A stretch of DNA of 64,000 bases from Burkholderia sp. WP9 (GTDB taxonomy: Bacteria; Pseudomonadota; Gammaproteobacteria; Burkholderiales; Burkholderiaceae), in the NCBI RefSeq assembly GCF_900104795.1, contig NZ_FNTG01000002.1:744001-808000 (forward strand), read 5' to 3'. This document shows positions 1 to 64,000 of this stretch, in pieces; the first letter of the stretch is position 1, and each line of letters starts with the position of its first letter. The translations under genes were made by a program, and so were the position numbers. The notes under the pieces were generated by a model that was not told the origin of the DNA, did not search any database, and saw only the letters and a list, made by a program, of their open reading frames with translations.

Positions 1-1032
1 GGCGCGCAGTTGCGCGAAGCCTTGTGCGTACGAGATCACCTTGCTGAAGTAAAGCGCGCGGCGCACCGACTCGATGAACGCCTGACGCTCGGCGGCGAGC
101 GGCTTGGCCGCCGGGCCCTCCAGCACTTTGCTCGCGGCCACGCGCTGCGTCTTCAGCGACGACAGCACGCGCGCGAACACGGCTTCCGTAATCAGCGGCA
201 GCGGCGCGCCGAGATCAAGCGCGTTCTGGCTGGTCCACTTGCCGGTGCCCTTCTGCGCGGCGCGATCCAGGATCACGTCGACCAGATCCTTGCCGGTTTC
301 TTCGTCTTTCTTGCTGAAAATCTTCGAGGTGATTTCGATCAGATAGCTGTCGAGCTCGCCCTCGTTCCACTCGGTGTAGACCTTGCCCAGCTCTTCGTTC
401 GAGAGTCCGACCACCTGCTTGAGCACCGCGTAGCTTTCCGCGATCAGCTGCATATCGCCGTATTCGATGCCGTTGTGCACCATCTTCACGAAGTGGCCCG
501 CGCCGTCCGGTCCCATATAGGCGACGCACGGCTCGCCGTCCGGCGCCTTGGCGGCGATTTCGGTGAGGATCGGGGCCACGAGGTCGTAGGCGTCGCGCTG
601 GCCGCCCGGCATGATCGACGGGCCTTTCAATGCGCCTTCCTCACCGCCCGAGACGCCGGTGCCGATGAAATGCAGGCCGGACTTGGCGAGATCCTGATTG
701 CGGCGGATCGTGTCGGTGAAATGCGTGTTGCCGCCGTCGATCAGAATGTCGCCCTTGTCGAGCAGCGGTTTCAACTGGTTGATCGTGGCGTCGGTGCCCT
801 CGCCGGCCTTGACCATCAGCAGAATGCGGCGCGGCTTTTCCAGCGACTCCACGAATTCTTCCAGCGTGAAGGCCGGCACCAGCTTCCTGTCCGGATATTC
901 GGCGACGAGTTCGTCGGTTTTTTCGCGGCTGCGGTTGTACACCGACACCGCGTGGCCGCGGCTCTCGATGTTGAGCGCCAGATTGCGGCCCATGACCGCC
1001 AGCCCCACCACGCCGATTGCCTGTTTGCCCAT
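1..1032 (-). CDS. gnd: 6-phosphogluconate dehydrogenase, decarboxylating (3' end cut by window edge)
   Basis: Oxidative pentose phosphate enzyme that converts 6-phosphogluconate and NADP+ to ribulose 5-phosphate, CO2 and NADPH. The 344 visible codons begin [20 protein letters not shown], the dinucleotide-binding GxGxMGxNLA fingerprint. They continue through [14 protein letters not shown], the GVSGGEEGA substrate loop and the [10 protein letters not shown] catalytic segment, in the normal family order. The family length is about 470 residues, so roughly 125 C-terminal residues lie beyond the left edge. A GGAG ribosome site precedes the ATG. The gene stands alone, with about 145 bp to the next same-strand gene. 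Confidence 0.96.
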
Positions 1033-1177
1033 GTGAATTCTCCAGAGTCCAAAAAATGTCGTGACGCCGCGCCGGAAGGAACGTCGGCGGGCGTCGAGGG
1101 TGAAAGAATAAAAGAATTGCCGGCTTGCCGCTCGCCGGCAGGCAGCGGGCGGCGCAATTCATTGCGTCGAACGTTAG

Positions 1178-1810
1178 TCAGACCCGCGCCGCACCCGCGC
1201 GTTTCGTCAACACCAGACTGAAATTGTTGGCCGGCATGGCGACCGGCTCGTCGCACACGAATCCGACCGAAGCGCCCAACGCCACCACGGCTTCCATGTC
1301 GCGCACGCCCCATGCCGGGTCGCGGCCGCGCAACTGCTGATCGAACGCCTCGTTGCTCGGTGAAGTATGCGCGCCGCCGCGTTTGTAAGGACCGTAGAGA
1401 TACAGCACGCCGCCCTCCACGAGACGGCGGCTCGCCCCCGCGAACAACGCCTGCGTCGCGCTCCACGGTGAGATGTGAATCATGTTGATGCAAACCACGG
1501 CGTCGAGCGTATCCACGCCCCAATCCGGCTGATGCACGTCGAGCGCGAGCGGCGCGCGCACGTTCGCGAGCCCCTCGTGCGCGATCCACGCCGCGATCGA
1601 CTCGCGCGCTGTGGCATCGGCATCGCTCGGTTGCCAGTCGAGCCCGGGCATGGCGCGCGCAAAGCAGATCGCGTGCTGGCCCGTGCCGCTCGCAATTTCG
1701 AGCACGCGGCCGGTGGCCGGCAGCGCTTCGCGCAGCACGGCGAGAATCGGTTCACGGTTGCGTTCGGCGGATGGCGAACGTTGCCGCAACGCCGGATGGG
1801 AGTCTGTCAT
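1178..1810 (-). CDS. DUF938 family SAM-dependent methyltransferase-like protein
   Basis: A 210-residue protein with the class I methyltransferase motif I, RVLEIASGTGQHAICFA (about residues 35-51). An acidic strand end and INMIHISPW follow, the pattern of the DUF938 family of predicted SAM-binding enzymes. The substrate is unknown. The start chosen is ATG (MTDSHPALRQRSP), which lies 14 bp after the stop of the upstream flavoprotein gene. A longer reading frame extends upstream, but it would run inside that neighbour. The two genes are probably co-transcribed. Family assignment is good; function is not known. Confidence 0.82.
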   Translation of the reverse strand: MTDSHPALRQRSPSAERNREPILAVLREALPATGRVLEIASGTGQHAICFARAMPGLDWQPSDADATARESIAAWIAHEGLANVRAPLALDVHQPDWGVDTLDAVVCINMIHISPWSATQALFAGASRRLVEGGVLYLYGPYKRGGAHTSPSNEAFDQQLRGRDPAWGVRDMEAVVALGASVGFVCDEPVAMPANNFSLVLTKRAGAARV

Positions 1811-1824
1811 GGTCAGCTTCGGTT

Positions 1825-2430
1825 TCAGTACAAGGCCGTGCGCACGCGTTCGGCGAGTTCGCGATCGTAGGTCGCCGCGTCGAACTGCGCACCGTTGATA
1901 CGCCGATGAATCTCGCCGGCGCTCGGCAGGCGCGAGCGCTCGACGTAATGCGCCGGATCCCATAATTTCGAACGCACCAACGCTTTCGAGCAATGAAAGT
2001 AGACGCTGTCCACGTCGATCAGCAGCACGGTGCGCGGCAGTTTACCTGCGACAGCGAAACTGTCCAGCCATTGCGGATCGTCGGTAATACGGCCGCGCCC
2101 GTTCACGCGCAAGCTCTCGCCCACGCCGGGGATGATGAAGAGCAGCGCCAGACGCGGCTCAACGATGATATTGCGCAGACTGTCGAGGCGATTGTTGCCG
2201 ATGCGATCCGGCAGCGCGAGCGTGCGTTCGTCGACGATACGCACAAAGCCCGGCGCGTCCCCGCGCGGCGAACAGTCGAGGCCTTCAGGGCCGGCGGTGG
2301 CGAGCACAGCGAACGGCGCGACTTCGATGAACGCGCGATAGTCTTCGTTGATAAACGAAATCTCTTTACGCACCGCGCGCTCGTGCGGCTGACCGTAGAG
2401 GGCTTCGAGCTGTGCGATCGTCGTCAACAT
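1825..2430 (-). CDS. Pyridoxamine 5'-phosphate oxidase-like (PPOX) FMN-dependent enzyme
   Basis: A 201-residue split-barrel flavin protein. It shows FAVLATAGPEGLDCSPRGDAPG, then LPDRIGNNRLDSLRNI and LLFIIPGVGESLRVNGRG, the order seen in the predicted FMN-binding PPOX subfamily often called MSMEG_1061- or DR_2398-like. The C-terminus (VYFHCSKALVRSKLW) is typical of the same subfamily. AAAGGA precedes the ATG. It probably uses FMN or F420-like chemistry in the cytoplasm; the substrate cannot be told from sequence. It is followed at 14 bp by the DUF938 gene. Confidence 0.85.
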   Translation of the reverse strand: MLTTIAQLEALYGQPHERAVRKEISFINEDYRAFIEVAPFAVLATAGPEGLDCSPRGDAPGFVRIVDERTLALPDRIGNNRLDSLRNIIVEPRLALLFIIPGVGESLRVNGRGRITDDPQWLDSFAVAGKLPRTVLLIDVDSVYFHCSKALVRSKLWDPAHYVERSRLPSAGEIHRRINGAQFDAATYDRELAERVRTALY

Positions 2431-2472
2431 GAATTTTCCTTTCGGGTTGCGTTCTTTTGTCGGGCCGACCGT

Positions 2473-3342
2473 TCAATCCAGCGCCAGCCGGCCGGCCAGC
2501 GCGGTCAACGTCTCGGCGCACGGCGCCGCGATTTTCAGCGACAGCAAAGGATCCGCGCGCGTGCGGCCCAGGTTGATCGCAACCACCGGCTTGCGCTGCT
2601 TTTGCGCCCACACGCAAAAGCGGTAGCCGGAGTAGACCATCAGCGACGAGCCGACCACGAGCACGGCGTCCGCCGCGTCGAGTGCATGCGAGGCCGCCTC
2701 CACGCGCTCCTTCGGCACGCTTTCGCCGAAGAACACCACCGCGGGCTTCAGCAGGCCGCCGCAGTTCGGGCAGGCCGGAATGCGGAACCCGCCAAGGTCG
2801 TGCCACTCGAGATGCGCGTCGCCATCCGCGGCGGTTTCGGCCGTCACGTTCAGGAGCGCGGGATTGTCCGCTTCGAGGGTCTGCTGGATCGACGCGCGCG
2901 AGTGCTGCATGCCGCAGTCCAGACACGTCACACCGTTGATACCGCCATGCAGTTCGATCACCTCGCGGCTGCCCGCCCGCTGATGCAGGCCGTCCACGTT
3001 CTGCGTGACCAGCGTCGGCACATGGCCGGCCGCTTCGAGCCGCGCGAGCGCGGTATGCGCGGCGTTGGGCTCGGCGTGGGCGACCACCGGCCAGCCGACC
3101 ATGCTGCGCGCCCAGTAGCGCTGGCGCATGGCCAGCGTGCCGAGAAACTCCTGCAGCGTGATGGGCGGCGAGCGTTTCCATTCGCCGTTGTCGTCGCGGT
3201 AGCCGGGAATGCCCGAGTCGGTGCTGATGCCCGCGCCGGTCAGCACGAACAGCCGCGGATAACGCTGCACGAAGCGATGCAGGTCGTCCAGCGTGTGCGA
3301 TTCATTCAGGGGTTCGAGAGGCGCGGACTGAAGGTCGGTCAT
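2473..3342 (-). CDS. NAD-dependent protein deacylase, Sir2 family (class II type)
   Basis: A 289-residue sirtuin that removes acyl groups from lysines using NAD+. The NAD-binding GAGIS motif is at 37-40, followed by the class II/SIRT4-like GIPGYRDDNGEWKR. QNVDGLHQRAG starts at 114 and the catalytic His lies in ELHG (His132). Zinc ligands are C140-x2-C143 and the later CPNC. The start MTDLQSAPLEPL is chosen because the upstream extension is Ala/Arg-rich and unlike the family. The ribosome site is weak. A small Cys-rich gene lies just upstream on the same strand, so an operon is likely. Confidence 0.92.
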   Translation of the reverse strand: MTDLQSAPLEPLNESHTLDDLHRFVQRYPRLFVLTGAGISTDSGIPGYRDDNGEWKRSPPITLQEFLGTLAMRQRYWARSMVGWPVVAHAEPNAAHTALARLEAAGHVPTLVTQNVDGLHQRAGSREVIELHGGINGVTCLDCGMQHSRASIQQTLEADNPALLNVTAETAADGDAHLEWHDLGGFRIPACPNCGGLLKPAVVFFGESVPKERVEAASHALDAADAVLVVGSSLMVYSGYRFCVWAQKQRKPVVAINLGRTRADPLLSLKIAAPCAETLTALAGRLALD

Positions 3343-3392
3343 GACGGGGCTGGGTGAGAACTGCGGCCTCGAGGCGAAACCTCGAGCGCCGT

Positions 3393-3617
3393 TCAACGGC
3401 GCGTGCGCGGCTTGCTTCGCCGCGCCGCCGTCACGTGCTGCGCTGGCCGCACTTGCTGCCGCGCCTGCCACTCGGCGAGCGCGGCTCGATAACGTTCGAG
3501 CGCTTCGTCATAGCGATCGAACACACACGGATTGCAGCCGCTATGACAACAATCGTCGAGATCGGGCGGCACGGGCGGCACCGGTTGCGGGTCGTCCTCA
3601 GGTGTGGCTCGGGGCAC
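3393..3617 (-). CDS. Small oxidoreductase-like domain protein (Cys-rich)
   Basis: A 74-residue protein from a GTG start. It carries the hallmark PPxPPDLDDCCHSGCNPCV followed by DRYDEALERYRAAL, the short 'oxidoreductase-like' domain with four clustered cysteines (C23, C24, C28, C31). In other organisms the domain stands alone or is fused to oxidoreductases; its biochemical role is unknown. The C-terminus is basic. It precedes the sirtuin by about 50 bp on the same strand. The GTG start is less certain than the domain. Confidence 0.78.
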   Translation of the reverse strand: MPRATPEDDPQPVPPVPPDLDDCCHSGCNPCVFDRYDEALERYRAALAEWQARQQVRPAQHVTAARRSKPRTRR

Positions 3618-3695
3618 GGCGAAGCGGGTTCCATCGAGGCGGAAAGCGCCCAGTATAAGTTGATCCGGCGCGGCTTGCTGCTCGCGCTCCGGCCA

Positions 3696-4460
3696 TCACC
3701 CCCGGCCGACGAACGGCATCTTGCTCGCCATGATGGTCATGAACTGCACGTTCGCCGTGAGCGGCAGTTCGGCCATGTGCAGCACGGCGTCGGCCACATG
3801 CTGAACGTCCATCAGCGGCTCGACGGCGATTTCGCCGTTGGCCTGCGGCACGCCGCGCGCCATGCGTTCGGCCATCTCGGTCGCCGCATTGCCGATGTCG
3901 ATCTGCCCGCAGACAATGTCGTATTTCCGGCCGTCGAGCGACACGGCTTTCGTGAGGCCGGTGATCGCGTGCTTGGTCGCGGTATAGGCAATGCTATTGG
4001 GCCGCGGCGCATGCGCCGAGATCGAGCCATTGTTGATGATGCGGCCGCCGCGCGGGCTCTGCGTTTTCATCAAACCGAAGGCCGCGCGCGTGCACAGGAA
4101 CACGCCGGTGAGGTTAGTGTCGACCACCGAGCGCCATTCGTCGATCGAGAGTTCGTCGATATCGACGGGCGAACCATTGCGGCCCGCGTTGTTGAACAGC
4201 ACGTCGAGCCGGCCGCGCCGTTCGCGGATCGTGTCGAACAAGGCAGCGACGCTGTCCGCATCCGTCACGTCGCACGCCACGGCCAGCGCGTCGCCGCCGA
4301 GTTGCTGCGCTTCCTGCACGATTGCGTCGAGCGGCGCCTGCCGGCGGCCGGCCAGCACGACGCTATAGCCGTGCTCCAGCATCTTGAGCGCACACGCGCG
4401 GCCGATTCCGCTGCCCGCGCCCGTCACCAGCGCGACCTTCTTGATTCCCGTTCCCGTCAC
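3696..4460 (-). CDS. Short-chain dehydrogenase/reductase
   Basis: A 254-residue classical SDR. It has the NAD(P) motif TGAGSGIG (13-20), NNAG (90-93), a Ser in NNGSIS and the catalytic YTATK (Tyr159, Lys163). A basic residue pair (GRR) after the second strand suggests NADP(H). The substrate is unknown. The GTG start is chosen because a strong GAGGAG lies 6 bp upstream; the ATG 42 bp further upstream lacks a ribosome site. It ends about 80 bp past the Cys-rich gene's start region, same strand. Confidence 0.9.
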
Positions 4461-4870
4461 GGCACGTCTCCTCGTTGTGCAGATCATGCAAACTGGCTGC
4501 AAGCTTCATGAACCGCGGGTCATCCTTGCGGAACCTGCAACCCTGTACGTCGGACATCGGCGAGGTGCCGACGATCACATCATCGTCGGCCAGTTGATAG
4601 GCGCTCGTCAAACCCACCACGCCTCAAGGAAATCGTTCGCCGCGAGCCTGGCGCATCGCAATGCGCGCAGTAAAAGAGCAGATGTGCCGCTACATCACCC
4701 AGCGGACCCGATTGTCGCGAAGCACAACGTCTTTCAGCGTGCTTTCACATTTTACCGCTCCTGTCGGCGGGCACGTCGCGGCGCGCATCAATGGTATCGT
4801 TTGCTGTTGCGTCACGCGCGCGATGTAAGGCCTTCGCAGGACGAAGGAAGGAAGACAGGAAGCACGCTTG
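4461..4870. other. Divergent intergenic region with a hairpin
   Basis: About 410 bp between the leftward SDR and the rightward deacetylase, so it should carry both promoters. A perfect 9-bp inverted repeat (GCCGACGAT / ATCGTCGGC, 6-nt loop) lies at 4567-4590. It has no T run, so it is more likely an operator or leader structure than a terminator. A short leftward frame at about 4620-4461 overlaps the SDR start and shows no family resemblance. Confidence 0.4.
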
Positions 4871-5728
4871 ATGAAAGAACTCTCCACGCCGCCGCATGGC
4901 GCCCATCACACGCCGCCGCGCCGCTGGCCGCGCACCGGTTATCCCGCGATGCTCACGGCCACCGCCGCATGGCACGTTTTCGTGCTGGCCGGATGGCTGC
5001 TCGCGCCCGCCGCATGGCCCTGGTGGCTCGCCGCGATCTTTGTGAATCACGCCATTTTCACAGTGGCCGGACTGCTGCCGCGCACCACGCTGCTCGGCCC
5101 GAACTGGACGCGCCTGCCCGCTACCCCGCGCAACGCCGACGCGATCGCGCTGACCATCGACGACGGTCCGGACCCGGTCGTTACGCCGCAAGTGCTCGAT
5201 CTGCTCGACGCCTTCGGCGTGCGCGCCACCTTCTTCTGTATCGGCGCAGAGGCGCAGCGCTACCCGGCGCTCACGCGGGAGATCGTCGCGCGCGGCCATG
5301 CGCTCGAAAACCACTCGCAGGTTCACGTACACACGTTTTCCGTGACGTTTCCGGGCGCGCTCACGCGGGAGATCGATGCCGCACAACGCACGCTCGAAAC
5401 ACTGAGCGGCGAGCGGCCGATGTTTTTCCGCGCACCGGCCGGCCTGCGCAACATCTTTCTCGAACCGGTCTTGCGCAAGCTCGACCTGCGCCTCGCGGCG
5501 TGGACGCGGCGTGGCTACGACACGCGCGAGCGCGATCCGCACGTGGTCACGCGGCGCCTGCTCGACGGTCTCGCGCCGCGGGACATTCTCCTGCTGCACG
5601 ATGGCAACGCAGCCCTCACCGCCGACGGCACGCCATTGATCCTCGCGGTGTTGCCGAGTGTGATCGGCGCAGCGCGGCAGCGACAGCTGCGTTTCGTGAC
5701 ATTGCGCGAGGCGCGCGCCGACGGCTGA
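4871..5728 (+). CDS. Membrane-anchored polysaccharide deacetylase (NodB domain)
   Basis: A 285-residue protein with two N-terminal membrane segments (about 28-48 and 52-70) and a NodB carbohydrate esterase domain. Metal-binding motif 1 is TIDDGPDP (95-102) and motif 2 is HSQVH (148-152). FRAPAGLRN and LLHD follow as motifs 3 and 5. It probably deacetylates a cell-envelope glycan or polysaccharide. AGGAAG precedes the ATG; a TTG directly before it is a poorer start. Oddity: the last coding 27 bp are repeated almost exactly 44 bp downstream, past the stop. Confidence 0.88.
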   Translation: MKELSTPPHGAHHTPPRRWPRTGYPAMLTATAAWHVFVLAGWLLAPAAWPWWLAAIFVNHAIFTVAGLLPRTTLLGPNWTRLPATPRNADAIALTIDDGPDPVVTPQVLDLLDAFGVRATFFCIGAEAQRYPALTREIVARGHALENHSQVHVHTFSVTFPGALTREIDAAQRTLETLSGERPMFFRAPAGLRNIFLEPVLRKLDLRLAAWTRRGYDTRERDPHVVTRRLLDGLAPRDILLLHDGNAALTADGTPLILAVLPSVIGAARQRQLRFVTLREARADG

Positions 5729-5757
5729 GTCTGCGTTTCGTGACGTTGCGCGAGGCG
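5687..5757 (+). repeat. Imperfect 27-bp direct repeat at the 3' end of the deacetylase
   Basis: The segment encoding LRFVTLREA at 5687-5713 recurs at 5731-5757 with one mismatch (ATTGCG versus GTTGCG). The stop codon of the gene falls between the copies. The pattern suggests a small tandem duplication that left an alternative C-terminus outside the frame. Confidence 0.85.
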
Positions 5758-5813
5758 TTGCGCGGCCCGCCCGCCACCTAGCCCGGCGAGCCGCGCGATC
5801 GCGAATGCATCCG

Positions 5814-7226
5814 CTATACGCGGAAATCCGCCGCCATATCCTCGTCCGTGCGCGCTTCCAGCTCGCCGCCGCGGCATGCCTTCAGGAACACGTCGTAATC
5901 GCGTTCCACCTGGTCCGCGTAGGCCATCGCGTAGCCGGTGAGCGCTTCCGCGAACTGATCGCCGCGGCCGATATACGCGCTCACTTCGATTGCCTGCCCG
6001 CTCGCCTTGGCATGCGCCCGCGCCATGATCCAGCCGCATAAGCGCGCATAACCATCCAGCAGGTCGGAGTCGAACAACTCGATGTTTGCCGACAGCTTCA
6101 TGTCGCGCAACTGACGAAAGTAGAAATGCCGCCCCAGCGGTCCCGTCGCCCAGCCGAGAAAGATATCGCTAGCGGCCTGCAGCATGCGTTGCCCCCGCAC
6201 GACGCGTTCGCCCTCGTGCTTGATGGCCGGCGACTTGTAGAACTGCGCGATGACCGAGGGTCGCGCCTCCTTGATTTGCAGGAACAGCGGCTTGCCCATG
6301 TGATCGACCAGCAGCATCACCATGCAGCGCGTGCCGACGCTGCCGACGCCGACCACTTTGAACACGAGGTCCTGCATGGTGAAATGGCCCAGCAGTTCGC
6401 GCCGGTCGTGCGACAGCGTTTTCTCGTATTCGCCCCACATGCGTTCGACCATCTTGCGCCAGTTCCCGCTTCTGAATGCTTCGGTCTCTTCCGGCGTGAA
6501 CAGGGTGTTGGCGCCGAGCACGTGGAACAGAGCAGGCGGCGCGTCGCGAATGGTCCAGTGATCGCCGTCGTGCTCCGCCATTTTCTCGAGCAGATTTTCG
6601 TGCGTCCGGCTCGCGGCCTTTTCCATGCCGCGCCGCACGGTGCGGCGGCGTTCAGGCGTCAAGGCGGTTTCCGCCATCAACTCGAAGCTGATGCGGTCGT
6701 ACCAGAGTTCGAGCGCGCCGCATTGCGCATAATGTGCCATGCGGTCACGATATTCGGTGACCGCCGTCATCACCAGACTTTCCGCCGTGCCCCGGCTCAG
6801 ACGCATATGACGCGCGGCGACGACGAGGCTCGCGGTCAGTCGTTTCAGGTCCCATTCGAACGGTCCGACCGCCACCTCGTCGAAGTCGTTCAGATCGAAG
6901 ATGAGTTGCCGCTCGGGCGTGGCGAAACCGCCGAAATTCATCAGATGGCCGTCGCCGCAGATCGGCATGGTCAGGCCCGTGTCGCTCACTTTGCTGAGAT
7001 CGTGCGCCTGCAGGATCGCGGTGCCGCGAAAAAACGCGAAAGGCGAGGCGGCCATGCGCCCGTAGCGCAGCGGCACGAGGTTGTGCACCCTGCCCTCGCT
7101 GCTTTGCTTGAGCAACTCGATCGGATTGCGATGCAGTTCGCCTACCGTTTTATGGCTTGAACGTTTCGAGTGCTCACGGGCGGCGCGGCCCCGGGCCTCC
7201 CGCTCGGCGATGGTGCTGGCTTTCAT
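5814..7226 (-). CDS. DUF2252 family protein
   Basis: A 470-residue protein of the DUF2252 family, which resembles aminoglycoside-phosphotransferase/kinase-like folds. Family landmarks are MAASPFAFFRGTA, GDGHLMNFGGFATPERQLIFDLNDFDE, FEWDLKRLTASL and, near the C-terminus, GYARLCGWIMARAHAKASG. The paired Asp motifs in GDGHLMNFG and FDLNDFD match catalytic and metal-binding positions of kinase-like enzymes. No reaction has been established from sequence. ATG with GGAG upstream (MKASTIAERE) is chosen over a longer frame. It lies 98 bp downstream of the barrel gene on the same strand. Confidence 0.87.
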   Translation of the reverse strand: MKASTIAEREARGRAAREHSKRSSHKTVGELHRNPIELLKQSSEGRVHNLVPLRYGRMAASPFAFFRGTAILQAHDLSKVSDTGLTMPICGDGHLMNFGGFATPERQLIFDLNDFDEVAVGPFEWDLKRLTASLVVAARHMRLSRGTAESLVMTAVTEYRDRMAHYAQCGALELWYDRISFELMAETALTPERRRTVRRGMEKAASRTHENLLEKMAEHDGDHWTIRDAPPALFHVLGANTLFTPEETEAFRSGNWRKMVERMWGEYEKTLSHDRRELLGHFTMQDLVFKVVGVGSVGTRCMVMLLVDHMGKPLFLQIKEARPSVIAQFYKSPAIKHEGERVVRGQRMLQAASDIFLGWATGPLGRHFYFRQLRDMKLSANIELFDSDLLDGYARLCGWIMARAHAKASGQAIEVSAYIGRGDQFAEALTGYAMAYADQVERDYDVFLKACRGGELEARTDEDMAADFRV

Positions 7227-7324
7227 GCTGTTCTCCGTTTTTCCGAGTCTTGACTTGCGGTTCGAGAGACTGCTTCTGCTTGCATGACAACACTTGACGC
7301 CTGGCGCGTGGGCCTTCACCCAAT

Positions 7325-8338
7325 TCACCAACGATAGCCCAGCCCGCCGAAAATCACATCCGAATCGCGATCATAGCGGGTCACGACGCGGTTCCATTCG
7401 AGCCGCGCGTCCCAATGGTCGCTTAGACGATACGAGCCCGCAATCGTGACGAGACCGGAGAACTTGCCCGCGCCCGGCCCAGGCGACGCGCTGTTTTCGT
7501 TCTCGTTGATCGCGTAGTAGGCGCCGAGGCCGAGCGCGAGCGCAACCTTGTCGTTGAGAAACGCGCGGGTGGCCCATAACTGGCTGGTGAAACCGTCGCG
7601 GCGCGCCACCTTGCTGCTGCCTTCGTGGAGATAACCGATCGTGACGTCGAGATACTTCGCGAGGCCGCGCCGGTACTCGATTGCGCCGCCGAACGCGCTC
7701 GGCGAACTGGTTGAATTGACGATGGTTTTGCCGAGATACACCGCCACTTCGTTATTGGTGACTTTGTGCGTGCTGCCGCTCGCCCAGTCGCGCGGACCGG
7801 GCGAGTCCGGGGCGTCGAGCTGATAGCCGACACCGAACATCACGCTGGTCGCATCCGGCCCACGCTGAACGTGCACGCGATTCAACTGGAGCTGCGTGAT
7901 CCACCGGCTCGACGCGTAGTATGCGGCGCGCACGCTGTACACCACGCCCCAGCCGTGAGTGTCGGAATAACTGCCGCCTTCCGCGGCGGTGGTCGTATCG
8001 AAGTAGCGGTACGGGCCGACGCCCGCTTGCAGAACGAATTGCGGGTTGCCCACGGGAATACGCCCCCACAACTGGATCATCTGACCGTCGCGATGGTGGT
8101 TCGGAATATGCCCTTCGTTAAGCCACGTGAAACTGCCGGCGAAGTATTGACCCAGACCTTCCTGATAATTGAAAGCCCATGTATAGGTGTTCGTGCTGCC
8201 CGCACGCGAGCCGCCACCGAACAGCGAAAACTCCTGGGCATGACCGAGGGTAGAGATGAATAGCAGGCTCACGCCTGTGATACAGGCCGCCGCCTTGGGA
8301 ATCAGTCGACTTTGAACAGTAGATTCTGGTTTTCGCAT
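7325..8338 (-). CDS. Outer-membrane beta-barrel protein with an internal two-fold repeat
   Basis: A 337-residue protein with a signal peptide (about 1-34, ending LGHA before QEF). The C-terminal residue is aromatic (GLGYRW), typical of BAM-assembled barrels. Residues about 51-174 and 218-337 are homologous to each other: compare SFTWLNEGH..RDGQMIQLWGR with TIGYLHEGS..RDGFTSQLWATR, and WITQLQLNRVHVQRGPD with HWDARLEWNRVVTRYDRD. Each half is about the size of a small 8-strand barrel such as PagL-type lipid A deacylases, but no PagL catalytic motif was identified. Function unknown. GGGAAGG precedes the ATG. Confidence 0.8.
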   Translation of the reverse strand: MRKPESTVQSRLIPKAAACITGVSLLFISTLGHAQEFSLFGGGSRAGSTNTYTWAFNYQEGLGQYFAGSFTWLNEGHIPNHHRDGQMIQLWGRIPVGNPQFVLQAGVGPYRYFDTTTAAEGGSYSDTHGWGVVYSVRAAYYASSRWITQLQLNRVHVQRGPDATSVMFGVGYQLDAPDSPGPRDWASGSTHKVTNNEVAVYLGKTIVNSTSSPSAFGGAIEYRRGLAKYLDVTIGYLHEGSSKVARRDGFTSQLWATRAFLNDKVALALGLGAYYAINENENSASPGPGAGKFSGLVTIAGSYRLSDHWDARLEWNRVVTRYDRDSDVIFGGLGYRW

Positions 8339-8760
8339 GCGGCATTCCCTTCCCGGTTGAGTCATTGGTACTGCCGGTGTCAGTAGCGGACGGAACCGTG
8401 ACGCGACAGGGCGCCGCCTTAACGGCCGTCGGGACAAATCGATCGTCATGCTACCAGAGCGATCGGTAAAAAGTTACCTATCAGTGGGTATCAGCGGCAT
8501 CTTGACTCGGTATGTGGCCGGACCCGGAAAAACACGAATTGCAATCCGAAAATCGCAAAATGCGGACAGATTTACCGACCTATATCAAGAACTAACCGAT
8601 TGGTGAATTTATTTCGCATTTTAAGCAGCTCAGCACTTCAGCATCACCGGATTCAGCCGTTTACCGGTACATACGGAAGATTTGTGACGCGCGAGAAAAG
8701 CCTTTGAAATAAGGGCTTTTCTAATCGAACGCGGGGCAGCGCAAGATAATCGGAGAAAGT
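8339..8760. other. Divergent intergenic region upstream of motA
   Basis: About 420 bp separating the leftward barrel gene from motA. It is AT-richer than its surroundings. A perfect 9-bp inverted repeat, AGAAAAGCC / GGCTTTTCT with an 11-nt loop, lies at 8694-8722, about 40 bp before the motA start. It could be a leader hairpin or terminator ending in TTTTCT. No convincing sigma-28 promoter was found. Confidence 0.45.
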
Positions 8761-9630
8761 ATGTTTGTTGCAATCGGCTGGGTTTTAGTGATCGGTTCGG
8801 TGATTGGCAGTTTTATCGGCGTGGGCGGCCATCTGCCGGCGCTGATTCAGCCATTCGAACTACTGTGCATCTTCGGCGCGGCAATCGGCGCGTTTGTCGT
8901 GAGCAATCCGACTTCCACACTGAAGAAAACCCTCAAGGCGATTCCCTCATGCTTTAAAAGCGGTGGCTACACCAAGGAGAAATATCTCGAGCTGATCGCG
9001 TTGCTTTACGAGTTGCTCCAGAAAGCGCGCAAGGAAGGCATGATGTCGCTCGAAGTCGACGTGGGCGCACCCGAAGAAAGCGTGCTTTTCCAGAAGTATC
9101 CGCATGTGCTGGAGGACCATCATCTGCTCGACTTCATCGTCGACTATCTGCGCATGATGTCCGGCGGCAATGTGAACGTGCTCGAAGTGCAGGACCTGAT
9201 GGACGAGGAACTGGCCACGCATCACGCGGAATCGACGGTCGCGGCCAACGCCATTCAGAAGATGGCGGACGGCCTGCCCGCCTTCGGTATCGTCGCCGCG
9301 GTCATGGGCGTGGTTCACACCATGGGTTCGGTTGGCGCGCCGCCCGCCGTGCTCGGCGAAATGATTGCAGGCGCGCTGGTCGGCACGTTCCTCGGCATTC
9401 TGCTCGCGTATGGCTTTATCGGCCCGCTGGCCGATCTGCTCAACGCCAAAGGCCGCGCTGAAGCCAAGCCGTATCAGTGCGTGAAGGCCGTGCTGCTCGC
9501 GTCGCTGTCCGGCTACGCGCCGCCGATCGCCGTCGAATTCGGCCGCAAGGTGCTGTTCACCGCGGACCGCCCGAGCTTCCAGGAACTCGACGACGCCGTG
9601 CGCGCCACCAAGATGCCGAAGTCGGCCTGA
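8761..9630 (+). CDS. motA: Flagellar motor stator protein MotA
   Basis: The proton-channel stator subunit, which forms a MotA5B2 complex in the inner membrane. At 289 residues it is close to the usual 285-295. It has two N-terminal membrane helices (about 2-21 and 28-49), a cytoplasmic loop with KARKEGMMSLE holding the charged residues that contact FliG, and two more helices starting PAFGIVAAVMGVV and MIAGALVGTFLGILLAYGFIGPL. The conserved prolines are present. GGAGAAAGT precedes the ATG. motB follows 11 bp downstream. No other flagellar genes are in the window. Confidence 0.95.
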   Translation: MFVAIGWVLVIGSVIGSFIGVGGHLPALIQPFELLCIFGAAIGAFVVSNPTSTLKKTLKAIPSCFKSGGYTKEKYLELIALLYELLQKARKEGMMSLEVDVGAPEESVLFQKYPHVLEDHHLLDFIVDYLRMMSGGNVNVLEVQDLMDEELATHHAESTVAANAIQKMADGLPAFGIVAAVMGVVHTMGSVGAPPAVLGEMIAGALVGTFLGILLAYGFIGPLADLLNAKGRAEAKPYQCVKAVLLASLSGYAPPIAVEFGRKVLFTADRPSFQELDDAVRATKMPKSA

Positions 9631-9641
9631 CGCGGAGCGGC

Positions 9642-10640
9642 ATGATGAGCGAAAGAAAATCGCGGGCGTCACGGGAGGAGCAGGCGCCGGCGCCTGTGAT
9701 TGTGCGCCGTTCGAGAAGGGGCGAAGATCATGGCGGCCATCACGGCGGCGCATGGAAAATCGCGTACGCCGATTTCGTCACTGCAATGATGGCGTTCTTC
9801 CTGCTGATGTGGCTGCTCGGCTCCACGTCGAAGTACGACAAGCAGGGGATCGAGGATTATTTCAACACACCGCTGTCGAGCCTGCTCGGCGGCAACGAAG
9901 GCACGGCTGCGGCGCGTCCGAGCGTGGTGCAGGGCGGCGGCCGCGACATCTCCGATACACGGCCCGGCGACGGCAGGAAGAGCCAGACCGAGACCCAACC
10001 CGCACCGTCCGCGACCGTCGCGCCGACCGTGGCGCCATCCGACGCGGCGCGCCTCGAACAACTGAAGGCGAAGCTCACCACGCTGATCGAACAGAGCCCA
10101 GCGTTGAAGGCGTTCAAGGATCAGATCCGCATCTCGATCACGAATGAAGGGCTGCGTATCGAGATCGTCGATTCGCAGAACCGGCCCATGTTTCCTTCCG
10201 GCAGCTCGAAGCTGCAACCGTATGCGGTAACGATCCTCACGCAGATCGGCGCCGCGCTCAACGACGTCGACAACCGCATTTCGATCGCCGGCCATACGGA
10301 TGCGGTGCCCTACACCGCGGGACCGGAGGGCTACTCGAACTGGGAACTGTCGTCCGAACGCGCCAACGCCGCGCGCCGCTCGCTCGTTGCCGGTGGCATG
10401 CATGGCGAAAAGCTGCTGCAGGTGCGCGGACTGGCGGACGTATTGCCGCTGAACAGCAATGTCGCCGATGAGCCGACCAACCGGCGCATCAGCATCCTGG
10501 TCCTGAACAAGGCCGCCGAGCTGGCATTTTTCCACGATGGCGGGCGCACCGCGATCGACGAAGCCGTTCCGGCGAGTTCAGCCATTCCCGCAGTAGCGGA
10601 ACGCTTGAAGCCTGTGACCGGTTCGCATAGCACGCCATAG
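9642..10640 (+). CDS. motB: Flagellar motor stator protein MotB
   Basis: The peptidoglycan-anchored stator subunit, 332 residues. The basic N-terminus is followed by the single membrane helix AYADFVTAMMAFFLLMWLLG. Asp44 in this helix is the proton-carrying residue. A Ser/Thr/Pro-rich plug and linker region (about 85-135) leads to an OmpA-like domain with ISIAGHTDAVPY, NWELSSERA and NRRISILV for peptidoglycan binding. Two adjacent ATGs exist at 9642 and 9645; the GGAG spacing slightly favours the second. Translation is probably coupled to motA. Confidence 0.95.
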   Translation: MMSERKSRASREEQAPAPVIVRRSRRGEDHGGHHGGAWKIAYADFVTAMMAFFLLMWLLGSTSKYDKQGIEDYFNTPLSSLLGGNEGTAAARPSVVQGGGRDISDTRPGDGRKSQTETQPAPSATVAPTVAPSDAARLEQLKAKLTTLIEQSPALKAFKDQIRISITNEGLRIEIVDSQNRPMFPSGSSKLQPYAVTILTQIGAALNDVDNRISIAGHTDAVPYTAGPEGYSNWELSSERANAARRSLVAGGMHGEKLLQVRGLADVLPLNSNVADEPTNRRISILVLNKAAELAFFHDGGRTAIDEAVPASSAIPAVAERLKPVTGSHSTP

Positions 10641-10730
10641 TATTTCTTCTGCCTCGCGCTTGATCGATCCAGCGCGTGCGCTCGGTCACGCACACTGCAA
10701 AGCCCATGCGGTGTGTATAGAATCGTACGC

Positions 10731-11414
10731 ATGCGCCCTGCCCCTTCCGAGCACCGGGAGCCCGAGCTTCCGCTGCATACGCCAAGTGTTTCGTCGGTGA
10801 CGCTGGCGGCGATCATCGCCGTCATTGCGTGGATCTCGATCGTCGCGCAAGCTGACGTCACGATCGACCGCACGCTCGCGCGCGGGTTGACCGTGCTCGA
10901 CGGCATCTCCCGCATGAGCAGTTACCTCACCAATCTGACGGCGCTCGCCTGCGCGATCTGTTTTACCTGCGTGGCGTTACGCGGGCACAGATCGGCGCCC
11001 GCGCGGTTTTTCCGGCAACCTACCGTCGTCACCGCGGTGGTGGTGTACATGGTGTTTGTCGGCATTGCGTACAACCTGCTGCTGCGAGGTTACTGGACGC
11101 CCACGGCATTCCGGCTGCTGCTTAACGAATCGCTTCACAGCGTCTTGCCCATGCTGGCCGCGCTTTACTGGGTGCTGTTCGTACCGCGCTTTCATTTGAG
11201 GCTGCGGCATTGTCTATTGTGGCTGGTGTATCCGCTGGCCTATCTCGGCGTCACCTTCTGGCGTGGGAGCCTGTCGGATTTCTATCCCTATCCGTTCATC
11301 AACGTCGAGCGGCTCGGAATCCGGCACGTCGTGGTGAATTCGGCGCTGCTGTTCGGCGGCTTTCTGATGCTCATGGCCGTCTTCGTGGGCATCAATTCCA
11401 GACGGCGGCGCTGA
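10731..11414 (+). CDS. Pr6Pr-like multi-pass membrane protein
   Basis: A 227-residue integral membrane protein with about six hydrophobic segments. Landmarks are MSSYLTNLTAL, LNESLHSVLPMLAALYWVLF, LLWLVYPLAYL and YPFINVERLG, the spacing of conserved Thr/Asn, His-x2-Pro and Tyr-Pro residues seen in the Pr6Pr/FAR-17a (AIG1-like) families. Function unknown. The ATG has no clear ribosome site. A GTG 18 bp upstream is an alternative but overlaps a TATAGAAT that could be a -10 box. Confidence 0.72.
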   Translation: MRPAPSEHREPELPLHTPSVSSVTLAAIIAVIAWISIVAQADVTIDRTLARGLTVLDGISRMSSYLTNLTALACAICFTCVALRGHRSAPARFFRQPTVVTAVVVYMVFVGIAYNLLLRGYWTPTAFRLLLNESLHSVLPMLAALYWVLFVPRFHLRLRHCLLWLVYPLAYLGVTFWRGSLSDFYPYPFINVERLGIRHVVVNSALLFGGFLMLMAVFVGINSRRRR

Positions 11415-11579
11415 TACGTTCCCGCTTCGTCAATTCTGCTTTTTCCCGGGCGCGCTTCTTGCGCCCTGTCTGGTGGACGTAAGCCGCGCCTTTCAGGGCG
11501 GCGTGCGCGGATCCTTGGTGTGCGGGTGTTGCGATTCGCAATGGCTCGCACGTAAATATGACAATGGGAGCAAAAACGT

Positions 11580-11867
11580 ATGGACACCAATTCGGCAGCG
11601 AACAAAGTGGAAGGCGCAGTCAAGGAAGTCGCGGGAAAGGTTCAGGGCGCGGCCGGCGATGTGCTGGGCGATACCGGCACCCAACTGGCCGGCAAGGCCA
11701 AAGAACTGAGCGGCAAGGCCCAGCAACTGTGCGCGAGCACCACGAGCCTCGTGCGTGAAACGACGGCGGAAAGTCCGTTCACGGCGATCGCGGTGGTGGC
11801 TCTCGCCGGTTTCGTGGCGGGCGCGCTGTGGGCGCACGGCGCCGCTGAGCGCGACTATCGCCGTTGA
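11580..11867 (+). CDS. CsbD-like stress protein with a C-terminal membrane anchor
   Basis: A 95-residue protein. The N-terminal half (NKVEGAVKEVAGKVQGAAGD) is the CsbD-type stress-response repeat. The C-terminal half (SPFTAIAVVALAGFVAGALWAH) is a Gly/Ala-rich membrane helix like those of the ElaB/YqjD (DUF883) ribosome-associated anchors, so it looks like a blend of the two. It is probably stress- or stationary-phase-induced, by family analogy. GGGAG lies 9 bp before the ATG. A strong terminator follows. Confidence 0.8.
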   Translation: MDTNSAANKVEGAVKEVAGKVQGAAGDVLGDTGTQLAGKAKELSGKAQQLCASTTSLVRETTAESPFTAIAVVALAGFVAGALWAHGAAERDYRR

Positions 11868-11885
11868 TTGTCGACGCGTTTGATC

Positions 11886-11924
11886 AACGGGCGATCGGCT
11901 TCTGTCGATCGCCCGTTTCGCTTT
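11886..11924 (+). terminator. Intrinsic terminator between the CsbD-like gene and exonuclease III
   Basis: A perfect 12-bp stem, AACGGGCGATCG / CGATCGCCCGTT, with an 8-nt loop (11886-11917), followed by TCGCTTT. It sits between convergent genes and may act in both directions. Confidence 0.8.
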
Positions 11925-12735
11925 ATGCGCTGCTTTTCTTGCGGCGTCCCGCACCCATATCAAGTTCGACCCACGCGGGCGCGTGATCGCTCGCGTGCGG
12001 CTCGCCACGCACCCACCGATCGACACCCGCATCGCGCAAGCGCGGCGCGAGGTCGGCGCTCAGCAGCAGATGGTCGATACGCAATCCGGAGTTCGTGTCC
12101 CAGTGGCGGCGAAAATAGTCCCAGAAGGTATAGACCCGTTCTTCGCCGAAATGCGTTCGCAATGCGTCGGTCCAGCCTTGCGCGAGCAATCGCTGATAAC
12201 GCTCGCGGCTCTCGGGTTGCAGCAGCGCGTCTTTTAGCCACGAGCGCGGGTTGTAGATGTCTTCGTCGGTCGGCACCACGTTGAAGTCGCCCGCCAGCAC
12301 CACTGGATGACCGCTCTTGTAGAGGTCCGCCGCGTGCTTGATCAGATGATCGAACCACGCCAGCTTGTAGTCGAATTTGGGGCCGGGCTGGGGATTGCCG
12401 TTGGGCAGATAGAGGCACGCCACCAGCACGCCGCCAACCGCGGCTTCGAGATACCGGCTATGCGTGTCCGCCTCGAAACCCGGCAGGCCGCGGCGGCTCT
12501 CCAGCGGCGCCGCGCCTTTCGACAGGATCGCCACGCCGTTCCATGCGCTCTGCCCCTGCCAGATCGCCCCATAGCCCACGTCGCGCAGCTGCTCGACGGG
12601 AAACGCGCTGTCCACCGCCTTGAGTTCCTGCAGGCAGACAATGTCGGGCGTCTCGCGTTCGAGCCATTGCAACAGCGCCGGCAGGCGCGAGCGAATTCCG
12701 TTGATGTTGAAGGTCGCGATTCGAAGCCTGGCCAC
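11923..12735 (-). CDS. xth: Exodeoxyribonuclease III
   Basis: A DNA repair enzyme: AP endonuclease, 3' phosphodiesterase and 3'-5' exonuclease. The 270-residue EEP-fold protein shows RIATFNINGIRSRL, CLQELK (metal Glu), YLPNGNP, VLAGDFNVVPTDEDI, TFWDYF, LRIDHLLLS and the terminal SDHAPAWVEL catalytic His. The GTG start is chosen because AGAGAGG lies 7 bp upstream; the ATG 18 bp earlier overlaps that site. It is convergent with the CsbD-like gene. Confidence 0.95.
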   Translation of the reverse strand: MARLRIATFNINGIRSRLPALLQWLERETPDIVCLQELKAVDSAFPVEQLRDVGYGAIWQGQSAWNGVAILSKGAAPLESRRGLPGFEADTHSRYLEAAVGGVLVACLYLPNGNPQPGPKFDYKLAWFDHLIKHAADLYKSGHPVVLAGDFNVVPTDEDIYNPRSWLKDALLQPESRERYQRLLAQGWTDALRTHFGEERVYTFWDYFRRHWDTNSGLRIDHLLLSADLAPRLRDAGVDRWVRGEPHASDHAPAWVELDMGAGRRKKSSA

Positions 12736-12759
12736 GACGTGTCCTCTCTGCAATGCGCG

Positions 12760-12978
12760 TTATTGCGCCGCCGCGTCGCACCATTCCATTGCGTAGGACT
12801 TCGCGCATGAAATGGCGTCGGCTTCACTGGAAAAGGCGTCGATGTCGCCGGAATCGTGCGAGCGGACGTGTTCGTTTTTGTGCGGCACGTGAGTGATCTT
12901 CGCTCTCGCGTGGTAAAGGCCGTCTTCCGCGTGGCGGGCGCGGCAATCGATATGGAAATGCCTGTAGTCGAACTGCAT
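12760..12978 (-). CDS. Small conserved-looking hypothetical protein (72 residues)
   Basis: Not recognised. MQFDYRHFHIDCRARHAEDGLYHARAKITH is followed by an acidic middle and SEADAISCAKSYAMEWCD, a predicted alpha/beta mini-domain. The AAAGGAGAGCGA ribosome site before the ATG is excellent and argues that it is translated. It lies just upstream of exonuclease III on the same strand. The composition (His, Asp, Cys) differs from out-of-frame noise in this GC-rich DNA. Confidence 0.6.
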   Translation of the reverse strand: MQFDYRHFHIDCRARHAEDGLYHARAKITHVPHKNEHVRSHDSGDIDAFSSEADAISCAKSYAMEWCDAAAQ

Positions 12979-13120
12979 TCGCTCTCCTTTGAACACGCTT
13001 CACTTCACCTGCCCTAGCATCGCTTATACCCGGGCGGGCTTGCTCGCGAGCAGCGATTCGCGCAGGCCGGCTCGCGCGCGTGATGGCCGCCGCGAGCCGG
13101 TGCATTCAGCTATGCGCGAT

Positions 13121-15244
13121 TCAATTCGGCACGTTCACCGCGCCATTGCTCACCGTAATCGCGTTGACGCCGGGGCTCGCCGCGATCGCCGGCAGATTGG
13201 CCGTGGTCAGTTGCGGCGCGGCGCCCGGCGAGCCGCCACGCGGTATGGTGTGAATCACCTGGGACGGCGGCAATGGCGTGCCGTTTTTCAGATGGCTCCA
13301 CATCAGATTGAGCGCCTGAATGTTGTAGTAATGCAGCGGCACGAAGCGTGAATCGAAGCCCGCCACGCCGAGGAACGCATCGAAATGCTGGGCGTTCGTC
13401 ACTTCATAGAACGATAGCTTGCTCGCGCCGCCTTCGCTCAGCTGGTTCAAGCCGAGATACGGCCGCGACGCGTGGTTGATCGGCACCAGGGCATCCGCGC
13501 GACCCTGCACGATGATGGCGGGCTTGCCATGCAGGTTCGCATTCACACGAATGGCTTCGACGCTGCCGGTGAGCGTGCCGTTGGTCCACAGCGTGCGCAG
13601 ACAGGAGGCCCCCGCAAAGCTGCCGTCGGCGCTCGCCAGCCGATGGTCCGCCGCGCCTGCGCCCGGGTTGAAGACGAGGTTGATGCCGTTGGTCGGAGGC
13701 ACGCCGTTGCCATTGCCGAACACCGTGAGCATCGGCGACACCGCCGGCGTCACGCCAGCCGCTCCCGCCGCGCTCGTCGTGCCGAAGCTGAACGCGCAGA
13801 GGTTGGCGGTCACGCTCGCTTTCGCGTACGCATCCGCATAGGTCACGGCAACGGCCGGCACCGCCTGCGAGTCCCACATCGGCGCTTGCAGCACGTCGGA
13901 GTCGGTCTGATAGCCGTTTTGATGCAGAAGCGCGAGCGCGTTGATCGCCTGGGTCGTCGTGTTCGTGCCCGCGATCACACCCGCGCTCGCCAGCGACGTG
14001 CATCGCGCGGTGCGAATCGACGTGGTGGTGGCAAGCGGCAACGCTGTCAGATATGGCGCGCCGGCCGCGGCGGGCGCGAGCGCCGCGCACGGTTGCAGCA
14101 TATTGGCGAGCGTCATGTAGTCGGCGAGCGGCTTGCCGAATGCGCCGACCGGCACGCCGCCCTGCGCCACCGAGACCTGCGCGGGCAGCCGCAAATTGAT
14201 CTGCGGCTCGCCCACGACCACCGCGGTGATCCAGCCGGACGTGTCCTGTTCCGCCGCCGCGAGCGACGCGCCGCCGCCGTTGCTCACCGAAGCCGCGATG
14301 GTCGTGATGCTGCCGTTCTCGTAGCGCACGTTGCGGGTCGCTCCGTTGAGCGTGCCATACGAGTCGTTGAGCGCCCAATACGCGAACTGGATCGCCTGCA
14401 AGGTATTCTTGCCCCAGTCCTTCTCCGGATTCTGCTGCGAGTGCGCGTGCTTGAATGCGTAGCGATTCGGGAACTGGTTGTTGTAAGTCGCGAGATCGGT
14501 ATTGCCGAGGTTGGCCGTGAAGAAACTGTTCTTGCCCGCCGCAGTGGCATCCTGCAACGTGCCGTCGATCAGCGTAACCCGATTGGAAGACAGCTCATGC
14601 GCGCCGTTGCCGCTGCCTTTATCGTTGTAGGCCACCGCGCAACCGCGCTTGAGACCCCACTCGCCGGCCGCCGAAATCGCGCCGTACACGCCGCGCGAAC
14701 CGGATGACGTAGCCGTGACAATGCACGGCTGATCCGGATTGAAGCTCGCCGGAATCTGCACCAGCATGGTGACGTTCTGCGTGCCGCTGCCGTCGTCGGC
14801 GAAGGCGAGATATTCCTTGCCGGCGATCTTGCCCTCGCCGAGCGTGTCGTTGCCGTTCAGGTCGACATTGGGTCCCCAGAAACGTCCATAGCCCCCGTTC
14901 GCGGTCATGTCCACGAGCGCGCGATAGTTCGCCCAGATAGCGAGGCGCCGCAGTTCGGCGGCAGTCGGTTGCGCAGCGTTGGCAATGGCTGGCGCCGTGG
15001 CCGAAGCGAGGCCGGTCTTGCCGAGACCCGCGGTGAGCAGGTCGTCGGTATTGCCGTCGTAGGACTGGGTTCTTACCGAGGCACTGGCGATAAAGCTCGG
15101 CAGCGTGTTCGTTGGCGGCGGCGAATTGACTTCATCGCTGCCGTGGCATGCGCTCAACACGACCGTCACGGCCACCATGGCGGCCAGGGTTCGTACCAGC
15201 GGCACGGGTCTCGACGCGGGCTTGAATCGGGGCATTACTGTCAT
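13121..15244 (-). CDS. D-(-)-3-hydroxybutyrate oligomer hydrolase (lipoprotein)
   Basis: A 707-residue enzyme that hydrolyses 3-hydroxybutyrate oligomers released from polyhydroxybutyrate. The N-terminus has a lipoprotein signal ending VVLSAC (Cys33), so it is probably membrane-attached or secreted. Residues 100-720 match the 3HB-oligomer hydrolase family: WANYRALVDMTANGGYGR, IVTATSSGSRGVYGAI, a serine-nucleophile context ASVSNGGGASL (Ser321), GRADALVPINHASRPY, and the late NAQHFDAFLG carrying the likely catalytic His. GGAG precedes the ATG. It is divergent from the paoABC-like operon. Confidence 0.93.
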   Translation of the reverse strand: MTVMPRFKPASRPVPLVRTLAAMVAVTVVLSACHGSDEVNSPPPTNTLPSFIASASVRTQSYDGNTDDLLTAGLGKTGLASATAPAIANAAQPTAAELRRLAIWANYRALVDMTANGGYGRFWGPNVDLNGNDTLGEGKIAGKEYLAFADDGSGTQNVTMLVQIPASFNPDQPCIVTATSSGSRGVYGAISAAGEWGLKRGCAVAYNDKGSGNGAHELSSNRVTLIDGTLQDATAAGKNSFFTANLGNTDLATYNNQFPNRYAFKHAHSQQNPEKDWGKNTLQAIQFAYWALNDSYGTLNGATRNVRYENGSITTIAASVSNGGGASLAAAEQDTSGWITAVVVGEPQINLRLPAQVSVAQGGVPVGAFGKPLADYMTLANMLQPCAALAPAAAGAPYLTALPLATTTSIRTARCTSLASAGVIAGTNTTTQAINALALLHQNGYQTDSDVLQAPMWDSQAVPAVAVTYADAYAKASVTANLCAFSFGTTSAAGAAGVTPAVSPMLTVFGNGNGVPPTNGINLVFNPGAGAADHRLASADGSFAGASCLRTLWTNGTLTGSVEAIRVNANLHGKPAIIVQGRADALVPINHASRPYLGLNQLSEGGASKLSFYEVTNAQHFDAFLGVAGFDSRFVPLHYYNIQALNLMWSHLKNGTPLPPSQVIHTIPRGGSPGAAPQLTTANLPAIAASPGVNAITVSNGAVNVPN

Positions 15245-15269
15245 TGGCTGTCTCCGATATTTGCTAATA

Positions 15270-15287
15270 CCGTTGTGTATGCAACGG
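15270..15287. promoter_or_regulatory. Inverted repeat in the divergent promoter region
   Basis: A perfect 6-bp inverted repeat with a 6-nt spacer (CCGTTG-TGTATG-CAACGG) lies midway between the leftward oligomer hydrolase and the rightward molybdoenzyme operon, a position suited to a shared operator. The regulator is unknown. Confidence 0.4.
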
Positions 15288-15385
15288 CACCGAAATTGCT
15301 GCGTGATGTCCAATGGATCGCGACGCTTCGGATACCGACGCATCGCTAGCCTGCATCGACCTTTCAACGGAGTCAACAGAACGTC

Positions 15386-16138
15386 ATGTCCACGCATAAC
15401 GAATGTCCGGATCCGAGTGACGAGTCAGCCGCCACCCCACCCCAACCTTCACGCCGCCGCTTCCTTCAATCGGCTGCCGCTGCCGCCACGATCGGCGCGG
15501 CGCCGCATCTGCGCGCACAAACCCAAACCCCTGCCGCACCGCCGGTCCAAGCTCGTCAAGCCATACCGCCGCGCCCGGTCACGTTGACCGTGAACGGCCG
15601 CCCGTACACGCTGCAACTCGAGCCGCGCGTGACCCTGCTCGATGCACTGCGCGAATACGCAGGCCTGATGGGCACGAAGAAAGGCTGCGATCGAGGACAA
15701 TGCGGCGCCTGCACGGTGCTCGCCGATGGCCGCCGCATCAACGCCTGTTTGACGCTTGCCGTGATGCACGAGGGCGAGACCATCACCACGGTCGAAGGGC
15801 TCGCCAGCAATGGCGCATTGAGTCCGATGCAGCGCGCGTTCATCGAACACGACGCCTTTCAGTGCGGTTACTGTACGCCCGGGCAGTTGTGCTCCGCGAC
15901 CGCCCTGCTGAATGAATTTCGTACCGGCACGGCGAGCACCGTCACGGCCGATGTCCGCAGCCGTCCCGCACAACTCTCCGATGATGAAATCCGCGAACGC
16001 ATGAGCGGCAATATTTGCCGCTGCGGCGCGTACGCGAACATCGTGGCCGCCGTGCGCGCGGTGCATGAAGACGGCGGCCAGAACAGCAATGCTGCGGGCA
16101 CCGACACGATGGGCAGCGGCAACAGCCGCAACGCCTGA
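15386..16138 (+). CDS. paoA: Periplasmic aldehyde oxidoreductase, [2Fe-2S] subunit (PaoA/YagT-like)
   Basis: The iron-sulfur subunit of a xanthine-oxidase-family aldehyde dehydrogenase. The N-terminus has a twin-arginine signal, [12 protein letters not shown] (22-33), so the assembled complex is exported folded. The plant-type cluster ligands are Cys101, 106, 109 and 121; the second cluster ligands are Cys160, 163, 211 and 213. At 250 residues it is slightly longer than the usual ~230 because of a Ser/Gly-rich tail. It is first in the operon; the FAD subunit starts 11 bp after its stop. Confidence 0.93.
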
Positions 16139-16149
16139 GGAGCGACAGC

Positions 16150-17151
16150 ATGGATGCGATCTCTTACGAACGCGCCGGCGACGTCGCCGGTGCAGTGCGG
16201 GCGGCGCAGCAGCCGGGCGCGGTGTTCATCGGCGGCGGCACCAACCTGCTCGATCTGATGAAGGGCGGCGTAGCGCGGCCGGTGCGGCTGATCGATATCA
16301 CGCATATCAGCGGCCTCGATACGGTCACGACGCTGCCCGATGGCGGCATCCGGATCGGCGCGCTGGTACGCAATAGCGATGCGGCCAACCACGCGCTGGT
16401 GCGCGAACAATACCCGTTGCTCACGCAAGCATTTTTGTCGGGCGCGTCGTCGCAGTTGCGCAATATGGCGACCGTAGGCGGCAATCTGCTGCAACGCACC
16501 CGTTGCGGCTACTTCTACGACACGGCCTTCACGCAGTGCAACAAGCGCATGCCGGGCAGCGGCTGCGCGGCGCTCGACGGCCACAATCGCACGCATGCGA
16601 TTCTCGGCGCGAGTCCCCAATGCATCGCGGTGAATCCGTCGGATATGAGCGTGGCGCTGGCCGCGCTCGACGCCGTGGTGCGCGTGAGCGGTCCCGCAGG
16701 CGAGCGGATCATTGCGTTCGCTGATTTCCACCGGCTGCCTGGCGAGCGGCCCGATGTCGATACGACCTTGCAGCCGGGCGAACTGATTACCGCCGTCGAT
16801 CTGCCGCCGCCGCTCTTCAGCGCGAACTCCCATTACCTCAAAGTGCGTGACCGGGCCAGTTACGCATTCGCGCTGGTTTCGGTTGCCGCCGCATTGCAGA
16901 TGGATGGCGACCGCGTGAGGACCGTGCGTATCGCGTTAGGCGGCGTGGCACACAAGCCGTGGCGCGCGAGCGCGGCGGAGCAGATGCTCAATGGCCAGCC
17001 GCTCACGCAAGCCACGCTGAAGAACGCCGCCTCGGCCGCATTGCGCGAAGCCCGGCCGCAACACGACAATCGCTTCAAGGTGCAGCTCGCGCAGCGCGCG
17101 ATCGTGCGCGCCGTGAATCAGGCCGCCGGCCGCGCGGGAGGTGTCGCATGA
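16150..17151 (+). CDS. paoB: Periplasmic aldehyde oxidoreductase, FAD subunit (PaoB/YagS-like)
   Basis: A 333-residue FAD-binding subunit. The flavin motifs are [18 protein letters not shown] and [15 protein letters not shown]. The insert [22 protein letters not shown] contains the extra cysteines that hold a [4Fe-4S] cluster, characteristic of the PaoB/YagS branch rather than ordinary xanthine dehydrogenases. It relays electrons from the Mo centre. GAGGAGCGACAGC precedes the ATG, and the stop overlaps the start of the next gene by 4 bp. Confidence 0.93.
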
Positions 17152-19370
17152 ATCTGATCGGTCAACCGTTCGACCGCACCGACGGTCTGCTCAAAGTCAC
17201 CGGCGAAGCGCGCTATGCCGCCGAATTTCCCGAGGCGCGTCTTGCGCATGCGGTGCTCGTCACGAGCACGATCGCGCGCGGCACCATTGCCTCGATCGAC
17301 GCGAGCCGCGCACAGGCGCTGCCCGGCGTGCTGCTCGTCATGACGTATCAGAACGCGCCGCGCTTGCCCAATGGCGGCAAGCCCGCGTTGGCGCCGCCCG
17401 CCGGACGCCGCCTGTCGCTGCTTCAGGACAACGAGGTTCATTACAGCAACGAGCCGGTCGCCGTGGTGGTGGCCGACACGCTCGAACATGCCACCGACGC
17501 CGCGCGCCAGTTGCGTATCACCTATCAGAGCGGCGCCGCGGTCACGGACTTCGCGCTAGCCAAACCGAACGCGCACGCACCCGACAGGCCGCAAGGCCGG
17601 CAAACCGACACGCAACGCGGCAGCTTCGACGACGGCATGCAAAGCGGCACGGTGCACGTCAACGCGACCTACACCACGCCGATCGAACATCACAACCCGA
17701 TGGAGCCGCACGCCACGATGGCGCGCTGGGACGGTCCGCAGCTCACGCTCTACGATTCGACCCAAGGCGTTAGCAGCGCGGCGCAGGCGGTCGCGAAGAC
17801 GCTCGGCATGTCACCCGCCGACGTGCGCGTGATTTCGCCGTTCGTCGGCGGCGGTTTCGGTTGCAAGGGTTCGTCGTGGTCGCATGTGTCGTTGTGCGCG
17901 ATGGCGGCGAAACAGACCGGGCGCCCCGTGCGGCTCGTGCTCGAACGGCCGCAGATGTTCGGCCCGGTCGGCGCGCGTCCGCACACCGAGCAGCACTTCG
18001 TGCTCGCGGCGCGACGCGACGGCACGCTGACCGCGATGCGTCACGATAGCCTCTCGAACACCTCGGTGATCGAAGACTGGACCGAGACCTGCTGCATGGT
18101 CACGCGCATGCTGTACGCGGTGCCCAATCAGGTGACCACGCACCGCATCGTGCCGCTCAATCTCGGCACGCCGACCTTCATGCGCGCGCCGGGCGAAACG
18201 ACCGGGTCGTTCGCGCTCGAGTCCGCGATGGACGAACTCGCCGTCGCCTTGCACATGGACCCGCTCGCGCTGCGCCTGAAGAATTACGCCGAGTCCGATC
18301 CGCAGGAAAACAAGCCGTGGTCGGGCAAGTCCTTGCGCGAGTGTTATCAGATCGGCGCCGAGAAATTCGGCTGGTCACGGCGCACGAGCGAGCCTCGCTC
18401 TATGCGCAACGGCGGCACGCTGATCGGCATGGGCATGGCCACCGCGACTTATCCGGCCAATCGCAGCGAAGCCAGCGCCATTGCGCGGATCTTGCCCGAC
18501 GGCACTGCGATGGTCGCCTCCGGCACGCAGGATATCGGCACCGGCACTTACACCGTGATGACCCAGGTGGCCGCCGACGCGCTCGGCTTCGCGCCGGAAA
18601 ACATCCACTTCGCGCTCGGCGATTCGTCCTTGCCGCGAGCGCCGGTGTCTGGCGGATCGCAATCGGCGGCGAGCGTTTCGCCGGCCGTGCGCGACGCGGC
18701 GAGCCAGGCGCGCAGCCAGTTGATCGCGCTGGCGCTCGCCGATCAGGCTTCGCCCGTACACGGCATCGCGCTCGACGACATCACCGTGGAAAACGGCTGG
18801 GTGACGAGCCGCTCGCAACCGGGCAAGCGCGATCCGGCGGCGGCGATCATCGCGCGCTCGGGCGGCAAGCCGATCGAGGCGATCGCGACCGTCAAGCCCG
18901 GCGACGAAAAGCAGAGGTACTCGTTTCACTCGTTCGGTGCGGTATTCGTGGAGGTGCATGTGGATGCCGACCTCGGCACGATCCGGGTGCCGCGCGTGGT
19001 GGCCGTGTACGACGTGGGGCGCGTGCTCAACCAGAAGACGGCGCGCAGCCAGCTGATGGGCGGCATCGTGTGGGGTGTCGGGGCGGCGCTGCAGGAAGAG
19101 ACTTCGGTCGACACGCGCTATGGCCGCTTCACCAATGCGAATCTCGCGGAATATCACGTGCCGGTGAATGCCGATATCGGTTCGCTCGACATTAGCTTTA
19201 TCGACCGGCCGGATCCGTATATCAACTCGCTCGGGGTACGCGGCATCGGCGAGATCGGCATTACGGGCGTGCCGGCGGCGATTGCGAACGCGGTGTATCA
19301 CGCCACCGGCGTGCGCGTGCGCGATCTGCCCATTACGCTGGACAAGGTGATGGGCACGATGCAGGTGTGA
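17148..19370 (+). CDS. paoC: Periplasmic aldehyde oxidoreductase, molybdenum subunit (PaoC/YagR-like)
   Basis: The 740-residue catalytic subunit binding the molybdopterin cytosine dinucleotide cofactor. Visible family segments are [81 protein letters not shown] and, near the end, [21 protein letters not shown] with the catalytic Glu. It oxidises aldehydes, often aromatic ones, to acids. Its ATG overlaps the paoB stop (ATGA) behind GGGAGG. It has no export signal of its own, as expected for co-export with the PaoA subunit. Confidence 0.94.
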
Positions 19371-19539
19371 TGCGTGGGTCTTCGCGTGGGTCTTTGCGTC
19401 CGCGCTGGCCGTCGCGTTCGCGTGCGCCGTTACGTTGGCGTGCGTCAATGCGTTCGCATACGCCGATGCGTTTCATGGTGACGCCGATTCGTTTCGATCG
19501 AAGTCGCTAAGTTATGCAAACGCATCGCGATATCGAACA

Positions 19540-19570
19540 GCAAGCGCCATGCATACGCATTGGCGCTTGC
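19540..19570. other. Hairpin after the molybdoenzyme operon
   Basis: A perfect 10-bp inverted repeat, GCAAGCGCCA / TGGCGCTTGC, with an 11-nt loop. No T run follows, so it may be a Rho-linked or mRNA-end structure rather than an intrinsic terminator. The DNA before it (19371-19520) is a low-complexity mix of GCGTTCGCGTGC-like words with no supported gene. Confidence 0.5.
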
Positions 19571-19626
19571 CTACGGCTGCGTTGCATCGCACAATCGACC
19601 TCATCTTTTGCTCCCGGTGTCCGTCC

Positions 19627-20214
19627 ATGGCCTACGCCTCGCTCGCCACTGGCGTGTTGCTCGCCGCCGGCTTCGGTTCGCGCTTCGACCCGGACGGCCT
19701 GCACAATAAACTGCTTGCACGTATGCCCGACGGCACACCGGTCGCGCATGAATCCGCGCATCGGCTGCTACGGGTCGTGACGCGGGTGCTGGCCGTGGTG
19801 CGGCCGGGTTCGGACGCGCTCGCGCGGCTGCTCAACGACGCCGGTTGCGACGTGGTGTTCGCGCGCGATGCCGAACGCGGCATGGGCGCGAGCCTCGCGG
19901 CCGGCATCGAGGCAGCCGAAGGCGCCGAGGGCTGGATCGTCGCGCTCGCCGACATGCCGCGCATCGCCACTTCGACGATCGAAGACGTGGCGCGCGCACT
20001 CGACGGCGGTGCTTCGCTGGTCGCGCCGTTTTATCAGGGGCAGCGGGGACATCCGGTCGGCTTCGGCATCGAGCATCGCAACGCGCTGCTAGCGCTCGAT
20101 GGCGATACCGGCGCAAAGTCGTTGTTCATGTCGCAACGGGTGACGCGATTGGATGTCGACGATGCGGGCATTTTGCGCGATGTCGATACGCCCGAGGATT
20201 TACGCGACGTCTAG
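19627..20214 (+). CDS. Molybdenum cofactor cytidylyltransferase-like nucleotidyltransferase (MocA family)
   Basis: A 195-residue MobA-like NTP transferase. It has the nucleotide-binding signature LLAAGFGSRFDPDGLHNKLL, followed by GASLAAGIEAAEGAEGWIVALADMPRI and FYQGQRGHPVGFG, the MocA/YgfJ pattern. Enzymes of this type join CTP to molybdopterin to make the dinucleotide form that paoC-type enzymes require, and the gene lies directly after that operon. That link supports the role but is inference. The ATG (MAYASLATGV) lacks a strong ribosome site. Confidence 0.82.
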   Translation: MAYASLATGVLLAAGFGSRFDPDGLHNKLLARMPDGTPVAHESAHRLLRVVTRVLAVVRPGSDALARLLNDAGCDVVFARDAERGMGASLAAGIEAAEGAEGWIVALADMPRIATSTIEDVARALDGGASLVAPFYQGQRGHPVGFGIEHRNALLALDGDTGAKSLFMSQRVTRLDVDDAGILRDVDTPEDLRDV

Positions 20215-20279
20215 GCGTGACGCCCCGGCCGGGGTCGCTGTGACGCGGCAGGCTTGATCCGGACGGGCGTTCAGGCGCA

Positions 20280-20299
20280 TACTGTACATCTATACAGTA
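20280..20299. promoter_or_regulatory. LexA box (SOS operator)
   Basis: TACTGTACATCTATACAGTA is an extended palindrome around CTGT-N8-ACAG (20282-20297), matching the gamma/beta-proteobacterial LexA consensus. It lies 54 bp before the UdgX gene start, where it would cover the promoter. A box with 19 of 20 identical bases occurs at 34439-34458. Confidence 0.88.
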
Positions 20300-20352
20300 T
20301 TTTGTCCGCGAGGGTTGGCGCTTTACGTTGCGCATGGCCGCGGCGCGCCCGC

Positions 20353-21945
20353 ATGAAACGCATTTCTATCGAACCGACTTTCGCCGCGTGGCGCCGCGCG
20401 GCGCGGGAGTTACTGCTGCAAGAGGTCGAGCCGGCGCGGATCGAATGGGTCGAGTGTGATTCGGACGCTTCGAGCCATTCGGGCAATTCGAGCCATTCGG
20501 GCAATTCAAACCATTCGGGCCCTTCGAACCATTCGGGCAATTCGGGCCCTTCGAACCATTCGGGCAATTCGGGCCCTTCGAGCCCTTCGACCAATGCCGG
20601 CACTCACACCCCCAATGTTCCGGATAGCCCCGCCACCACTCCGGCGGTCGCCGCTCCCGCCGTTCCTCGTGAACTGCTCGCCCGGCTGAAAACCGCGGCC
20701 TGCTTCCGCTCCCCGGACCGCTGGTCCCTGCTCTACCGCATTCTGTGGCGTTGGACTAGCGGCGAGCGCCACGTCCTCGATCTGCTGGACCACGACGGCG
20801 CGCTGCTCGATCAGCGTATCCGCTCCGTGGAGCACGAAACCGACGATCTACTACTACTCACCCTGTTCAGGCGGCGCGATCCGTCCATGGGGCTGCCGGA
20901 ATTCGTCGGCTGGTACGAGCCGCATCATGATCTGCTGGAGCGCGCCGCCACACGCTTCGCCGAGCGGATGGGCGATTCCACGTGGATGCTGGCGACGCCA
21001 CACGGCGCGGCGTTCTGGAACGGCATGCTGCTGCGAATCGACCGGCCGTCGGCGGATAACGGCGAGCACCCTCTCTCCGCGAGCCGGCAGCACTCACCAG
21101 CCATGCAGATGTTGCCACCGGGCGCCATGGCCGGCGAAGCCACGACCAGCGAACCCACCGAGGCGCTCTGGCTCGCGTATTACACCAGCGTCTTCAACGG
21201 CGCGCCGGCGCCCGTGCCACTGCGCTACTGGAGAACGCCGCCCGCAGGCCCGCCGCTGCCCGCGCACCTCGCACGCGAGCGCAGCCGTATCGGCGCGCAG
21301 AGCGGCACCGTCACCGTCCCGGACATGCCGCCCATTGAATATTCAGCGATCACGCCACCGTTGCGCGAGCCGACCGGTCCGCTAACCACCTGCCGGCGCT
21401 GCGCGTTGTGGCGCAACGCGAAGCAGGCCGTCGCGGGCACCGGTCCCGCTCAGGCGGCGATCATGGTGGTCGGCGAACAACCCGGTGAGCATGAGAACCA
21501 GACCGGCGAGCCCTTCACCGGCCCCGCCGGTCAGTTGCTGGACACCGTGCTCGCGCGCGCCGGACTCGCACGCGCGGCGCTGTATCTGACCTATGCCGTC
21601 AAACACTACAAGTGGGAAACGCTCGATCAGCAGCGCGTGCACCGCACACCCGCGCTGCGCGAGGTCGAGGCTTGCCAGTATTGGCTGGAGCAAGAGCTTG
21701 CGCAGGTCGCGCCGCGAGTGGTCGTTACGCTCGGCGCGACCGCGCTGAAGGCGCTGACCGGTGCGCACGTCAATCTATCGGAATATCTGGGGCAGACCAT
21801 CGATCACGGCGGGCGGCTGATCGTGCCGACGTGGCACCCGTCGTATGCGTTGAAGACGGTTGACGCCCGGTTGCGCGAGGATATCGTCGCGGGGATGGTG
21901 GCGGCGTTCAGTCGCGCGGCGGCGCTGGTGGCCGAAGGGGCATAG
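20353..21945 (+). CDS. udgX: DUF4130-UdgX fusion: uracil-DNA glycosylase family, SOS-regulated
   Basis: A 530-residue two-domain DNA repair protein. The N-terminal DUF4130/TIGR03915-like part (about 110-310; ELLARLKTAACFRSPDRW, RDPSMGLPEFVGWYEPHHDLLERAA) follows a Ser/Gly/His repeat linker (about 40-80). The C-terminal part is a family-4-like uracil glycosylase: LTTCRRCALW (Fe-S Cys), GEQPGEHENQTGEPFTGPAGQLLD, YAVKHYKWE, QQRVHRTP and VPTWHPSYALK. His430 in RVHRTP aligns with the His of the UdgX R-loop that forms a covalent bond to DNA after uracil removal. The LexA box upstream indicates DNA-damage induction. Usual radical-SAM partners of DUF4130 proteins are not adjacent. Confidence 0.88.
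   Translation: MKRISIEPTFAAWRRAARELLLQEVEPARIEWVECDSDASSHSGNSSHSGNSNHSGPSNHSGNSGPSNHSGNSGPSSPSTNAGTHTPNVPDSPATTPAVAAPAVPRELLARLKTAACFRSPDRWSLLYRILWRWTSGERHVLDLLDHDGALLDQRIRSVEHETDDLLLLTLFRRRDPSMGLPEFVGWYEPHHDLLERAATRFAERMGDSTWMLATPHGAAFWNGMLLRIDRPSADNGEHPLSASRQHSPAMQMLPPGAMAGEATTSEPTEALWLAYYTSVFNGAPAPVPLRYWRTPPAGPPLPAHLARERSRIGAQSGTVTVPDMPPIEYSAITPPLREPTGPLTTCRRCALWRNAKQAVAGTGPAQAAIMVVGEQPGEHENQTGEPFTGPAGQLLDTVLARAGLARAALYLTYAVKHYKWETLDQQRVHRTPALREVEACQYWLEQELAQVAPRVVVTLGATALKALTGAHVNLSEYLGQTIDHGGRLIVPTWHPSYALKTVDARLREDIVAGMVAAFSRAAALVAEGA
20470..20592 (+). repeat. Low-complexity in-frame repeat in the UdgX-fusion linker
   Basis: About 120 bp of degenerate 9- and 18-bp units built on CATTCGGGCAATTCG encode iterated NHSGNS, SHSGNS and GPS peptides. 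The array stays in frame and should be prone to length variation between strains. Confidence 0.85.
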
Positions 21946-22201
21946 CGTTCGCGCCTGGCCAGACGATTTTCCAATACAGAAAATCAGCTTAAGCGCTCAC
22001 TTGTGACTTCTTAAGGCGTCTTATCAATCACATGTGCGTGGTCAGGCACGCCACTTGCGGCCCACAAAAGCGCCGCGCAAGCCCCGCCGATTCCGCCTAA
22101 GCTGATGTGACGCCGCGTTTTCCCGCGCACCAGCGGGACGCTCGGGGCACAGTCGGCCAACCTCATCACAGCCCGCGCGTCGCGAACCCATCACACGTCC
22201 C

Positions 22202-22906
22202 ATGAGCGAAACCAGCCCGCGCCTTTTCATCGTCTCGCCCCATTTCGACGACGCCGTTTTCAGCTGCGGCGCGTTGCTCGCCGCGCATCCCGACGCCGCG
22301 GTCTGCACAGTGTTCGCCGCGCCGCCCGAGCAGCCGATGCATACCGAATGGGACGCCCGGTCGGGCTTCAACGACGCCCATCAGGCCATTCACGAGCGCA
22401 CGCTGGAAGACAACCGCGCACTCGAAGTGCTCGACGCGATTCCGCTGCGCATGCCGTTTCGCGACAGCCAGTATTTGGACTCGCCATCGATCGGCAAACT
22501 GGCGGCGGCGCTCGAAGAAACCATCTACCGCACGACCGCGAATACGCTGCTCATGCCGCTCGGCCTGTATCACGACGACCACGTGCGGGTGTTCGAGGCC
22601 TGCTGCGAAATCCTGCCGCGCCTGTCGCATCTGACCTGGTTCGGCTACGAGGAAGCGATTCACCGCCGCACGCCCGGCGTGGTGCAGGCGCGGCTCGCCG
22701 ATCTCGCGCAGCGCGGCATCGTCGCGACACCGGCCCAGCCGAGCGCCAGCTATACGATCGATCCACAACGCCGCGCGCAACTCAAACGCGAAGCCGTCAA
22801 CGCTTACGAAAGCCAGTTGCGCGCATTCGGCGCGGGCAATTACGACGACATTTTCGCCACCGAGCGTTACTGGCAGCTCAGCGCGGGCCGTCGTGCGAAA
22901 AAGTAA
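22202..22906 (+). CDS. PIG-L/LmbE family deacetylase
   Basis: A 234-residue zinc-dependent N-deacetylase-like protein. It has the signature SPHFDDAVFSCG (His14, Asp16, Asp17; a variant of PHPDDE) and the second metal/catalytic cluster LYHDDHVRVF. Family members remove acetyl groups from GlcNAc-containing molecules; the substrate here is unknown. It lies upstream of a small Pro-rich gene and convergent with the AEP operon. A link to phosphonoglycan modification is possible but unsupported. No clear ribosome site. Confidence 0.85.
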   Translation: MSETSPRLFIVSPHFDDAVFSCGALLAAHPDAAVCTVFAAPPEQPMHTEWDARSGFNDAHQAIHERTLEDNRALEVLDAIPLRMPFRDSQYLDSPSIGKLAAALEETIYRTTANTLLMPLGLYHDDHVRVFEACCEILPRLSHLTWFGYEEAIHRRTPGVVQARLADLAQRGIVATPAQPSASYTIDPQRRAQLKREAVNAYESQLRAFGAGNYDDIFATERYWQLSAGRRAKK

Positions 22907-23007
22907 GAGACGCGGCGCGCCGGAAACGTCTACGCTTGAAAAGAGCGGCCGGCGTGGGTTCGACCTCGCCGCCCGTACTGTCCTCTTCTCCAGCCAAAGG
23001 TGCCGTC

Positions 23008-23160
23008 ATGAGCTACGACATGCATACCAGCCCGATTCCCGATCCCAATGCCGATCCGAACCGCGACCCGGAAGCCGATCCGCTGGTGCCGCCGTCACCC
23101 GGCCACCATACCGAAGAACCGCAGCGGCCCGATGGGCCGCCGGACAAAGATCCGGTGTGA
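23008..23160 (+). CDS. Small Pro/Asp-rich hypothetical protein (50 residues)
   Basis: MSYDMHTSPIPDPNADPNRD is followed by more Pro- and Asp-rich, probably disordered sequence ending DGPPDKDPV. AAAGG lies about 7 bp before the ATG, supporting translation. Not recognised as a named family, and no function can be assigned. It sits 101 bp after the PIG-L gene on the same strand. Confidence 0.5.
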   Translation: MSYDMHTSPIPDPNADPNRDPEADPLVPPSPGHHTEEPQRPDGPPDKDPV

Positions 23161-23193
23161 CCGCGTTGCGCGGCCAGCCACCGGAAGCGCGAA

Positions 23194-24261
23194 TCAACGC
23201 GTCAGTTCGCTAAAGCCTTGCAACAGACGGTCGATGTCGGCGGCGTGAATGTTGCCCATCGTCGAAATGCGGAACAGTTCCGCCGACAAACCGCCCTGCC
23301 CCGCGTAGATGACGAAGCCGCGCGCCTTGAGCGCGTCGTGCAGTTGCGGATAAGCGACGCCGGCCGGCAGACGGTACGCGCGCAGCACCACCGACGACTG
23401 CTCGGGCGGCAACACGCTGCCGATGCCGCGCTCGGCAAGCCCCGCGCGCGCCTGTTCGGCGAGCGCCGCGTAGCGCGCATGACGTGCGCGCCAACCGCCT
23501 TCGTCGGCGAGTTCGCGCAGCGCTTCGACAAGTGCGTAGTACGCATGCACGGAAGGCGTGAACGGCGTGTTGCGCTGATCCTGCAAACGCGCAAGACGTC
23601 CGAGATCGAGGTAGTACGTGCGGCTCGCCGCCTCTCCGAGCGCCGCGCGGCGCACCAGCACGAACGACGCGCCCGGCACGCCATGCAGGCACTTGTTCGC
23701 CGTGGCCGCCACCGCGTCGAGACTCGTGTCGGTGAAATCGATCGATTCCGCGCCGAAGCTGCTGACGCCGTCCACCAGCAAACGCAGCCCACGTTCGCGG
23801 CACAATGCGCCGAGCGCGGCCAGATCGTTCAGGCGGCCCGTCGTGGTTTCGTGATGGATCACGGCGACGTGTGTGAACGCCTTGTCCGCGTCGAGGCGTT
23901 CGGCGATCTTCGCGAGGTCGGGCGCCTGCATCCAGTCGTGCTTCAGCGATTCATGCGCGATCCCGTACTGCGTGGCGATCTGCGAAATACGCTCGCCGTA
24001 CACGCCGTTTTCCACCACGAGCAGCTTGCCGTTCTGCGGCACCAGCGCCGCGGTCATGCTTTCGACCGCCGCCGTGCCTGAGCCGGTCATCAGGACCGCT
24101 TGCCATTCGCCGGCATCGAGGCCGTACAGATCGACCAGACGCGTGCGGGCCTCTTCCTGCAAATCGAAAAACTCGCTTTCGCGATGGCACAGATCCGTCT
24201 GCAATAGGCTGTTGCGAACGCGTTCGGTGAGCGTCACCGGACCGGGATTGAGTAGCAGCAT
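23194..24261 (-). CDS. phnW: 2-aminoethylphosphonate-pyruvate transaminase
   Basis: A 355-residue fold type I PLP enzyme. LLLNPGPVTLTERVR, TDLCHRESEF, MTGSGTAAVESM, HHETTTGRLND, DGVSSFGAE and ATANKCLHGVPG (PLP lysine Lys190) are diagnostic of PhnW. It interconverts phosphonoacetaldehyde and 2-aminoethylphosphonate. Because it is last in an operon with PEP mutase and phosphonopyruvate decarboxylase, it should run in the biosynthetic direction here. AAGGAG precedes the ATG; 15 bp separate it from the upstream gene. Confidence 0.95.
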   Translation of the reverse strand: MLLLNPGPVTLTERVRNSLLQTDLCHRESEFFDLQEEARTRLVDLYGLDAGEWQAVLMTGSGTAAVESMTAALVPQNGKLLVVENGVYGERISQIATQYGIAHESLKHDWMQAPDLAKIAERLDADKAFTHVAVIHHETTTGRLNDLAALGALCRERGLRLLVDGVSSFGAESIDFTDTSLDAVAATANKCLHGVPGASFVLVRRAALGEAASRTYYLDLGRLARLQDQRNTPFTPSVHAYYALVEALRELADEGGWRARHARYAALAEQARAGLAERGIGSVLPPEQSSVVLRAYRLPAGVAYPQLHDALKARGFVIYAGQGGLSAELFRISTMGNIHAADIDRLLQGFSELTR

Positions 24262-24276
24262 GGGCGCTCCTTGACT

Positions 24277-25440
24277 TCAAGCGGCGCCGATGTGGCGCAT
24301 GAGACGCGTCTTCACATCCGGCGGAGTAATGGTGGGACGCGGCAGCCCGTCGGGCGTGCCGCGGCGAATGGCCAGACGCACGAAACGCGGACCGTCGAGC
24401 GGCGCCGCTTCGAACAGGTCGTCGATCACGGCCGCGTCGTCGCTTTCGAGCGCCGACGCGTAACCGCACGCCGCGGCGACGCCCGCAAACGAAACCTGCG
24501 TCGACACCGTCGCCTGACCGCCCGTGGAGTCATGCGCGCCGTTATCGAGCAGCACGTGCGTGAGATTCGACGGCCCGTATGCGCCGAGGGTCGCGAACGC
24601 GCCCATGCGCATGAGCGCCGCGCCGTCGCCGTCGAGCGCGACCACATGCAGATCGGGACGCGCGAGCGCGAGACCCAGCGCGAACGGCGTCACGCAACCC
24701 ATCGAGCCGACCATGTACAACTGGTTCGGACGGTCGTCGATCGCGTACAGTTCGCGCCCGCAAAATCCGGTCGAGGCAAGCACCACCGTCGATTCGAGCG
24801 GCGTGTGCGCGATCACCTTTTTCAACGCGTCGTGACGCGAAGCGAGTTCGCTCGCCGCGAGATTCGCGAACCGCGACTGCGGTGCAACGGGCACGCGGCG
24901 CTCGCTCGCGCCGCTGTCCTTCAACTCGTACGGCGCCACGCTGCCTTTTTGCATCACCAACGCATACGGGCGGCCGGTTTCATCCATATGCGCGATGGCG
25001 CGATCGAGAGCCGGGCCGATTGCGTCGGCCTCGGTCGGGAATGTTTCCCAGGGAATCTCCATCGTGTCGAGCATGGCGGGTGTGACGGGACCCATCAAGG
25101 CGTGCTGCGGTTCGTCGGCGACACCGGGCTGGCCGCGCCACGTAACGATTAGCAATTGCGGCAGACGGAAGGTCCACGTGAGCGACGTCAACGGGCTCAC
25201 GGCGTTGCCGAGTCCGGAGTTCTGCATCATGGTGATGCCGCGCCGGCCGTTGCGCGCGCCAAGCGTGACACCCGCGATCAGGGCGACGGCGTCGCCCTCG
25301 TTGGCCGCCGATACGTAATGCAGTGACTCGTCCTGCAACACGTAGTTGATGAACGGCGTCAGATACGAACACGGTACGCCCGCATACCAGTCGAAGCCGC
25401 GCTCGCGCGCCGCCTCGACGAACTGTGCCGCCTCGATCAT
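24277..25440 (-). CDS. aepY: Phosphonopyruvate decarboxylase
   Basis: A 387-residue ThDP-dependent enzyme that makes phosphonoacetaldehyde from phosphonopyruvate, the irreversible step that pulls the PEP mutase equilibrium forward. The N-terminal part has [17 protein letters not shown] and [36 protein letters not shown] is characteristic. The C-terminal ThDP motif is [14 protein letters not shown] through [13 protein letters not shown]. The start overlaps the PEP mutase stop by 4 bp (ATGA), so translation is coupled. Confidence 0.95.
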
Positions 25441-27197
25441 TGCGCCGCTCCCCTCGCTGCGCTGCTTGCCGCATTATTTTCCGCACTATGCGCCGCGCTG
25501 TTCGCCGAGTCACCGACCGCGGCCGCGAACGGCGCTTGTGCATGCGCGAAGTCGCCCGCACGACGGAAGTCCTCGAGATCGTTCACGCCGCGCCAGTGGC
25601 CATGCACGTATTGCACTTCGATCGATTCGCCCGCTTCGATCAGCGCGTTCAGCAACGCGGGCATATCGAGCGACGCGAAATCCGGCCGCGCCTGCAACTG
25701 GCGCATGACCGCCTGCAAACGCTCACGGCCTTCGCCGCGCACGTTCAGCAGTCCGACCCAGCGGCCATGCGGCGTTTGCGACGCGATCGACGAAGCAGCG
25801 TCCTGCCCGCTCGACACGTGACGCAGCACGACCTTGTTGCCGAACAGGCCGCGGTCGTCGGCCGCCGAGCACCATGCGAAATCCCGCACGCTGGCGTTTT
25901 CCGCGTCGGTCAGCGACGAATCGACCACCACGCTGAAGGCCGCGTCGCTCTCCACCAGATCGCGCAGGATATAGCTGCGGAACAGCAGATCGCCATACGA
26001 CACGACCGTGTCGCCGGCCAGTTTGTCGACCGCACAGGCAAGCGATGCGAGCTCGCCGGATTGCGCGTGCTGTTCATTCACGACGAGCTTGATACCGGCC
26101 GTGTCGATCGCGTCGGCGCGGTAACCGCCGACCACGATGATGTCGTTTACACCCTGCTTCTTGAAGGCATCGACGAGCCAGCGCAGCAGCGGCTTGCCGG
26201 CGATCGGCAGCATGACTTTCGGACGGTCTTCGGTAACGGCTTCGAGACCCTTGCCGCGGCTTGCCGCGAGCACGACTGCGGAGCCGGCCGCGCGGCCGCT
26301 CGACAGGTAGCGGTCTTCGGCTTCCGAGTATTCGTCGGCATCTTGCAGGCGGAAGATTTCGTTGACGGCGGCGATGCTGTCTTCGACGTTGACGAGCGTT
26401 TCGTTCGCGTGAATTTCCTTGGCGACCGCCTGCATGGCCGAGGTCGCCGCGCGAATCAGATGGTTCGCCCAGATCACCGTGCTGATGCCGGCTTCGCGGA
26501 ACACTTCGGTCGGCGTGCTGTAGTACTTGGTCGGCACGATCACGAGCGGACCACGGCCCGCCCATTCGCGCGCGAATTCGAGAATTTCGTCGGGACGCGA
26601 GAGCTTGCTGTGAATCAGGATCGCATCCGCGCCGGCCTGCCGGTAGGCTTCCGCGCGACGCAGCGCCTCGTCCATGCCCCAGCCGGCGATCAACGCTTCC
26701 ACGCGCGCAACGATCGAAAAGTTTTCATCGGACTGCGAGTCCTTACCGGCTTTGATCTTGCCGCAGAACTCGTCCATATCGGCGAGCGGCTGCGCTTCGC
26801 CGTTAATGAAGCTGTTGGTCTTGGGGAATTGCTTGTCTTCGATACACACGCCGGCAATGCCGCGCTGTTCGAGCTTGCGCACGAGTCGGCGCACGTTGTT
26901 GAAGTTGCCGTAGCCGGTATCGCCGTCGAGCAGGATCGGCAGGTCGCTCGCGTCGGCCATGAATTCGAGCGTGTCGACGACTTGCGTCCAGCTTGCTTCG
27001 TTGTTGTCGCGCACGCCGTATTGCGCGGAGATCGCGAGGCCCGAGCCCCAGATCGCCTTGAAACCGGCTTCGCGGACGATCCGCGCGGACAGGCCGTTAT
27101 GGGCCTCCATCATGAATTCGAGTTCGTTGCTGACGAGCATCTGGCGCAGGCGCGCACTACGGGAAGCGGAGACGAAAGCAGGTTCGCGGGCATTCAT
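25437..27197 (-). CDS. aepX: PEP mutase fused to a cytidylyltransferase-like domain
   Basis: A 586-residue bifunctional protein. Residues 1-300 are phosphoenolpyruvate mutase with the catalytic loop [11 protein letters not shown] (EDK at 120-122), making phosphonopyruvate from PEP. Residues about 306-555 form a nucleotidyltransferase domain: [41 protein letters not shown]. This domain matches enzymes such as PntC that activate 2-aminoethylphosphonate as CMP-AEP. The tail is Ala-rich. The fusion plus the two downstream genes makes a complete PEP-to-CMP-AEP route. GGAG lies 10 bp before the ATG. The CTP specificity is inferred. Confidence 0.92.
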
Positions 27198-27801
27198 TTT
27201 TTTGTACTCCTGGTGGCGGGCTTATTGGTGCTCTTCTTTTGCCCGACTGGCGACTGGAAAATGGCGACTATAGCGGAATTTTTATTTATTCGTCTTTTCC
27301 ACGACCGCGGTTTTCTCCATTTGCGGATAAGTGGAAAAATGTGTCGTTTTTTGCAACCGAGGTAATGCACCGTTTGCTTGTATTTTATTGGCGTTTTGTG
27401 GAATCATGACGCAACCGCTTGCCAGGAAGCAGACAGGCAACGCGCCGGGTCGTTTTTGTCGATAACCCATTGTGGCGATCTTAAGACTTCCGATATTCCG
27501 CTTTTGTTTACCGAACGCCTTAACTATTAATGTCGACTCAATAAAATCCGCATTTTTATTTGGCAATATAGGGAAAGCCCGATTGAATCAGTAAAATAAA
27601 CGGGCCACTGCGAATCGCTGCATAAAAATGCCATCCAGCCTGTAAAGACTCTTTTTAGTCAGACAAATAAGGATGCCTGACAGCGGGTTTCCCCTGCCCT
27701 GTGCAGTCGCTGCCGCCGCGCCGTAAACACAGTCAGCGACAAGCCACTCGCCGCTAGCGAACCCCAACCTGACCGACCACTGTGCGAAAGCAAAAACCGC
27801 T
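27198..27801. other. AT-richer divergent intergenic region
   Basis: About 600 bp between the leftward AEP operon and the rightward chemoreceptor, clearly AT-richer than the flanks. It must hold both promoters. A 94-codon leftward frame (27282-27566) exists but has no ribosome site and resembles no family. I see no other gene. Confidence 0.5.
27643..27670 (+). promoter_or_regulatory. Possible sigma-28 (FliA) promoter for the chemoreceptor
   Basis: TAAAGACT, 12 bp, then ACAAATAA resembles TAAAGTTT-N11-GCCGATAA (6 of 8 and 5 of 8 matches) with a spacer one base too long. It lies 132 bp before the chemoreceptor start. Chemoreceptors are classic FliA targets, so the site is plausible but imperfect. 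Confidence 0.3.
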
Positions 27802-29343
27802 ATGACTTTGAACAAGAAACTGGCGTCGATGATCGCCGTCCTCTGGATCGGCCTGATCCTGATCGGCGGCTTCGGCGCATGGCAAAACCGCGCCTCGATG
27901 ATTTCGGACCGCCGCGATCAGTTGCAAGCGCTGATCGACCAGGCCAACCATATCGTCGGCCGCTACTACACACTCGCACAACAGCACACCCTCAGCGAAG
28001 ACGAAGCCAGAAAGCAGGCGCTCGCCACACTGGCGGCCATGCGCTACGGCAAGGACGGCTACATCTCCGTCAACGATTCGCAGCCGGTCATGCTGATGCA
28101 CCCGTTCAAGCCGGAAATGGTCGGTAAGAACCTCGGGCAGTTCGTCGATCCGGCGGGCAACCATCTGTTTACCGATATCGTCACCGCGGGCAATCGCGAG
28201 GGCGGCGGCTTCGTCGACTATCTGTGGGCCAAGCCGGGCAACGATAAGCCGGTGGCCAAAACCAGCTACTCGCTGCACTTCGTCCCGTGGGACTGGTATA
28301 TCGTCACCGGCATGTATATGGACGACGTACAGAGCGCGTTCTATGCCAATCTGCTGCGCTGGCTCGTGATCACCGTCACGCTCGGCGCGATCGCCACCGC
28401 TGTCATGCTGCTGGTGCTGCGCAGCATTCGCCGCTCGCTCGGCGGCGATCTCGAAGCCGCCGTGGAGCACGCGCAGCTGATGGCGCGCGGCAACCTCGCC
28501 ACGCGCGTGCCGGTCCAGCCGGACAGCGCCGGCAGCCTGCTGCACGCGCTCCAGACGATGCAGGCCGGTCTCGTCGAGACCGTGTCGCGCGTGCGCCTCG
28601 GCACGGAAAACATCAATATCGGCGCGACCGAAATTGCCGCCGGCAACACGGATCTCTCGCAGCGCACCGAAGAACAGGCCGCCGCGCTCGTCGAAACCGC
28701 GTCGAGCATGGACCAGATGACGGTCAACGTGAAGCAGAACGCGGACAGCGCGCAGCAGGCCGCACACCTCGCCGGCCAGGCCGCGGACGTCGCCACGCGC
28801 GGCAGCCGCGTGGTCGACGATGTGGTGCGCACAATGGGCGAAATCACCACCAGCTCGCGGCAGATCGGCGACATTATCGGCGTGATCGACGGCATCGCTT
28901 TCCAGACCAACATTCTCGCGCTCAACGCGGCCGTGGAAGCGGCTCGCGCCGGCGAACAGGGACGCGGCTTCGCGGTGGTCGCAGCCGAAGTGCGCAGCCT
29001 CGCGCAACGTTCGGCCACGGCGGCAAAGGAAATCAAGGCCTTGATCGAGACCTCGACCGATACGGTCGAAGCCGGCGCATCACTGGTCGCCAACGCCGGT
29101 TCGACGATGGGCGAGATCGTGCAGTCGGTGCGTCGCGTGAACGAGATTCTCGAAGAGATCAGCAACGCCTCGCGCGAACAGAGCGCGGGCATCGAGCAGG
29201 TCAATCGTGCAGTGGGCGAAATGGACCAGGTCACGCAACAGAATGCGGCGCTGGTCGAACAGGCCGCGGCTGCCGCGCATTCGCTGAAGGATCAGGTGGG
29301 GGTGCTGCGCGAGGCGATTTCGAGCTTCTCGCTGCCGGCCTGA
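27802..29343 (+). CDS. Methyl-accepting chemotaxis protein with a periplasmic single Cache domain
   Basis: A 513-residue transmembrane chemoreceptor. TM1 is at about 10-27. The periplasmic sCache_2 domain (about 33-185) includes [21 protein letters not shown] and [18 protein letters not shown]2 is at about 190-208, then a HAMP domain. The signalling domain has the invariant hairpin tip [31 protein letters not shown]. Such Cache domains usually bind small organic acids; the ligand here is unknown. It lacks a C-terminal CheR-tethering pentapeptide. Two terminators follow. Confidence 0.94.
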
Positions 29344-29392
29344 GCATTGTCGGACCACCCGGGAACGACACAAGCAGGCACATAAAAAAGAA

Positions 29393-29421
29393 GGCGCTCA
29401 ACAGGCAGGGAGCGCCTCTTT
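29393..29421 (+). terminator. Terminator after the chemoreceptor (first)
   Basis: GGCGCTC / GAGCGCC, 7-bp stem with 10-nt loop (29393-29416), preceded by an A run and followed by TCTTT. It ends the chemoreceptor transcript 50 bp after its stop. Confidence 0.8.
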
Positions 29422-29463
29422 AACACGCCGCGTCGGAGTCGACGCATTAATCGAACGAAACAG

Positions 29464-29497
29464 CCGCGCGGATTTTCAAGTCCGCGCGGTTTTTTTT
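29464..29497 (+). terminator. Terminator after the chemoreceptor (second, strong)
   Basis: A perfect 9-bp stem, CCGCGCGGA / TCCGCGCGG, with an 8-nt loop and eight Ts. A textbook intrinsic terminator placed about 70 bp after the first. Confidence 0.92.
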
Positions 29498-29737
29498 ATG
29501 CCCCTGCCCCTGCCCGTTTGCGGCACTCGGCACTCGGCACGCGGCCCTCGGCGGCGGCGCCCTCCGCGACATCGTACCCAACGAATATCAGCTTGCATGA
29601 ACCTCGCATACAGATTACGTTCTTATTACAATTGGAGCGACATCGGTTGCCGGGGCGATTGCGCCAGCCACCCAAAGTATTCATTGCCGCCGATCCACGC
29701 GGCACAAGTTAATCGAGCTGTTCGATATCCGCACCCA
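29498..29737. other. Region between terminator and PBP gene
   Basis: About 240 bp with short simple repeats (CTGCCCCTGCCC and GGCACTCGGCACTCGGCAC) and then AT-richer DNA that should contain the PBP gene promoter. No gene is supported. The rightward reading frame that continues into the PBP gene is open here, but its composition is not protein-like. Confidence 0.4.
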
Positions 29738-31504
29738 ATGATCCACAAGAAGAAATCCCAGTCTCACGATCCCTACGCGCCCGTCGCGAAGAACCAGTTG
29801 CTGGCCGCGCGCCTGCCCATGTGGCGTTCGAAATTCATCGTCCTGCTGGTGTTCGGCGCGTTTGCCTCGCTGGCGGGGCGCGCGTTCTGGGTGCAGGTGG
29901 TGAACCAGGACTTCTACGTCGATCAGGGCCAGAAACGCTACCAGCGTACCCTCGAACTCGACGCGACACGCGGGCGGATCGTCGATCGCAACGGCTCGAT
30001 GCTCGCCGTCAGCCTCGCGACCTATGAAATCTGGGCCTCGCCCAAACTGATCGACGAAGCAGCGGTCGCGCCGCTCTCCAAGCTGCTCGATCTGCCACTC
30101 GCGGAGCTGCGCAGGCGTCTGAACGGCGACAAGACCTTCGTTCTGCTCAAGCGGCAGGTGGATGCCGAGACCGCCGGACATCTGTCCAAACTGGGCCTTG
30201 CCGGCATCACGCAGATCGCGGATTCGAAGCGGTTCTACCCCGAAGGCGAATCGGCGGCGCACGTAGTCGGTTTCACGGATGTCGAGGACAACGGCCAGGA
30301 AGGCGTCGAGCTCGCCGCCAACGAGCAGCTGCTCGGCGTGCCCGGCCAGCGTGAAGTGATCCGCGACCGTCTGGGCCGCGTGGTGTCCGAGACCCGGCCG
30401 CTCGTGCCCGCGCAGAACGGCGACACCATCCACCTCACGATCGACCGGCGGATTCAGCAGCTCGCTTACGCGCAGTTGAAGGAAGCCATTGCCAAACATC
30501 ACGCGGAGGCGGGCAGCGTGGTGGTGCTCGATGCGCGCAATGGCGAAATTCTGGCGCTCGCCAATTATCCGAGCTTCGATCCGAACGACCGCGCCCGCCT
30601 GACTGGCCGTCAATTGCGCAATCGCGCGGTGGTCGACACCTTCGAGCCCGGCTCGACGATCAAGCCGGTGGTCGTCGCGCTGTCGATCGACGCAGGCAAG
30701 GTGCGGCCGCAGAGCATCATCGATACCGCGCCGGGCTGGTACAAGATCGGGCCGGCCGTGATCCACGACACCTCGAATCACGGCGCGATGACGGTCGCCG
30801 AAGCGGTGCAGAAGTCGAGCAACATCGCGCTCGCCAAGCTCGCGCTGAATCTGCCGGCCGAGACGATCTGGACCAAGTATCAGGAATACGGGCTCGGCCT
30901 GCGCCCCGAGCTGACCTTTCCGGGCGTGGCGTCGGGCAAGGTGCGTCCGTATAAACGCTGGCGTCCGATCGAACAGGCGACCATGGCGTATGGCTATGGG
31001 CTCTCCACCTCGCTGCTGCAGATCGCGCAGGTCTACACGGCCTATGCGGGCGACGGCACGATGCATCACGTGAGTCTGTTGCGTAATGGAGCGGGGGCGG
31101 GAGCGGAAGCCGGCGCCGCGCAGTCCACGGACAAAAAAGGTCATACGGTCACGACGCCGGCGACCGCGCGCGCCATCCGCTCGATGCTGGAAATGGCGAC
31201 CGGCGTGGGCGGCACAGGCCGCGCGGCAACGGTGGAAGGCTACCGGATCGGCGGCAAGACCGGCACGGCGCGCAAACAGGTCGGCGCGAGCTACGCGAAA
31301 AACCGCTACCGCGCGCTGTTCGTCGGCATGGCGCCGATGAGCGATCCACGGCTGATCGTCGCGGTCATGATCGACGACCCGGCGGGCAAGGCGTTCTATG
31401 GCGGCACGGTGGCCGGTCCGGTGTTCAGCGGCGTGACGGGCGGAGCGTTGCAATTGCTCGGCGTGCCGCCGGATGCGCCGGTGGGTGTGAACGGCGTTAG
31501 CTGA
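29738..31504 (+). CDS. Class B penicillin-binding protein, FtsI (PBP3)-like paralogue
   Basis: A 588-residue peptidoglycan transpeptidase with one N-terminal membrane anchor (about 32-52) and a PBP dimerisation domain containing ATRGRIVDRNG. The transpeptidase motifs are STIK (306-309), SSN (360-362) and KTGT (507-510). The overall match is to FtsI, the septal enzyme, but this gene is isolated from mraY, murF or ftsW, so it is a paralogue rather than the division-cluster copy. It may serve a specialised septation or stress role, as known for second PBP3 copies in some bacteria (inference). The start lacks a clear ribosome site. The stop lies inside a tandem repeat. Confidence 0.88.
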   Translation: MIHKKKSQSHDPYAPVAKNQLLAARLPMWRSKFIVLLVFGAFASLAGRAFWVQVVNQDFYVDQGQKRYQRTLELDATRGRIVDRNGSMLAVSLATYEIWASPKLIDEAAVAPLSKLLDLPLAELRRRLNGDKTFVLLKRQVDAETAGHLSKLGLAGITQIADSKRFYPEGESAAHVVGFTDVEDNGQEGVELAANEQLLGVPGQREVIRDRLGRVVSETRPLVPAQNGDTIHLTIDRRIQQLAYAQLKEAIAKHHAEAGSVVVLDARNGEILALANYPSFDPNDRARLTGRQLRNRAVVDTFEPGSTIKPVVVALSIDAGKVRPQSIIDTAPGWYKIGPAVIHDTSNHGAMTVAEAVQKSSNIALAKLALNLPAETIWTKYQEYGLGLRPELTFPGVASGKVRPYKRWRPIEQATMAYGYGLSTSLLQIAQVYTAYAGDGTMHHVSLLRNGAGAGAEAGAAQSTDKKGHTVTTPATARAIRSMLEMATGVGGTGRAATVEGYRIGGKTGTARKQVGASYAKNRYRALFVGMAPMSDPRLIVAVMIDDPAGKAFYGGTVAGPVFSGVTGGALQLLGVPPDAPVGVNGVS

Positions 31505-31650
31505 ATGGCCTGAGGTAGACCGTATGAATTGAGTGGCGTTAGCTGAATGGCGTGAGGTAGACGGGGTGAATTGAGCGGTGTTAGCTGAATGGCCTGAGGA
31601 AGACCGTATGAATTGAGCGGCGTGAGTTGAGCGGTGAGGTCAACGGCGTG
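31496..31650. repeat. Three 42-bp tandem repeats plus a degenerate fourth, over the PBP stop codon
   Basis: Units at 31496-31537, 31538-31579 and 31580-31621 each begin GTTAGCTGAATGGC and end ATTGAG-GGC/T. A decayed partial copy continues to about 31650. The unit is 14 codons long, and the first copy contributes the last residues and stop of the PBP gene, so each copy repeats the stop in the same frame. On the minus strand the array is open and would read as iterated LTPLNSYGLPQAIQ-like peptides, with no evidence of translation. Confidence 0.9.
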
Positions 31651-31841
31651 ATCCGCTCGTAGCGCGGCAGGGGCCCAGGAAACGCAGTCCTCGCGCGAAG
31701 CTCGCATCGCGCCCCATCCCTTCGCACGGACGGCAAGCCCTGCGGCGCGATCAGGCATAAGCAATGATGGGCCGAAGCGGCGCGCAATCTCTGCAGAATG
31801 CGCCGGCGAATCAGCCGCACAATCGCCGCCGGATGCGCCAA
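31651..31841. other. Convergent intergenic remainder
   Basis: Together with the repeats, about 340 bp between the PBP gene and the convergent diguanylate cyclase. Beyond the tandem array I see no gene and no clear T-tailed terminator. Confidence 0.4.
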
Positions 31842-32957
31842 CTAATCAGCCGCGCAATCTCCATCCGCATTCACCAGCGCTTCGATGCGATTACGGCCGT
31901 TGCGCTTGGCCTGGTACATCGCGCGATCCGCTTCCTCAATGATCACGCTGCCCAACGTGGCCGCCTCGGCCTGCGTACCGCTGACCATCCGCGCCGCCAC
32001 GCCGATCGACACCGTCAAGGCAATGCGTTCGCCGTTATCGTCCTGCAAAGCCAGCCTCTCGACCGCCAGCCGTACACGCTCGGCAACGGTGAGCGCGTCG
32101 GCCCGGTCACCTTGCAGCAGGGCGGCAAATTCTTCACCGCCATATCGTGCCACGGTATCGCCGAGGCGCACCTGCTGCCGCACACAAGCCGCCACCGCCG
32201 CCAGCGCGCGGTCGCCGGTCTGATGACCGTAGGTATCGTTGATCCGCTTGAAGCTGTCGATATCGATGAACAGGCACGCCACCGGCATGCGATAGCGAAC
32301 GGCGCGCATGACTTCCTCACGCAGCCGCTCGTCGAAGTAGCGGCGATTGGCGAGGCCCGTCAACGAATCGGTCATGCCCAGTTGCTTGAGCCGCTCGCGA
32401 TGCGCGACATTGTCGAGGCTCGCCGTCACGATGCTCGCGAAGCGCTCAAGAATGTCGGTGGCCATGCCTTGACCGAAACGCGCAGGATCGTCGCTGCCGA
32501 GCCAGAGATAGCCGCTGACGGTGTCGCCCGCGGCAAGCGGCAGCAGGATCGCACTGGCCGGCGCTTCGGCGTCGCCGAAGAAAGCGCGCCGCACCGTGTC
32601 GTCCAGTTCGCGCAACGTGCCGAGCCACGGCCGGCCATCGTCGCATAGACCTCGAGCGGCAAAACCGCCCTCGCGCGACGTTCGCAGGTTGGGCTGGTCG
32701 AGCGCCTGCAAGGCGGCCGGTTCGAGCAGTTCGCGCAGCATCGGCGCGCGGTCGTCGAGCCAGAGCGTCACGCCCGTGAGCGAGAACTCCCGCGGCAAAT
32801 GACTGATTAGCGTATCGAGAAAGGACGGGAAATCTTGCGCCCCGATCAATCGCAACTCCACGGTCTGGAAGCGGCGCAGCGTGCGCTCATTGTGCTGCAC
32901 GGTATCGACGAGCGAGCGAAGGCGCTCGGAAAGCGGCGTTTGGGCGAGATTCGTCAC
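31842..32957 (-). CDS. Diguanylate cyclase: DUF484/GAF-like sensor plus GGDEF domain
   Basis: A 371-residue cytoplasmic protein that makes cyclic di-GMP from GTP. Residues 1-185 resemble DUF484/GAF sensor regions (RTLRRFQTVELRLIGAQDFPSFLDTL, VTLWLDDR). From about 192 a canonical GGDEF domain starts: TDSLTGLANRRYFDERL, with signature GGEEF at 273-277. An allosteric inhibitory site, R264-x2-D267, lies five residues before the signature, so product inhibition is expected. The start is GTG with no obvious ribosome site. Confidence 0.92.
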   Translation of the reverse strand: MTNLAQTPLSERLRSLVDTVQHNERTLRRFQTVELRLIGAQDFPSFLDTLISHLPREFSLTGVTLWLDDRAPMLRELLEPAALQALDQPNLRTSREGGFAARGLCDDGRPWLGTLRELDDTVRRAFFGDAEAPASAILLPLAAGDTVSGYLWLGSDDPARFGQGMATDILERFASIVTASLDNVAHRERLKQLGMTDSLTGLANRRYFDERLREEVMRAVRYRMPVACLFIDIDSFKRINDTYGHQTGDRALAAVAACVRQQVRLGDTVARYGGEEFAALLQGDRADALTVAERVRLAVERLALQDDNGERIALTVSIGVAARMVSGTQAEAATLGSVIIEEADRAMYQAKRNGRNRIEALVNADGDCAAD

Positions 32958-33099
32958 GTTATGAGGTGCGAGCCCGAAGGCGAAGCGGGGTCGGCAGCCC
33001 CAACCGCTCTAATAACGGCCGATTTCACGAGGTCTTGAGGGTACGCGCCGACTACGCTTTTTCGCGATCTTAAGTCTCGCTTAATTCTTTGCTGTAACC

Positions 33100-33151
33100 A
33101 TGAGGCACAACATCCCCTGTTGAAGCCGCCAGAACATCGGCGGCGCTTTTT
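33100..33151 (+). terminator. Possible attenuator: 7-codon leader frame followed by an intrinsic terminator
   Basis: GCCGCC / GGCGGC (33125-33144, 8-nt loop) is followed by GCTTTTT, an intrinsic terminator on the plus strand. No plus-strand gene precedes it, so it lies in the leader of the gene at 33214. Directly before the hairpin, ATG AGG CAC AAC ATC CCC TGT TGA (33100-33123) could encode a leader peptide. No ribosome site is visible, and an unannotated small RNA ending here is an alternative. Confidence 0.45.
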
Positions 33152-33213
33152 CTCAAGGGTGTCGACGACGCGCGATAAGACGGGCTGCAGGCCCGCGAAG
33201 AAGGAGTCAAACC

Positions 33214-33471
33214 ATGGATGAAAACACGGTATTCGAGCATCTGCGCGCCATGCCCGGCAACGAATGGGTCCACCAGATTCATTCGTGCAAGGTCTCGGAC
33301 CCGCTGCAGCATCCTTGGGGACGTTCTTACCGGCTCGTCGAATGGACCATGAAGCACACGCCCGAATCATGTCGCCGGGTGGTGCCCGCCGAGAGCACTC
33401 CGCTTGAAATTGCTCAAGCTGTCGTCTCGCACGTTCCGGGCCGGCGCTTCTGCCAGCACGGTGACGAATAG
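33214..33471 (+). CDS. Small hypothetical protein (85 residues)
   Basis: MDENTVFEHLRAMPGNEWVH begins a compact basic/His-rich protein with SYRLVEWTMKHTPESCRRVVP and SHVPGRRFCQHG. Three cysteines. Not recognised. AAGGAG lies 8 bp before the ATG, so translation is likely. It sits between divergent and convergent neighbours as a single-gene unit, behind a terminator-like hairpin in its leader. Confidence 0.6.
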   Translation: MDENTVFEHLRAMPGNEWVHQIHSCKVSDPLQHPWGRSYRLVEWTMKHTPESCRRVVPAESTPLEIAQAVVSHVPGRRFCQHGDE

Positions 33472-33510
33472 CACGCGACAGCGTCGCTCACACGTCGCGC
33501 ATGCATTGCG

Positions 33511-34149
33511 CTAGCCACGCGCGGCAATCGACTCGCAGTACTCCAATGCATCATCCAGCCGGTCGTTGCCCCAGAACATTTCATCGCCGACAAAAAACGT
33601 CGGGGCGCCGAAAATGCCGCGCGCCGCGGCCGCCGAGGTCTGCTCACGCAGGCGCAGTTTGTTCGCGTCGCTTTGCGCTTCGGTGATGATCTGCCGGGCC
33701 GGCAATCCCAGTTCCTCGAGCGCCTCGCTCACCACCTCCATCGAGCCGATGTCGCGGTCATGCGCGAAGTTCAGTTGCATGATCTGGCGACAGTACGCCG
33801 CGATCCATTCGCGCTCCGCGCCGAGCAGCGCCACGCGCATGGCGAGGAGCGCCGCACGTGGGAACGTGCTGGGACGCTTCAGCGGGATGCCATATTTGCG
33901 GCATTGCCGTTCCATGTCCTTCCATATGTACGCGCCCTTCTCCTTCTGCAGCACGAACGGTGAATTGTCGAAACCGAGATCGCGGAAAACAGGCCCCAGC
34001 AAGAATGGACGCCAGCCGATTCGCACGCCCCTTGCTGCAGCCAGAGCCTCGATGCGCATCACGCTGAGGTAGCTGTAGTTACTGCCGAAGTCGAACCAGA
34101 ACTCGATTTCCGGTGCGCGCGTGATCGCGCGAGATGCGACATCGCTCAT
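33511..34149 (-). CDS. 2-hydroxychromene-2-carboxylate isomerase family protein (DsbA fold)
   Basis: A 212-residue glutathione-dependent thioredoxin-fold isomerase. FWFDFGSNYSYLSV near the N-terminus carries the active Ser region, with WRPFLLGPVFRDLG, RQCRKYGIPLKRP, and the C-terminal cis-Pro segment ARGIFGAPTFFVGDEMFWGNDRLD. The family acts in naphthalene-type aromatic degradation or general GSH chemistry. No aromatic-degradation genes are next to it, so the substrate is open. The start (MSDVASRAIT) has GGAGAGG upstream. Confidence 0.9.
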   Translation of the reverse strand: MSDVASRAITRAPEIEFWFDFGSNYSYLSVMRIEALAAARGVRIGWRPFLLGPVFRDLGFDNSPFVLQKEKGAYIWKDMERQCRKYGIPLKRPSTFPRAALLAMRVALLGAEREWIAAYCRQIMQLNFAHDRDIGSMEVVSEALEELGLPARQIITEAQSDANKLRLREQTSAAAARGIFGAPTFFVGDEMFWGNDRLDDALEYCESIAARG

Positions 34150-34280
34150 GTTTACCTCTCCGATCGTATGCAGACGCATGGCGCCCACCCGCGCCCCACG
34201 TCTTGCAAAGCTTAACAGTCGCCCGGCGCGCTTATCCCTATGATGGCCCTACAACCCGCCACGTCAGATGGTCATACACC

Positions 34281-34364
34281 ATGCGCTATCCCTACGACAT
34301 TCTTACTGCCACGTGTCTTTTCATCATCGTGGTCTCCACGTCCATCATGCTCGCGCTGTGTTGA
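34281..34364 (+). CDS. Candidate 27-residue membrane peptide
   Basis: ATG CGC TAT CCC to TGA encodes MRYPYDILTATC followed by a hydrophobic stretch ending MLALC, a plausible single membrane helix. It is just upstream of the SOS box at 34441. No good ribosome site is visible and no family is recognised, so this is a weak prediction. Confidence 0.25.
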   Translation: MRYPYDILTATCLFIIVVSTSIMLALC

Positions 34365-34438
34365 ACACTTGAGCCGCCTCGCGCGGAGGAAGTGAACCTG
34401 CGAACGCGCTCTACGTGCGTTCGTAAAAAGACGGGATA

Positions 34439-34458
34439 TACTGTACATATATACAGTA
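34439..34458. promoter_or_regulatory. LexA box (SOS operator), second copy
   Basis: TACTGTACATATATACAGTA contains CTGT-N8-ACAG at 34441-34456 and differs by one base from the box before the UdgX fusion. It overlaps a TATACT -10-like hexamer (34437-34442) and ends about 16 bp before the next gene's ATG, so LexA binding should block that promoter. Confidence 0.88.
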
Positions 34459-34474
34459 CTTTTTCGTCTGAGCA

Positions 34475-34843
34475 ATGCGTCTTCCACCCTTCGATCCGCC
34501 CACGCTCGCCGAACTGCGCGGTTGGTGGCGCACGCGCGACGAGCAGGCCGTTCAGCGGCTCATCCTCGAAATCCAGCGGCAGCGGCTTACGCTGCTGGAG
34601 CTGCGCAACCTGATCGACTGCGGCGTCCAGCAAGCTCGCGCAGCGGACCGCGCGCTGGTAGAACGCGGCGAACCGTTAATGACACTGCGCATCAGGATCG
34701 CTCAGGAAGTGCTGCGTGTGGGCGATATCGACGACACGCGGCAGATGAGCCGCGCCGCACAGGAAAGACTTGCGGTTCGCACCGAAGGTCAGATGGAATA
34801 CGCGCGCGAAGGCCGTCTCAGGCGACAGCGCCGCAACATCTAG
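34475..34843 (+). CDS. Unrecognised 122-residue protein under LexA control
   Basis: I recognise no family. The protein starts MRLPPFDPPTLAELRGWW and is strongly charged and helical. A possible first helix bundle (DEQAVQRLILEIQRQRLTLLELRNLIDCGVQQARAADRAL) is followed by RIRIAQEVLRVGDIDDTRQ and a basic tail ending RRQRRNI, which could bind nucleic acid or a repair protein. A near-perfect LexA box sits about 16 bp upstream, so induction by DNA damage is expected. The ribosome site is weak. It is a single-gene unit; the next plus-strand gene is over 800 bp away. Confidence 0.7.
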   Translation: MRLPPFDPPTLAELRGWWRTRDEQAVQRLILEIQRQRLTLLELRNLIDCGVQQARAADRALVERGEPLMTLRIRIAQEVLRVGDIDDTRQMSRAAQERLAVRTEGQMEYAREGRLRRQRRNI

Positions 34844-34900
34844 TCAGAGCGCGGTGCCCACTCTCCTGTCGTGACGGCGCGAAACAAGCGCGCGCATCGT

Positions 34901-35527
34901 TCAACGCGTTTGTGTCGCCACGCGCAGGCCAAGCGAAATGAACAGCACGCCGATAATCTTGTTCTGCCAGCGCGTCAACCAGGTCAGGCGCCTGACGAGT
35001 TTGCCCAGCGGACGAATGGTCAATACGATCAGCGTCGTATAAAGCGCACTCATGCCGACAAAGATTAGCCCGAGCGCGGTGAATTGCAGAAACGTGGAGC
35101 CGTGTTCGGGATGAACGAACTGCGGCAGGAACGCGAGAAAAAATAGCGCCGTTTTGGGATTCAGCACTTCGGCGGGAATGGCCTGAAAGAACGCCTTCGA
35201 GGCCGACACCGGCGCCACCGCCGGCATATGCGCACTCGCCTGCTTCTCGCGCAATGCACGAATGCCCAGATAGACGAGGTAGGCCGCGCCGACGAACTTC
35301 ACCGCGTTGAACGCGAGCGCGGAAGTCATCAGCAGCGCCGAGAGGCCGACCGATGCACCCAGCGCATGAATGAAATCACCCACCGCGATACCGAGGCCGG
35401 TGAGAATGCCGGCCTTGCGACCGCCATGCACGGTGCGCGTCAAAACCAGCAGCACGGCAGGACCCGGAATCAGAAAGAGCCCGAGTACGACGGCAACGAA
35501 AGTCCCCAACGTGGATAGGTCAAGCAT
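34901..35527 (-). CDS. LysE/RhtB family amino acid exporter
   Basis: A 208-residue inner-membrane protein with six hydrophobic segments. It has the N-terminal GLFLIPGPAVLLVLTRTVHGGRKAG signature, AFNAVKFVGAAYLVYLGIRALR and NPKTALFFLAFLPQFV, all typical of RhtB/LysE exporters of amino acids such as homoserine, threonine or leucine. The substrate cannot be told. AAGGAG precedes the ATG. A second family member at 37676-38296 is broken by a stop codon. Confidence 0.92.
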   Translation of the reverse strand: MLDLSTLGTFVAVVLGLFLIPGPAVLLVLTRTVHGGRKAGILTGLGIAVGDFIHALGASVGLSALLMTSALAFNAVKFVGAAYLVYLGIRALREKQASAHMPAVAPVSASKAFFQAIPAEVLNPKTALFFLAFLPQFVHPEHGSTFLQFTALGLIFVGMSALYTTLIVLTIRPLGKLVRRLTWLTRWQNKIIGVLFISLGLRVATQTR

Positions 35528-35713
35528 GCTGTCTCCTTGATGACGCGCTGATTGTCGCGGACGACCGCGTGGCGTTCAGCGAAAGATTGTAGACGAATGC
35601 GTGCAATTCGATTGATGCGCGGCGCGGAGGCGGCAGACCACGGCGACAATGACCGTGCTCTACGCGCGAATGCATGGCAGGCCGAATCCGTCCGCAGCCG
35701 CCGATCCGTTACC

Positions 35714-36355
35714 ATGGCGGGCACGGCGCCGCGTGCGGCCCGCATTTTTTCATCCACCGAAGTCTTTGCCTTGCCCACTTATACCTTGCCCGCGGCGCTG
35801 AGCGCGGAACTCGAGATTCGCAAGAGTCGATTTATTGCGTATGCGATACCGGTCGCCGACCGCGACGCCGCGATGGCCGAGTTGCGGCGTCTGCGCGACG
35901 AGCATCCCGCCGCGACGCACGTCTGCTGGGCGTTGCTGGCAGGCGGCCAGTCCGGCATGTCCGACGACGGCGAGCCCTCCGGCACCGCCGGCCGGCCGAT
36001 TCTGGAAGTCTTGCGGCATCACGATCTGGACGGCGTGCTGGCCGCCGTCGTGCGCTACTACGGCGGCGTGAAGCTCGGCGCCGGCGGGCTCGTGCGCGCG
36101 TACACCGATGCGATTGCTTCGGCTTTACTGGATGCGCCGCGCGTCGAGCGGATTGCGCAGGTTTCGCTGACCGTCGAAGTCAGCTACGCCGACGAGGCGA
36201 AAGTGCGCCGATGGATCGACGCCGAAGGCTATACGCTTGCGGACAGCGCTTACGCGATGCTCGTGAAGATGACGATCCGTCTGCCTGTCAATGTGATGGA
36301 GGACGCTCAGCGAGCGTTGGTGGATATGACTCAGGGGAAAGCCGGGTTCTTCTGA
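35714..36355 (+). CDS. IMPACT/YigZ family protein
   Basis: A 213-residue protein of the UPF0029/IMPACT family. IRKSRFIAYAIPVADRDAAMAEL, HVCWALLAGGQSGMSDDGEPSGTAGRPIL and VVRYYGGVKLGAGGLVRAYTDAI are diagnostic. Bacterial YigZ is a small RNA- or translation-linked protein of unresolved function. The ATG at 35714 is conservative; the conserved region begins only at LPTYTLPAALSAEL (about residue 20), so a downstream start is possible. No strong ribosome site. Confidence 0.88.
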   Translation: MAGTAPRAARIFSSTEVFALPTYTLPAALSAELEIRKSRFIAYAIPVADRDAAMAELRRLRDEHPAATHVCWALLAGGQSGMSDDGEPSGTAGRPILEVLRHHDLDGVLAAVVRYYGGVKLGAGGLVRAYTDAIASALLDAPRVERIAQVSLTVEVSYADEAKVRRWIDAEGYTLADSAYAMLVKMTIRLPVNVMEDAQRALVDMTQGKAGFF

Positions 36356-36887
36356 CGGCTCGGCGTGACACGCCCTCTGTTGCGTGCGTGTTCGCCAGCA
36401 GTCGGTATAGAAGATCGCGTCGTCAAGGCTCAAGACTTCGCCCGGCTGAAATGCGAACGGGTTGATCTGATAGTAGTCGACGCGTTCACCCATTTGTTTT
36501 GCCATACTTAGCAATATTGAACCCACGCGTTAAGTACGGGTACGCATCAACCGAACCGCGAATCGACAATGGGCGTGCGCGCCGCAATCTCTGCGCTATC
36601 GCAAGCTCAAGCGTCGCCATCAGCGATTACGAGCATGCCATGTGCGGGACTGACGCGAAGGGTTGTCACACGCGACTGTTATTGTCGTGAGATAACGATT
36701 ACCGCATCGATCTGACCGGACCCAGGACGCGCGCGTAACAGTGATCCTCTATTGACACGGTGTTTATCACAGCGTCTGCTGGTTATGATGAGCACGCCCG
36801 CTTGAAACCAGCGTGAATCCGGGTCACGATGTCATTAAGAGATGTACGGGGCCGGGCCGCTGTTACCATGTCGTTTATTCCCCCGGA
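36356..36887. other. Intergenic region with a possible gene remnant
   Basis: About 530 bp, AT-richer on the right. It carries a TTGACA at 36752-36757 without a well-spaced -10. A short leftward coding-like stretch lies at about 36360-36505 (listed separately). No other gene supported. Confidence 0.4.
36360..36505 (-). pseudogene. Possible remnant of a carboxymuconolactone-decarboxylase-like gene
   Basis: The frame begins MAKQMGERVDYYQINPFAF, resembling the first residues of AhpD/CMD-type proteins (ERLDYYQ-like), then soon loses resemblance and runs into the 3' end of the convergent YigZ gene. If real, only about 30 codons survive. The call rests on a short motif and is weak. Confidence 0.22.
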
Positions 36888-37559
36888 ATGATTCAATTTA
36901 AAAGGGTAACTCCTCTGACTTCGACCGCCGCTTTTTCCAGCACAGCGCCTGAGTCGCCGCGCCGGAGCGCGTCTGCGCCGCCATCGCTCAGTCACACGCA
37001 CTCCCCCTTGACGACAACCGTGCTCAAGGGTTGCGGCACGATCGCGCTGCCGTTGATGCTGTCCGCCTGCTCCTGGTCGTGGTTTGGCCTGAATAGCACG
37101 CCGCGCGCGGCGGCGCATCCAACCGGCTGGCTTAGCGTCGCCCCTGCCCGTGACTTCCCCTATATGCCGGCCCGCAATGGAGAGGTCTCGCCGAACCGCA
37201 TCGAAAACACGGCAATGACGGGCATCGTGCTCAAAGACGATATCAATGAAACCGTGCGCGACGGCATTGTGAACCGCCTGAAAATCGCCGGTTTTCATCT
37301 CGACGAAGGCAAGCGGGTTCTCAGCGGCAGCATCGAGAAATTCTCAGTGGACGACACGCGGTCGCCGGCGTTCTGGACGCTCAAGATGCGCTATGTGGTG
37401 ACCGATGCCACGACCCAGAAGGTGGTGTTTTCCACCACCAAGACGGTCAAGCAAAAATCGCCCAAGTTCACCAGCAACACCATCGCAATCGAAGACACGG
37501 TCAGGCTGAACGTCGACGCGTTGATCGGCGATCCGGGGTTTGTCAAAGCGGTGAATTGA
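36888..37559 (+). CDS. Predicted lipoprotein, YajG/LptE-like fold
   Basis: A 223-residue protein. A lipobox (LPLMLSAC) sits late, at about residue 60, suggesting that the true start is downstream of the ATG used here; a TTG at about 37008 (LTTTVLKGCGTIALPL) would give a normal-length signal. After the Cys come FPYMPARNGEVSPNRIENTAMTGIVLKDDINETVRDGIVNRLKIAGFHL and YVVTDATTQKVVFSTTKTVKQK, the alternating pattern of small outer-membrane lipoproteins such as YajG. Function unknown. Confidence 0.6.
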   Translation: MIQFKRVTPLTSTAAFSSTAPESPRRSASAPPSLSHTHSPLTTTVLKGCGTIALPLMLSACSWSWFGLNSTPRAAAHPTGWLSVAPARDFPYMPARNGEVSPNRIENTAMTGIVLKDDINETVRDGIVNRLKIAGFHLDEGKRVLSGSIEKFSVDDTRSPAFWTLKMRYVVTDATTQKVVFSTTKTVKQKSPKFTSNTIAIEDTVRLNVDALIGDPGFVKAVN

Positions 37560-37675
37560 GGGCGCCGGCAGCGTGAGCTGGAACGGGTTTCGCTACAATA
37601 GGCCAGAGGGTATCGCGCGGGCTGCCGTTGCGCCGTGCGATGGATCTCCAACGTCCGTTCACCGTGCGAGCCGTC

Positions 37676-38296
37676 ATGTCCATTACCGCCTGGCTGTTTT
37701 TTCTACCCGCCTGTTTCGCGATCAATCTGGCGCCCGGCCCCAATAATCTGCTGTCGATCAATGTGGCGGCGCGTCATGGCTTCATGACCGCGTTCGTCGG
37801 CGGCACGGGCCGCCTCGTCGCTTTCGCCTTGATGCTCGTGCTTGCCGCAACGGGGCTTGCGGTTGTGTTACACGCTTCGGAGTGATTCTTTCTGGCCATC
37901 AAACTGGCCGGCGCTGCTTATCTGATCTGGCTCGCCATCCAGCTGTGGCGCAGCGACGCGCCAACCATCGACACGACGCAACAGGACGATGCCTCGCTTG
38001 CACGGGTCGCGCGGCGGGAGTTCCTCGTGGCCGCCGGGAACCCGAAAGCCATTCTGGTGTTCACCGCGTTTTTGCCGCAGTTCGTCGATATCGCCAAACC
38101 CATGCTGCCGCAGTTCGCCGTGCTGGGCGTCAGTTTTCTGGTGCTGGAATGGTTTGCTATCGCGTTGTATTCGTGGGCGGGGATGTATCTCGGAAAATGG
38201 TTGGTCCGTGCGACGGTGCGGCGATGGTTCAATCGGTGTTGTGGGGGTTTTCTGGCGGCGATTGGGGTGGGGTTTTTGATGGTGAGGAGGGGGTGA
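37676..38296 (+). pseudogene. LysE/RhtB family exporter interrupted by one in-frame TGA
   Basis: Reading from ATG at 37676, MSITAWLFFLPACFAINLAPGPNNLLSIN runs to a TGA at 37883-37885. The same frame then continues with FFLAIKLAGAAYLIWLAIQLW, AGNPKAILVFTAFLPQFVDIAKP and a normal end at 38296. Together these give about 206 codons, the full family length. A TGG-to-TGA change at codon 70 explains the interruption. Either a recent nonsense mutation, a sequencing error or read-through. The rest of the frame is undamaged, so decay is recent. Confidence 0.85.
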
Positions 38297-38307
38297 GGGT
38301 ATCTGGG

Positions 38308-38325
38308 AAAGCGGTTAACCGCTTT
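38308..38325. terminator. Palindrome at the end of the exopolysaccharide operon
   Basis: AAAGCGGTTAACCGCTTT is a perfect 18-bp palindrome overlapping the stop of the acetyltransferase gene and 12 bp past the convergent pseudogene. It could form a 7-bp stem with a TTAA loop and serve as a bidirectional transcript end, but T runs are absent. Confidence 0.4.
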
Positions 38326-38734
38326 GTCGCGGCTGGACGATTCGAGCCGGGACGCCGACTACCGTGACATGCGGCGGCACGTCGAACGTGACCACGGCGT
38401 TCGCGCCGATCTTCGCATTCCGCCCGATCGTCACCGGCCCCAGTATGCATGCACCCGCACCGATTAGAACGTTATCCTCGATAACCGGCGCACCTGGCTG
38501 CCCTCGGCCCCCAATCACTACGTTGGGTGCAATGACTATATCGCTACCGAGCACCGCGTGCCGATGCACGACGATGCCAAGTCCCTGATAGCCGAACACC
38601 ACATTTCGCCCGACTATGACAGACGGCGGCAAGGATACAGAAAAGACCACGCGGTTAAAGACTTTTAGCGCCCACGGCAAAAAAGGCACATGTAGACGAT
38701 GAAGTAGATGCGCTATGCGATAGATGTGCAACAC
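38315..38734 (-). CDS. Hexapeptide-repeat acyltransferase of the exopolysaccharide operon
   Basis: A 139-residue left-handed beta-helix acetyltransferase (serine acetyltransferase/CysE-like or WcaB-like). Hexapeptide repeats run from IVGRNVVFGYQGLGIVVHRHAVLGSDIVIAPNVVIGGRG through IEDNVLIGAGACILGPVTIGRNAKIGANAVV and end VPPHVTVVGVPARIV. It probably O- or N-acetylates the polymer. The start is GTG behind AAGGAAG. It is last in the operon, 45 bp after the WecG-like gene. Confidence 0.88.
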   Translation of the reverse strand: MLHIYRIAHLLHRLHVPFLPWALKVFNRVVFSVSLPPSVIVGRNVVFGYQGLGIVVHRHAVLGSDIVIAPNVVIGGRGQPGAPVIEDNVLIGAGACILGPVTIGRNAKIGANAVVTFDVPPHVTVVGVPARIVQPRQSG

Positions 38735-38779
38735 GAAGGACTTCCTTGATTGACTGTGCGCGCGATTGGCTCGCCCCGG

Positions 38780-39541
38780 CTACCGCTGCACGATTAGCGC
38801 CTTACCTAACATAAGCGCGAACTTGCTGTTCGTGACCAGATAGCGGCGCCACATACGACGCGGCTCCTGCAGGACGCGAAAGAACCATTCCAGCCCCGCC
38901 CTTTGCATCCAGCGAGGTGCCCGGTTGACTTTACCGGCCACGACATCGAACGTTCCTCCCACCCCCATTACGAAATCGACACCGAGCGCCGCTTGCCAGC
39001 GGTTGATGAAATTCTCCTTGGTAGGCGAGGTAATCGCCACGAACAGCAGTCGCGCGCCTGACTCGCGAATCCGGTCGACAACGGATTGCTGGTCATTGCC
39101 GAAATAACCGTGGTGATATCCCGCGATTCGCAGACCAGGATAGCGGGCCGTGCATATCGTGGCCACGCGTGCGACCACCTCGTCGGTCGCGCCGAGCAAA
39201 TACACCGGAAGCCCTAGCCTCGCCGCCTCCGCTAGCAACCTGTCGAACAGATCGACGCCGGCAACACGTTCAGGCACCTCGTGACCAAGCATCCGCGCCG
39301 CCCAGATCACGCCCATCCCGTCGATACTGATCAGGTCACAATACTGGACCGACTTTGCCAGTTCGGTGTCGGCCTGCATATGTACGAGCTTCGCCACATT
39401 GACCGCGACGTGCTGGGTGAAGCGTCTAGCAATAATTCGAGTCAAAATCGCGGCGACCGTTTCTTCCATTGTCGCCACATCCATAGGACATCCAAATACT
39501 TCAATGCGCTCCATAAAGCCACTCTGCCTGTTCTCTGACAT
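38780..39541 (-). CDS. WecG/TagA/CpsF family glycosyltransferase (GT26)
   Basis: A 253-residue enzyme that transfers a sugar, in E. coli WecG N-acetylmannosaminuronate, to a lipid-linked acceptor. Family features are VNVAKLVHMQADTELAKSVQYCDLISIDGMGVIWAARMLG, ERVAGVDLFDRLL, PVYLLGATDEVV and FVMGVGGTFDVVAGKVNRAPRWMQRAGLEWFFRV. Two ATGs (39541 and 39514) are possible; the second would start MERIEVFGCPM, closer to family length. The presence of WecC in the same operon supports a ManNAcA donor. Confidence 0.88.
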   Translation of the reverse strand: MSENRQSGFMERIEVFGCPMDVATMEETVAAILTRIIARRFTQHVAVNVAKLVHMQADTELAKSVQYCDLISIDGMGVIWAARMLGHEVPERVAGVDLFDRLLAEAARLGLPVYLLGATDEVVARVATICTARYPGLRIAGYHHGYFGNDQQSVVDRIRESGARLLFVAITSPTKENFINRWQAALGVDFVMGVGGTFDVVAGKVNRAPRWMQRAGLEWFFRVLQEPRRMWRRYLVTNSKFALMLGKALIVQR

Positions 39542-39575
39542 CCCACATATGAATAGCGTGTCGCGGATGTTGCCT

Positions 39576-40367
39576 TTATTTCTTCGACACCGAAACCGGT
39601 CCAAAAAACAACGTAATCTCGCTGACATCGGACGCAGAACCATTCCACCCAGACTTGTACAGTCCCATTTTCAAATACGCGTCCTGCACACCCATGTAGG
39701 CATTCGGTACCCCTTGCGATGCAAACACCAACCGTCCGTCCCTCCACAACTGGGTCGAAGCGTGGTGACCGGAATCGTCGCCCACATAGCGCAGCGACCA
39801 GTTGACCCACTTGCCCTCGTCAGCGTCCGCGCAGCACAGCCACTTGCCGGCGGAAACAGTCGCTGTATTCGCCCCTCCACGCTCCGAAATGGCGTACTGC
39901 TTACCTTGCAAACTCAACGCGATCGTTGGGCCGCCGGTCCATTCACCTTGATGTACCTGGGTGATGATGACCGCCTGCCTGGCGTCGAAAGTGAAACCAA
40001 CGGGTATGAACGTGCTCCATCTGATCAGATAGTCTGTTCCCTGCGAAAAACTCACCGCTCGCGGAAAGATCAACTCTGCTCGAGGAACGCCGTTCGCGAT
40101 CTTCGAAAAGTCTTCGGATCGAGTCATATGAATACGCAAGGCCTTGCGTCCGGCAACCACCGGGTCGTCGACCACGGTGATACCGCCGGGATTTGCCTGA
40201 ACGCCAATGCCTGCATCGATACCATCCTTCCACGCCGTCGAGAACAGCTTGTCGTACGTGCTCGCCCACGCGCTCATTTGCGGATCGGTCCACGCGACTC
40301 CGATATCCTGGGCGCGGGCAATACTTAAACTTCCCAGAAGGCAAATCAGCAACCATCCATAACTCAT
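39576..40367 (-). CDS. Secreted polysaccharide lyase (heparin-lyase-I-like)
   Basis: A 263-residue protein with a Sec signal peptide (about 1-19, ending IARA before QD). The jelly-roll body shows RIHMTRSEDFSKIANGVPRAELIFP, QVHQGEWTGGPTIALSLQGKQ, WVNWSLRYV and YLKMGLYKSGW, the pattern of the PF14099 polysaccharide lyase group (PL20 and relatives acting on uronic acid polymers). A lyase in a uronate-polymer operon probably trims or releases the product in the periplasm. The start overlaps the GT4 gene stop by 4 bp. Confidence 0.82.
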   Translation of the reverse strand: MSYGWLLICLLGSLSIARAQDIGVAWTDPQMSAWASTYDKLFSTAWKDGIDAGIGVQANPGGITVVDDPVVAGRKALRIHMTRSEDFSKIANGVPRAELIFPRAVSFSQGTDYLIRWSTFIPVGFTFDARQAVIITQVHQGEWTGGPTIALSLQGKQYAISERGGANTATVSAGKWLCCADADEGKWVNWSLRYVGDDSGHHASTQLWRDGRLVFASQGVPNAYMGVQDAYLKMGLYKSGWNGSASDVSEITLFFGPVSVSKK

Positions 40368-41530
40368 ATCAGCCGCTCCCGTTGGGAATCACCCACTTTC
40401 CGATAGCATCGAACGTATTGACCGACAATCGCGTCAACCGAATAACGGCTTAAGGCTCTTGACACCGCTTGCCGCCCCATTGCGCGTGCAAGATCGGGGC
40501 TTTCGACCACCTGCCGGATTCTTTCCGCCAGCTCGTCAGCGTCGCCGCAACGGACGAGGTAGCCCGTCACCCCCTCCTCGACCAGATCGAGGAACCCACC
40601 GACTCGCGTACCGATCACTGGGCGACCGATAAACATCGCCTCCAGTGTCGAGATGCCGAACGCTTCAAAATGACTCGGCATGCAAAACACGGCCGCGTCG
40701 CGATAGAACGCGAGCTTTGCATCGCCCTGTAACCATCCGACAAAGCGCACCCGCTCACTCACGCCGCAGTCGATCGCCGCACGATTCCATCTAGCCATAT
40801 CGCCGGCGCCCGCCAAGCGCAGCTCAACCTCGATGCCTTGTCGGTTCAGCGACGCAACCGCCCTCAGTAACTCGTCGAGCCCCTTGCCCTCCGTGAATCT
40901 GCCGGCAAAAGCGACGTATGGCATCGCGTCCGTGCCCGTCGCGCTTGGGAAGTCCTGCAAAGCCGCGCCTGCCGCCAATTCAGCGCTATACGCCGTGTTC
41001 CCGATTACATGCAGATCATGCGCAACACCCTGATGGATCCGCAGTTCCGCCGCAATTGCCGATGACACAGCTACCACCGCGTCTGCTCCGCGAATGAAGC
41101 ACAACACCGCTTTGCGAGTGGCAGATCCACTGCGGGTCCAAAAGTATTGGAAATTACCTGCATGCAGATGAAAGATTGTCTTTTTCCCGCACAGACGCGC
41201 AAGCAGATACAACATGAATTTTCGGTAGAAAGAACCTCGGACCGACACATGGAAATGAATCAGGTCGACACCCTTGAGCAGCGCGAATAGAAAGCACGGA
41301 ATATCGACTAGCAGAAAGCACAATAGTGATCTCAGGCTTTGAAAACCATGCGTTTCGAAGATGGCCAGCATTACACCGGCATGCAGAAACCTCGCCCGTT
41401 GCGCGCCCAGCTCGGCGAGAACAGATGCAATGCCGCCTCGCTGCCCCTGTCCTGGTCCCACGTGCAGCACGCGCATCGACGCCGGTTCATGAGGCGGGCG
41501 CGCGTTATTGTCCCGACGCTTATTCACCAT
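40364..41530 (-). CDS. Glycosyltransferase family 4 (GT-B fold)
   Basis: A 388-residue retaining glycosyltransferase that adds a sugar to the repeat unit. MRVLHVGPGQGQRGGIASVLAEL is the N-terminal domain entry, IFHLHAGNF and VAVSSAIAAEL follow. The nucleotide-sugar region is YVAFAGRFTEGKGLDELLRAV, VRFVGWLQGD and the EX7E-type PSHFEAFGISTLEAMFIGRPVIGTRVGG. It overlaps the upstream polymerase by 11 bp; GAGAAGG precedes the first ATG. Donor and acceptor unknown. Confidence 0.92.
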   Translation of the reverse strand: MVNKRRDNNARPPHEPASMRVLHVGPGQGQRGGIASVLAELGAQRARFLHAGVMLAIFETHGFQSLRSLLCFLLVDIPCFLFALLKGVDLIHFHVSVRGSFYRKFMLYLLARLCGKKTIFHLHAGNFQYFWTRSGSATRKAVLCFIRGADAVVAVSSAIAAELRIHQGVAHDLHVIGNTAYSAELAAGAALQDFPSATGTDAMPYVAFAGRFTEGKGLDELLRAVASLNRQGIEVELRLAGAGDMARWNRAAIDCGVSERVRFVGWLQGDAKLAFYRDAAVFCMPSHFEAFGISTLEAMFIGRPVIGTRVGGFLDLVEEGVTGYLVRCGDADELAERIRQVVESPDLARAMGRQAVSRALSRYSVDAIVGQYVRCYRKVGDSQRERLI

Positions 41531-42830
41531 CCAACCTTCTCGTTAGAGGGCGGAGATCTGCCGCACCACGCTCGACGAGCACAGCAATCATGGCGAGATA
41601 TGGGCTGACGATTGCAGAGACAAGCACATGCCCCGCAGTGCAAGCCGTTCCCATCAAAACGATATAAAACCATTTGCCAAAGCCCGGGACGGCCCCGTTT
41701 CCGCGATATAAGAACGCCCTTCCAACACGCCACAAATACAGAACACAAACTGGCAAACCCATCGCCAGCACCAGATCAGGCACGTCGATCTCAACCAGAT
41801 AGCGCACTACCGGATAGCCGCCCGTGAGCAATGGCACAAAGCCTTCGCTTGCCACCTCGTCCCATACATTCGAAAACTTGACGTCGCGCCCGGATAAAAT
41901 CATGGTGAGCATTCCGCCCTCGCCGGCGTGATCATGCTGATACATGAAATATTGCAGACTGAGATCGACAGCGCTTCGCACGCCCGGCAGCGACAGGTAG
42001 ACGGCCCCCGCCAGGCCAACCAGTACTGCAACGAGAGCCGCCGCGCGCAAGGTCGCTTGCGGCACCCGATGCCGGCAATACAAATACGAACATGTCATGG
42101 CAAGCGCTCCTGCCATCGCCGCCTTGGTGCCAACAAGGCATGAAGCGAGCACGACGCTGCCGACCAGGGCGCCGTTCCATACCGTCCAGCCCGACGTCAA
42201 AACTCTGAGCAGGCCATAGCCAAGCGCCACGATCATGAGGGCGGACGCTTCGTTCTGCGCGTACACAATGCCCTTGTAACCAGAGCGGATTTGCGTTTCA
42301 GCCCAATAGCTGCGAAACATATCGATCGAGAACACCGCGCCCACCACGATTGCCAACGCGTAGGCAAACAGCGTCAAACGCACGATCGGTTCGAGTTTCT
42401 CAAGTTGGCTGTCGCTCATTCCCGAGAGCGCTGCGAGACAGACAAAAAAAGAGAATACTTTGAGAACGAAAACAGCTTGCTGCGTAAACTCGGCGCTTGT
42501 CACATCCCCGAATACGACCGCCCCTGCCGACGCGATGATCGCCAGCACGGCCAGTAGCGCCGTACGCCAACTTGAAAGCCTTATCCGGCCGCCTGCGAGC
42601 ATAAACAGTATCAGTCCGCCCACCATGCTTCCGCGCACGAACAGCGAGAAACGCGCGTCACCGCCCGCGCTCTCGATTCCATGCGCAGCCAGGACTGACA
42701 GGTAGTCCGCGAACGGCGATAGCGCGAGTCCGCCCGCGAACACCATCCATATCAATGGCGTTCCAGGCTGGCGAGTCGGCTCATGCGCCGCCAATCGGTT
42801 CCCCTGCTGCACGAATACGGCGTCAGTCAT
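41520..42830 (-). CDS. O-antigen/exopolysaccharide polymerase (Wzy-like)
   Basis: A 436-residue polytopic membrane protein with about ten to twelve hydrophobic segments. It has the large periplasmic loop typical of Wzy polymerases (about residues 290-360: LSLQYFMYQHDHAGEGGMLTMILSGRDVKFSNVWDEV). Wzy joins lipid-linked repeat units in the periplasm. Primary-sequence similarity within the family is always low, so the call rests on topology and operon position between a glycosyltransferase and the flippase. The ATG at 42848 is an alternative start. It overlaps the 3' end of the broken GT25 gene. Confidence 0.8.
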   Translation of the reverse strand: MTDAVFVQQGNRLAAHEPTRQPGTPLIWMVFAGGLALSPFADYLSVLAAHGIESAGGDARFSLFVRGSMVGGLILFMLAGGRIRLSSWRTALLAVLAIIASAGAVVFGDVTSAEFTQQAVFVLKVFSFFVCLAALSGMSDSQLEKLEPIVRLTLFAYALAIVVGAVFSIDMFRSYWAETQIRSGYKGIVYAQNEASALMIVALGYGLLRVLTSGWTVWNGALVGSVVLASCLVGTKAAMAGALAMTCSYLYCRHRVPQATLRAAALVAVLVGLAGAVYLSLPGVRSAVDLSLQYFMYQHDHAGEGGMLTMILSGRDVKFSNVWDEVASEGFVPLLTGGYPVVRYLVEIDVPDLVLAMGLPVCVLYLWRVGRAFLYRGNGAVPGFGKWFYIVLMGTACTAGHVLVSAIVSPYLAMIAVLVERGAADLRPLTRRLDGE

Positions 42831-43235
42831 GGCGCACGCTTGCCGCATGGCTCACCGATGACGACCGCTGCAATGCAACCACGCTCCAACGAGCCGCGGT
42901 TCGCAAGAGGCGCATCGGCCAAAGTGCCACGTCATGCAATGACGCGCGCGATCTTATCCCTGCTCCACGCTCCTCTTCGATACTGCTTGGCAACCGTTCG
43001 AAATCCTCCCACACGGCATAGGGACGCAATTCGGCTACGCGAGCGCCGCCCTCGTCGCGATGCCATGGCCAGTCATCGAGCAAAGCGCCGAGTGGGCCTT
43101 CCGAATAGGCGAGAGCCTGACTGGCCGCCCGCGCTGAGATCCAGTAGCCCACGGATCCCGATGTCCACTGTTTGAACGGAACACCGATACGCAGTCCGCC
43201 AATCGCCGTGACTCGTCTGAGCGGCTCATTGAAGT
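42823..43235 (-). pseudogene. GT25 glycosyltransferase, C-terminal fragment (IS-interrupted)
   Basis: The downstream half of a family 25 glycosyltransferase. In frame from the target duplication: YFNEPLRRVTAIGGLRIG, then VGYWISARAASQALAYSEGPLGALLDDWPWH and the tail, ending at 42823. Joined to 44700-45123 without the IS and one target copy, it gives an uninterrupted 275-residue protein. Without the upstream half it has no start of its own and is presumably not translated. Confidence 0.85.
43227..43235. repeat. Target-site duplication, left copy
   Basis: CATTGAAGT directly adjoins the left end of the IS and is repeated at 44700-44708. Nine bases is the duplication size of IS50/Tn5-type elements. 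Confidence 0.95.
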
Positions 43236-44699
43236 CATCTCGTTATACAGAAGTGTCATAGCCGTCGCGCAAGATCTGTATGGTGATCACAGCATCCATA
43301 ACTCGCTGCATGCCAATCCATAGCGTCTTCGCGCCTGGTTCGCCGTCGTTCTTGCGCCCGAGAAATCCGCCCAGTGAGCCGACCATCCGTATCATCTGGT
43401 TGAGCGTCGGCGGTTTTTTGGGACGCGCTTTCTTACAGAGCACATGGGCGCCGTGTATCTCGTCAGCCGCAAAGAACAGCGACGCGTCCAACTCCGGACA
43501 GGTCCTGCCCACACGCATGAGCCGCGCGATACGCCACGATACGACCATGTACAGCACGAGCGCCTTTTCTACCCGCTCCATCTGTGAGAGTTGCAGTGCC
43601 TCGACCCCGCAGGCGTTCTTCAGGACGTTGAAGAACATTTCTATTTCCCACCTCGCGCGGTACCAGTCAACGAGTTCGATGAGGGCATGCGCATCACCTG
43701 CTTCGCGGTTGGTCACAAGACGCCAGATAACGGGCTTCACACCCGCTGGCGCATCCACTTCATACGCCTCGACGCAGGTGAGCTTGACACCGGCACGCCC
43801 GGGCAGCGTGACGCGCTGGCTACGCAGTTCCTGCCTCACTTCACGCGCCTTCTGGCCGCTGCGCCCGGGCAGCACGAAGCTGATGTGGCCGAGTACCCTG
43901 CTGGCGTGCACCGTCTCCCACAAACTTGCTTCGCCCTTGAGCGCGCGATTGTGTTGCGAGCGCATCAGCCAGTCCGCCGGTTCACCCAGTTCCTGCGCAC
44001 GCTGCATGAGCGCGGCGATGTCGCCTTCACGATCGGCCACATACACCAGCCGCGTGTCAGGCAGGGCCCGTGCCTGTTCGGCCACGATCTCATAGCTTTC
44101 GATCCACCGCGCACTTTCCTTAACGCCCCCACGCTTGCCGTTTGCATCGCGTGGTTCGCGCGCCCACATCCATGCGTTCATCACACCCAGCGGCTCCCGA
44201 TCCGGTGTCACCGCATAGGTCGCGTGAAGATACATGCCCACCTGTGCTTCATAACAGAGCGGGCCAGCCCCTTCGATATCCTGACCGTTAAAGTTCAGCT
44301 CTGTCGTATCGGCAATGCACAGCACCACCGGCAACTGCCCCATGCGTGCCGTGGTACGGTCCCAATGCGGCTGCATCATGTCGCGCCAGTCGATGTGCTC
44401 ATTGCCCAAAAAGCGATATGCAGCGATCGTCTCTGACCAGCCTTCGCACGCGCCCGGAATGCTAGCCGTGGGTCGGCTGGCGAACCGTTTGACCAGCTCC
44501 TTCGCGCGCCGGTCTCGCCGTGGATCACCCAGATCCAGCGTCTCAAATTCCTCGTCCACCCATGCTCCTGCGTCGTCTCGGATCTTCATGCTGAAAATCC
44601 GAGAGTAAACGCGAAATCCGCACAGTTAACAACCCCCTTGCGGCTAATTTTTTACTCCACCATCCTTGCCGCAAGTGTCGAGTTGTGTATAAAGAGATG
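43236..44699. mobile_element. IS4-family, IS50 (Tn5)-group insertion sequence, complete, 1,464 bp
   Basis: The ends are 19-bp imperfect inverted repeats: left CATCTCGTTATACAGAAGT and right (reverse strand) CATCTCTTTATACACAACT, close to the Tn5 outer end. A perfect 9-bp duplication flanks the element. One leftward transposase gene fills it and its stop codon lies within the left inverted repeat, as in IS50. Intact ends and a perfect duplication indicate a recent insertion. It is inserted in the coding sequence of a GT25 gene. Confidence 0.95.
43243..44589 (-). CDS. IS50/Tn5-like DDE transposase
   Basis: A 448-residue transposase, somewhat shorter than Tn5 Tnp (476). Catalytic residues by motif are Asp94 (CIADTTEL), Asp186 (VADREGD) and Glu317 in the IS4 signature Y310-x2-R313-x3-E317-x6-K324 (WYRARWEIEMFFNVLK). 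The N-terminal GDPRRDRRAKELVKRFASRPTASIPGACEGWSETIAAYRFLGNE is the IS50-group DNA-binding start. The frame is full length with no internal stop, so it is probably active. Confidence 0.96.
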   Translation of the reverse strand: MKIRDDAGAWVDEEFETLDLGDPRRDRRAKELVKRFASRPTASIPGACEGWSETIAAYRFLGNEHIDWRDMMQPHWDRTTARMGQLPVVLCIADTTELNFNGQDIEGAGPLCYEAQVGMYLHATYAVTPDREPLGVMNAWMWAREPRDANGKRGGVKESARWIESYEIVAEQARALPDTRLVYVADREGDIAALMQRAQELGEPADWLMRSQHNRALKGEASLWETVHASRVLGHISFVLPGRSGQKAREVRQELRSQRVTLPGRAGVKLTCVEAYEVDAPAGVKPVIWRLVTNREAGDAHALIELVDWYRARWEIEMFFNVLKNACGVEALQLSQMERVEKALVLYMVVSWRIARLMRVGRTCPELDASLFFAADEIHGAHVLCKKARPKKPPTLNQMIRMVGSLGGFLGRKNDGEPGAKTLWIGMQRVMDAVITIQILRDGYDTSV

Positions 44700-44708
44700 C
44701 ATTGAAGT
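44700..44708. repeat. Target-site duplication, right copy
   Basis: CATTGAAGT, identical to 43227-43235, directly adjoins the right end of the IS. Confidence 0.95.
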
Positions 44709-45123
44709 AGGTCCACGATGACTCTGAGCGGCGCAATTTGGATTGTCCAAGCAGAACAATATCGGCAATGGCCGACAACTCGGACTCGTTGATACGCAGC
44801 ACATCATCAAAGAATGCCGGTTCGAGGATCGCATCGTCTTCGAGGATTACCGCAGCGCGACCCGCTTCAACAATCTTGCGCCACACCGAGCGATGGCTCA
44901 TAAAGCACGCCACTTCCGCACGGGTCAATGAGCGTCCGTAACGACGGCGAGCCGCAACATCGTCGTAGGCGGCATCCAGTTCGATCTGAGTAAGGCAACG
45001 CCCATCGACAGCGTCCTCGAAACGGAATGGCGCGTCATGGTCACCCAATAATCCGGCAATTGCATCGCGGCGGCCGGAACGAGACAGGGATATGACATGA
45101 ACAGGGACCAGGCTTGGCATCAT
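44700..45123 (-). pseudogene. GT25 glycosyltransferase, N-terminal fragment (IS-interrupted)
   Basis: The upstream half of a family 25 (LPS/EPS) glycosyltransferase. PVHVISLSRSGRRDAIAGLL, FRFEDAVDGRC, LTRAEVACFMSHRSVWRKIV and the donor-binding VILEDDAILEP are family landmarks. The frame is broken at SSWTYFN by the IS and would run on into IS sequence to a stop at 44644, giving a 159-residue product lacking the C-terminal domain. Its ATG overlaps the flippase stop by 4 bp (ATGA). Confidence 0.88.
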
Positions 45124-46436
45124 CGAATCAACAATTGGGTAAAGTGGTGGCGCAGCACTGGCTTGCTCAAGATCATCGAGACATACACGGCAAGCAACAG
45201 CGCCTCAGCGGTAAGAAGCGACACCGCGGCGCCATCGGCGCCGAAACGCGGCGTCAGAACAATTGCCAGGCCAACGTTCAGCGCGCCAGCCGCCAGCATC
45301 AACAGCGACCGCACGCGAGCATTCCCGAACGGCACCAGTACTTGCAATCCAAGAAAATAGGCCAGATTGCCGAACACGCTTGCAAGGCAAAGCAGCTTCA
45401 GCAGCGACGCGCTACCCGCATAGCCGGCACCCAAAATCAAAGTAGTAAGCGGTGTCGACACATAGGCGATGACCGCCAGTCCGGCCAGTGTCGTCGACAC
45501 GATGGCAAGCGCGCCGATCGCCGTGAGCCGGGCAGCCGACCGCGGTTGCGCAAGGAACATCGACGCGATACGCGGGTAGCAAACCGTATTGATTTGAGCC
45601 GGCACCATATTGGCCACGGCCTTGAGCTTCTCGGCTGCCGTATAGATGCCCACCTGATACGGCGTCGTCATTGACGCGAGAACAACTGCGTTCGTTATGC
45701 CGAAAAGACTCACCGACGCCGATGAAACGAACATGTCGGCGCTTTCCCGAACACGCTGGGAGACCGAACGTAGCGATGCCGATGGAAGGCGCAGAACACC
45801 CAGTTGCCGTGCGGCAATCAGAGAAAAGAGTCCCGTTAAAACCGCGGCTCCCCCCTGGATTCCTGCTGCGCAGGCAACATCGTCACTGTGGCGGACGAAG
45901 ACGAACGTCAGCGGCAAGGCTACAAAGCGGCCCGCCAGTGCGACGGTCGCAAATGCGGAGAACCGCTCGAGTCCCTGCAACAACCAGTTCAGTGTAAAGA
46001 CATTACCAACCGCCATCGACCAAGCAGCGAGTACCACGGGAAAGACCGAAGCCAGTTTGCGATCAAAGTAGGCAACGACCAGCAGAACTGCGAACGAGAG
46101 CGAGCACAGGCATGCTTTGGCGATCATCGTCGACCAGACGAGCTCGTTCAGTGCCTCCGGTTGCCCTCGACGTTCAACGACCGCCCTCGGACCGCTGAGA
46201 AAGAATCCCCACTCCGTCACAAGCATTCCGTACGTAGCGATCGCCGTCGCATAGCCAAGCACGCCGAAATGCGCCGCGCCGAGCACACGCGTCAGATAGG
46301 GAAACGTCGCCAATGGCACGAGGTAGTTACCGACCTGCCACACCATCATGGCGACGAAGTTCGAGCGGATGCGTGACGTTTTCACCGCCGAATCCGCGCG
46401 CGTTGCATATTGATCGCTCACGCGATTCCTCGGCAT
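45120..46436 (-). CDS. Polysaccharide flippase (Wzx-like, MATE/MOP superfamily)
   Basis: A 438-residue membrane protein with about twelve to fourteen helices. The N-terminal VWQVGNYLVPLATFPYLTRVLGAAHFGVLGYATAIATYGMLVTEWGFFLSGPRAV is the standard Wzx/RfbX start, and ESADMFVSSASVSLFGITNAVVLASMT is a conserved middle helix pair. It flips undecaprenyl-linked repeat units to the periplasm for Wzy. The order wecC, wzx, GT25, wzy fits a Wzx/Wzy-dependent system. 24 bp separate it from wecC. Confidence 0.93.
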   Translation of the reverse strand: MPRNRVSDQYATRADSAVKTSRIRSNFVAMMVWQVGNYLVPLATFPYLTRVLGAAHFGVLGYATAIATYGMLVTEWGFFLSGPRAVVERRGQPEALNELVWSTMIAKACLCSLSFAVLLVVAYFDRKLASVFPVVLAAWSMAVGNVFTLNWLLQGLERFSAFATVALAGRFVALPLTFVFVRHSDDVACAAGIQGGAAVLTGLFSLIAARQLGVLRLPSASLRSVSQRVRESADMFVSSASVSLFGITNAVVLASMTTPYQVGIYTAAEKLKAVANMVPAQINTVCYPRIASMFLAQPRSAARLTAIGALAIVSTTLAGLAVIAYVSTPLTTLILGAGYAGSASLLKLLCLASVFGNLAYFLGLQVLVPFGNARVRSLLMLAAGALNVGLAIVLTPRFGADGAAVSLLTAEALLLAVYVSMILSKPVLRHHFTQLLIR

Positions 46437-46460
46437 GTGAACGTTGAAGGACGGGGCGCA

Positions 46461-47705
46461 CTACGCATGCGCCAGCACGCCGCGCGTGTCGATCACGACC
46501 TTCGCCTGGAAGCGGACTGGATCCACGCGCCGGAACTGCGCATGGTCGACCAGAATGACGATGATGTCCGCCTCCAACAGCGCTTCGTTCAATTCGCAGA
46601 GCCGCACCTTACCGTCGAGCGCCGCGGGCAAGGTTCTGACATTGGGTTCGACGACCACCACCTGCCCCGCGAATCTCTCCGCGAGTTCGTCAGCGATTTC
46701 GACTGCCGGGCTCTCACGCAAGTCGTCGATATTCGCTTTGAAGGCCAGCCCGAGACATGCGATCACCGGCTCCTTGAACCGTCGCGCAGCGCGCTCGACG
46801 CGGTCGATGACATAGCCAGGCTTGGCGTCGTTGACGGTTCTCGCGGTACGAATCAGACGCGCCTGCTCGGGCGCTGAATCGACGATGAACCAAGGGTCGA
46901 CGGCGATGCAATGACCTCCCACTCCAGGGCCTGGCTGCAGGATGCTTACACGTGGATGCCGGTTCGCAAGCCGGATCAGTTCCCACACGTTGATATCGAG
47001 CTTGTCGCAAATGATCGAGAGTTCGTTCGCGAAGGCAATGTTCACGTCGCGGAATGAGTTCTCGGTAAGCTTGCACATCTCGGCTGTTCGAGCATCCGTC
47101 AAGATGCAATCGCCGCGCACGAAGCTTTGATAGAGTTCGCGTGCCAATTCGCTGCACCGTGGCGTCATGCCGCCAATTACGCGGTCGTTCTCAACCAGTT
47201 CCCGAATCACGTGACCGGGCAGCACGCGCTCCGGACAATGTGCGATACGGATGTCGGATAGCTCGCCAGCCTGTTGCGGAAAAGTGAGATCGGGACGAAG
47301 CTCCGACATCCAGGCCGCCATCTGTTCAGTCGTGCCGACCGGCGATGTCGATTCGAGCACCACGAGATCACCCTTCTTGAGCACCGGCGCAATCGCGTGG
47401 CTCGCCGCCTCGATGAAACGGAGGTCCGGTTTGTAGCCGTCCGAGAAAGGTGTCGGCACCGCGATAAGAAACGCATCTGCCGGCTCAGGCGTGATGGTCG
47501 CACGCAGATAGCCTTGCGTTACCGCCGCGTGCACCAGCATGTCGAGTTCCGGCTCGACAATGTGAATGGCGCCGCGGTTAATGGTGTCGACCGCATGCTG
47601 ACTAATGTCCACGCCGATAACACGCTTGCGGCGCGCCGCAAATGCGGCTGCAGTCGGCAGACCGATGTAGCCGAGGCCAACTACCGAAACAGTTTCAAAA
47701 TCCAT
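46461..47705 (-). CDS. wecC: UDP-N-acetyl-D-mannosamine dehydrogenase
   Basis: A 414-residue NAD-dependent enzyme that oxidises UDP-ManNAc twice to UDP-ManNAcA. The match to E. coli WecC is close throughout: VSVVGLGYIGLPTAAAFAAR, HAVDTINRGAIHIVEPELD, ESTSPVGTTEQMA, RTAEMCKLTENSFRDVNIAF, NRHPRVSILQPGPGVGGHC (catalytic Cys266), LAFKANIDDLRESPAVEIA. This is nearer to WecC than to UDP-glucose dehydrogenase. UDP-ManNAc must come from a 2-epimerase (WecB) encoded elsewhere. The start aligned with E. coli (MDFET) is chosen; an upstream ATG at 47744 is possible. Confidence 0.9.
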   Translation of the reverse strand: MDFETVSVVGLGYIGLPTAAAFAARRKRVIGVDISQHAVDTINRGAIHIVEPELDMLVHAAVTQGYLRATITPEPADAFLIAVPTPFSDGYKPDLRFIEAASHAIAPVLKKGDLVVLESTSPVGTTEQMAAWMSELRPDLTFPQQAGELSDIRIAHCPERVLPGHVIRELVENDRVIGGMTPRCSELARELYQSFVRGDCILTDARTAEMCKLTENSFRDVNIAFANELSIICDKLDINVWELIRLANRHPRVSILQPGPGVGGHCIAVDPWFIVDSAPEQARLIRTARTVNDAKPGYVIDRVERAARRFKEPVIACLGLAFKANIDDLRESPAVEIADELAERFAGQVVVVEPNVRTLPAALDGKVRLCELNEALLEADIIVILVDHAQFRRVDPVRFQAKVVIDTRGVLAHA

Positions 47706-47837
47706 TTCTTTTCTAATATCCGTAGGCAAATTGTGTTCGCTCATACCGCTGGAGCCGGACTTCGCGAACCCGGGCGTGACGCGATACGACCGCCGTGGAA
47801 GGCACCGCACCGATCCGCGGCAGTTTGTTGAAATCGA

Positions 47838-50048
47838 TTACCTGGCCTTTTCCGCCCCATACTCGGAGAATGCGCCATACGTGCTGGCGCGATGGGGCAC
47901 GCCGTTCAACAGGACACCGTCGACGGCGCGGCCCGCGCTACCCAGTTGTCGCGTGCTTTCCTGGAGCTCGGCGGCCGAGTGGCGTCCGTGACGGACGACG
48001 AGCAATGTCAGGCCGGCGTGTTTGGCCACCAGCACCGGGTCGGTCACCGCGAGCACCGGCGGCGAGTCGACGATCACCACGTCGTACAGCTTGCTGAAAT
48101 GCGCGAGCAATTTTCCGAAGGCATCGCTCATCAGCATTTCAGCCGGACTGGAGGCCATGCTTCCACTCGTGAGTACATCGAGGTTCGGCAGAACCTGACA
48201 ATGGACAGCACTGGCCGGTTCGACTCCACCGATCACATCGGACAGACCCGGCTTACCGGGAAGCGAGAAGTACCTGTGCACGTCGCCCCGGCGCATATCC
48301 GAGTCGATCAACAGAACGCGCTTACCGCCTGCCGATAGCACCGCGGACAAGTTCACCGAGAGAAACGACTTGCCGACTCCTGGCCGCGGCCCCGTCAACA
48401 TCACGATGTTGTTGTGCGATTTGAGCAAGCCGAATTGCAATGCGGTCCTCAGACTGCGGATTCCTTCGACCGCGATATCGTCGGGCTGAACCGCCGCGAG
48501 CACGTTCAAGCCCTGCACGCCACCACGCGCCGCCTGTTGTAGCGCCCGCTGCCGCGTGCTCTTCGAGACGATCGCGTATACCGGCACGCCGACAGCGCCT
48601 TCGATTTCCGACGGGGTCTCGAGCCCGCAATTCAGCGTGCTGCGCACAAATGCGACGGAGCATCCGAGCAGCAGACCGATGACACCCGACAACGCAATCA
48701 CCAAGGTTTTCTTCGGCTTCACGGGCCTTTCGGCCACCTCGGCGTAGTCGACTGTGTGAACGTTCCCCAACTGGCCCGCCTTTAATACGCGCAATTGCTG
48801 CGCGCTATCCAGCAGCTTCGTGTACAGGTCCGTATCGACCCGCACATCGCGCAGGAGACGGAGTTCCTGTTGCTGAACATTCGGCAAAGCAGCGACTTTC
48901 TCATTGAAAGCAACCTGCTGTTTCTGCAGTTCCGCAATCTGGGCGTCGATAGCCTGCACTGAGGGATGTTCGACCGTGTACCGTTGTGCAAGCGCAGAAC
49001 GTTGTTGCTGTAACTCGATCAACCTGGTTTGACTATCGACGATTGACTGCAACAGGAGTTTGCCTTCGGCCTCCAGATCGACGGTGCCTTTCCCGGTGCG
49101 GAACGCGTTATATTTCGCCTCGGCTTCGTCAAGGCCCGCGCGTAACTGAGGAAGTTGTTCGCCGAGGAACTGCAACATCTGCTGTGCCTGCGCAGACTTC
49201 CTGTCCACATTTCGCTGAACGTAAATGCTCGCAACACGGTTAACGGTCGCAGCGGCGCTCGCCGCGTCCGCGCCTTCAAGCGAGACAGCGACAATGCCCG
49301 ACTGTTTCGCCTTCTCCCTGATATTGAGCGCGCTTTGCAGATCCGCTGCCGTAAGTTGTGTCGAGGCCCTCGCCAGATTGAACGACGTGCCCGCGCGCGC
49401 AACCATGCGGTTCACGCTCAGTTGCACCGGACCATACCGTGTCATACCCTGCGCCGTGGCGCCAATATGGCCGTGCAGCACCGTGCGGCCATCAGGGCCC
49501 TGGAGTTCGAATGCCTGGTTCGCCTCCACCATCAATCTGAAAGACTGATCGTAAAGCGCGGCGGGGACGTCGAATTGCATCACATCCAGACTCTCACCGC
49601 CCCACGCGAAACGACTCATCCCCAAGACGGGATCCGCCGGAGCGCCTGCGGTCACATACCGCGCGACCAGCGCGCCGATTAAGGGAAACCGGTACGGCGT
49701 TGCCTTCACGTCGAGATGCAAACTACGGACAGTTTCTTCCACCACCCTCCGCGATCGGATCAGTTCAATTTCGGCGTCGGTCGACACCTTGCTCTGGAAC
49801 AACGATGCAAGGTCGCCGAGTTTGTCGTTGAGCGTATCACTGCCAGGGTCGCTGTCGACCTGAATCATCACATCGGCTTTGTACAATGGCGTGGCGAAAA
49901 ACGCATAGGCCACGCCGAGAAACAGCATTGCCGCAGTGGTCAGCGCAATGAGAAGCCGGTTCTCGCCCAACAAGGCAATGACATCGGACAGCGTGATTTC
50001 CTTTTCGCTCAGCGCGTCGGCCGAGCGTTCCCGATCAAGTAATTTCAT
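47838..50048 (-). CDS. Polysaccharide co-polymerase and BY-type tyrosine kinase (Wzc/BceF-like)
   Basis: A 736-residue inner-membrane protein controlling chain length and export. The Wzz domain has TM1 at about 32-52 and TM2 at about 448-468, with a long periplasmic coiled coil between. The cytoplasmic kinase has Walker A GPRPGVGKS (553-561), Walker A' VLLIDSDMR (about 578-586) and Walker B VVIVDSPPVLA. The C-terminal tail has few tyrosines (STYGAFSEYGAEKAR), a smaller cluster than E. coli Wzc. Its partner phosphatase starts the preceding gene; 3 bp separate them. Confidence 0.95.
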   Translation of the reverse strand: MKLLDRERSADALSEKEITLSDVIALLGENRLLIALTTAAMLFLGVAYAFFATPLYKADVMIQVDSDPGSDTLNDKLGDLASLFQSKVSTDAEIELIRSRRVVEETVRSLHLDVKATPYRFPLIGALVARYVTAGAPADPVLGMSRFAWGGESLDVMQFDVPAALYDQSFRLMVEANQAFELQGPDGRTVLHGHIGATAQGMTRYGPVQLSVNRMVARAGTSFNLARASTQLTAADLQSALNIREKAKQSGIVAVSLEGADAASAAATVNRVASIYVQRNVDRKSAQAQQMLQFLGEQLPQLRAGLDEAEAKYNAFRTGKGTVDLEAEGKLLLQSIVDSQTRLIELQQQRSALAQRYTVEHPSVQAIDAQIAELQKQQVAFNEKVAALPNVQQQELRLLRDVRVDTDLYTKLLDSAQQLRVLKAGQLGNVHTVDYAEVAERPVKPKKTLVIALSGVIGLLLGCSVAFVRSTLNCGLETPSEIEGAVGVPVYAIVSKSTRQRALQQAARGGVQGLNVLAAVQPDDIAVEGIRSLRTALQFGLLKSHNNIVMLTGPRPGVGKSFLSVNLSAVLSAGGKRVLLIDSDMRRGDVHRYFSLPGKPGLSDVIGGVEPASAVHCQVLPNLDVLTSGSMASSPAEMLMSDAFGKLLAHFSKLYDVVIVDSPPVLAVTDPVLVAKHAGLTLLVVRHGRHSAAELQESTRQLGSAGRAVDGVLLNGVPHRASTYGAFSEYGAEKAR

Positions 50049-50051
50049 AAT

Positions 50052-50489
50052 TCAGTGCATCAACCTGGCAATGTCTTCGCACCATTTCAAAACGCTGTGC
50101 TCGATTTGCGCGAAAGCCAGTTCAAAAATGACACGATGCCGCTGATACGGATCCACAATATCAAGTTGCTCATGCTCGCCCAACCGGAATACCTTCCCCC
50201 TTGCGAACGGGAATCGATCGAGAATCAACGCGCGCTGCGTGTTCGTCATGGTCAGCACGACATCTGCTGCGCGCACGTGTTCGTCGCTCAGTGCCTCTGC
50301 CACATGCCCACTAATATCCATCCCATGCTCACGCGCAACCTGGATCGCCATCGGATCCGCATGCCGGCCAACGAGCGCTCGCGTACCTGCCGAACTCACT
50401 GAAACAAGTGGCAGCGCCCGCTCGAGAAGTGCCCGCGCCACCGGACTCCGGCAGATATTCCCCTCACACACCATCAAAACCCGGGTCAT
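50052..50489 (-). CDS. Low-molecular-weight protein tyrosine phosphatase (Wzb/BceD-like)
   Basis: A 145-residue phosphatase that dephosphorylates the Wzc-like kinase to allow cycling during polymer assembly. The P-loop CEGNICRS (Cys8, Arg14) and the general-acid loop DPYQ (Asp113) are intact. It overlaps the Wza-like gene by 4 bp and precedes the kinase by 3 bp, the standard wza-wzb-wzc order. Confidence 0.95.
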   Translation of the reverse strand: MTRVLMVCEGNICRSPVARALLERALPLVSVSSAGTRALVGRHADPMAIQVAREHGMDISGHVAEALSDEHVRAADVVLTMTNTQRALILDRFPFARGKVFRLGEHEQLDIVDPYQRHRVIFELAFAQIEHSVLKWCEDIARLMH

Positions 50490-51688
50490 TTCGCAATCAC
50501 CCCCGCAGTCAAGCCCGTGCTGATCAACGGCATCAACAAACTCAGCACACGATTGAAGCGAACGAGACCGCTACCATCCACATACACCACGTCCTTCGGT
50601 TGCAGCTCGAAATCCTTGGCGAGCAGCATCGCGACCGGTGAATGGCCGTCGAGGTGAAACACTTGCGGCGTGCCCGCCAGCGAACCGCGGATCACGAACA
50701 TCTGAGCGGCGTCGGCGGTCGAAGCATTCACGCTGCCGGCCTGCGCAAGAGCGTCGGCCAGCGTCATGCGCCCCGTTCGACGCGGAATCGCAGAGACCGG
50801 TTTGTTCACTTCGCCCATCACGTATGCGTCGTTTTCGTCACGCGACACGACGCGCAGCAGGTCGCCTGGTTTCAGATAGAGGCGCGACGGGCTCAATCCC
50901 TGTGCAAGCATCTGGGTCAGGTTCACGCGATAAGACCGTTCGCTGCGAACCAGAACGAGGTCGCTCTGGTCGGCCGCTTCACTGAATCCACCTGCGCGGC
51001 CCACTGCTTCGTAAAGCGACATGGGCACGTCGTTGACCGCCAATGTGCCGGGGCTACGCACTTCTCCATCCACGTACACCTGGTGCGCCCGATACGACGC
51101 CATCCGCACGGTCACTTGCGGTTTGACCAGGTACTTGCCGAGCGCGCTACTCAAGCGTTGCTGTATCTCTTCGGTGCGCAGGCCGGCCACTTGCAGGGTG
51201 CCCGCGTACGGAAACGTCAGGCCGCCGTTCTGATCGACGACGAATCCAGCGAGCGGATCACCCGGCCGCGACGAAGATTGCGTTTGTGCCGACCCAAGTG
51301 CCGCCGCGAATTCCGGATGATCCCAGACGACAATTTGCAGCACATCGCCCGGCCCGACCGTGTATGCCAACGGCGCTCCAGAGAGCAATTGCGACAGTTC
51401 GATCTGCTGCTGTTTCCGGCTTTGAGCCAGTTGCGAGATCAACTCCGCGTCGACCTCCGTGATGGCGATGTCCGGTGTGCCCGCCGTTGCATCGGCCTTT
51501 TCGCTTGCCGCGCCTTCGCTGGCTTCTCCAACCACGCTCGACGTATTGGACCCACCCGACTTGTCCTGCACGCGAGACGTTTCCATTCGCATACCTGGCG
51601 CCACTGCACATCCACCGGTCAGCAGGATTACCGCTGCCATCAAAACCCCAAGCCTGAACGCCGGCCGGGTTGAAAATACCGCTAACAT
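50486..51688 (-). CDS. Polysaccharide export outer-membrane lipoprotein (Wza/BceE-like)
   Basis: A 400-residue lipoprotein with lipobox LTGGC near residue 27. A low-complexity acidic spacer follows, then the Poly_export domain (YTVGPGDVLQIVVWDHPEF) and SLBB repeats (VDGEVRSPGTLAVNDVPMSLYEAVGRAGG, VMGEVNKPVSAIPRRTGRMTLADALAQAG). It forms the outer-membrane export channel. The ATG is preferred over a TTG 18 bp upstream. 155 bp separate it from the priming transferase. Confidence 0.94.
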   Translation of the reverse strand: MLAVFSTRPAFRLGVLMAAVILLTGGCAVAPGMRMETSRVQDKSGGSNTSSVVGEASEGAASEKADATAGTPDIAITEVDAELISQLAQSRKQQQIELSQLLSGAPLAYTVGPGDVLQIVVWDHPEFAAALGSAQTQSSSRPGDPLAGFVVDQNGGLTFPYAGTLQVAGLRTEEIQQRLSSALGKYLVKPQVTVRMASYRAHQVYVDGEVRSPGTLAVNDVPMSLYEAVGRAGGFSEAADQSDLVLVRSERSYRVNLTQMLAQGLSPSRLYLKPGDLLRVVSRDENDAYVMGEVNKPVSAIPRRTGRMTLADALAQAGSVNASTADAAQMFVIRGSLAGTPQVFHLDGHSPVAMLLAKDFELQPKDVVYVDGSGLVRFNRVLSLLMPLISTGLTAGVIAK

Positions 51689-51843
51689 CTTGTTCAACCT
51701 ATTCAAGAGAACGCGCCGAAGCCGCGTTCTCGCTGCCCGCTATTGGGCAGATTTCATTCATATTCCACTGGGATATGCGCCGTCTTCCACAATCGGCACG
51801 GCTTCATGATCAATCTGGTTTCAGATCGCGATGAAGCCGCGCG

Positions 51844-53259
51844 TCAATACGCATTCCGATGCCGCAACCCCTTCACCACCGTCGCAAACACAATCCGCAT
51901 ATCCAACCCAAACGACCAGTTACGCAAGTAGTACAGATCGTGTTCCACCCGTGCCTGCATCTTTTCAACCCGATCCGTCTCTCCGCGAAAACCATTGACT
52001 TGAGCCCACCCGGTAATACCCGGCTTGATCCGGTACCGATGGATATAACCGTCGACGATGCCGCGATACTCGTCATCGTGTTCGATCGCGTGGGGCCGCG
52101 GCCCCACCACCGACATCTCCCCGCGCAGCACATTCAGAAACTGCGGCAATTCATCGAGACTCGTGCGACGCAAGAACGCGCCCACGCGAGTGACACGCGG
52201 ATCGCCACGCGTAGCCTGACGAACGACACCGGTGCGCGCCGCGTGCTTGCGCATGGAGCGAAACTTGTAGATGCGAAACACACGTCCGTCCGCGCCCTTG
52301 CGCCGCTGGGTGAACAACACCGGCCCCTCCGACGTCGCCTTGACGGCCACTGCAATCGTCACCATCACCGGCGCCAACGCGAGCAACGCCGTGAGCGCGA
52401 ACAGCCGGTCGAAAACCGCCTTCTGAACCAACGCGTACGGAGTCATCGGCGATGCCATCAGATTGATGGCCGGCGTGCCAATCAGATCGACCACGTTCCG
52501 ATCGAACATCGCAAGACTGCGTACATCAGGAATGAAGCGCACGTTGACCAGGTCGCCGCTGAATTCGTCGAGGATCCGCAGCATGGTGTCCTCCTCTGAC
52601 ATGGATAGCGCGAGCCACACTTCTTCGACCTGCTCACAGCGTACCCAGTCCGCGAATTCGGGCAGACACCCGAACGACGGCAAGCCCGGAAAATCAGCCT
52701 CGTTCCCCTGCCGCGTGTTGAACGTGGCAACCATCCGGAAGCCCGCTTCCGGCGAGCGCACGATATTGGCGATCACACGGTCGCGATGCGCGCCGACGCC
52801 CACCACCGCCACCGTGCGCAGGTTGCCTCCCGCCCGCCTCATGCGGCCGAGTACCGCATGCACCAGCAGTCGCGAAACGACCAGCCCAACCGCCGTGATC
52901 GCGGTCCAACTCACGCACCAGAGCCGCGACACTGATGCAGCACGGTGAAGCAGGAACAACATGGCAAGTCCGCAAACCTGCACCGCGATCCAGCCGAATA
53001 CGATGTTGAAACTCAAACGCCATTTCGACCGGCCGCGCCACGAGTCGTACACGCCGAACCATGGCAACAGCACAATGGCAAACGCCATATCGAACGCGAC
53101 GAACGCACCCTCGAAAATCGACAGACCCGGACGAGGCACGAACGCGAGCGAGGCCAACGACGCGCCCAACGCAATCAACATCACGTCGAGCAGGCGCGCC
53201 AACATGCTGTCCACGTCCGCTAAATTCCGGCCGGCGGGTTGACGAATTGCCGTTCGCAT
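51844..53259 (-). CDS. Undecaprenyl-phosphate sugar-1-phosphate transferase (WcaJ/BceB-like)
   Basis: The 471-residue priming glycosyltransferase that starts repeat-unit synthesis on undecaprenyl phosphate. The N-terminal half has four membrane helices and a CoA-binding-like domain (VAVVGVGAHRDRVIANI). The C-terminal catalytic domain shows DRLFALTALLALAPVM, FTQRRKGADGRVFRIYKFRSM, VGAFLRRTSLDELPQFLNVLRGEMSVVGPRP and RYRIKPGITGWAQVNGFRGET. Family members transfer glucose- or galactose-1-phosphate. GAGG lies before the ATG (MRTAIRQPAG). First gene of the operon. Confidence 0.95.
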   Translation of the reverse strand: MRTAIRQPAGRNLADVDSMLARLLDVMLIALGASLASLAFVPRPGLSIFEGAFVAFDMAFAIVLLPWFGVYDSWRGRSKWRLSFNIVFGWIAVQVCGLAMLFLLHRAASVSRLWCVSWTAITAVGLVVSRLLVHAVLGRMRRAGGNLRTVAVVGVGAHRDRVIANIVRSPEAGFRMVATFNTRQGNEADFPGLPSFGCLPEFADWVRCEQVEEVWLALSMSEEDTMLRILDEFSGDLVNVRFIPDVRSLAMFDRNVVDLIGTPAINLMASPMTPYALVQKAVFDRLFALTALLALAPVMVTIAVAVKATSEGPVLFTQRRKGADGRVFRIYKFRSMRKHAARTGVVRQATRGDPRVTRVGAFLRRTSLDELPQFLNVLRGEMSVVGPRPHAIEHDDEYRGIVDGYIHRYRIKPGITGWAQVNGFRGETDRVEKMQARVEHDLYYLRNWSFGLDMRIVFATVVKGLRHRNAY

Positions 53260-53721
53260 GGACCTCGCCCTAACACGCGTGAGGGTCGCGGCGCCGGGCA
53301 CCAGCTTCCACGCCATGCAGACGGGTCTGCGGTGCCACATGCGCGAACGTGACGGAATAGTCCAAAGCAGTCCTCGGCCTCATGGCATCGCCCTCAATAC
53401 AGTTCATTTGCAATGCCGACTGAATGCATCACTTTTCAAAGAGATCGCATTCTGCCTCCATCAAGATCGTCCAAAGATGGGAAATTTCCCAACTCGTCAC
53501 AGCATTCGTCAGCTTGGAAATCCAATCTTTGGGAACGACTCTGAATTCTCCAAAACAGTCCGGTTTCTGGTCGTCCATAACCTATCCCTAATGGACTCGT
53601 TGAGAAACTTTAACTATCTGCAATCGTCTCCTCCCCTTATGCTCGAACAGTGACCCGCAAACCGTGTACGGCGAGAAACGGCACCGGGCAGGAGACTATT
53701 CATCGTCAGAGGAGCGGCATC
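53260..53721. other. Divergent promoter region upstream of the exopolysaccharide operon
   Basis: About 460 AT-richer bases. No gene is supported. It holds a nested group of inverted repeats between 53471 and 53532 (listed next) and, at 53600-53650, AT-rich DNA before the rightward reductase gene. Confidence 0.5.
53471..53532. promoter_or_regulatory. Nested palindromes, candidate operator for the exopolysaccharide operon
   Basis: Three symmetric elements lie within 62 bp: TGGGAAATTTCCCA (53478-53491, perfect), TTGGAAATCCAA (53514-53525, 5-bp arms) and outer arms CCAAAGAT (53471-53478) with ATCTTTGG (53525-53532). The spacing suits a cooperative regulator or a looped operator about 210 bp before the first gene. 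The regulator is unknown. Confidence 0.45.
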
Positions 53722-54699
53722 ATGAAGATCTGTATCTTCGGAGCAGGAGCGATTGGCGGCTTGATGGGTGTGCAGCTGGCACGCGCCGGCGCGGATGTGA
53801 GTTTCGTCGCGCGCGGCGCGCATCTGGCTGCCATGCGCGAACACGGAGCGCGTCTGATCATGGACGGCGAGACGTTCAGCGCGCCGGTACGCTGCACGTC
53901 CGATCCGCGCGAACTCGGCGTGCAGGACTTCGTGATCATTACGCTGAAAGCGCATTCGCTGCCCGGCGTGGTCGATGCGATGCAGCCGCTGCTCGGCAAA
54001 CACACGGCGATCGTCACGGGCGTCAACGGCATACCGTATTGGTACTTCTACCAACACGGCGGCCGATTCGCCGGCACGCGGCTCGCGAGCGTCGACCCCG
54101 ACGGCGGTCAATGGACAAAGCTCGGCCCTGAACGGGCGATCGGCTGCGTGCTGTATCCCGCCGCCGAAATCGTCGAACCCGGCGTCATCAAGCATGTGTA
54201 CGGCAAGAAGTTCCCGATTGGCGAGCCAAGCGGAGAACGCACGCCGCGCATTCAGCAATTGCACGAGATCATGCAAGCGGCCGGTTTCGAAGCGCCGATT
54301 CGCGACAATATCCGCGACGAAATCTGGCTCAAGCTATGGGGCAACCTGTGCTTCAACCCGATCAGCGCATTGACGCACGCCACGCTCGACGTGCTCACCA
54401 GCGACCCCGGCACCCGTGCGGTATCGCGCACGATGATGCTGGAAGCCAAGCGCATTGCGGATCAGTTCGGCGTGCACTTTCGCGTCGATGTGGAAAAGCG
54501 TATCGACGGCGCGGGCGCGGTCGGCGCGCATAAGACCTCGACGCTGGTCGACCTGGAGAATCGTCGTCCAATGGAGATCGATCCGCTGTTGACGGTGGTA
54601 CAGGAAATGGGCCGCCTCGTCGCCGAGCCCACGCCGACTATCGATGTCGTACTGGCGCTCATCAAACTGCGTGAGCGGATGGCATTGCAGGGAGAGTGA
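53722..54699 (+). CDS. 2-dehydropantoate 2-reductase family protein (PanE/ApbA-like)
   Basis: A 325-residue NADPH-dependent reductase. It has the N-terminal Rossmann motif MKICIFGAGAIGGLMGVQLARAGADVSFVAR. KAHSLPGV contains the conserved catalytic-region Lys, and EIWLKLWGNLCFNPISALTHATLD is the C-terminal helical signature. PanE makes pantoate for CoA, but the family has several paralogues acting on other 2-ketoacids, and the genomic neighbours here are oxidative rather than pantothenate genes. AGAGGAG precedes the ATG. A strong terminator follows. Confidence 0.87.
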   Translation: MKICIFGAGAIGGLMGVQLARAGADVSFVARGAHLAAMREHGARLIMDGETFSAPVRCTSDPRELGVQDFVIITLKAHSLPGVVDAMQPLLGKHTAIVTGVNGIPYWYFYQHGGRFAGTRLASVDPDGGQWTKLGPERAIGCVLYPAAEIVEPGVIKHVYGKKFPIGEPSGERTPRIQQLHEIMQAAGFEAPIRDNIRDEIWLKLWGNLCFNPISALTHATLDVLTSDPGTRAVSRTMMLEAKRIADQFGVHFRVDVEKRIDGAGAVGAHKTSTLVDLENRRPMEIDPLLTVVQEMGRLVAEPTPTIDVVLALIKLRERMALQGE

Positions 54700-54741
54700 G
54701 GCCTGGAAACACGATCTCGCCGTTGAACGACTGCAAGCAAA

Positions 54742-54782
54742 AGAGGATCGAACGCCATGCGCGTTCGATCCTCTTTCCTTTA
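54742..54782 (+). terminator. Strong intrinsic terminator after the reductase gene
   Basis: A perfect 14-bp stem, AGAGGATCGAACGC / GCGTTCGATCCTCT (54742-54774, 5-nt loop), then TTTCCTTT. It lies between convergent genes. Confidence 0.9.
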
Positions 54783-54800
54783 GCGACCACTTGTTACCAC

Positions 54801-54849
54801 TGGTCGCTACTGGTCGCTACTGGTCGCTACTGGTCGCTACTGGTCGATA
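54801..54849. repeat. 10-bp tandem repeat TGGTCGCTAC at the aldehyde dehydrogenase stop
   Basis: Four exact copies (54801-54840) and a fifth, partial and diverged (TGGTCGATA), which is part of the coding end of the aldehyde dehydrogenase (its AIDQ-stop). An inverted copy, TAGCGACCA, lies at 54781-54789. The array grew from the coding 3' end. Confidence 0.95.
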
Positions 54850-56291
54850 GCGAGCCACACGGCTTTAGGCTCGGTGAAGTTTTCAATCGCGACGTCGCCG
54901 TGTTCGCGGCCGAACCCGGAGTCGCCGGAGCCTCCCCACGGCAGGCGCACATCGGTGTAGCCGTAAGTGTTGATCCACACGGTGCCCGCCTTCAGATCGC
55001 GCGCAACCCGATGCACGCGGCCGATATCCGCGCTCCACACGCCCGCGGCGAGGCTATACAGCGTGCCATTGGCGATCCGTATCGCGTCGGCTTCGTCGTT
55101 GAATCGAATCACGCTCGCCACCGGACCGAAAATCTCCTCCTGCGAAATGCGCATCTCATGCTCGACGTTGGCGAAGACAGTCGGCTCGACAAAGAAGCCG
55201 CGCTCGCCCACTCGCGCGCCGCCGGTCACAAGCGACGCTCCTTCGGAGCGCCCTGTTTCGACATAGCCCAACACCGTCTTCATTTGCGCCGCGGAGATGA
55301 GCGGCCCCATGGACGTATCTCGCGCCGACGGATCGCCGACCTTGATCGACTTCGCGCGAGCGGCGAGGCGCTCGACCACCTCGTCGTACACATCGCGATG
55401 GGCGAGAATGCGCGAGCCTGCCGAACACACCTGACCGGTGTTGAAGAAGATCCCCGCCGCCGCGGCGCGCACCGCATTGTCGAGATTGGCATCCGGGAAA
55501 ATCAGGTTGGCCGATTTACCGCCGAGTTCCAGCGTGACGCGCTTGAAGTTGCCGGCCGCGCCTTGCAGAATGCCGCGCCCCACGGCAGGCGAACCCGTGA
55601 ACGTCACCTTGTCGACGCCCGGATGCGCGACCAGCGCATCGCCGACCACGCGTCCCTTGCCCGTGACGATATTCAGCACACCCGGCGGCACGCCCGCTTC
55701 GAGTGCCAGTTCGCCGATGCGCAATGCGCTCAGCGGCGTGATCTCAGCGGGTTTGACGATCAGCGTACAGCCACACGCCAGCGCAGGCGCGATCTTCCAC
55801 ATGCCGATCATCAGCGGGAAATTCCACGGCACGATCGCGGCGACCACGCCAACGGGTTCACGCAACGTGTATGTCAATGCATCGGGGCGCACCGGCACGA
55901 CCTGGCCGTTGATCTTGTCGCACCAGCCTGCGTAGTATTCGAGCGTATCGATCGCGGCCGGAATGTCCTGGCGCATGACCGCGGCGATCGGCTTGCCGGC
56001 GTCGAGGCTCTCGAGCGCGGCCAGTTCTTCGAGATTCGCGCGCATCAGCGCGGCGAACCGCATCAGAATGCGGCCGCGCTCAGCGGTTCGTATCGCGTTC
56101 CATACTTTCAATGCGGCACGCGCCGCGTGCACTGCCGTGTCCACGTCGGCGGAGCTGCCTTGTGCAACCAGTGCGATCGGCTCTTCGGTGGCGGGGTTGA
56201 TGTCGACGGAATATTCGCCGGTGCCGGGCGGCAAGCGCTTGCCGTCGATAAGCAGATCATGGCGCCTGAGGTCGGTTTCAGTTTCCATCAT
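54837..56291 (-). CDS. Aldehyde dehydrogenase (betaine-aldehyde/gamma-aminobutyraldehyde type)
   Basis: A 484-residue NAD(P)-dependent aldehyde dehydrogenase. The signature elements are VPWNFPLMIGMWKIAPALACGCT (cofactor and oxyanion region), FTGSPAVGRGI, LELGGKSANLIF (catalytic Glu) and FNTGQVCSAGSR (catalytic Cys). EEIFGPV and the C-terminal GREHGDVAIENFTEPKAVWL complete it. Substrate not assigned. AAGGAG precedes the two adjacent ATGs. It is followed upstream by a same-strand LysR gene 77 bp away. Confidence 0.93.
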   Translation of the reverse strand: MMETETDLRRHDLLIDGKRLPPGTGEYSVDINPATEEPIALVAQGSSADVDTAVHAARAALKVWNAIRTAERGRILMRFAALMRANLEELAALESLDAGKPIAAVMRQDIPAAIDTLEYYAGWCDKINGQVVPVRPDALTYTLREPVGVVAAIVPWNFPLMIGMWKIAPALACGCTLIVKPAEITPLSALRIGELALEAGVPPGVLNIVTGKGRVVGDALVAHPGVDKVTFTGSPAVGRGILQGAAGNFKRVTLELGGKSANLIFPDANLDNAVRAAAAGIFFNTGQVCSAGSRILAHRDVYDEVVERLAARAKSIKVGDPSARDTSMGPLISAAQMKTVLGYVETGRSEGASLVTGGARVGERGFFVEPTVFANVEHEMRISQEEIFGPVASVIRFNDEADAIRIANGTLYSLAAGVWSADIGRVHRVARDLKAGTVWINTYGYTDVRLPWGGSGDSGFGREHGDVAIENFTEPKAVWLAIDQ

Positions 56292-56368
56292 GAAGCTCCT
56301 TGCTTGAGATGCTGGCTGAGATGTTGCATGGGCTGAATGCTTGCGAACCGGTTTGGGATGAGGGCTGA

Positions 56369-57352
56369 CTAGGGCTCGTGGAGTACGGCGCCGTCGCGCG
56401 CAACGGTCATCCCCGTTCGCATTGCGGAAATGGATGGCTGAGCGTCGGCGGCGTCTGAAGGCGCGCCGGCTGGCGCGGAAAACTGTGCCCACGCCGCCGC
56501 GGCGTTGGGCCTCAGGGAACGGTTGCGGCGATGCACGAGCAGCGTCGTCAGACTCATCCCCGGCTCGAGCGGCCGGCTAACGAGTGACGTGCCCACTGCG
56601 GGCCAATGCGCGTCGATGGGTAATATGCCGACGCCGAGCCCCAGTTCGACCATGCGCAACACTGCCGCGACATGCCCGAACTCCTGCACCGGCCGGCGCT
56701 TCACGCCGTTCGTATTGAAGGCGAGTTCGAGCGCCGCGCGCACACCCGTATCGGCATTCAGCGTAACGAGCGCCCATTCGTGCAACGCGCTCCACGCAAC
56801 GGTCGCATGGCGTGCAAGCGGATGCGCGGGCGGCATCACCGCGTGGAGCGGGGTCGTGAAAACGACTTGCGCGTGCAACAGATCGCCGGCGAGCGGCTCG
56901 GCGAGCGAGACCACGCCGAAGTCCACTTCGCCTTGCTCGACGCTCGCGAGCACACCGCTTTGCGGCTGATCCCTGACGGAGACGATCAGCTCGGGAAAAG
57001 CCGCCGCGCATCGCGCGAGCCCTTGGGCCACCCAGCTCGACGACAACACCGGATTGCTCGCCAGCACCACCACGCCGGTATGCCCGTCGTAAGCGGCTCG
57101 CTCTTCACGCAGCGTCAGGTCGATTTCATCGAGCAGCCGGCCAATCCTTCGTTCGAGACTCGCGCCCGCATGAGTCAGTTCGACCTGGCGGGTAGTGCGG
57201 TCGAATAGTTTAAGTTCGACCGCTTCTTCGAGTTCACGGATACAACGGCTCACCGCCGATTGCGTCAACTCGAACTCACGCGCCGCGCGCGTGAAACTCC
57301 GCTCACGCGCAACGGCGACGAACACCTTGAGTTGCTGCAACGATACATTCAT
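56369..57352 (-). CDS. LysR family transcriptional regulator
   Basis: A 327-residue regulator with the winged-helix segment LQQLKVFVAVARERSFTRAAREFELTQSAVSRCIRELE and a LysR substrate-binding domain (HTGVVVLASNPVLSSSWVAQGL, VDFGVVSLAEPLA, GLGVGILPID). It is placed between the aldehyde dehydrogenase and the OxlT-like transporter, same strand, and may regulate either. The effector is unknown. Confidence 0.93.
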   Translation of the reverse strand: MNVSLQQLKVFVAVARERSFTRAAREFELTQSAVSRCIRELEEAVELKLFDRTTRQVELTHAGASLERRIGRLLDEIDLTLREERAAYDGHTGVVVLASNPVLSSSWVAQGLARCAAAFPELIVSVRDQPQSGVLASVEQGEVDFGVVSLAEPLAGDLLHAQVVFTTPLHAVMPPAHPLARHATVAWSALHEWALVTLNADTGVRAALELAFNTNGVKRRPVQEFGHVAAVLRMVELGLGVGILPIDAHWPAVGTSLVSRPLEPGMSLTTLLVHRRNRSLRPNAAAAWAQFSAPAGAPSDAADAQPSISAMRTGMTVARDGAVLHEP

Positions 57353-57382
57353 GACGTCACTGCCGGGCGCGGGCCGCTCACC

Positions 57383-58726
57383 CTATTCTCCTGTCTGCTC
57401 AGGCCAGTGACTCAGCCGCGAGGCCTTGCCCGTGCCGGCAACCGCCAGCACACCCTGAGGCTCATTGTGCGTTTCGATCCAGCGTGAGCGCATCGGGGCG
57501 AGTATGAACTTCGCGGAGATGCCCGCGGCGATCGTCACGACGGCGGAAACGATGAAGACGAGGCTCCAGCCGCCCGTCGCCGACAGCACTGAAGCAATCG
57601 GCACCAGCAGCGAAGCCGTGCCCTTCGCGGTGTACAAGGTACCCGCATTGGCAGCCGCATATTTGCTGCCGAAGGTATCGGCACAGATCGCCGGGAAGAT
57701 CGAGAAGATTTCGCCCCAGAAAAGGAAGATCAACGCGGCGAACGTCATGAACGCATACGGGTTGGTGCCGTACTGCATCAAGCCGAGCAACGCCAAACCC
57801 TCGCCGATAAAGATCACGAACATGGTGTTTTCACGGCCGAGCTTGTCGGAGATGAAGCCGCACAACGGACGCGTAAAACCGTTGCAGACGTTGTCGATGG
57901 AAAGCGTGGCGGTCAGGAGCGGCAAGGTCATACCGAAGATCGTCATCGGAATGCGTGCGAGGCCCCAGTCTTTCGCAATCGGACCGATCTGCGCGGTGGC
58001 CATCAGACCGCCCGCGGCCACCGCCACGAACGAGACGTAGATCACCCAGAACACCGGCGTTTTGATCATCTGACCCGGCGTGAAGTCCACCTTCGAAACG
58101 GCGAACTTCTTCTTCGGTGCGGGTTGCTGGCGCAGGTTCGGCTTCTTCAACAGCAGTGCGAGCGCCAGAATGCATCCGCCTTGCAGAATGCCGAAGAAGA
58201 AGAACGTGTGCTCATAGCCCGAACGCGTAATCATGTTGGCAATCGGAATCACCGTCACCGCCGCGCCCGCGCCGAAGCCCGCAGCCGTGAGACCTGCGGC
58301 AAGACCGCGCCGGTCGGGAAACCATTTCAACGCATTGCCCACGCAGGTGCCATACACGCCACCCGCGCCGATCCCGGCGATGACCGCGGAAACATACAGC
58401 ATCGGCAAGGTCGTGGCATATGAGTTCATCACCCATGCAATGCCCGCGCATATCGCTCCGCCCGCGACCACGGGCCGAGGCCCGAACCGATCGACCAGCC
58501 AGCCTTCGAGCGGCACGAGCCACGTCTCAGTCAGAATGAAGATTGCAAACGCAAGTTGAATCGACGCTTCGCCCCAGTGATGCCGCGCGTTCATCGGGGT
58601 GACGAACAACGTCCAGGCGTATTGAAGATTGGCGACCAGTGCCATGCACACCATGCCGATGACGAGTTGCCACCAACGGTTCGCCCAAAACACCCGGGCC
58701 TTGGTCTGCTGAGTGAATTCGTCCAT
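57383..58726 (-). CDS. oxlT: Oxalate/formate antiporter-like MFS transporter
   Basis: A 447-residue major facilitator with twelve membrane segments. NLQYAWTLFVTPMNARHHWGEASIQLAFAIFILTETWLVPLEGWLVDRFGPR and GTCVGNALKWFPDRRGLAAGLTAAGFGAGAAVTVIP are OxlT-family features. GKTxxNP-like elements in the second half include YTAKGTASLLVPIAS, where a Lys in a membrane segment (as the Lys in OxlT helix XI) binds the dicarboxylate. Neighbouring frc supports oxalate. The ATG 15 bp inside a GTG start is chosen for its GGAG. Divergent from a LysR gene. Confidence 0.88.
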   Translation of the reverse strand: MDEFTQQTKARVFWANRWWQLVIGMVCMALVANLQYAWTLFVTPMNARHHWGEASIQLAFAIFILTETWLVPLEGWLVDRFGPRPVVAGGAICAGIAWVMNSYATTLPMLYVSAVIAGIGAGGVYGTCVGNALKWFPDRRGLAAGLTAAGFGAGAAVTVIPIANMITRSGYEHTFFFFGILQGGCILALALLLKKPNLRQQPAPKKKFAVSKVDFTPGQMIKTPVFWVIYVSFVAVAAGGLMATAQIGPIAKDWGLARIPMTIFGMTLPLLTATLSIDNVCNGFTRPLCGFISDKLGRENTMFVIFIGEGLALLGLMQYGTNPYAFMTFAALIFLFWGEIFSIFPAICADTFGSKYAAANAGTLYTAKGTASLLVPIASVLSATGGWSLVFIVSAVVTIAAGISAKFILAPMRSRWIETHNEPQGVLAVAGTGKASRLSHWPEQTGE

Positions 58727-59133
58727 GAGCCTTGTCTCCACTATTTATTTAGTGCAGCCGACCAACGTCCCGATGGAAGTCCCTTCGATGACGCGCCGGA
58801 CTGTATACATCCCACCTTATGGTTGTGCCCCGAAAAGCCGTGCTTCCGGGAATATCTGATATTTGCGTCTTTAATCCGTTGCTTTAAAAATCCACCCGCT
58901 TAATTCATCGCATTCTGAAAATACTTTATTCCGATCAATTAAAACTTCGCATTGCGACGAGGCTGTCGCCGCCGGTCCACAAGGCCTGAAATCCAAGCGT
59001 TAACCCGAGTACTTCACCCACCGATCTGGCGGCATTTCCGCTTTCTTATACAGAGTCATGCTAGGGTCATTGCTGAATTACTAATAATTAAAGTTTGTTA
59101 TTATGTTGATTCACGTTTGCTTATACATCGGCC
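58727..59133. other. Divergent promoter region between oxlT and a LysR gene
   Basis: About 400 bp, AT-rich towards the LysR gene. It contains TGTATACA (58802-58809) and AATAT-CTG-ATATT near 58855, and an AT-rich block at 59075-59103 just before the LysR start with T-N11-A-like elements. These could be operators for the divergent genes. No gene supported. Confidence 0.4.
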
Positions 59134-60081
59134 ATGACGATGCGAAATGCGACTCTGCGACAACTGAAGGTTTTCGAAACGGTGGCGCGCCACCTGAGCT
59201 TCTCGCGCGCCGCCGAGGAATTGCATCTCACGCAGCCGGCCGTCTCCACTCAGGTCCGGCAACTCGAAGAACATGCCGGGCTGCCGCTGTTCGAACAACT
59301 CGGCAAAAAAATCTATCTGACGCCGGCGGGCACCGAAATGCTTCACTACAGCCGCGCGATCATCCAGCAATTCCACGAAGTCGACGAGGCGATGAGTCAG
59401 CTCAAGGGCGTCTCCGGCGGCAAGCTGAACGTCGCGGTGATCAGCGCGGGCGACTACTTCTTTCCGCGACTGCTGGCCGAATTCACGCGCCGCTATTCGG
59501 GTGTCGTGCTCAATCTCGCCGTGCACAACCGCGAGGAGCTGCTGCATCAGCTCGCTACCAACCAGACCGATCTCGCGGTAATGGTGCGCCCGCCCCACGA
59601 AACCGACGCGACCAACGAGCCGTTCGCGCCGCACCCGTACGTGATCGTGGCGGCGCCCACGCATCCGCTCGCGCATAAGCGCAACATCAAGATCGGCCAG
59701 TTGGCGAATGAAGCCTTCATCGTGCGGGAACGCGGCTCGGACACATGGAATTCGATGGAAGAAGGTTTCGCCGGGCGCCTTGCCAACCTCAAGATCGCCA
59801 TGGAGATCAAGAGCACCGAGACGATCAAGCAGGCTGTGATCGCGGGCATGGGCATCGCCTTTCTGTCCGCGCATACGATCAGCCTCGAACTGCAACTCGG
59901 TCATCTGGTCGTGCTCGATGTCGAGAGCTTTCCGGTCATGCTCAACTGGTACGTGGTGCACCGCAAGAACAAGCGCCTGCCGCCGGTAGCGGTCGCCTTC
60001 AAGCGCTTCCTCATGGAAGAAGGCGCGAATCTGATCGAGAAGATCACGCGCGTCAGGGAATTGAGCGTGTATAAGCAGTAG
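59134..60081 (+). CDS. LysR family transcriptional regulator (CbbR-like)
   Basis: A 315-residue regulator. The helix-turn-helix region is LRQLKVFETVARHLSFSRAAEELHLTQPAVSTQVRQLEEHAG, and the effector domain has GKLNVAVISAGDYFFPRLLAEF, LAVMVRPPHE and GIAFLSAHTISLELQ. Overall it resembles CbbR-type regulators that respond to C1/CO2 metabolism. Its divergent placement next to oxlT suggests it controls oxalate transport or the downstream small gene. Oxalotrophy yields formate and CO2, which suits such a regulator (inference). Confidence 0.92.
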   Translation: MTMRNATLRQLKVFETVARHLSFSRAAEELHLTQPAVSTQVRQLEEHAGLPLFEQLGKKIYLTPAGTEMLHYSRAIIQQFHEVDEAMSQLKGVSGGKLNVAVISAGDYFFPRLLAEFTRRYSGVVLNLAVHNREELLHQLATNQTDLAVMVRPPHETDATNEPFAPHPYVIVAAPTHPLAHKRNIKIGQLANEAFIVRERGSDTWNSMEEGFAGRLANLKIAMEIKSTETIKQAVIAGMGIAFLSAHTISLELQLGHLVVLDVESFPVMLNWYVVHRKNKRLPPVAVAFKRFLMEEGANLIEKITRVRELSVYKQ

Positions 60082-60177
60082 GCTATGGAGAAGCAATAAA
60101 ACTTTAACTATTGAAAATTCATCAGGACTTCTATGCTGCAAGCGAGTTCCATCACTCGTCAGCCCAGGAGGCCGATC

Positions 60178-60483
60178 ATGAATCACGCTTCGGTTGAATC
60201 CCATGCCAGCGCGCACCCTGACCGTGCCGCTTCGATCCATCCCGACGATGCCCACCTGAGCGCGTACAACGCCGCTTTCAGCGATCTCGGCCTGCGTTTT
60301 CGCTGGGATCGCGCCACGCTCGACGTGCTCAAGGAATTCAACAGTGAAGCGGCCCGTATCACCGCCTATATCGAGCGGTTTCACTCCCATCTCCATCGTG
60401 CCTACGATACCGACTTCCTCGCTCAACTGATTCTGCACAAGAAGTCGCAGTACTTCAGCGAGTTCACGGCGACAGGCGACTGA
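60178..60483 (+). CDS. Hypothetical protein, 101 residues, in the oxalate region
   Basis: Not recognised. The sequence has a Ser/His/Asp-rich start and a helical core: LGLRFRWDRATLDVLKEFNSEAARITAYIERFHSHLHRAYDTDFLAQLILHKKSQYF. An ideal AGGAGG lies 6 bp before the ATG (MNHASVESH), so it is translated. It follows the LysR gene by about 100 bp on the same strand, possibly as a co-regulated target. Confidence 0.68.
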   Translation: MNHASVESHASAHPDRAASIHPDDAHLSAYNAAFSDLGLRFRWDRATLDVLKEFNSEAARITAYIERFHSHLHRAYDTDFLAQLILHKKSQYFSEFTATGD

Positions 60484-60545
60484 GAGCGTCGGCGGGATTT
60501 CGATCCCGCTACGCGTCGCGCTTGTCGTCAGACAGCTGCGTGCGT

Positions 60546-61463
60546 TCATAAGGCACGCCTCGTGGTGGCGCGAGTTGAATGATGGTGGGCGCACGCGCGC
60601 TTTCGCCCATCCCCATTCATGCTATGCCGTTCGCTTCGACAGCGCGGATATGCTGCCGTTCGCAGGTCGGCTCGCGTTACATAGCGCAGCGTCCACGCCT
60701 GCTCTTCGCCGCCGTGCCATTCGATTCGCTCCAGCAGCCCGCGTTTGTGCGTGGTCGCGCTATGACTGTGGCAACGCGCGGCAAACGCGAGTGCGCCTGA
60801 ATCGTGGCCCTGCTCGCGCGCATTGGAATACTCGCGGCTGGTCATCAGATGCACACCCATTGCACAAGCCACCGCGCTCATCGCGAGTAGCGCGGCCAGT
60901 CCGAATGGCTGCGCCTGTTCGGTGACGAAACCGTAGCCGAGCCAGGCGCACAGCAGCAGCGCAAGCAGATTGACGACATCGTGACCAGGACGCGCCACCG
61001 CGGCGAAGTCCAATACACCGCGCAGTTTGCAGAACGCAATCGTCGAGGTGGCAAAAATCAACGCGCCGATGAACACGGCGACACAGAGTCCAGCGCGCTC
61101 CACGCTCGCCTGCGCCGCCGACGACAGATAACGCGCAAAACCACCCGACATGACAGCGAGCCCCATGCCGCTGCCCAACAGGGCGACGAGACGCGGCCGC
61201 CGCGTCAAGTTGCGTCCGTGCGCCAGTCGCGCGCCGAGCACCGCGCCCGCCACCGCGGCGCCGATCGTGCCGTCGCTCGCGCCCATGCCAGCAGCGAGAA
61301 GCGCCGCGAGTGCGGCGGCCAACGCGCCGACGTGCCAGTCAGGCCGACGCTTCGCTCGCCGTTCGAACTGCAGTTGCCCGACTGCGGCAAGCGCGACGGC
61401 CAACACGGAAGCAAATAAACGCGCCAGCGAACACCACACGGTACTGTCATACGCTAGCGGCAT
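60546..61463 (-). pseudogene. Truncated transhydrogenase PntB-like membrane domain
   Basis: Residues about 45-215 resemble the membrane domain of NAD(P) transhydrogenase beta subunit: AVAGAVLGARLAHGRNLTRRPRLVALLGSGMGL, FIGALIFATSTIAFCKLRGVL, NLLALLLCAWLGYGFV and ACAMGVHLMTSRE follow the PntB order. PntB then needs a further membrane part and the NADP-binding domain III. Here the frame instead continues with about 90 His/Arg-rich residues unlike PntB and stops at 305, versus about 460-480 normally. No PntA is present. Either a relic or a repurposed membrane protein. Confidence 0.6.
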
Positions 61464-61526
61464 GCGTGCTCCTCCGAGTCGGAATGCATGGGCACGTGCC
61501 CATGCATGGCGAAGTCAGCCAACCGT

Positions 61527-62345
61527 TCAGACGGCGCTCGACGCGACTGGCTCCGTGCCGGCCACAGCAACCGCGCGCGCGGCGCTCAAGGTATTGCTCA
61601 GCGTGCCGATCCCGTCGACCGTGATCGACACCGTCGCGCCGTCCTTGATCGACCCCACGCCCACCGAGGTGCCGCACGCAATCACATCGCCCGGTTCGAG
61701 CGTGAGATCCTGTGAGATCAGACTCACCTGCTCGGCCGGCGAGAAAACCATGTCGGCGAGCGGATAGTTCTGCCGCTCCACGCCGTCGAGTGTCGTGACA
61801 AGACGTGCGCGCTGCCAGTCGAAACCGGAGACGATCGCCGGCCCGATACAGCAAAACGTATCGAAGCCCTTCGCACGGCACCATTGCGGAAAGTGCGGAT
61901 TCTCGTTCAGCAGATCGGCAGCGGTGACGTCGTTCACCAGCGTGTAGCCGAAGATCGCTTCAGCGGCCTCTTCGACACTCGCGTCGCGGCAGCGCCGTCC
62001 TATCACAATGCCGAGTTCGCCCTCATAGACGATCTTGCCCGCGTAGCTGAGCGGCCGGCGGATCGGCTCACCCGAGCCGATCACCGAACCCGCCGGCTTC
62101 AGCAGGAAGAGCGGATGCGCGGGCACGGGCTTGTCGAGCTTCGCCGCCAGCGCGTAATAGTTGTTCCACAGCGCGACGATCTTGCCCGGCGCGCACGGCG
62201 CGATCGGGGCGAGCGCGCGCGTCGAGAGCACGGCGCCGGTCGGCACCGGCTGATCGAGACTTTCATACTCGTGCAGATAGCCCCCCTCCACACGGCCGAA
62301 CACGACGCCGCCGTCGCTCGACATGAATCGCATCCACGTATCCAT
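61527..62345 (-). CDS. Fumarylacetoacetate hydrolase family protein
   Basis: A 272-residue FAH-fold enzyme with metal ligands in YEGELGIVIGRRCRD and FGYTLVNDVTAADL, then DGVERQNYPLADMVFSPAEQVSLISQDLTLEPGDVIACGTSVGVG. Family members hydrolyse or decarboxylate 2-ketoacids such as oxaloacetate or acylpyruvates. In an oxalate-related locus an oxaloacetate/acylpyruvate substrate is attractive but unproven. GGGAGC precedes the ATG; 27 bp separate it from frc, same strand, so likely one operon. Confidence 0.9.
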   Translation of the reverse strand: MDTWMRFMSSDGGVVFGRVEGGYLHEYESLDQPVPTGAVLSTRALAPIAPCAPGKIVALWNNYYALAAKLDKPVPAHPLFLLKPAGSVIGSGEPIRRPLSYAGKIVYEGELGIVIGRRCRDASVEEAAEAIFGYTLVNDVTAADLLNENPHFPQWCRAKGFDTFCCIGPAIVSGFDWQRARLVTTLDGVERQNYPLADMVFSPAEQVSLISQDLTLEPGDVIACGTSVGVGSIKDGATVSITVDGIGTLSNTLSAARAVAVAGTEPVASSAV

Positions 62346-62372
62346 TCGTTGCTCCCTGTTAGCTTGAATCGT

Positions 62373-63620
62373 CTAGATCGCGCCGGCAGTGCGCAGTGCG
62401 CTGACCTGCTCGGGCGAATAGCCGAGTTCGGCCATGACCTCGTCGGTATGCTCGCCGAGCAGCGGAGAACGCGTCACCTCGGTCGGGCTGTCGGACAGTT
62501 TGATAGGATTGCCAACCGTCAGATATTTGCCGCGAGTCGGGTGATCCACTTCGACGATCGTGCCGGTTTTGCGCAGCGAAGGCTCTTCGGCGATTTCCTT
62601 CATCGACAGAATCGGTCCGCACGGAATGTCGTACTTGTTGAGAATCTGCATGGCCTCGAACTTGGTCTTGGTCATGGTCCAGCGTTCGATCTCCGCGAAG
62701 ATGTCCTTCAGACGCGGCAGGCGCGCAGCCGGCGTCGCGTAATCGGGATCCGTCGCCCACTCTTCCTTGCCGATCACGTTGCAGATCTTCGCCCATACCG
62801 GGGCCTGCGTGATGAAGTAGATATACGCGTTGGGGTCCGTCTCCCAGCCCTTGCACTTCAGGATCCAGCCCGGCTGACCGCCGCCCGATGCGTTGCCCGC
62901 GCGCGGCACTGCTTCGCCGAACTGTCCATTCGGATATTGCGGGTACTCTTTCATCGTGCCGGTGCGTTCGAGCCGCTGCTGGTCGCGCAGCTTCACGCGG
63001 CACAGGTTCAGCACGCCGTCCTGCATCGCGGCGAGGACGCGCTGGCCGCGTCCGGTGTGCGTGCGCTGATAGAGCGCCGTGACGATGCCGAGCGCCAGAT
63101 GCAAGCCGGTGCCACTGTCGCCGATCTGCGCGCCCGTCACGACCGGCGGACCGTCGTCGAAGCCGGTGGTCGACGCCGCGCCGCCCGCGCATTGCGCGAC
63201 ATTCTCGTAGACCTTGCAGTCTTCGTAGGGCCCGGGGCCGAAGCCCTTCACCGAAGCGACGATCATGCGCGGATTCAATTCCTGAATCCGCTCCCACGTG
63301 AAGCCCATGCGATCGAGCGCGCCCGGCGCGAAGTTTTCCACCAGCACGTCGCATTTCTGGATCAATGCTTCGAGCACCTGCTTGCCTTCGGGGTTCTTCG
63401 TATCGATCGTGACCGAGCGCTTGTTGTGGTTGAGCATCGTGAAGTAGAGGCTGTCCACGTCCGGAATGTCGCGCAACTGCTCACGCGTGATGTCGCCCGC
63501 GCCCGCCCGCTCCACCTTGATCACGTCCGCACCGAACCACGCGAGCAGCTGCGTGCAGGTCGGTCCGGATTGCACATGCGTGAAGTCGAGAATGCGCACG
63601 CCGTCGAGTGCTTTGCTCAT
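62373..63620 (-). CDS. frc: Formyl-CoA:oxalate CoA-transferase
   Basis: A 415-residue class III CoA-transferase that moves CoA from formyl-CoA to oxalate, feeding oxalyl-CoA decarboxylation. It matches Frc closely: [53 protein letters not shown], Gln17, the nucleophile Asp168 in AQIGDSGTG, and [19 protein letters not shown] (Gly-rich lid). Gln48 stands where the Oxalobacter enzyme has Trp, as in the E. coli YfdW enzyme. GGAG precedes the ATG. Oxalyl-CoA decarboxylase is not in the window. Confidence 0.95.
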
Positions 63621-63644
63621 GTCCTGTCTCCTGAAGGGCGCGTC

Positions 63645-63830
63645 TTATTTGCACATGGTTTGGTTTTTGGTACCCGGCGCATGGTCGCGCGGGTCGCAAT
63701 GGGCGGGTCCCGTATCGAACGCGGTCATGCTGAACGCGCCCTCGCCGGCCGGGCGCGCCTTCTGTTTGAGCGCCTGTTCGGCCTTTGCGCTGCACGTCGC
63801 TGAAATCAGGGGTGAAACAACTGCGGACAT
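63645..63830 (-). CDS. Small hypothetical protein (61 residues) upstream of frc
   Basis: MSAVVSPLISATCSAKAEQA begins a 61-residue protein with Cys, Asp, His and Pro residues (AHCDPRDHAPG) and a short C-terminal Cys (TMCK). The ribosome site AGGAG before the ATG is very strong, and the stop lies 24 bp before frc. It is not a known family. Co-transcription with frc suggests a regulatory or assembly role in oxalate metabolism; that is inference. Confidence 0.6.
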   Translation of the reverse strand: MSAVVSPLISATCSAKAEQALKQKARPAGEGAFSMTAFDTGPAHCDPRDHAPGTKNQTMCK

Positions 63831-63852
63831 AGTCGTCTCCTAGTCACCTTCG

Positions 63853-63876
63853 TCACATACGGTATGTGATATATCA
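63853..63876. promoter_or_regulatory. Overlapping palindromes upstream of the frc operon
   Basis: TCACATAC-G-GTATGTGA (63853-63869, perfect 8-bp arms) overlaps TGATATATCA (63867-63876, perfect). Two nested symmetric sites 22 to 46 bp before the first start codon fit a repressor operator, most like the AT-rich half-sites of GntR/FCD-type regulators. No GntR gene is visible in the window. Confidence 0.55.
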
Positions 63877-64000
63877 GATTCAATCAAGCTTGATTTCTAG
63901 ATGCCGCCTCGGTGCGATTTCTCCTCCTTAGGCTTACTCAGACTGGCGCTCCACGGAGAAACGGCAAACTTGCAGGCGCCAAGTCGAGGGAAAACACCGA

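What the first reader, a model, noticed from the sequence alone, without database searches (positions are those of the whole stretch)
34439..34843. Uncharacterised 122-aa gene with a near-perfect LexA box: candidate new SOS gene
Seen: TACTGTACATATATACAGTA directly upstream of the start, overlapping a -10-like TATACT and differing by one base from the box of the UdgX fusion at 20280. The protein (charged, helical, basic tail) matches no family I know. Tight LexA control of a single-gene unit suggests a DNA-damage function such as repair, replication arrest or division control.
Basis: partly seen in the sequence, partly recalled or inferred. Interest (0 to 1): 0.8.

Follow-up and report, generated by a model that had tools for sequence, protein, structure and literature searches.

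The report
Phage-derived SOS gene with LexA switch
A small unnamed gene in this bacterium sits behind a textbook DNA-damage switch, and its relatives in viruses, prophages and plasmids carry the same switch, so it looks like a virus gene that the bacterium took over for its DNA-damage response; what the protein does is still unknown.

Summary
TACTGTACATATATACAGTA lies at 34439-34458, 16 bp before a 122-aa ORF (34475-34843), beyond chance. The gene is under purifying selection (median dN/dS 0.086, 30 sequences). It has no Pfam, NCBIfam or PADLOC match; its N-domain matches unnamed phrog_17852. Relatives lie in Burkholderia phages Mana and Magia, prophages and plasmids, often divergent from SRAP, a D12 methylase or DUF72 (35 loci, box upstream in 32). 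The window gene groups with P2-type prophage genes; 11 gene-less sites lack the box. Best reading: a phage-born, LexA-controlled SOS protein family fixed in the chromosome; its biochemical action is inferred. Side result: an ISCsp2-like IS1595 element whose 20 distinct outer flanks read N8-ACAG (19) or N8-ACAA (1), i.e. LexA boxes; one copy split this gene's box in P. phenoliruptrix.

The parts
34439..34458 (+). LexA box (near-palindrome CTGT-N8-ACAG with TA/TA flanks)
   Evidence: perfect CTGT-N8-ACAG before 24 of 28 orthologue loci
34437..34442 (+). -10-like TATACT overlapping the LexA box by two bases
   Evidence: TATACTGT-N8-ACAG kept in 26 of 30; no full sigma-70 consensus promoter found
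34429..34469 (.). outer inverted repeat AGACG (34429-34433) / CGTCT (34465-34469) around the box; role unknown
   Evidence: single-strand fold z -3.04; the AAAAAGACG and CGTCTG stretches recur in most of the aligned upstream regions
34475..34843 (+). 122-aa SOS gene, the finding
   Evidence: median dN/dS 0.086 over 435 pairs of 30 sequences
34475..34732 (+). conserved helical N-domain (residues 1-86; family core around F6, P9, E13-L14, R28-L-I-L-E32, R37, R81)
   Evidence: phrog_17852 match to residues 1-86; alignments A1-A4; AlphaFold2 helices 11-20, 24-57, 67-82
34733..34840 (+). variable C-terminal helix ending in a basic tail (RLRRQRRNI)
   Evidence: low pLDDT 60-73 and helix 93-120; R-rich ends also in some relatives
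33511..34188 (-). left neighbour (isomerase/DsbA-like by my reading), marks the left side of the insertion site
34901..35527 (-). right neighbour (LysE-like by my reading), next to the gene in 29 of 30 orthologue loci
   Evidence: gene-less sites
20280..20299 (+). second LexA box of the window, before the UdgX-fusion gene (comparison)

Best explanation
The gene is a single-gene SOS unit. LexA sits on the operator that overlaps the -10 region and blocks transcription; on DNA damage RecA-stimulated LexA cleavage releases it (established pathway; LexA binding here is inferred from the conserved operator). The product is the chromosomal form of a Burkholderiaceae family of small helical proteins that phages, prophages and plasmids keep behind LexA boxes, often facing SRAP, a D12 adenine methylase or DUF72 across the same box. 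A prophage copy, with its box, became fixed at one chromosomal site in a clade of Paraburkholderia. Shown: the box, its conservation, the family, the contexts, the selection, the fixed site. Inferred: the protein has no enzyme-like signature that I could find and its invariant core is shared by members in very different elements, so I think it is a protein-binding accessory factor that acts on conserved host damage machinery (for example the RecA filament, SSB or a stalled replisome) during SOS, rather than an enzyme or an element-specific regulator.
For: Box conservation: 24 of 28 orthologue loci; 56 of 70 family ORFs in other Burkholderiaceae genomes; 63 of 82 loci with 1.97 boxes/kb near the gene against 0.018/kb far from it; a box also on a P. 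syringae plasmid 28 bp before the start. Purifying selection. Phages Mana and Magia carry a member with a perfect box between it and SRAP; membership holds with a profile built without phage or plasmid rows (E 6e-14 and 2e-14 against 584 sequences). Divergent SRAP/methylase/DUF72 in 35 loci, 25/7/3, with a box upstream in 32. Sister sequences of the window clade are L134/L230, which has P2-type portal, terminase and head genes beside it, and L076/L231 with a phage-type integrase about 7 kb away. Same site in all orthologues examined: LysE-like neighbour in 29 of 30. Filled and empty sites: 15 loci with the gene (14 with box), 11 clean sites with neither. AlphaFold2 model all-helical, pLDDT 79.4.
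Against: No LexA binding or induction data. The target is not identified: fold searches give only generic helical matches. 19 of 82 relatives lack a perfect box within 350 bp. The window copy itself has no SRAP, methylase or DUF72 beside it. The tree is one FastTree run, midpoint-rooted, support values not examined. Two Paraburkholderia species have lost the box to a group II intron, one to an IS and one seems deleted, so the gene is dispensable there. Shared invariant residues could reflect the fold alone.
Confidence: 0.5

Rival explanations
1. It is a LexA-controlled prophage antirepressor of the Tum/GfoA type: when LexA is cleaved, the small helical protein binds a phage repressor and induces the prophage; the window copy is an orphan that induces resident prophages in trans.
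For: LexA-controlled small antirepressors outside the immunity region are established for Gifsy phages, 186 Tum and N15 AntC (PMC3121763, passages). Relatives are small, LexA-boxed and lie in temperate phages. In the P2-type prophage L230 the gene is next to the portal gene; from memory only, this resembles the place of the SOS operon in phage 186.
Against: Window copies are fixed without a prophage beside them and under purifying selection. The core residues are shared across quite different elements, whereas antirepressors usually fit one repressor. Tum has a DinI-like half; no Pfam match at all is seen here. Some members are on plasmids.
Confidence: 0.25
2. It is an SOS-induced growth or division inhibitor (SulA/SidA-like in role), with the basic tail contacting a membrane or nucleic acid.
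For: Single-gene LexA units often encode such proteins (recalled); basic tail.
Against: No transmembrane-like stretch in the sequence by eye; no match to any division-inhibitor family in Pfam or NCBIfam; tail not conserved across the family.
Confidence: 0.12
3. It serves the mobile element only (a moron gene that shields damaged phage DNA together with SRAP) and the chromosomal copies are relics.
For: SRAP, methylase and DUF72 partners; broken or lost copies in some species.
Against: dN/dS 0.086 and 53 of 86 invariant N-domain residues over 30 orthologues; chromosomal fixation seen in two separate clades of the tree.
Confidence: 0.1
4. The ORF is not a gene and the box serves nothing.
For: No Pfam or NCBIfam match; no clear Shine-Dalgarno motif by eye.
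Against: Strong codon-level conservation in 30 sequences; 163 homologous proteins in the protein search.
Confidence: 0.01

Closest known systems
phrog_17852 (PHROGs v4, unknown function)
   Same: N-domain of the window protein matches profile 1-86 of 213 at E 1e-18; 20 of 21 family members match at E up to 0.1; the 215-residue two-domain form matches over nearly the whole profile, E 1.7e-85.
   Different: The profile is the two-domain form; the window gene has one domain plus its own tail. Phage Mana's member gives no match and Magia's only E 0.065.
LexA-controlled prophage antirepressors (186 Tum, Gifsy GfoA/GftA, N15 AntC; PMC3121763, passages read)
   Same: Small, LexA-controlled, carried by temperate phages.
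   Different: No DinI-like part and no sequence match; window copy is not in a prophage; repressor binding untested.
SRAP / YedK / HMCES (PMC3765255, passages read)
   Same: Recurrent divergent partner, sharing the LexA box region; that paper already notes SRAP in proteobacterial prophages, naming one from B. thailandensis.
   Different: Different protein; in the passages I saw the small partner is not described.
hypA / hypB, predicted LexA-regulated hypothetical genes of beta-Proteobacteria (PMC3323433, passages read)
   Same: Same kind of prediction in the same group of bacteria; hypB is said to be exclusive to Burkholderia in the old sense.
   Different: Their identity is in a figure not held here. 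Another LexA-boxed gene of this genome, DUF2471, found in 31 of 80 Burkholderiaceae genomes, is at least as good a candidate. Overlap with this family is unresolved.

Membership tests
LexA/SOS regulon | LexA-type operator upstream | tested here: met
LexA/SOS regulon | operator conserved in orthologues | tested here: met
   24 of 28 loci; the other 4 are two intron insertions, one IS insertion and one truncated copy
LexA/SOS regulon | operator overlaps the promoter | tested here: inconclusive
   TATACT overlaps, 26 of 30, but no full consensus promoter
LexA/SOS regulon | LexA binding and damage induction | not testable with these tools
   needs bench work
phrog_17852 | profile match | tested here: met
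   E 1e-18, residues 1-86, about 40% of the profile
Tum/GfoA-type antirepressors | LexA-controlled gene of a temperate phage | tested here: inconclusive
   met for relatives; the window copy lies among ordinary chromosomal genes by my reading
Tum/GfoA-type antirepressors | DinI-like part (Tum) | tested here: not met
   no Pfam match for the window protein at E up to 10; no DinI among the Pfam families matched by 21 members
Tum/GfoA-type antirepressors | binds a phage repressor | not testable with these tools
   -
anti-phage defence proteins in PADLOC | profile match | tested here: not met
   0 families for 5 members
known folds in the PDB | structural match | tested here: inconclusive

The most novel reading that the evidence does not exclude
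An undescribed family of SOS proteins, born in phages, pairs with SRAP or a D12 methylase across one shared LexA operator, acts on a conserved host target in the damage response, and has been taken into host chromosomes at least twice (the one-domain Paraburkholderia gene of the window and a two-domain gene in another genus), each time keeping a LexA operator.
Probability: 0.35. Interest if true: 0.75.

Novelty: new variant of a known kind. Interest (0 to 1): 0.6.

Why it matters
Parts of the SOS regulon that differ between clades are mostly unnamed small genes. This one comes with unusually strong comparative evidence for LexA control, a traceable mobile-element origin and a named recurrent partner (SRAP), so its role becomes testable with simple deletions and expression. 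It also suggests that prophages feed SOS effectors to their hosts. The side finding, an IS1595-family element that inserts into LexA boxes, would if confirmed be a natural detector of LexA operators and a way to break SOS control gene by gene.

Tried and rejected
Structure: two AlphaFold2 models (pLDDT 79.4 and 65.8), Foldseek against PDB and viral libraries and VIA-align gave only generic helical matches; a sequence search of the PDB gave one weak match, E 0.053. The window protein found nothing in the phage collection by tblastn, nor did L086's protein; L083's protein found phages Mana and Magia weakly (E 0.02), which I then checked with a profile built without them. Viral-contig scan with L081's protein: no relative; with L086's: five loci.

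Distribution outside the family: 3 of 349 Burkholderiales-level and 3 of 398 phylum-level genomes matched, the window's genome included, and all three were Burkholderiaceae. These searches scored only about 10 candidates per large genome, so the absence is weak.

A first box-frequency control (27 of 230 other ORFs with a box within 350 bp) was confounded, because divergent neighbours share the box region, which counts positions, replaces it. It left out the window-clade orthologues and one of 83 loci in which no domain was found.

A hidden RNA at the locus: no Rfam match at E up to 0.1 in 33800-35600. The third CTGT-N8-ACAG of the window (44242) was not followed.

Literature: 10 searches. Searches gave no paper whose listing or passages named this gene. 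Searches gave no paper whose title or listed abstract reports LexA-box targeting by an IS; none of these papers was opened, the held library is partial, and ISfinder was not searched. PMC10710452: passages only, no gene list.

Full report
1. The observation. The box TACTGTACATATATACAGTA is at 34439-34458 and ends 16 bp before the ATG of a 122-aa ORF, 34475-34843. CTGT-N8-ACAG is found three times in the window, 0.44 expected; the full 20-mer with up to three mismatches is not expected at all. In the whole genome a stricter form gives 15 sites against 3 for a reversed control. By my reading of the ORFs beside them these sites lie before lexA (two boxes), two imuA-like genes, alkB, a radical-SAM gene and the UdgX fusion (NCBIfam TIGR03914 over cut-off); the imuA-like site at C1:729879 has the same 18 central bases as the finding. 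So the box is of the genome's own LexA type. A TATACT overlaps it by two bases and is kept in 26 of 30 orthologues, but a consensus scan sees no complete promoter.

2. Is the box conserved? In 28 orthologue loci from named Paraburkholderia and Burkholderia genomes, 24 have a perfect CTGT-N8-ACAG, about 35 bp before the start. The four exceptions are informative. Two (P. domus L010, P. haematera L014) carry the 3' end of a group II intron (Rfam RF00029, 66 bits) exactly behind the box position. One (P. phenoliruptrix L021) has an IS end that replaces the first half-site. One (L028) matches only from residue 33, and seems to be deleted through the box. The coding sequence is under purifying selection: median dN/dS 0.086 over 435 pairs of 30 sequences, 53 of the first 86 residues invariant.

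3. A family, not a single gene. Within the genus 44 of 97 genomes have a match, 21 of them close orthologues (84-100%), the others diverged. With a profile, 56 of 249 Burkholderiaceae genomes in 9 of 25 genera match. Of 70 family ORFs in the loci of that search, 56 have a perfect box within 350 bp upstream. A position-based count over 82 loci of diverged relatives finds 64 boxes in 32.5 kb beside the gene and 6 in 340.8 kb elsewhere, a hundredfold difference; 63 of 82 loci have one. 19 loci have none within 350 bp. The family has no Pfam match for the window protein, only scattered weak ones among 21 members, and no NCBIfam or PADLOC match for the members tested. phrog_17852 (unknown function) corresponds to a two-domain form, the 215-residue L123 protein (E 1.7e-85); the window protein matches its first 86 positions.

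4. Where the relatives live. Two isolated phages carry a member: Burkholderia phage Mana (Peduoviridae) and phage Magia. In each an annotated SOS-response-associated peptidase (SRAP) is divergent, and a perfect box lies between the two genes. The first hits were weak (E 0.02), but a profile built only from bacterial-genome members gives E 6e-14 and 2e-14 in a search of 584 sequences. Over the loci fetched, 35 have SRAP (25), a D12 adenine methylase (7) or DUF72 (3) divergent within 700 bp, and 32 of these have a perfect box within 700 bp upstream of the family gene (126 family loci were examined, among them the window-clade orthologues, which have none of these partners). One representative of each of the methylase and DUF72 neighbours and two of the SRAPs were confirmed with Pfam; the rest were assigned by tblastn. 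On a Paraburkholderia plasmid the neighbours are SRAP and AlkB. On a P. syringae pv. pisi plasmid the gene also has a perfect box 28 bp before its start.

5. Origin of the window copy. In a tree of 112 distinct domain sequences the window clade groups with L076 and L134, then with methylase-linked members (one FastTree run, midpoint root, support not examined). L134/L230 has portal, large and small terminase and major head genes of P2 type directly beside it; L076/L231 has a phage-type integrase about 7 kb away. Two genomes (G073, G246) hold both the fixed copy and such a prophage-type copy. The window copies sit at one site: the LysE-like neighbour is next to them in 29 of 30 loci. In 30 loci fetched with that neighbour from 77 genomes (33 matched), 15 have the gene (14 with a box), 11 have the two neighbours 6-278 bp apart with neither gene nor box, one has a box and a C-terminal remnant, one has a box but no gene, and two lack the left neighbour. 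The box therefore comes and goes with the gene. The two-domain form of genus g12 is another set without a phage neighbour in the stretches seen, and its sisters in the tree are SRAP-linked, so chromosomal fixation may have happened twice.

6. How it works. Shown: a conserved LexA operator, a selected protein, a mobile family with one kind of control. From established knowledge: LexA cleavage would switch it on after DNA damage. Inferred: the AlphaFold2 model is all-helical (helices 11-20, 24-57, 67-82, 93-120; pLDDT 79.4, the tail lower), no fold match stands out, and the invariant residues lie mainly in helix 24-57. I read it as a protein-binding accessory factor that acts on conserved host damage machinery. 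An antirepressor of the Tum/GfoA type (PMC3121763, passages) is the main rival; the authors of the SRAP paper (PMC3765255, passages) suggested that phage SRAP acts as a damage sensor and switch for lysis, which would fit either reading.

7. What is known. A 2012 comparative study predicted two LexA-regulated hypothetical genes in beta-Proteobacteria, hypA and hypB (PMC3323433, passages). The figure that names them is not held. DUF2471, LexA-boxed in this genome too and present in 31 of 80 Burkholderiaceae genomes, is a competing candidate. I therefore do not claim that LexA control of every family member is unreported.

8. A side result. The IS end that split the box of L021 also split that of a diverged relative (L084). 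A search for it in 94 Paraburkholderia genomes gave 20 sites in 6 genomes. All 20 distinct outer flanks read N8-ACAG (19) or N8-ACAA (1). Eight copies with both ends, five here (1063-1078 bp) and three in another genus (1090 bp), have an 8-bp duplication that equals the spacer of CTGT-N8-ACAG; one has TTGT on one side. The transposase is IS1595-type (PF12762, PF12760) and its closest named relatives on plasmids are annotated ISCsp2. Downstream ORFs look like dinB, imuA, uvrA, uvrD and family members (my reading). An Enterobacter plasmid copy sits in CTGG-N8-ACAG in a mercury-resistance region, so the element may read the DNA motif rather than bound LexA. Against it: most of the other, more distant IS1595 relatives fetched, including the one of 51% identity in the window's genome, showed no such flanks by the same test, a 69% relative (L200) has both half-sites but unequal 8-mers, and the plasmid copies L238 and L239 were not resolved.

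Noticed in passing
L176, L178, L179, L184, L188 (Paraburkholderia genomes), L201, L212, L217 (another genus), L021, L084: An ISCsp2-like IS1595-family element inserts inside LexA boxes: 8 of 8 two-ended copies have an 8-bp duplication equal to the spacer of CTGT-N8-ACAG (one with TTGT on one side), and 20 of 20 distinct outer flanks in 6 genomes read N8-ACAG (19) or N8-ACAA (1). More distant relatives mostly do not show this.
   Followed up: partly
L010:34-110 and L014:34-110: The 3' end of a group II intron (Rfam RF00029, 66 bits) lies directly behind the position of the LexA box of the finding's orthologue in P. domus and P. haematera.
   Followed up: partly
L241 (Enterobacter hormaechei plasmid): An IS1595 copy in CTGG-N8-ACAG with an 8-bp duplication in a mercury-resistance region, so the target may be the DNA motif and not LexA itself.
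   Followed up: partly
G000:C1:783123 (L062) and G000:C2:1837913 (L068): Two more unnamed genes of this genome sit behind perfect LexA boxes: a 71-76-aa ORF without Pfam or NCBIfam match, and a DUF2471 protein.
   Followed up: partly
L079:3619-4722: Two family copies in a row on one strand beside SRAP; a LexA box before the first only.
   Followed up: no
L096:808-1275, L097:5803-6258, L111-L116: Phage Mana and Magia type members carry about 70 extra N-terminal residues (KPxWAYIWEY...) before the family domain; function unknown.
   Followed up: no
L117-L124, L135-L137, L141, also L127, L128, L131, L146: Proteins with two tandem family domains (about 215 aa) in genus g12, most behind a LexA box.
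   Followed up: partly
window 34429-34469: An outer inverted repeat AGACG/CGTCT surrounds the LexA dyad, and both arms recur in most orthologue upstream regions.
   Followed up: no
window 44242-44257: A third CTGT-N8-ACAG match (CTGTGCTTCATAACAG) without the AT-rich spacer; possibly chance.
   Followed up: no
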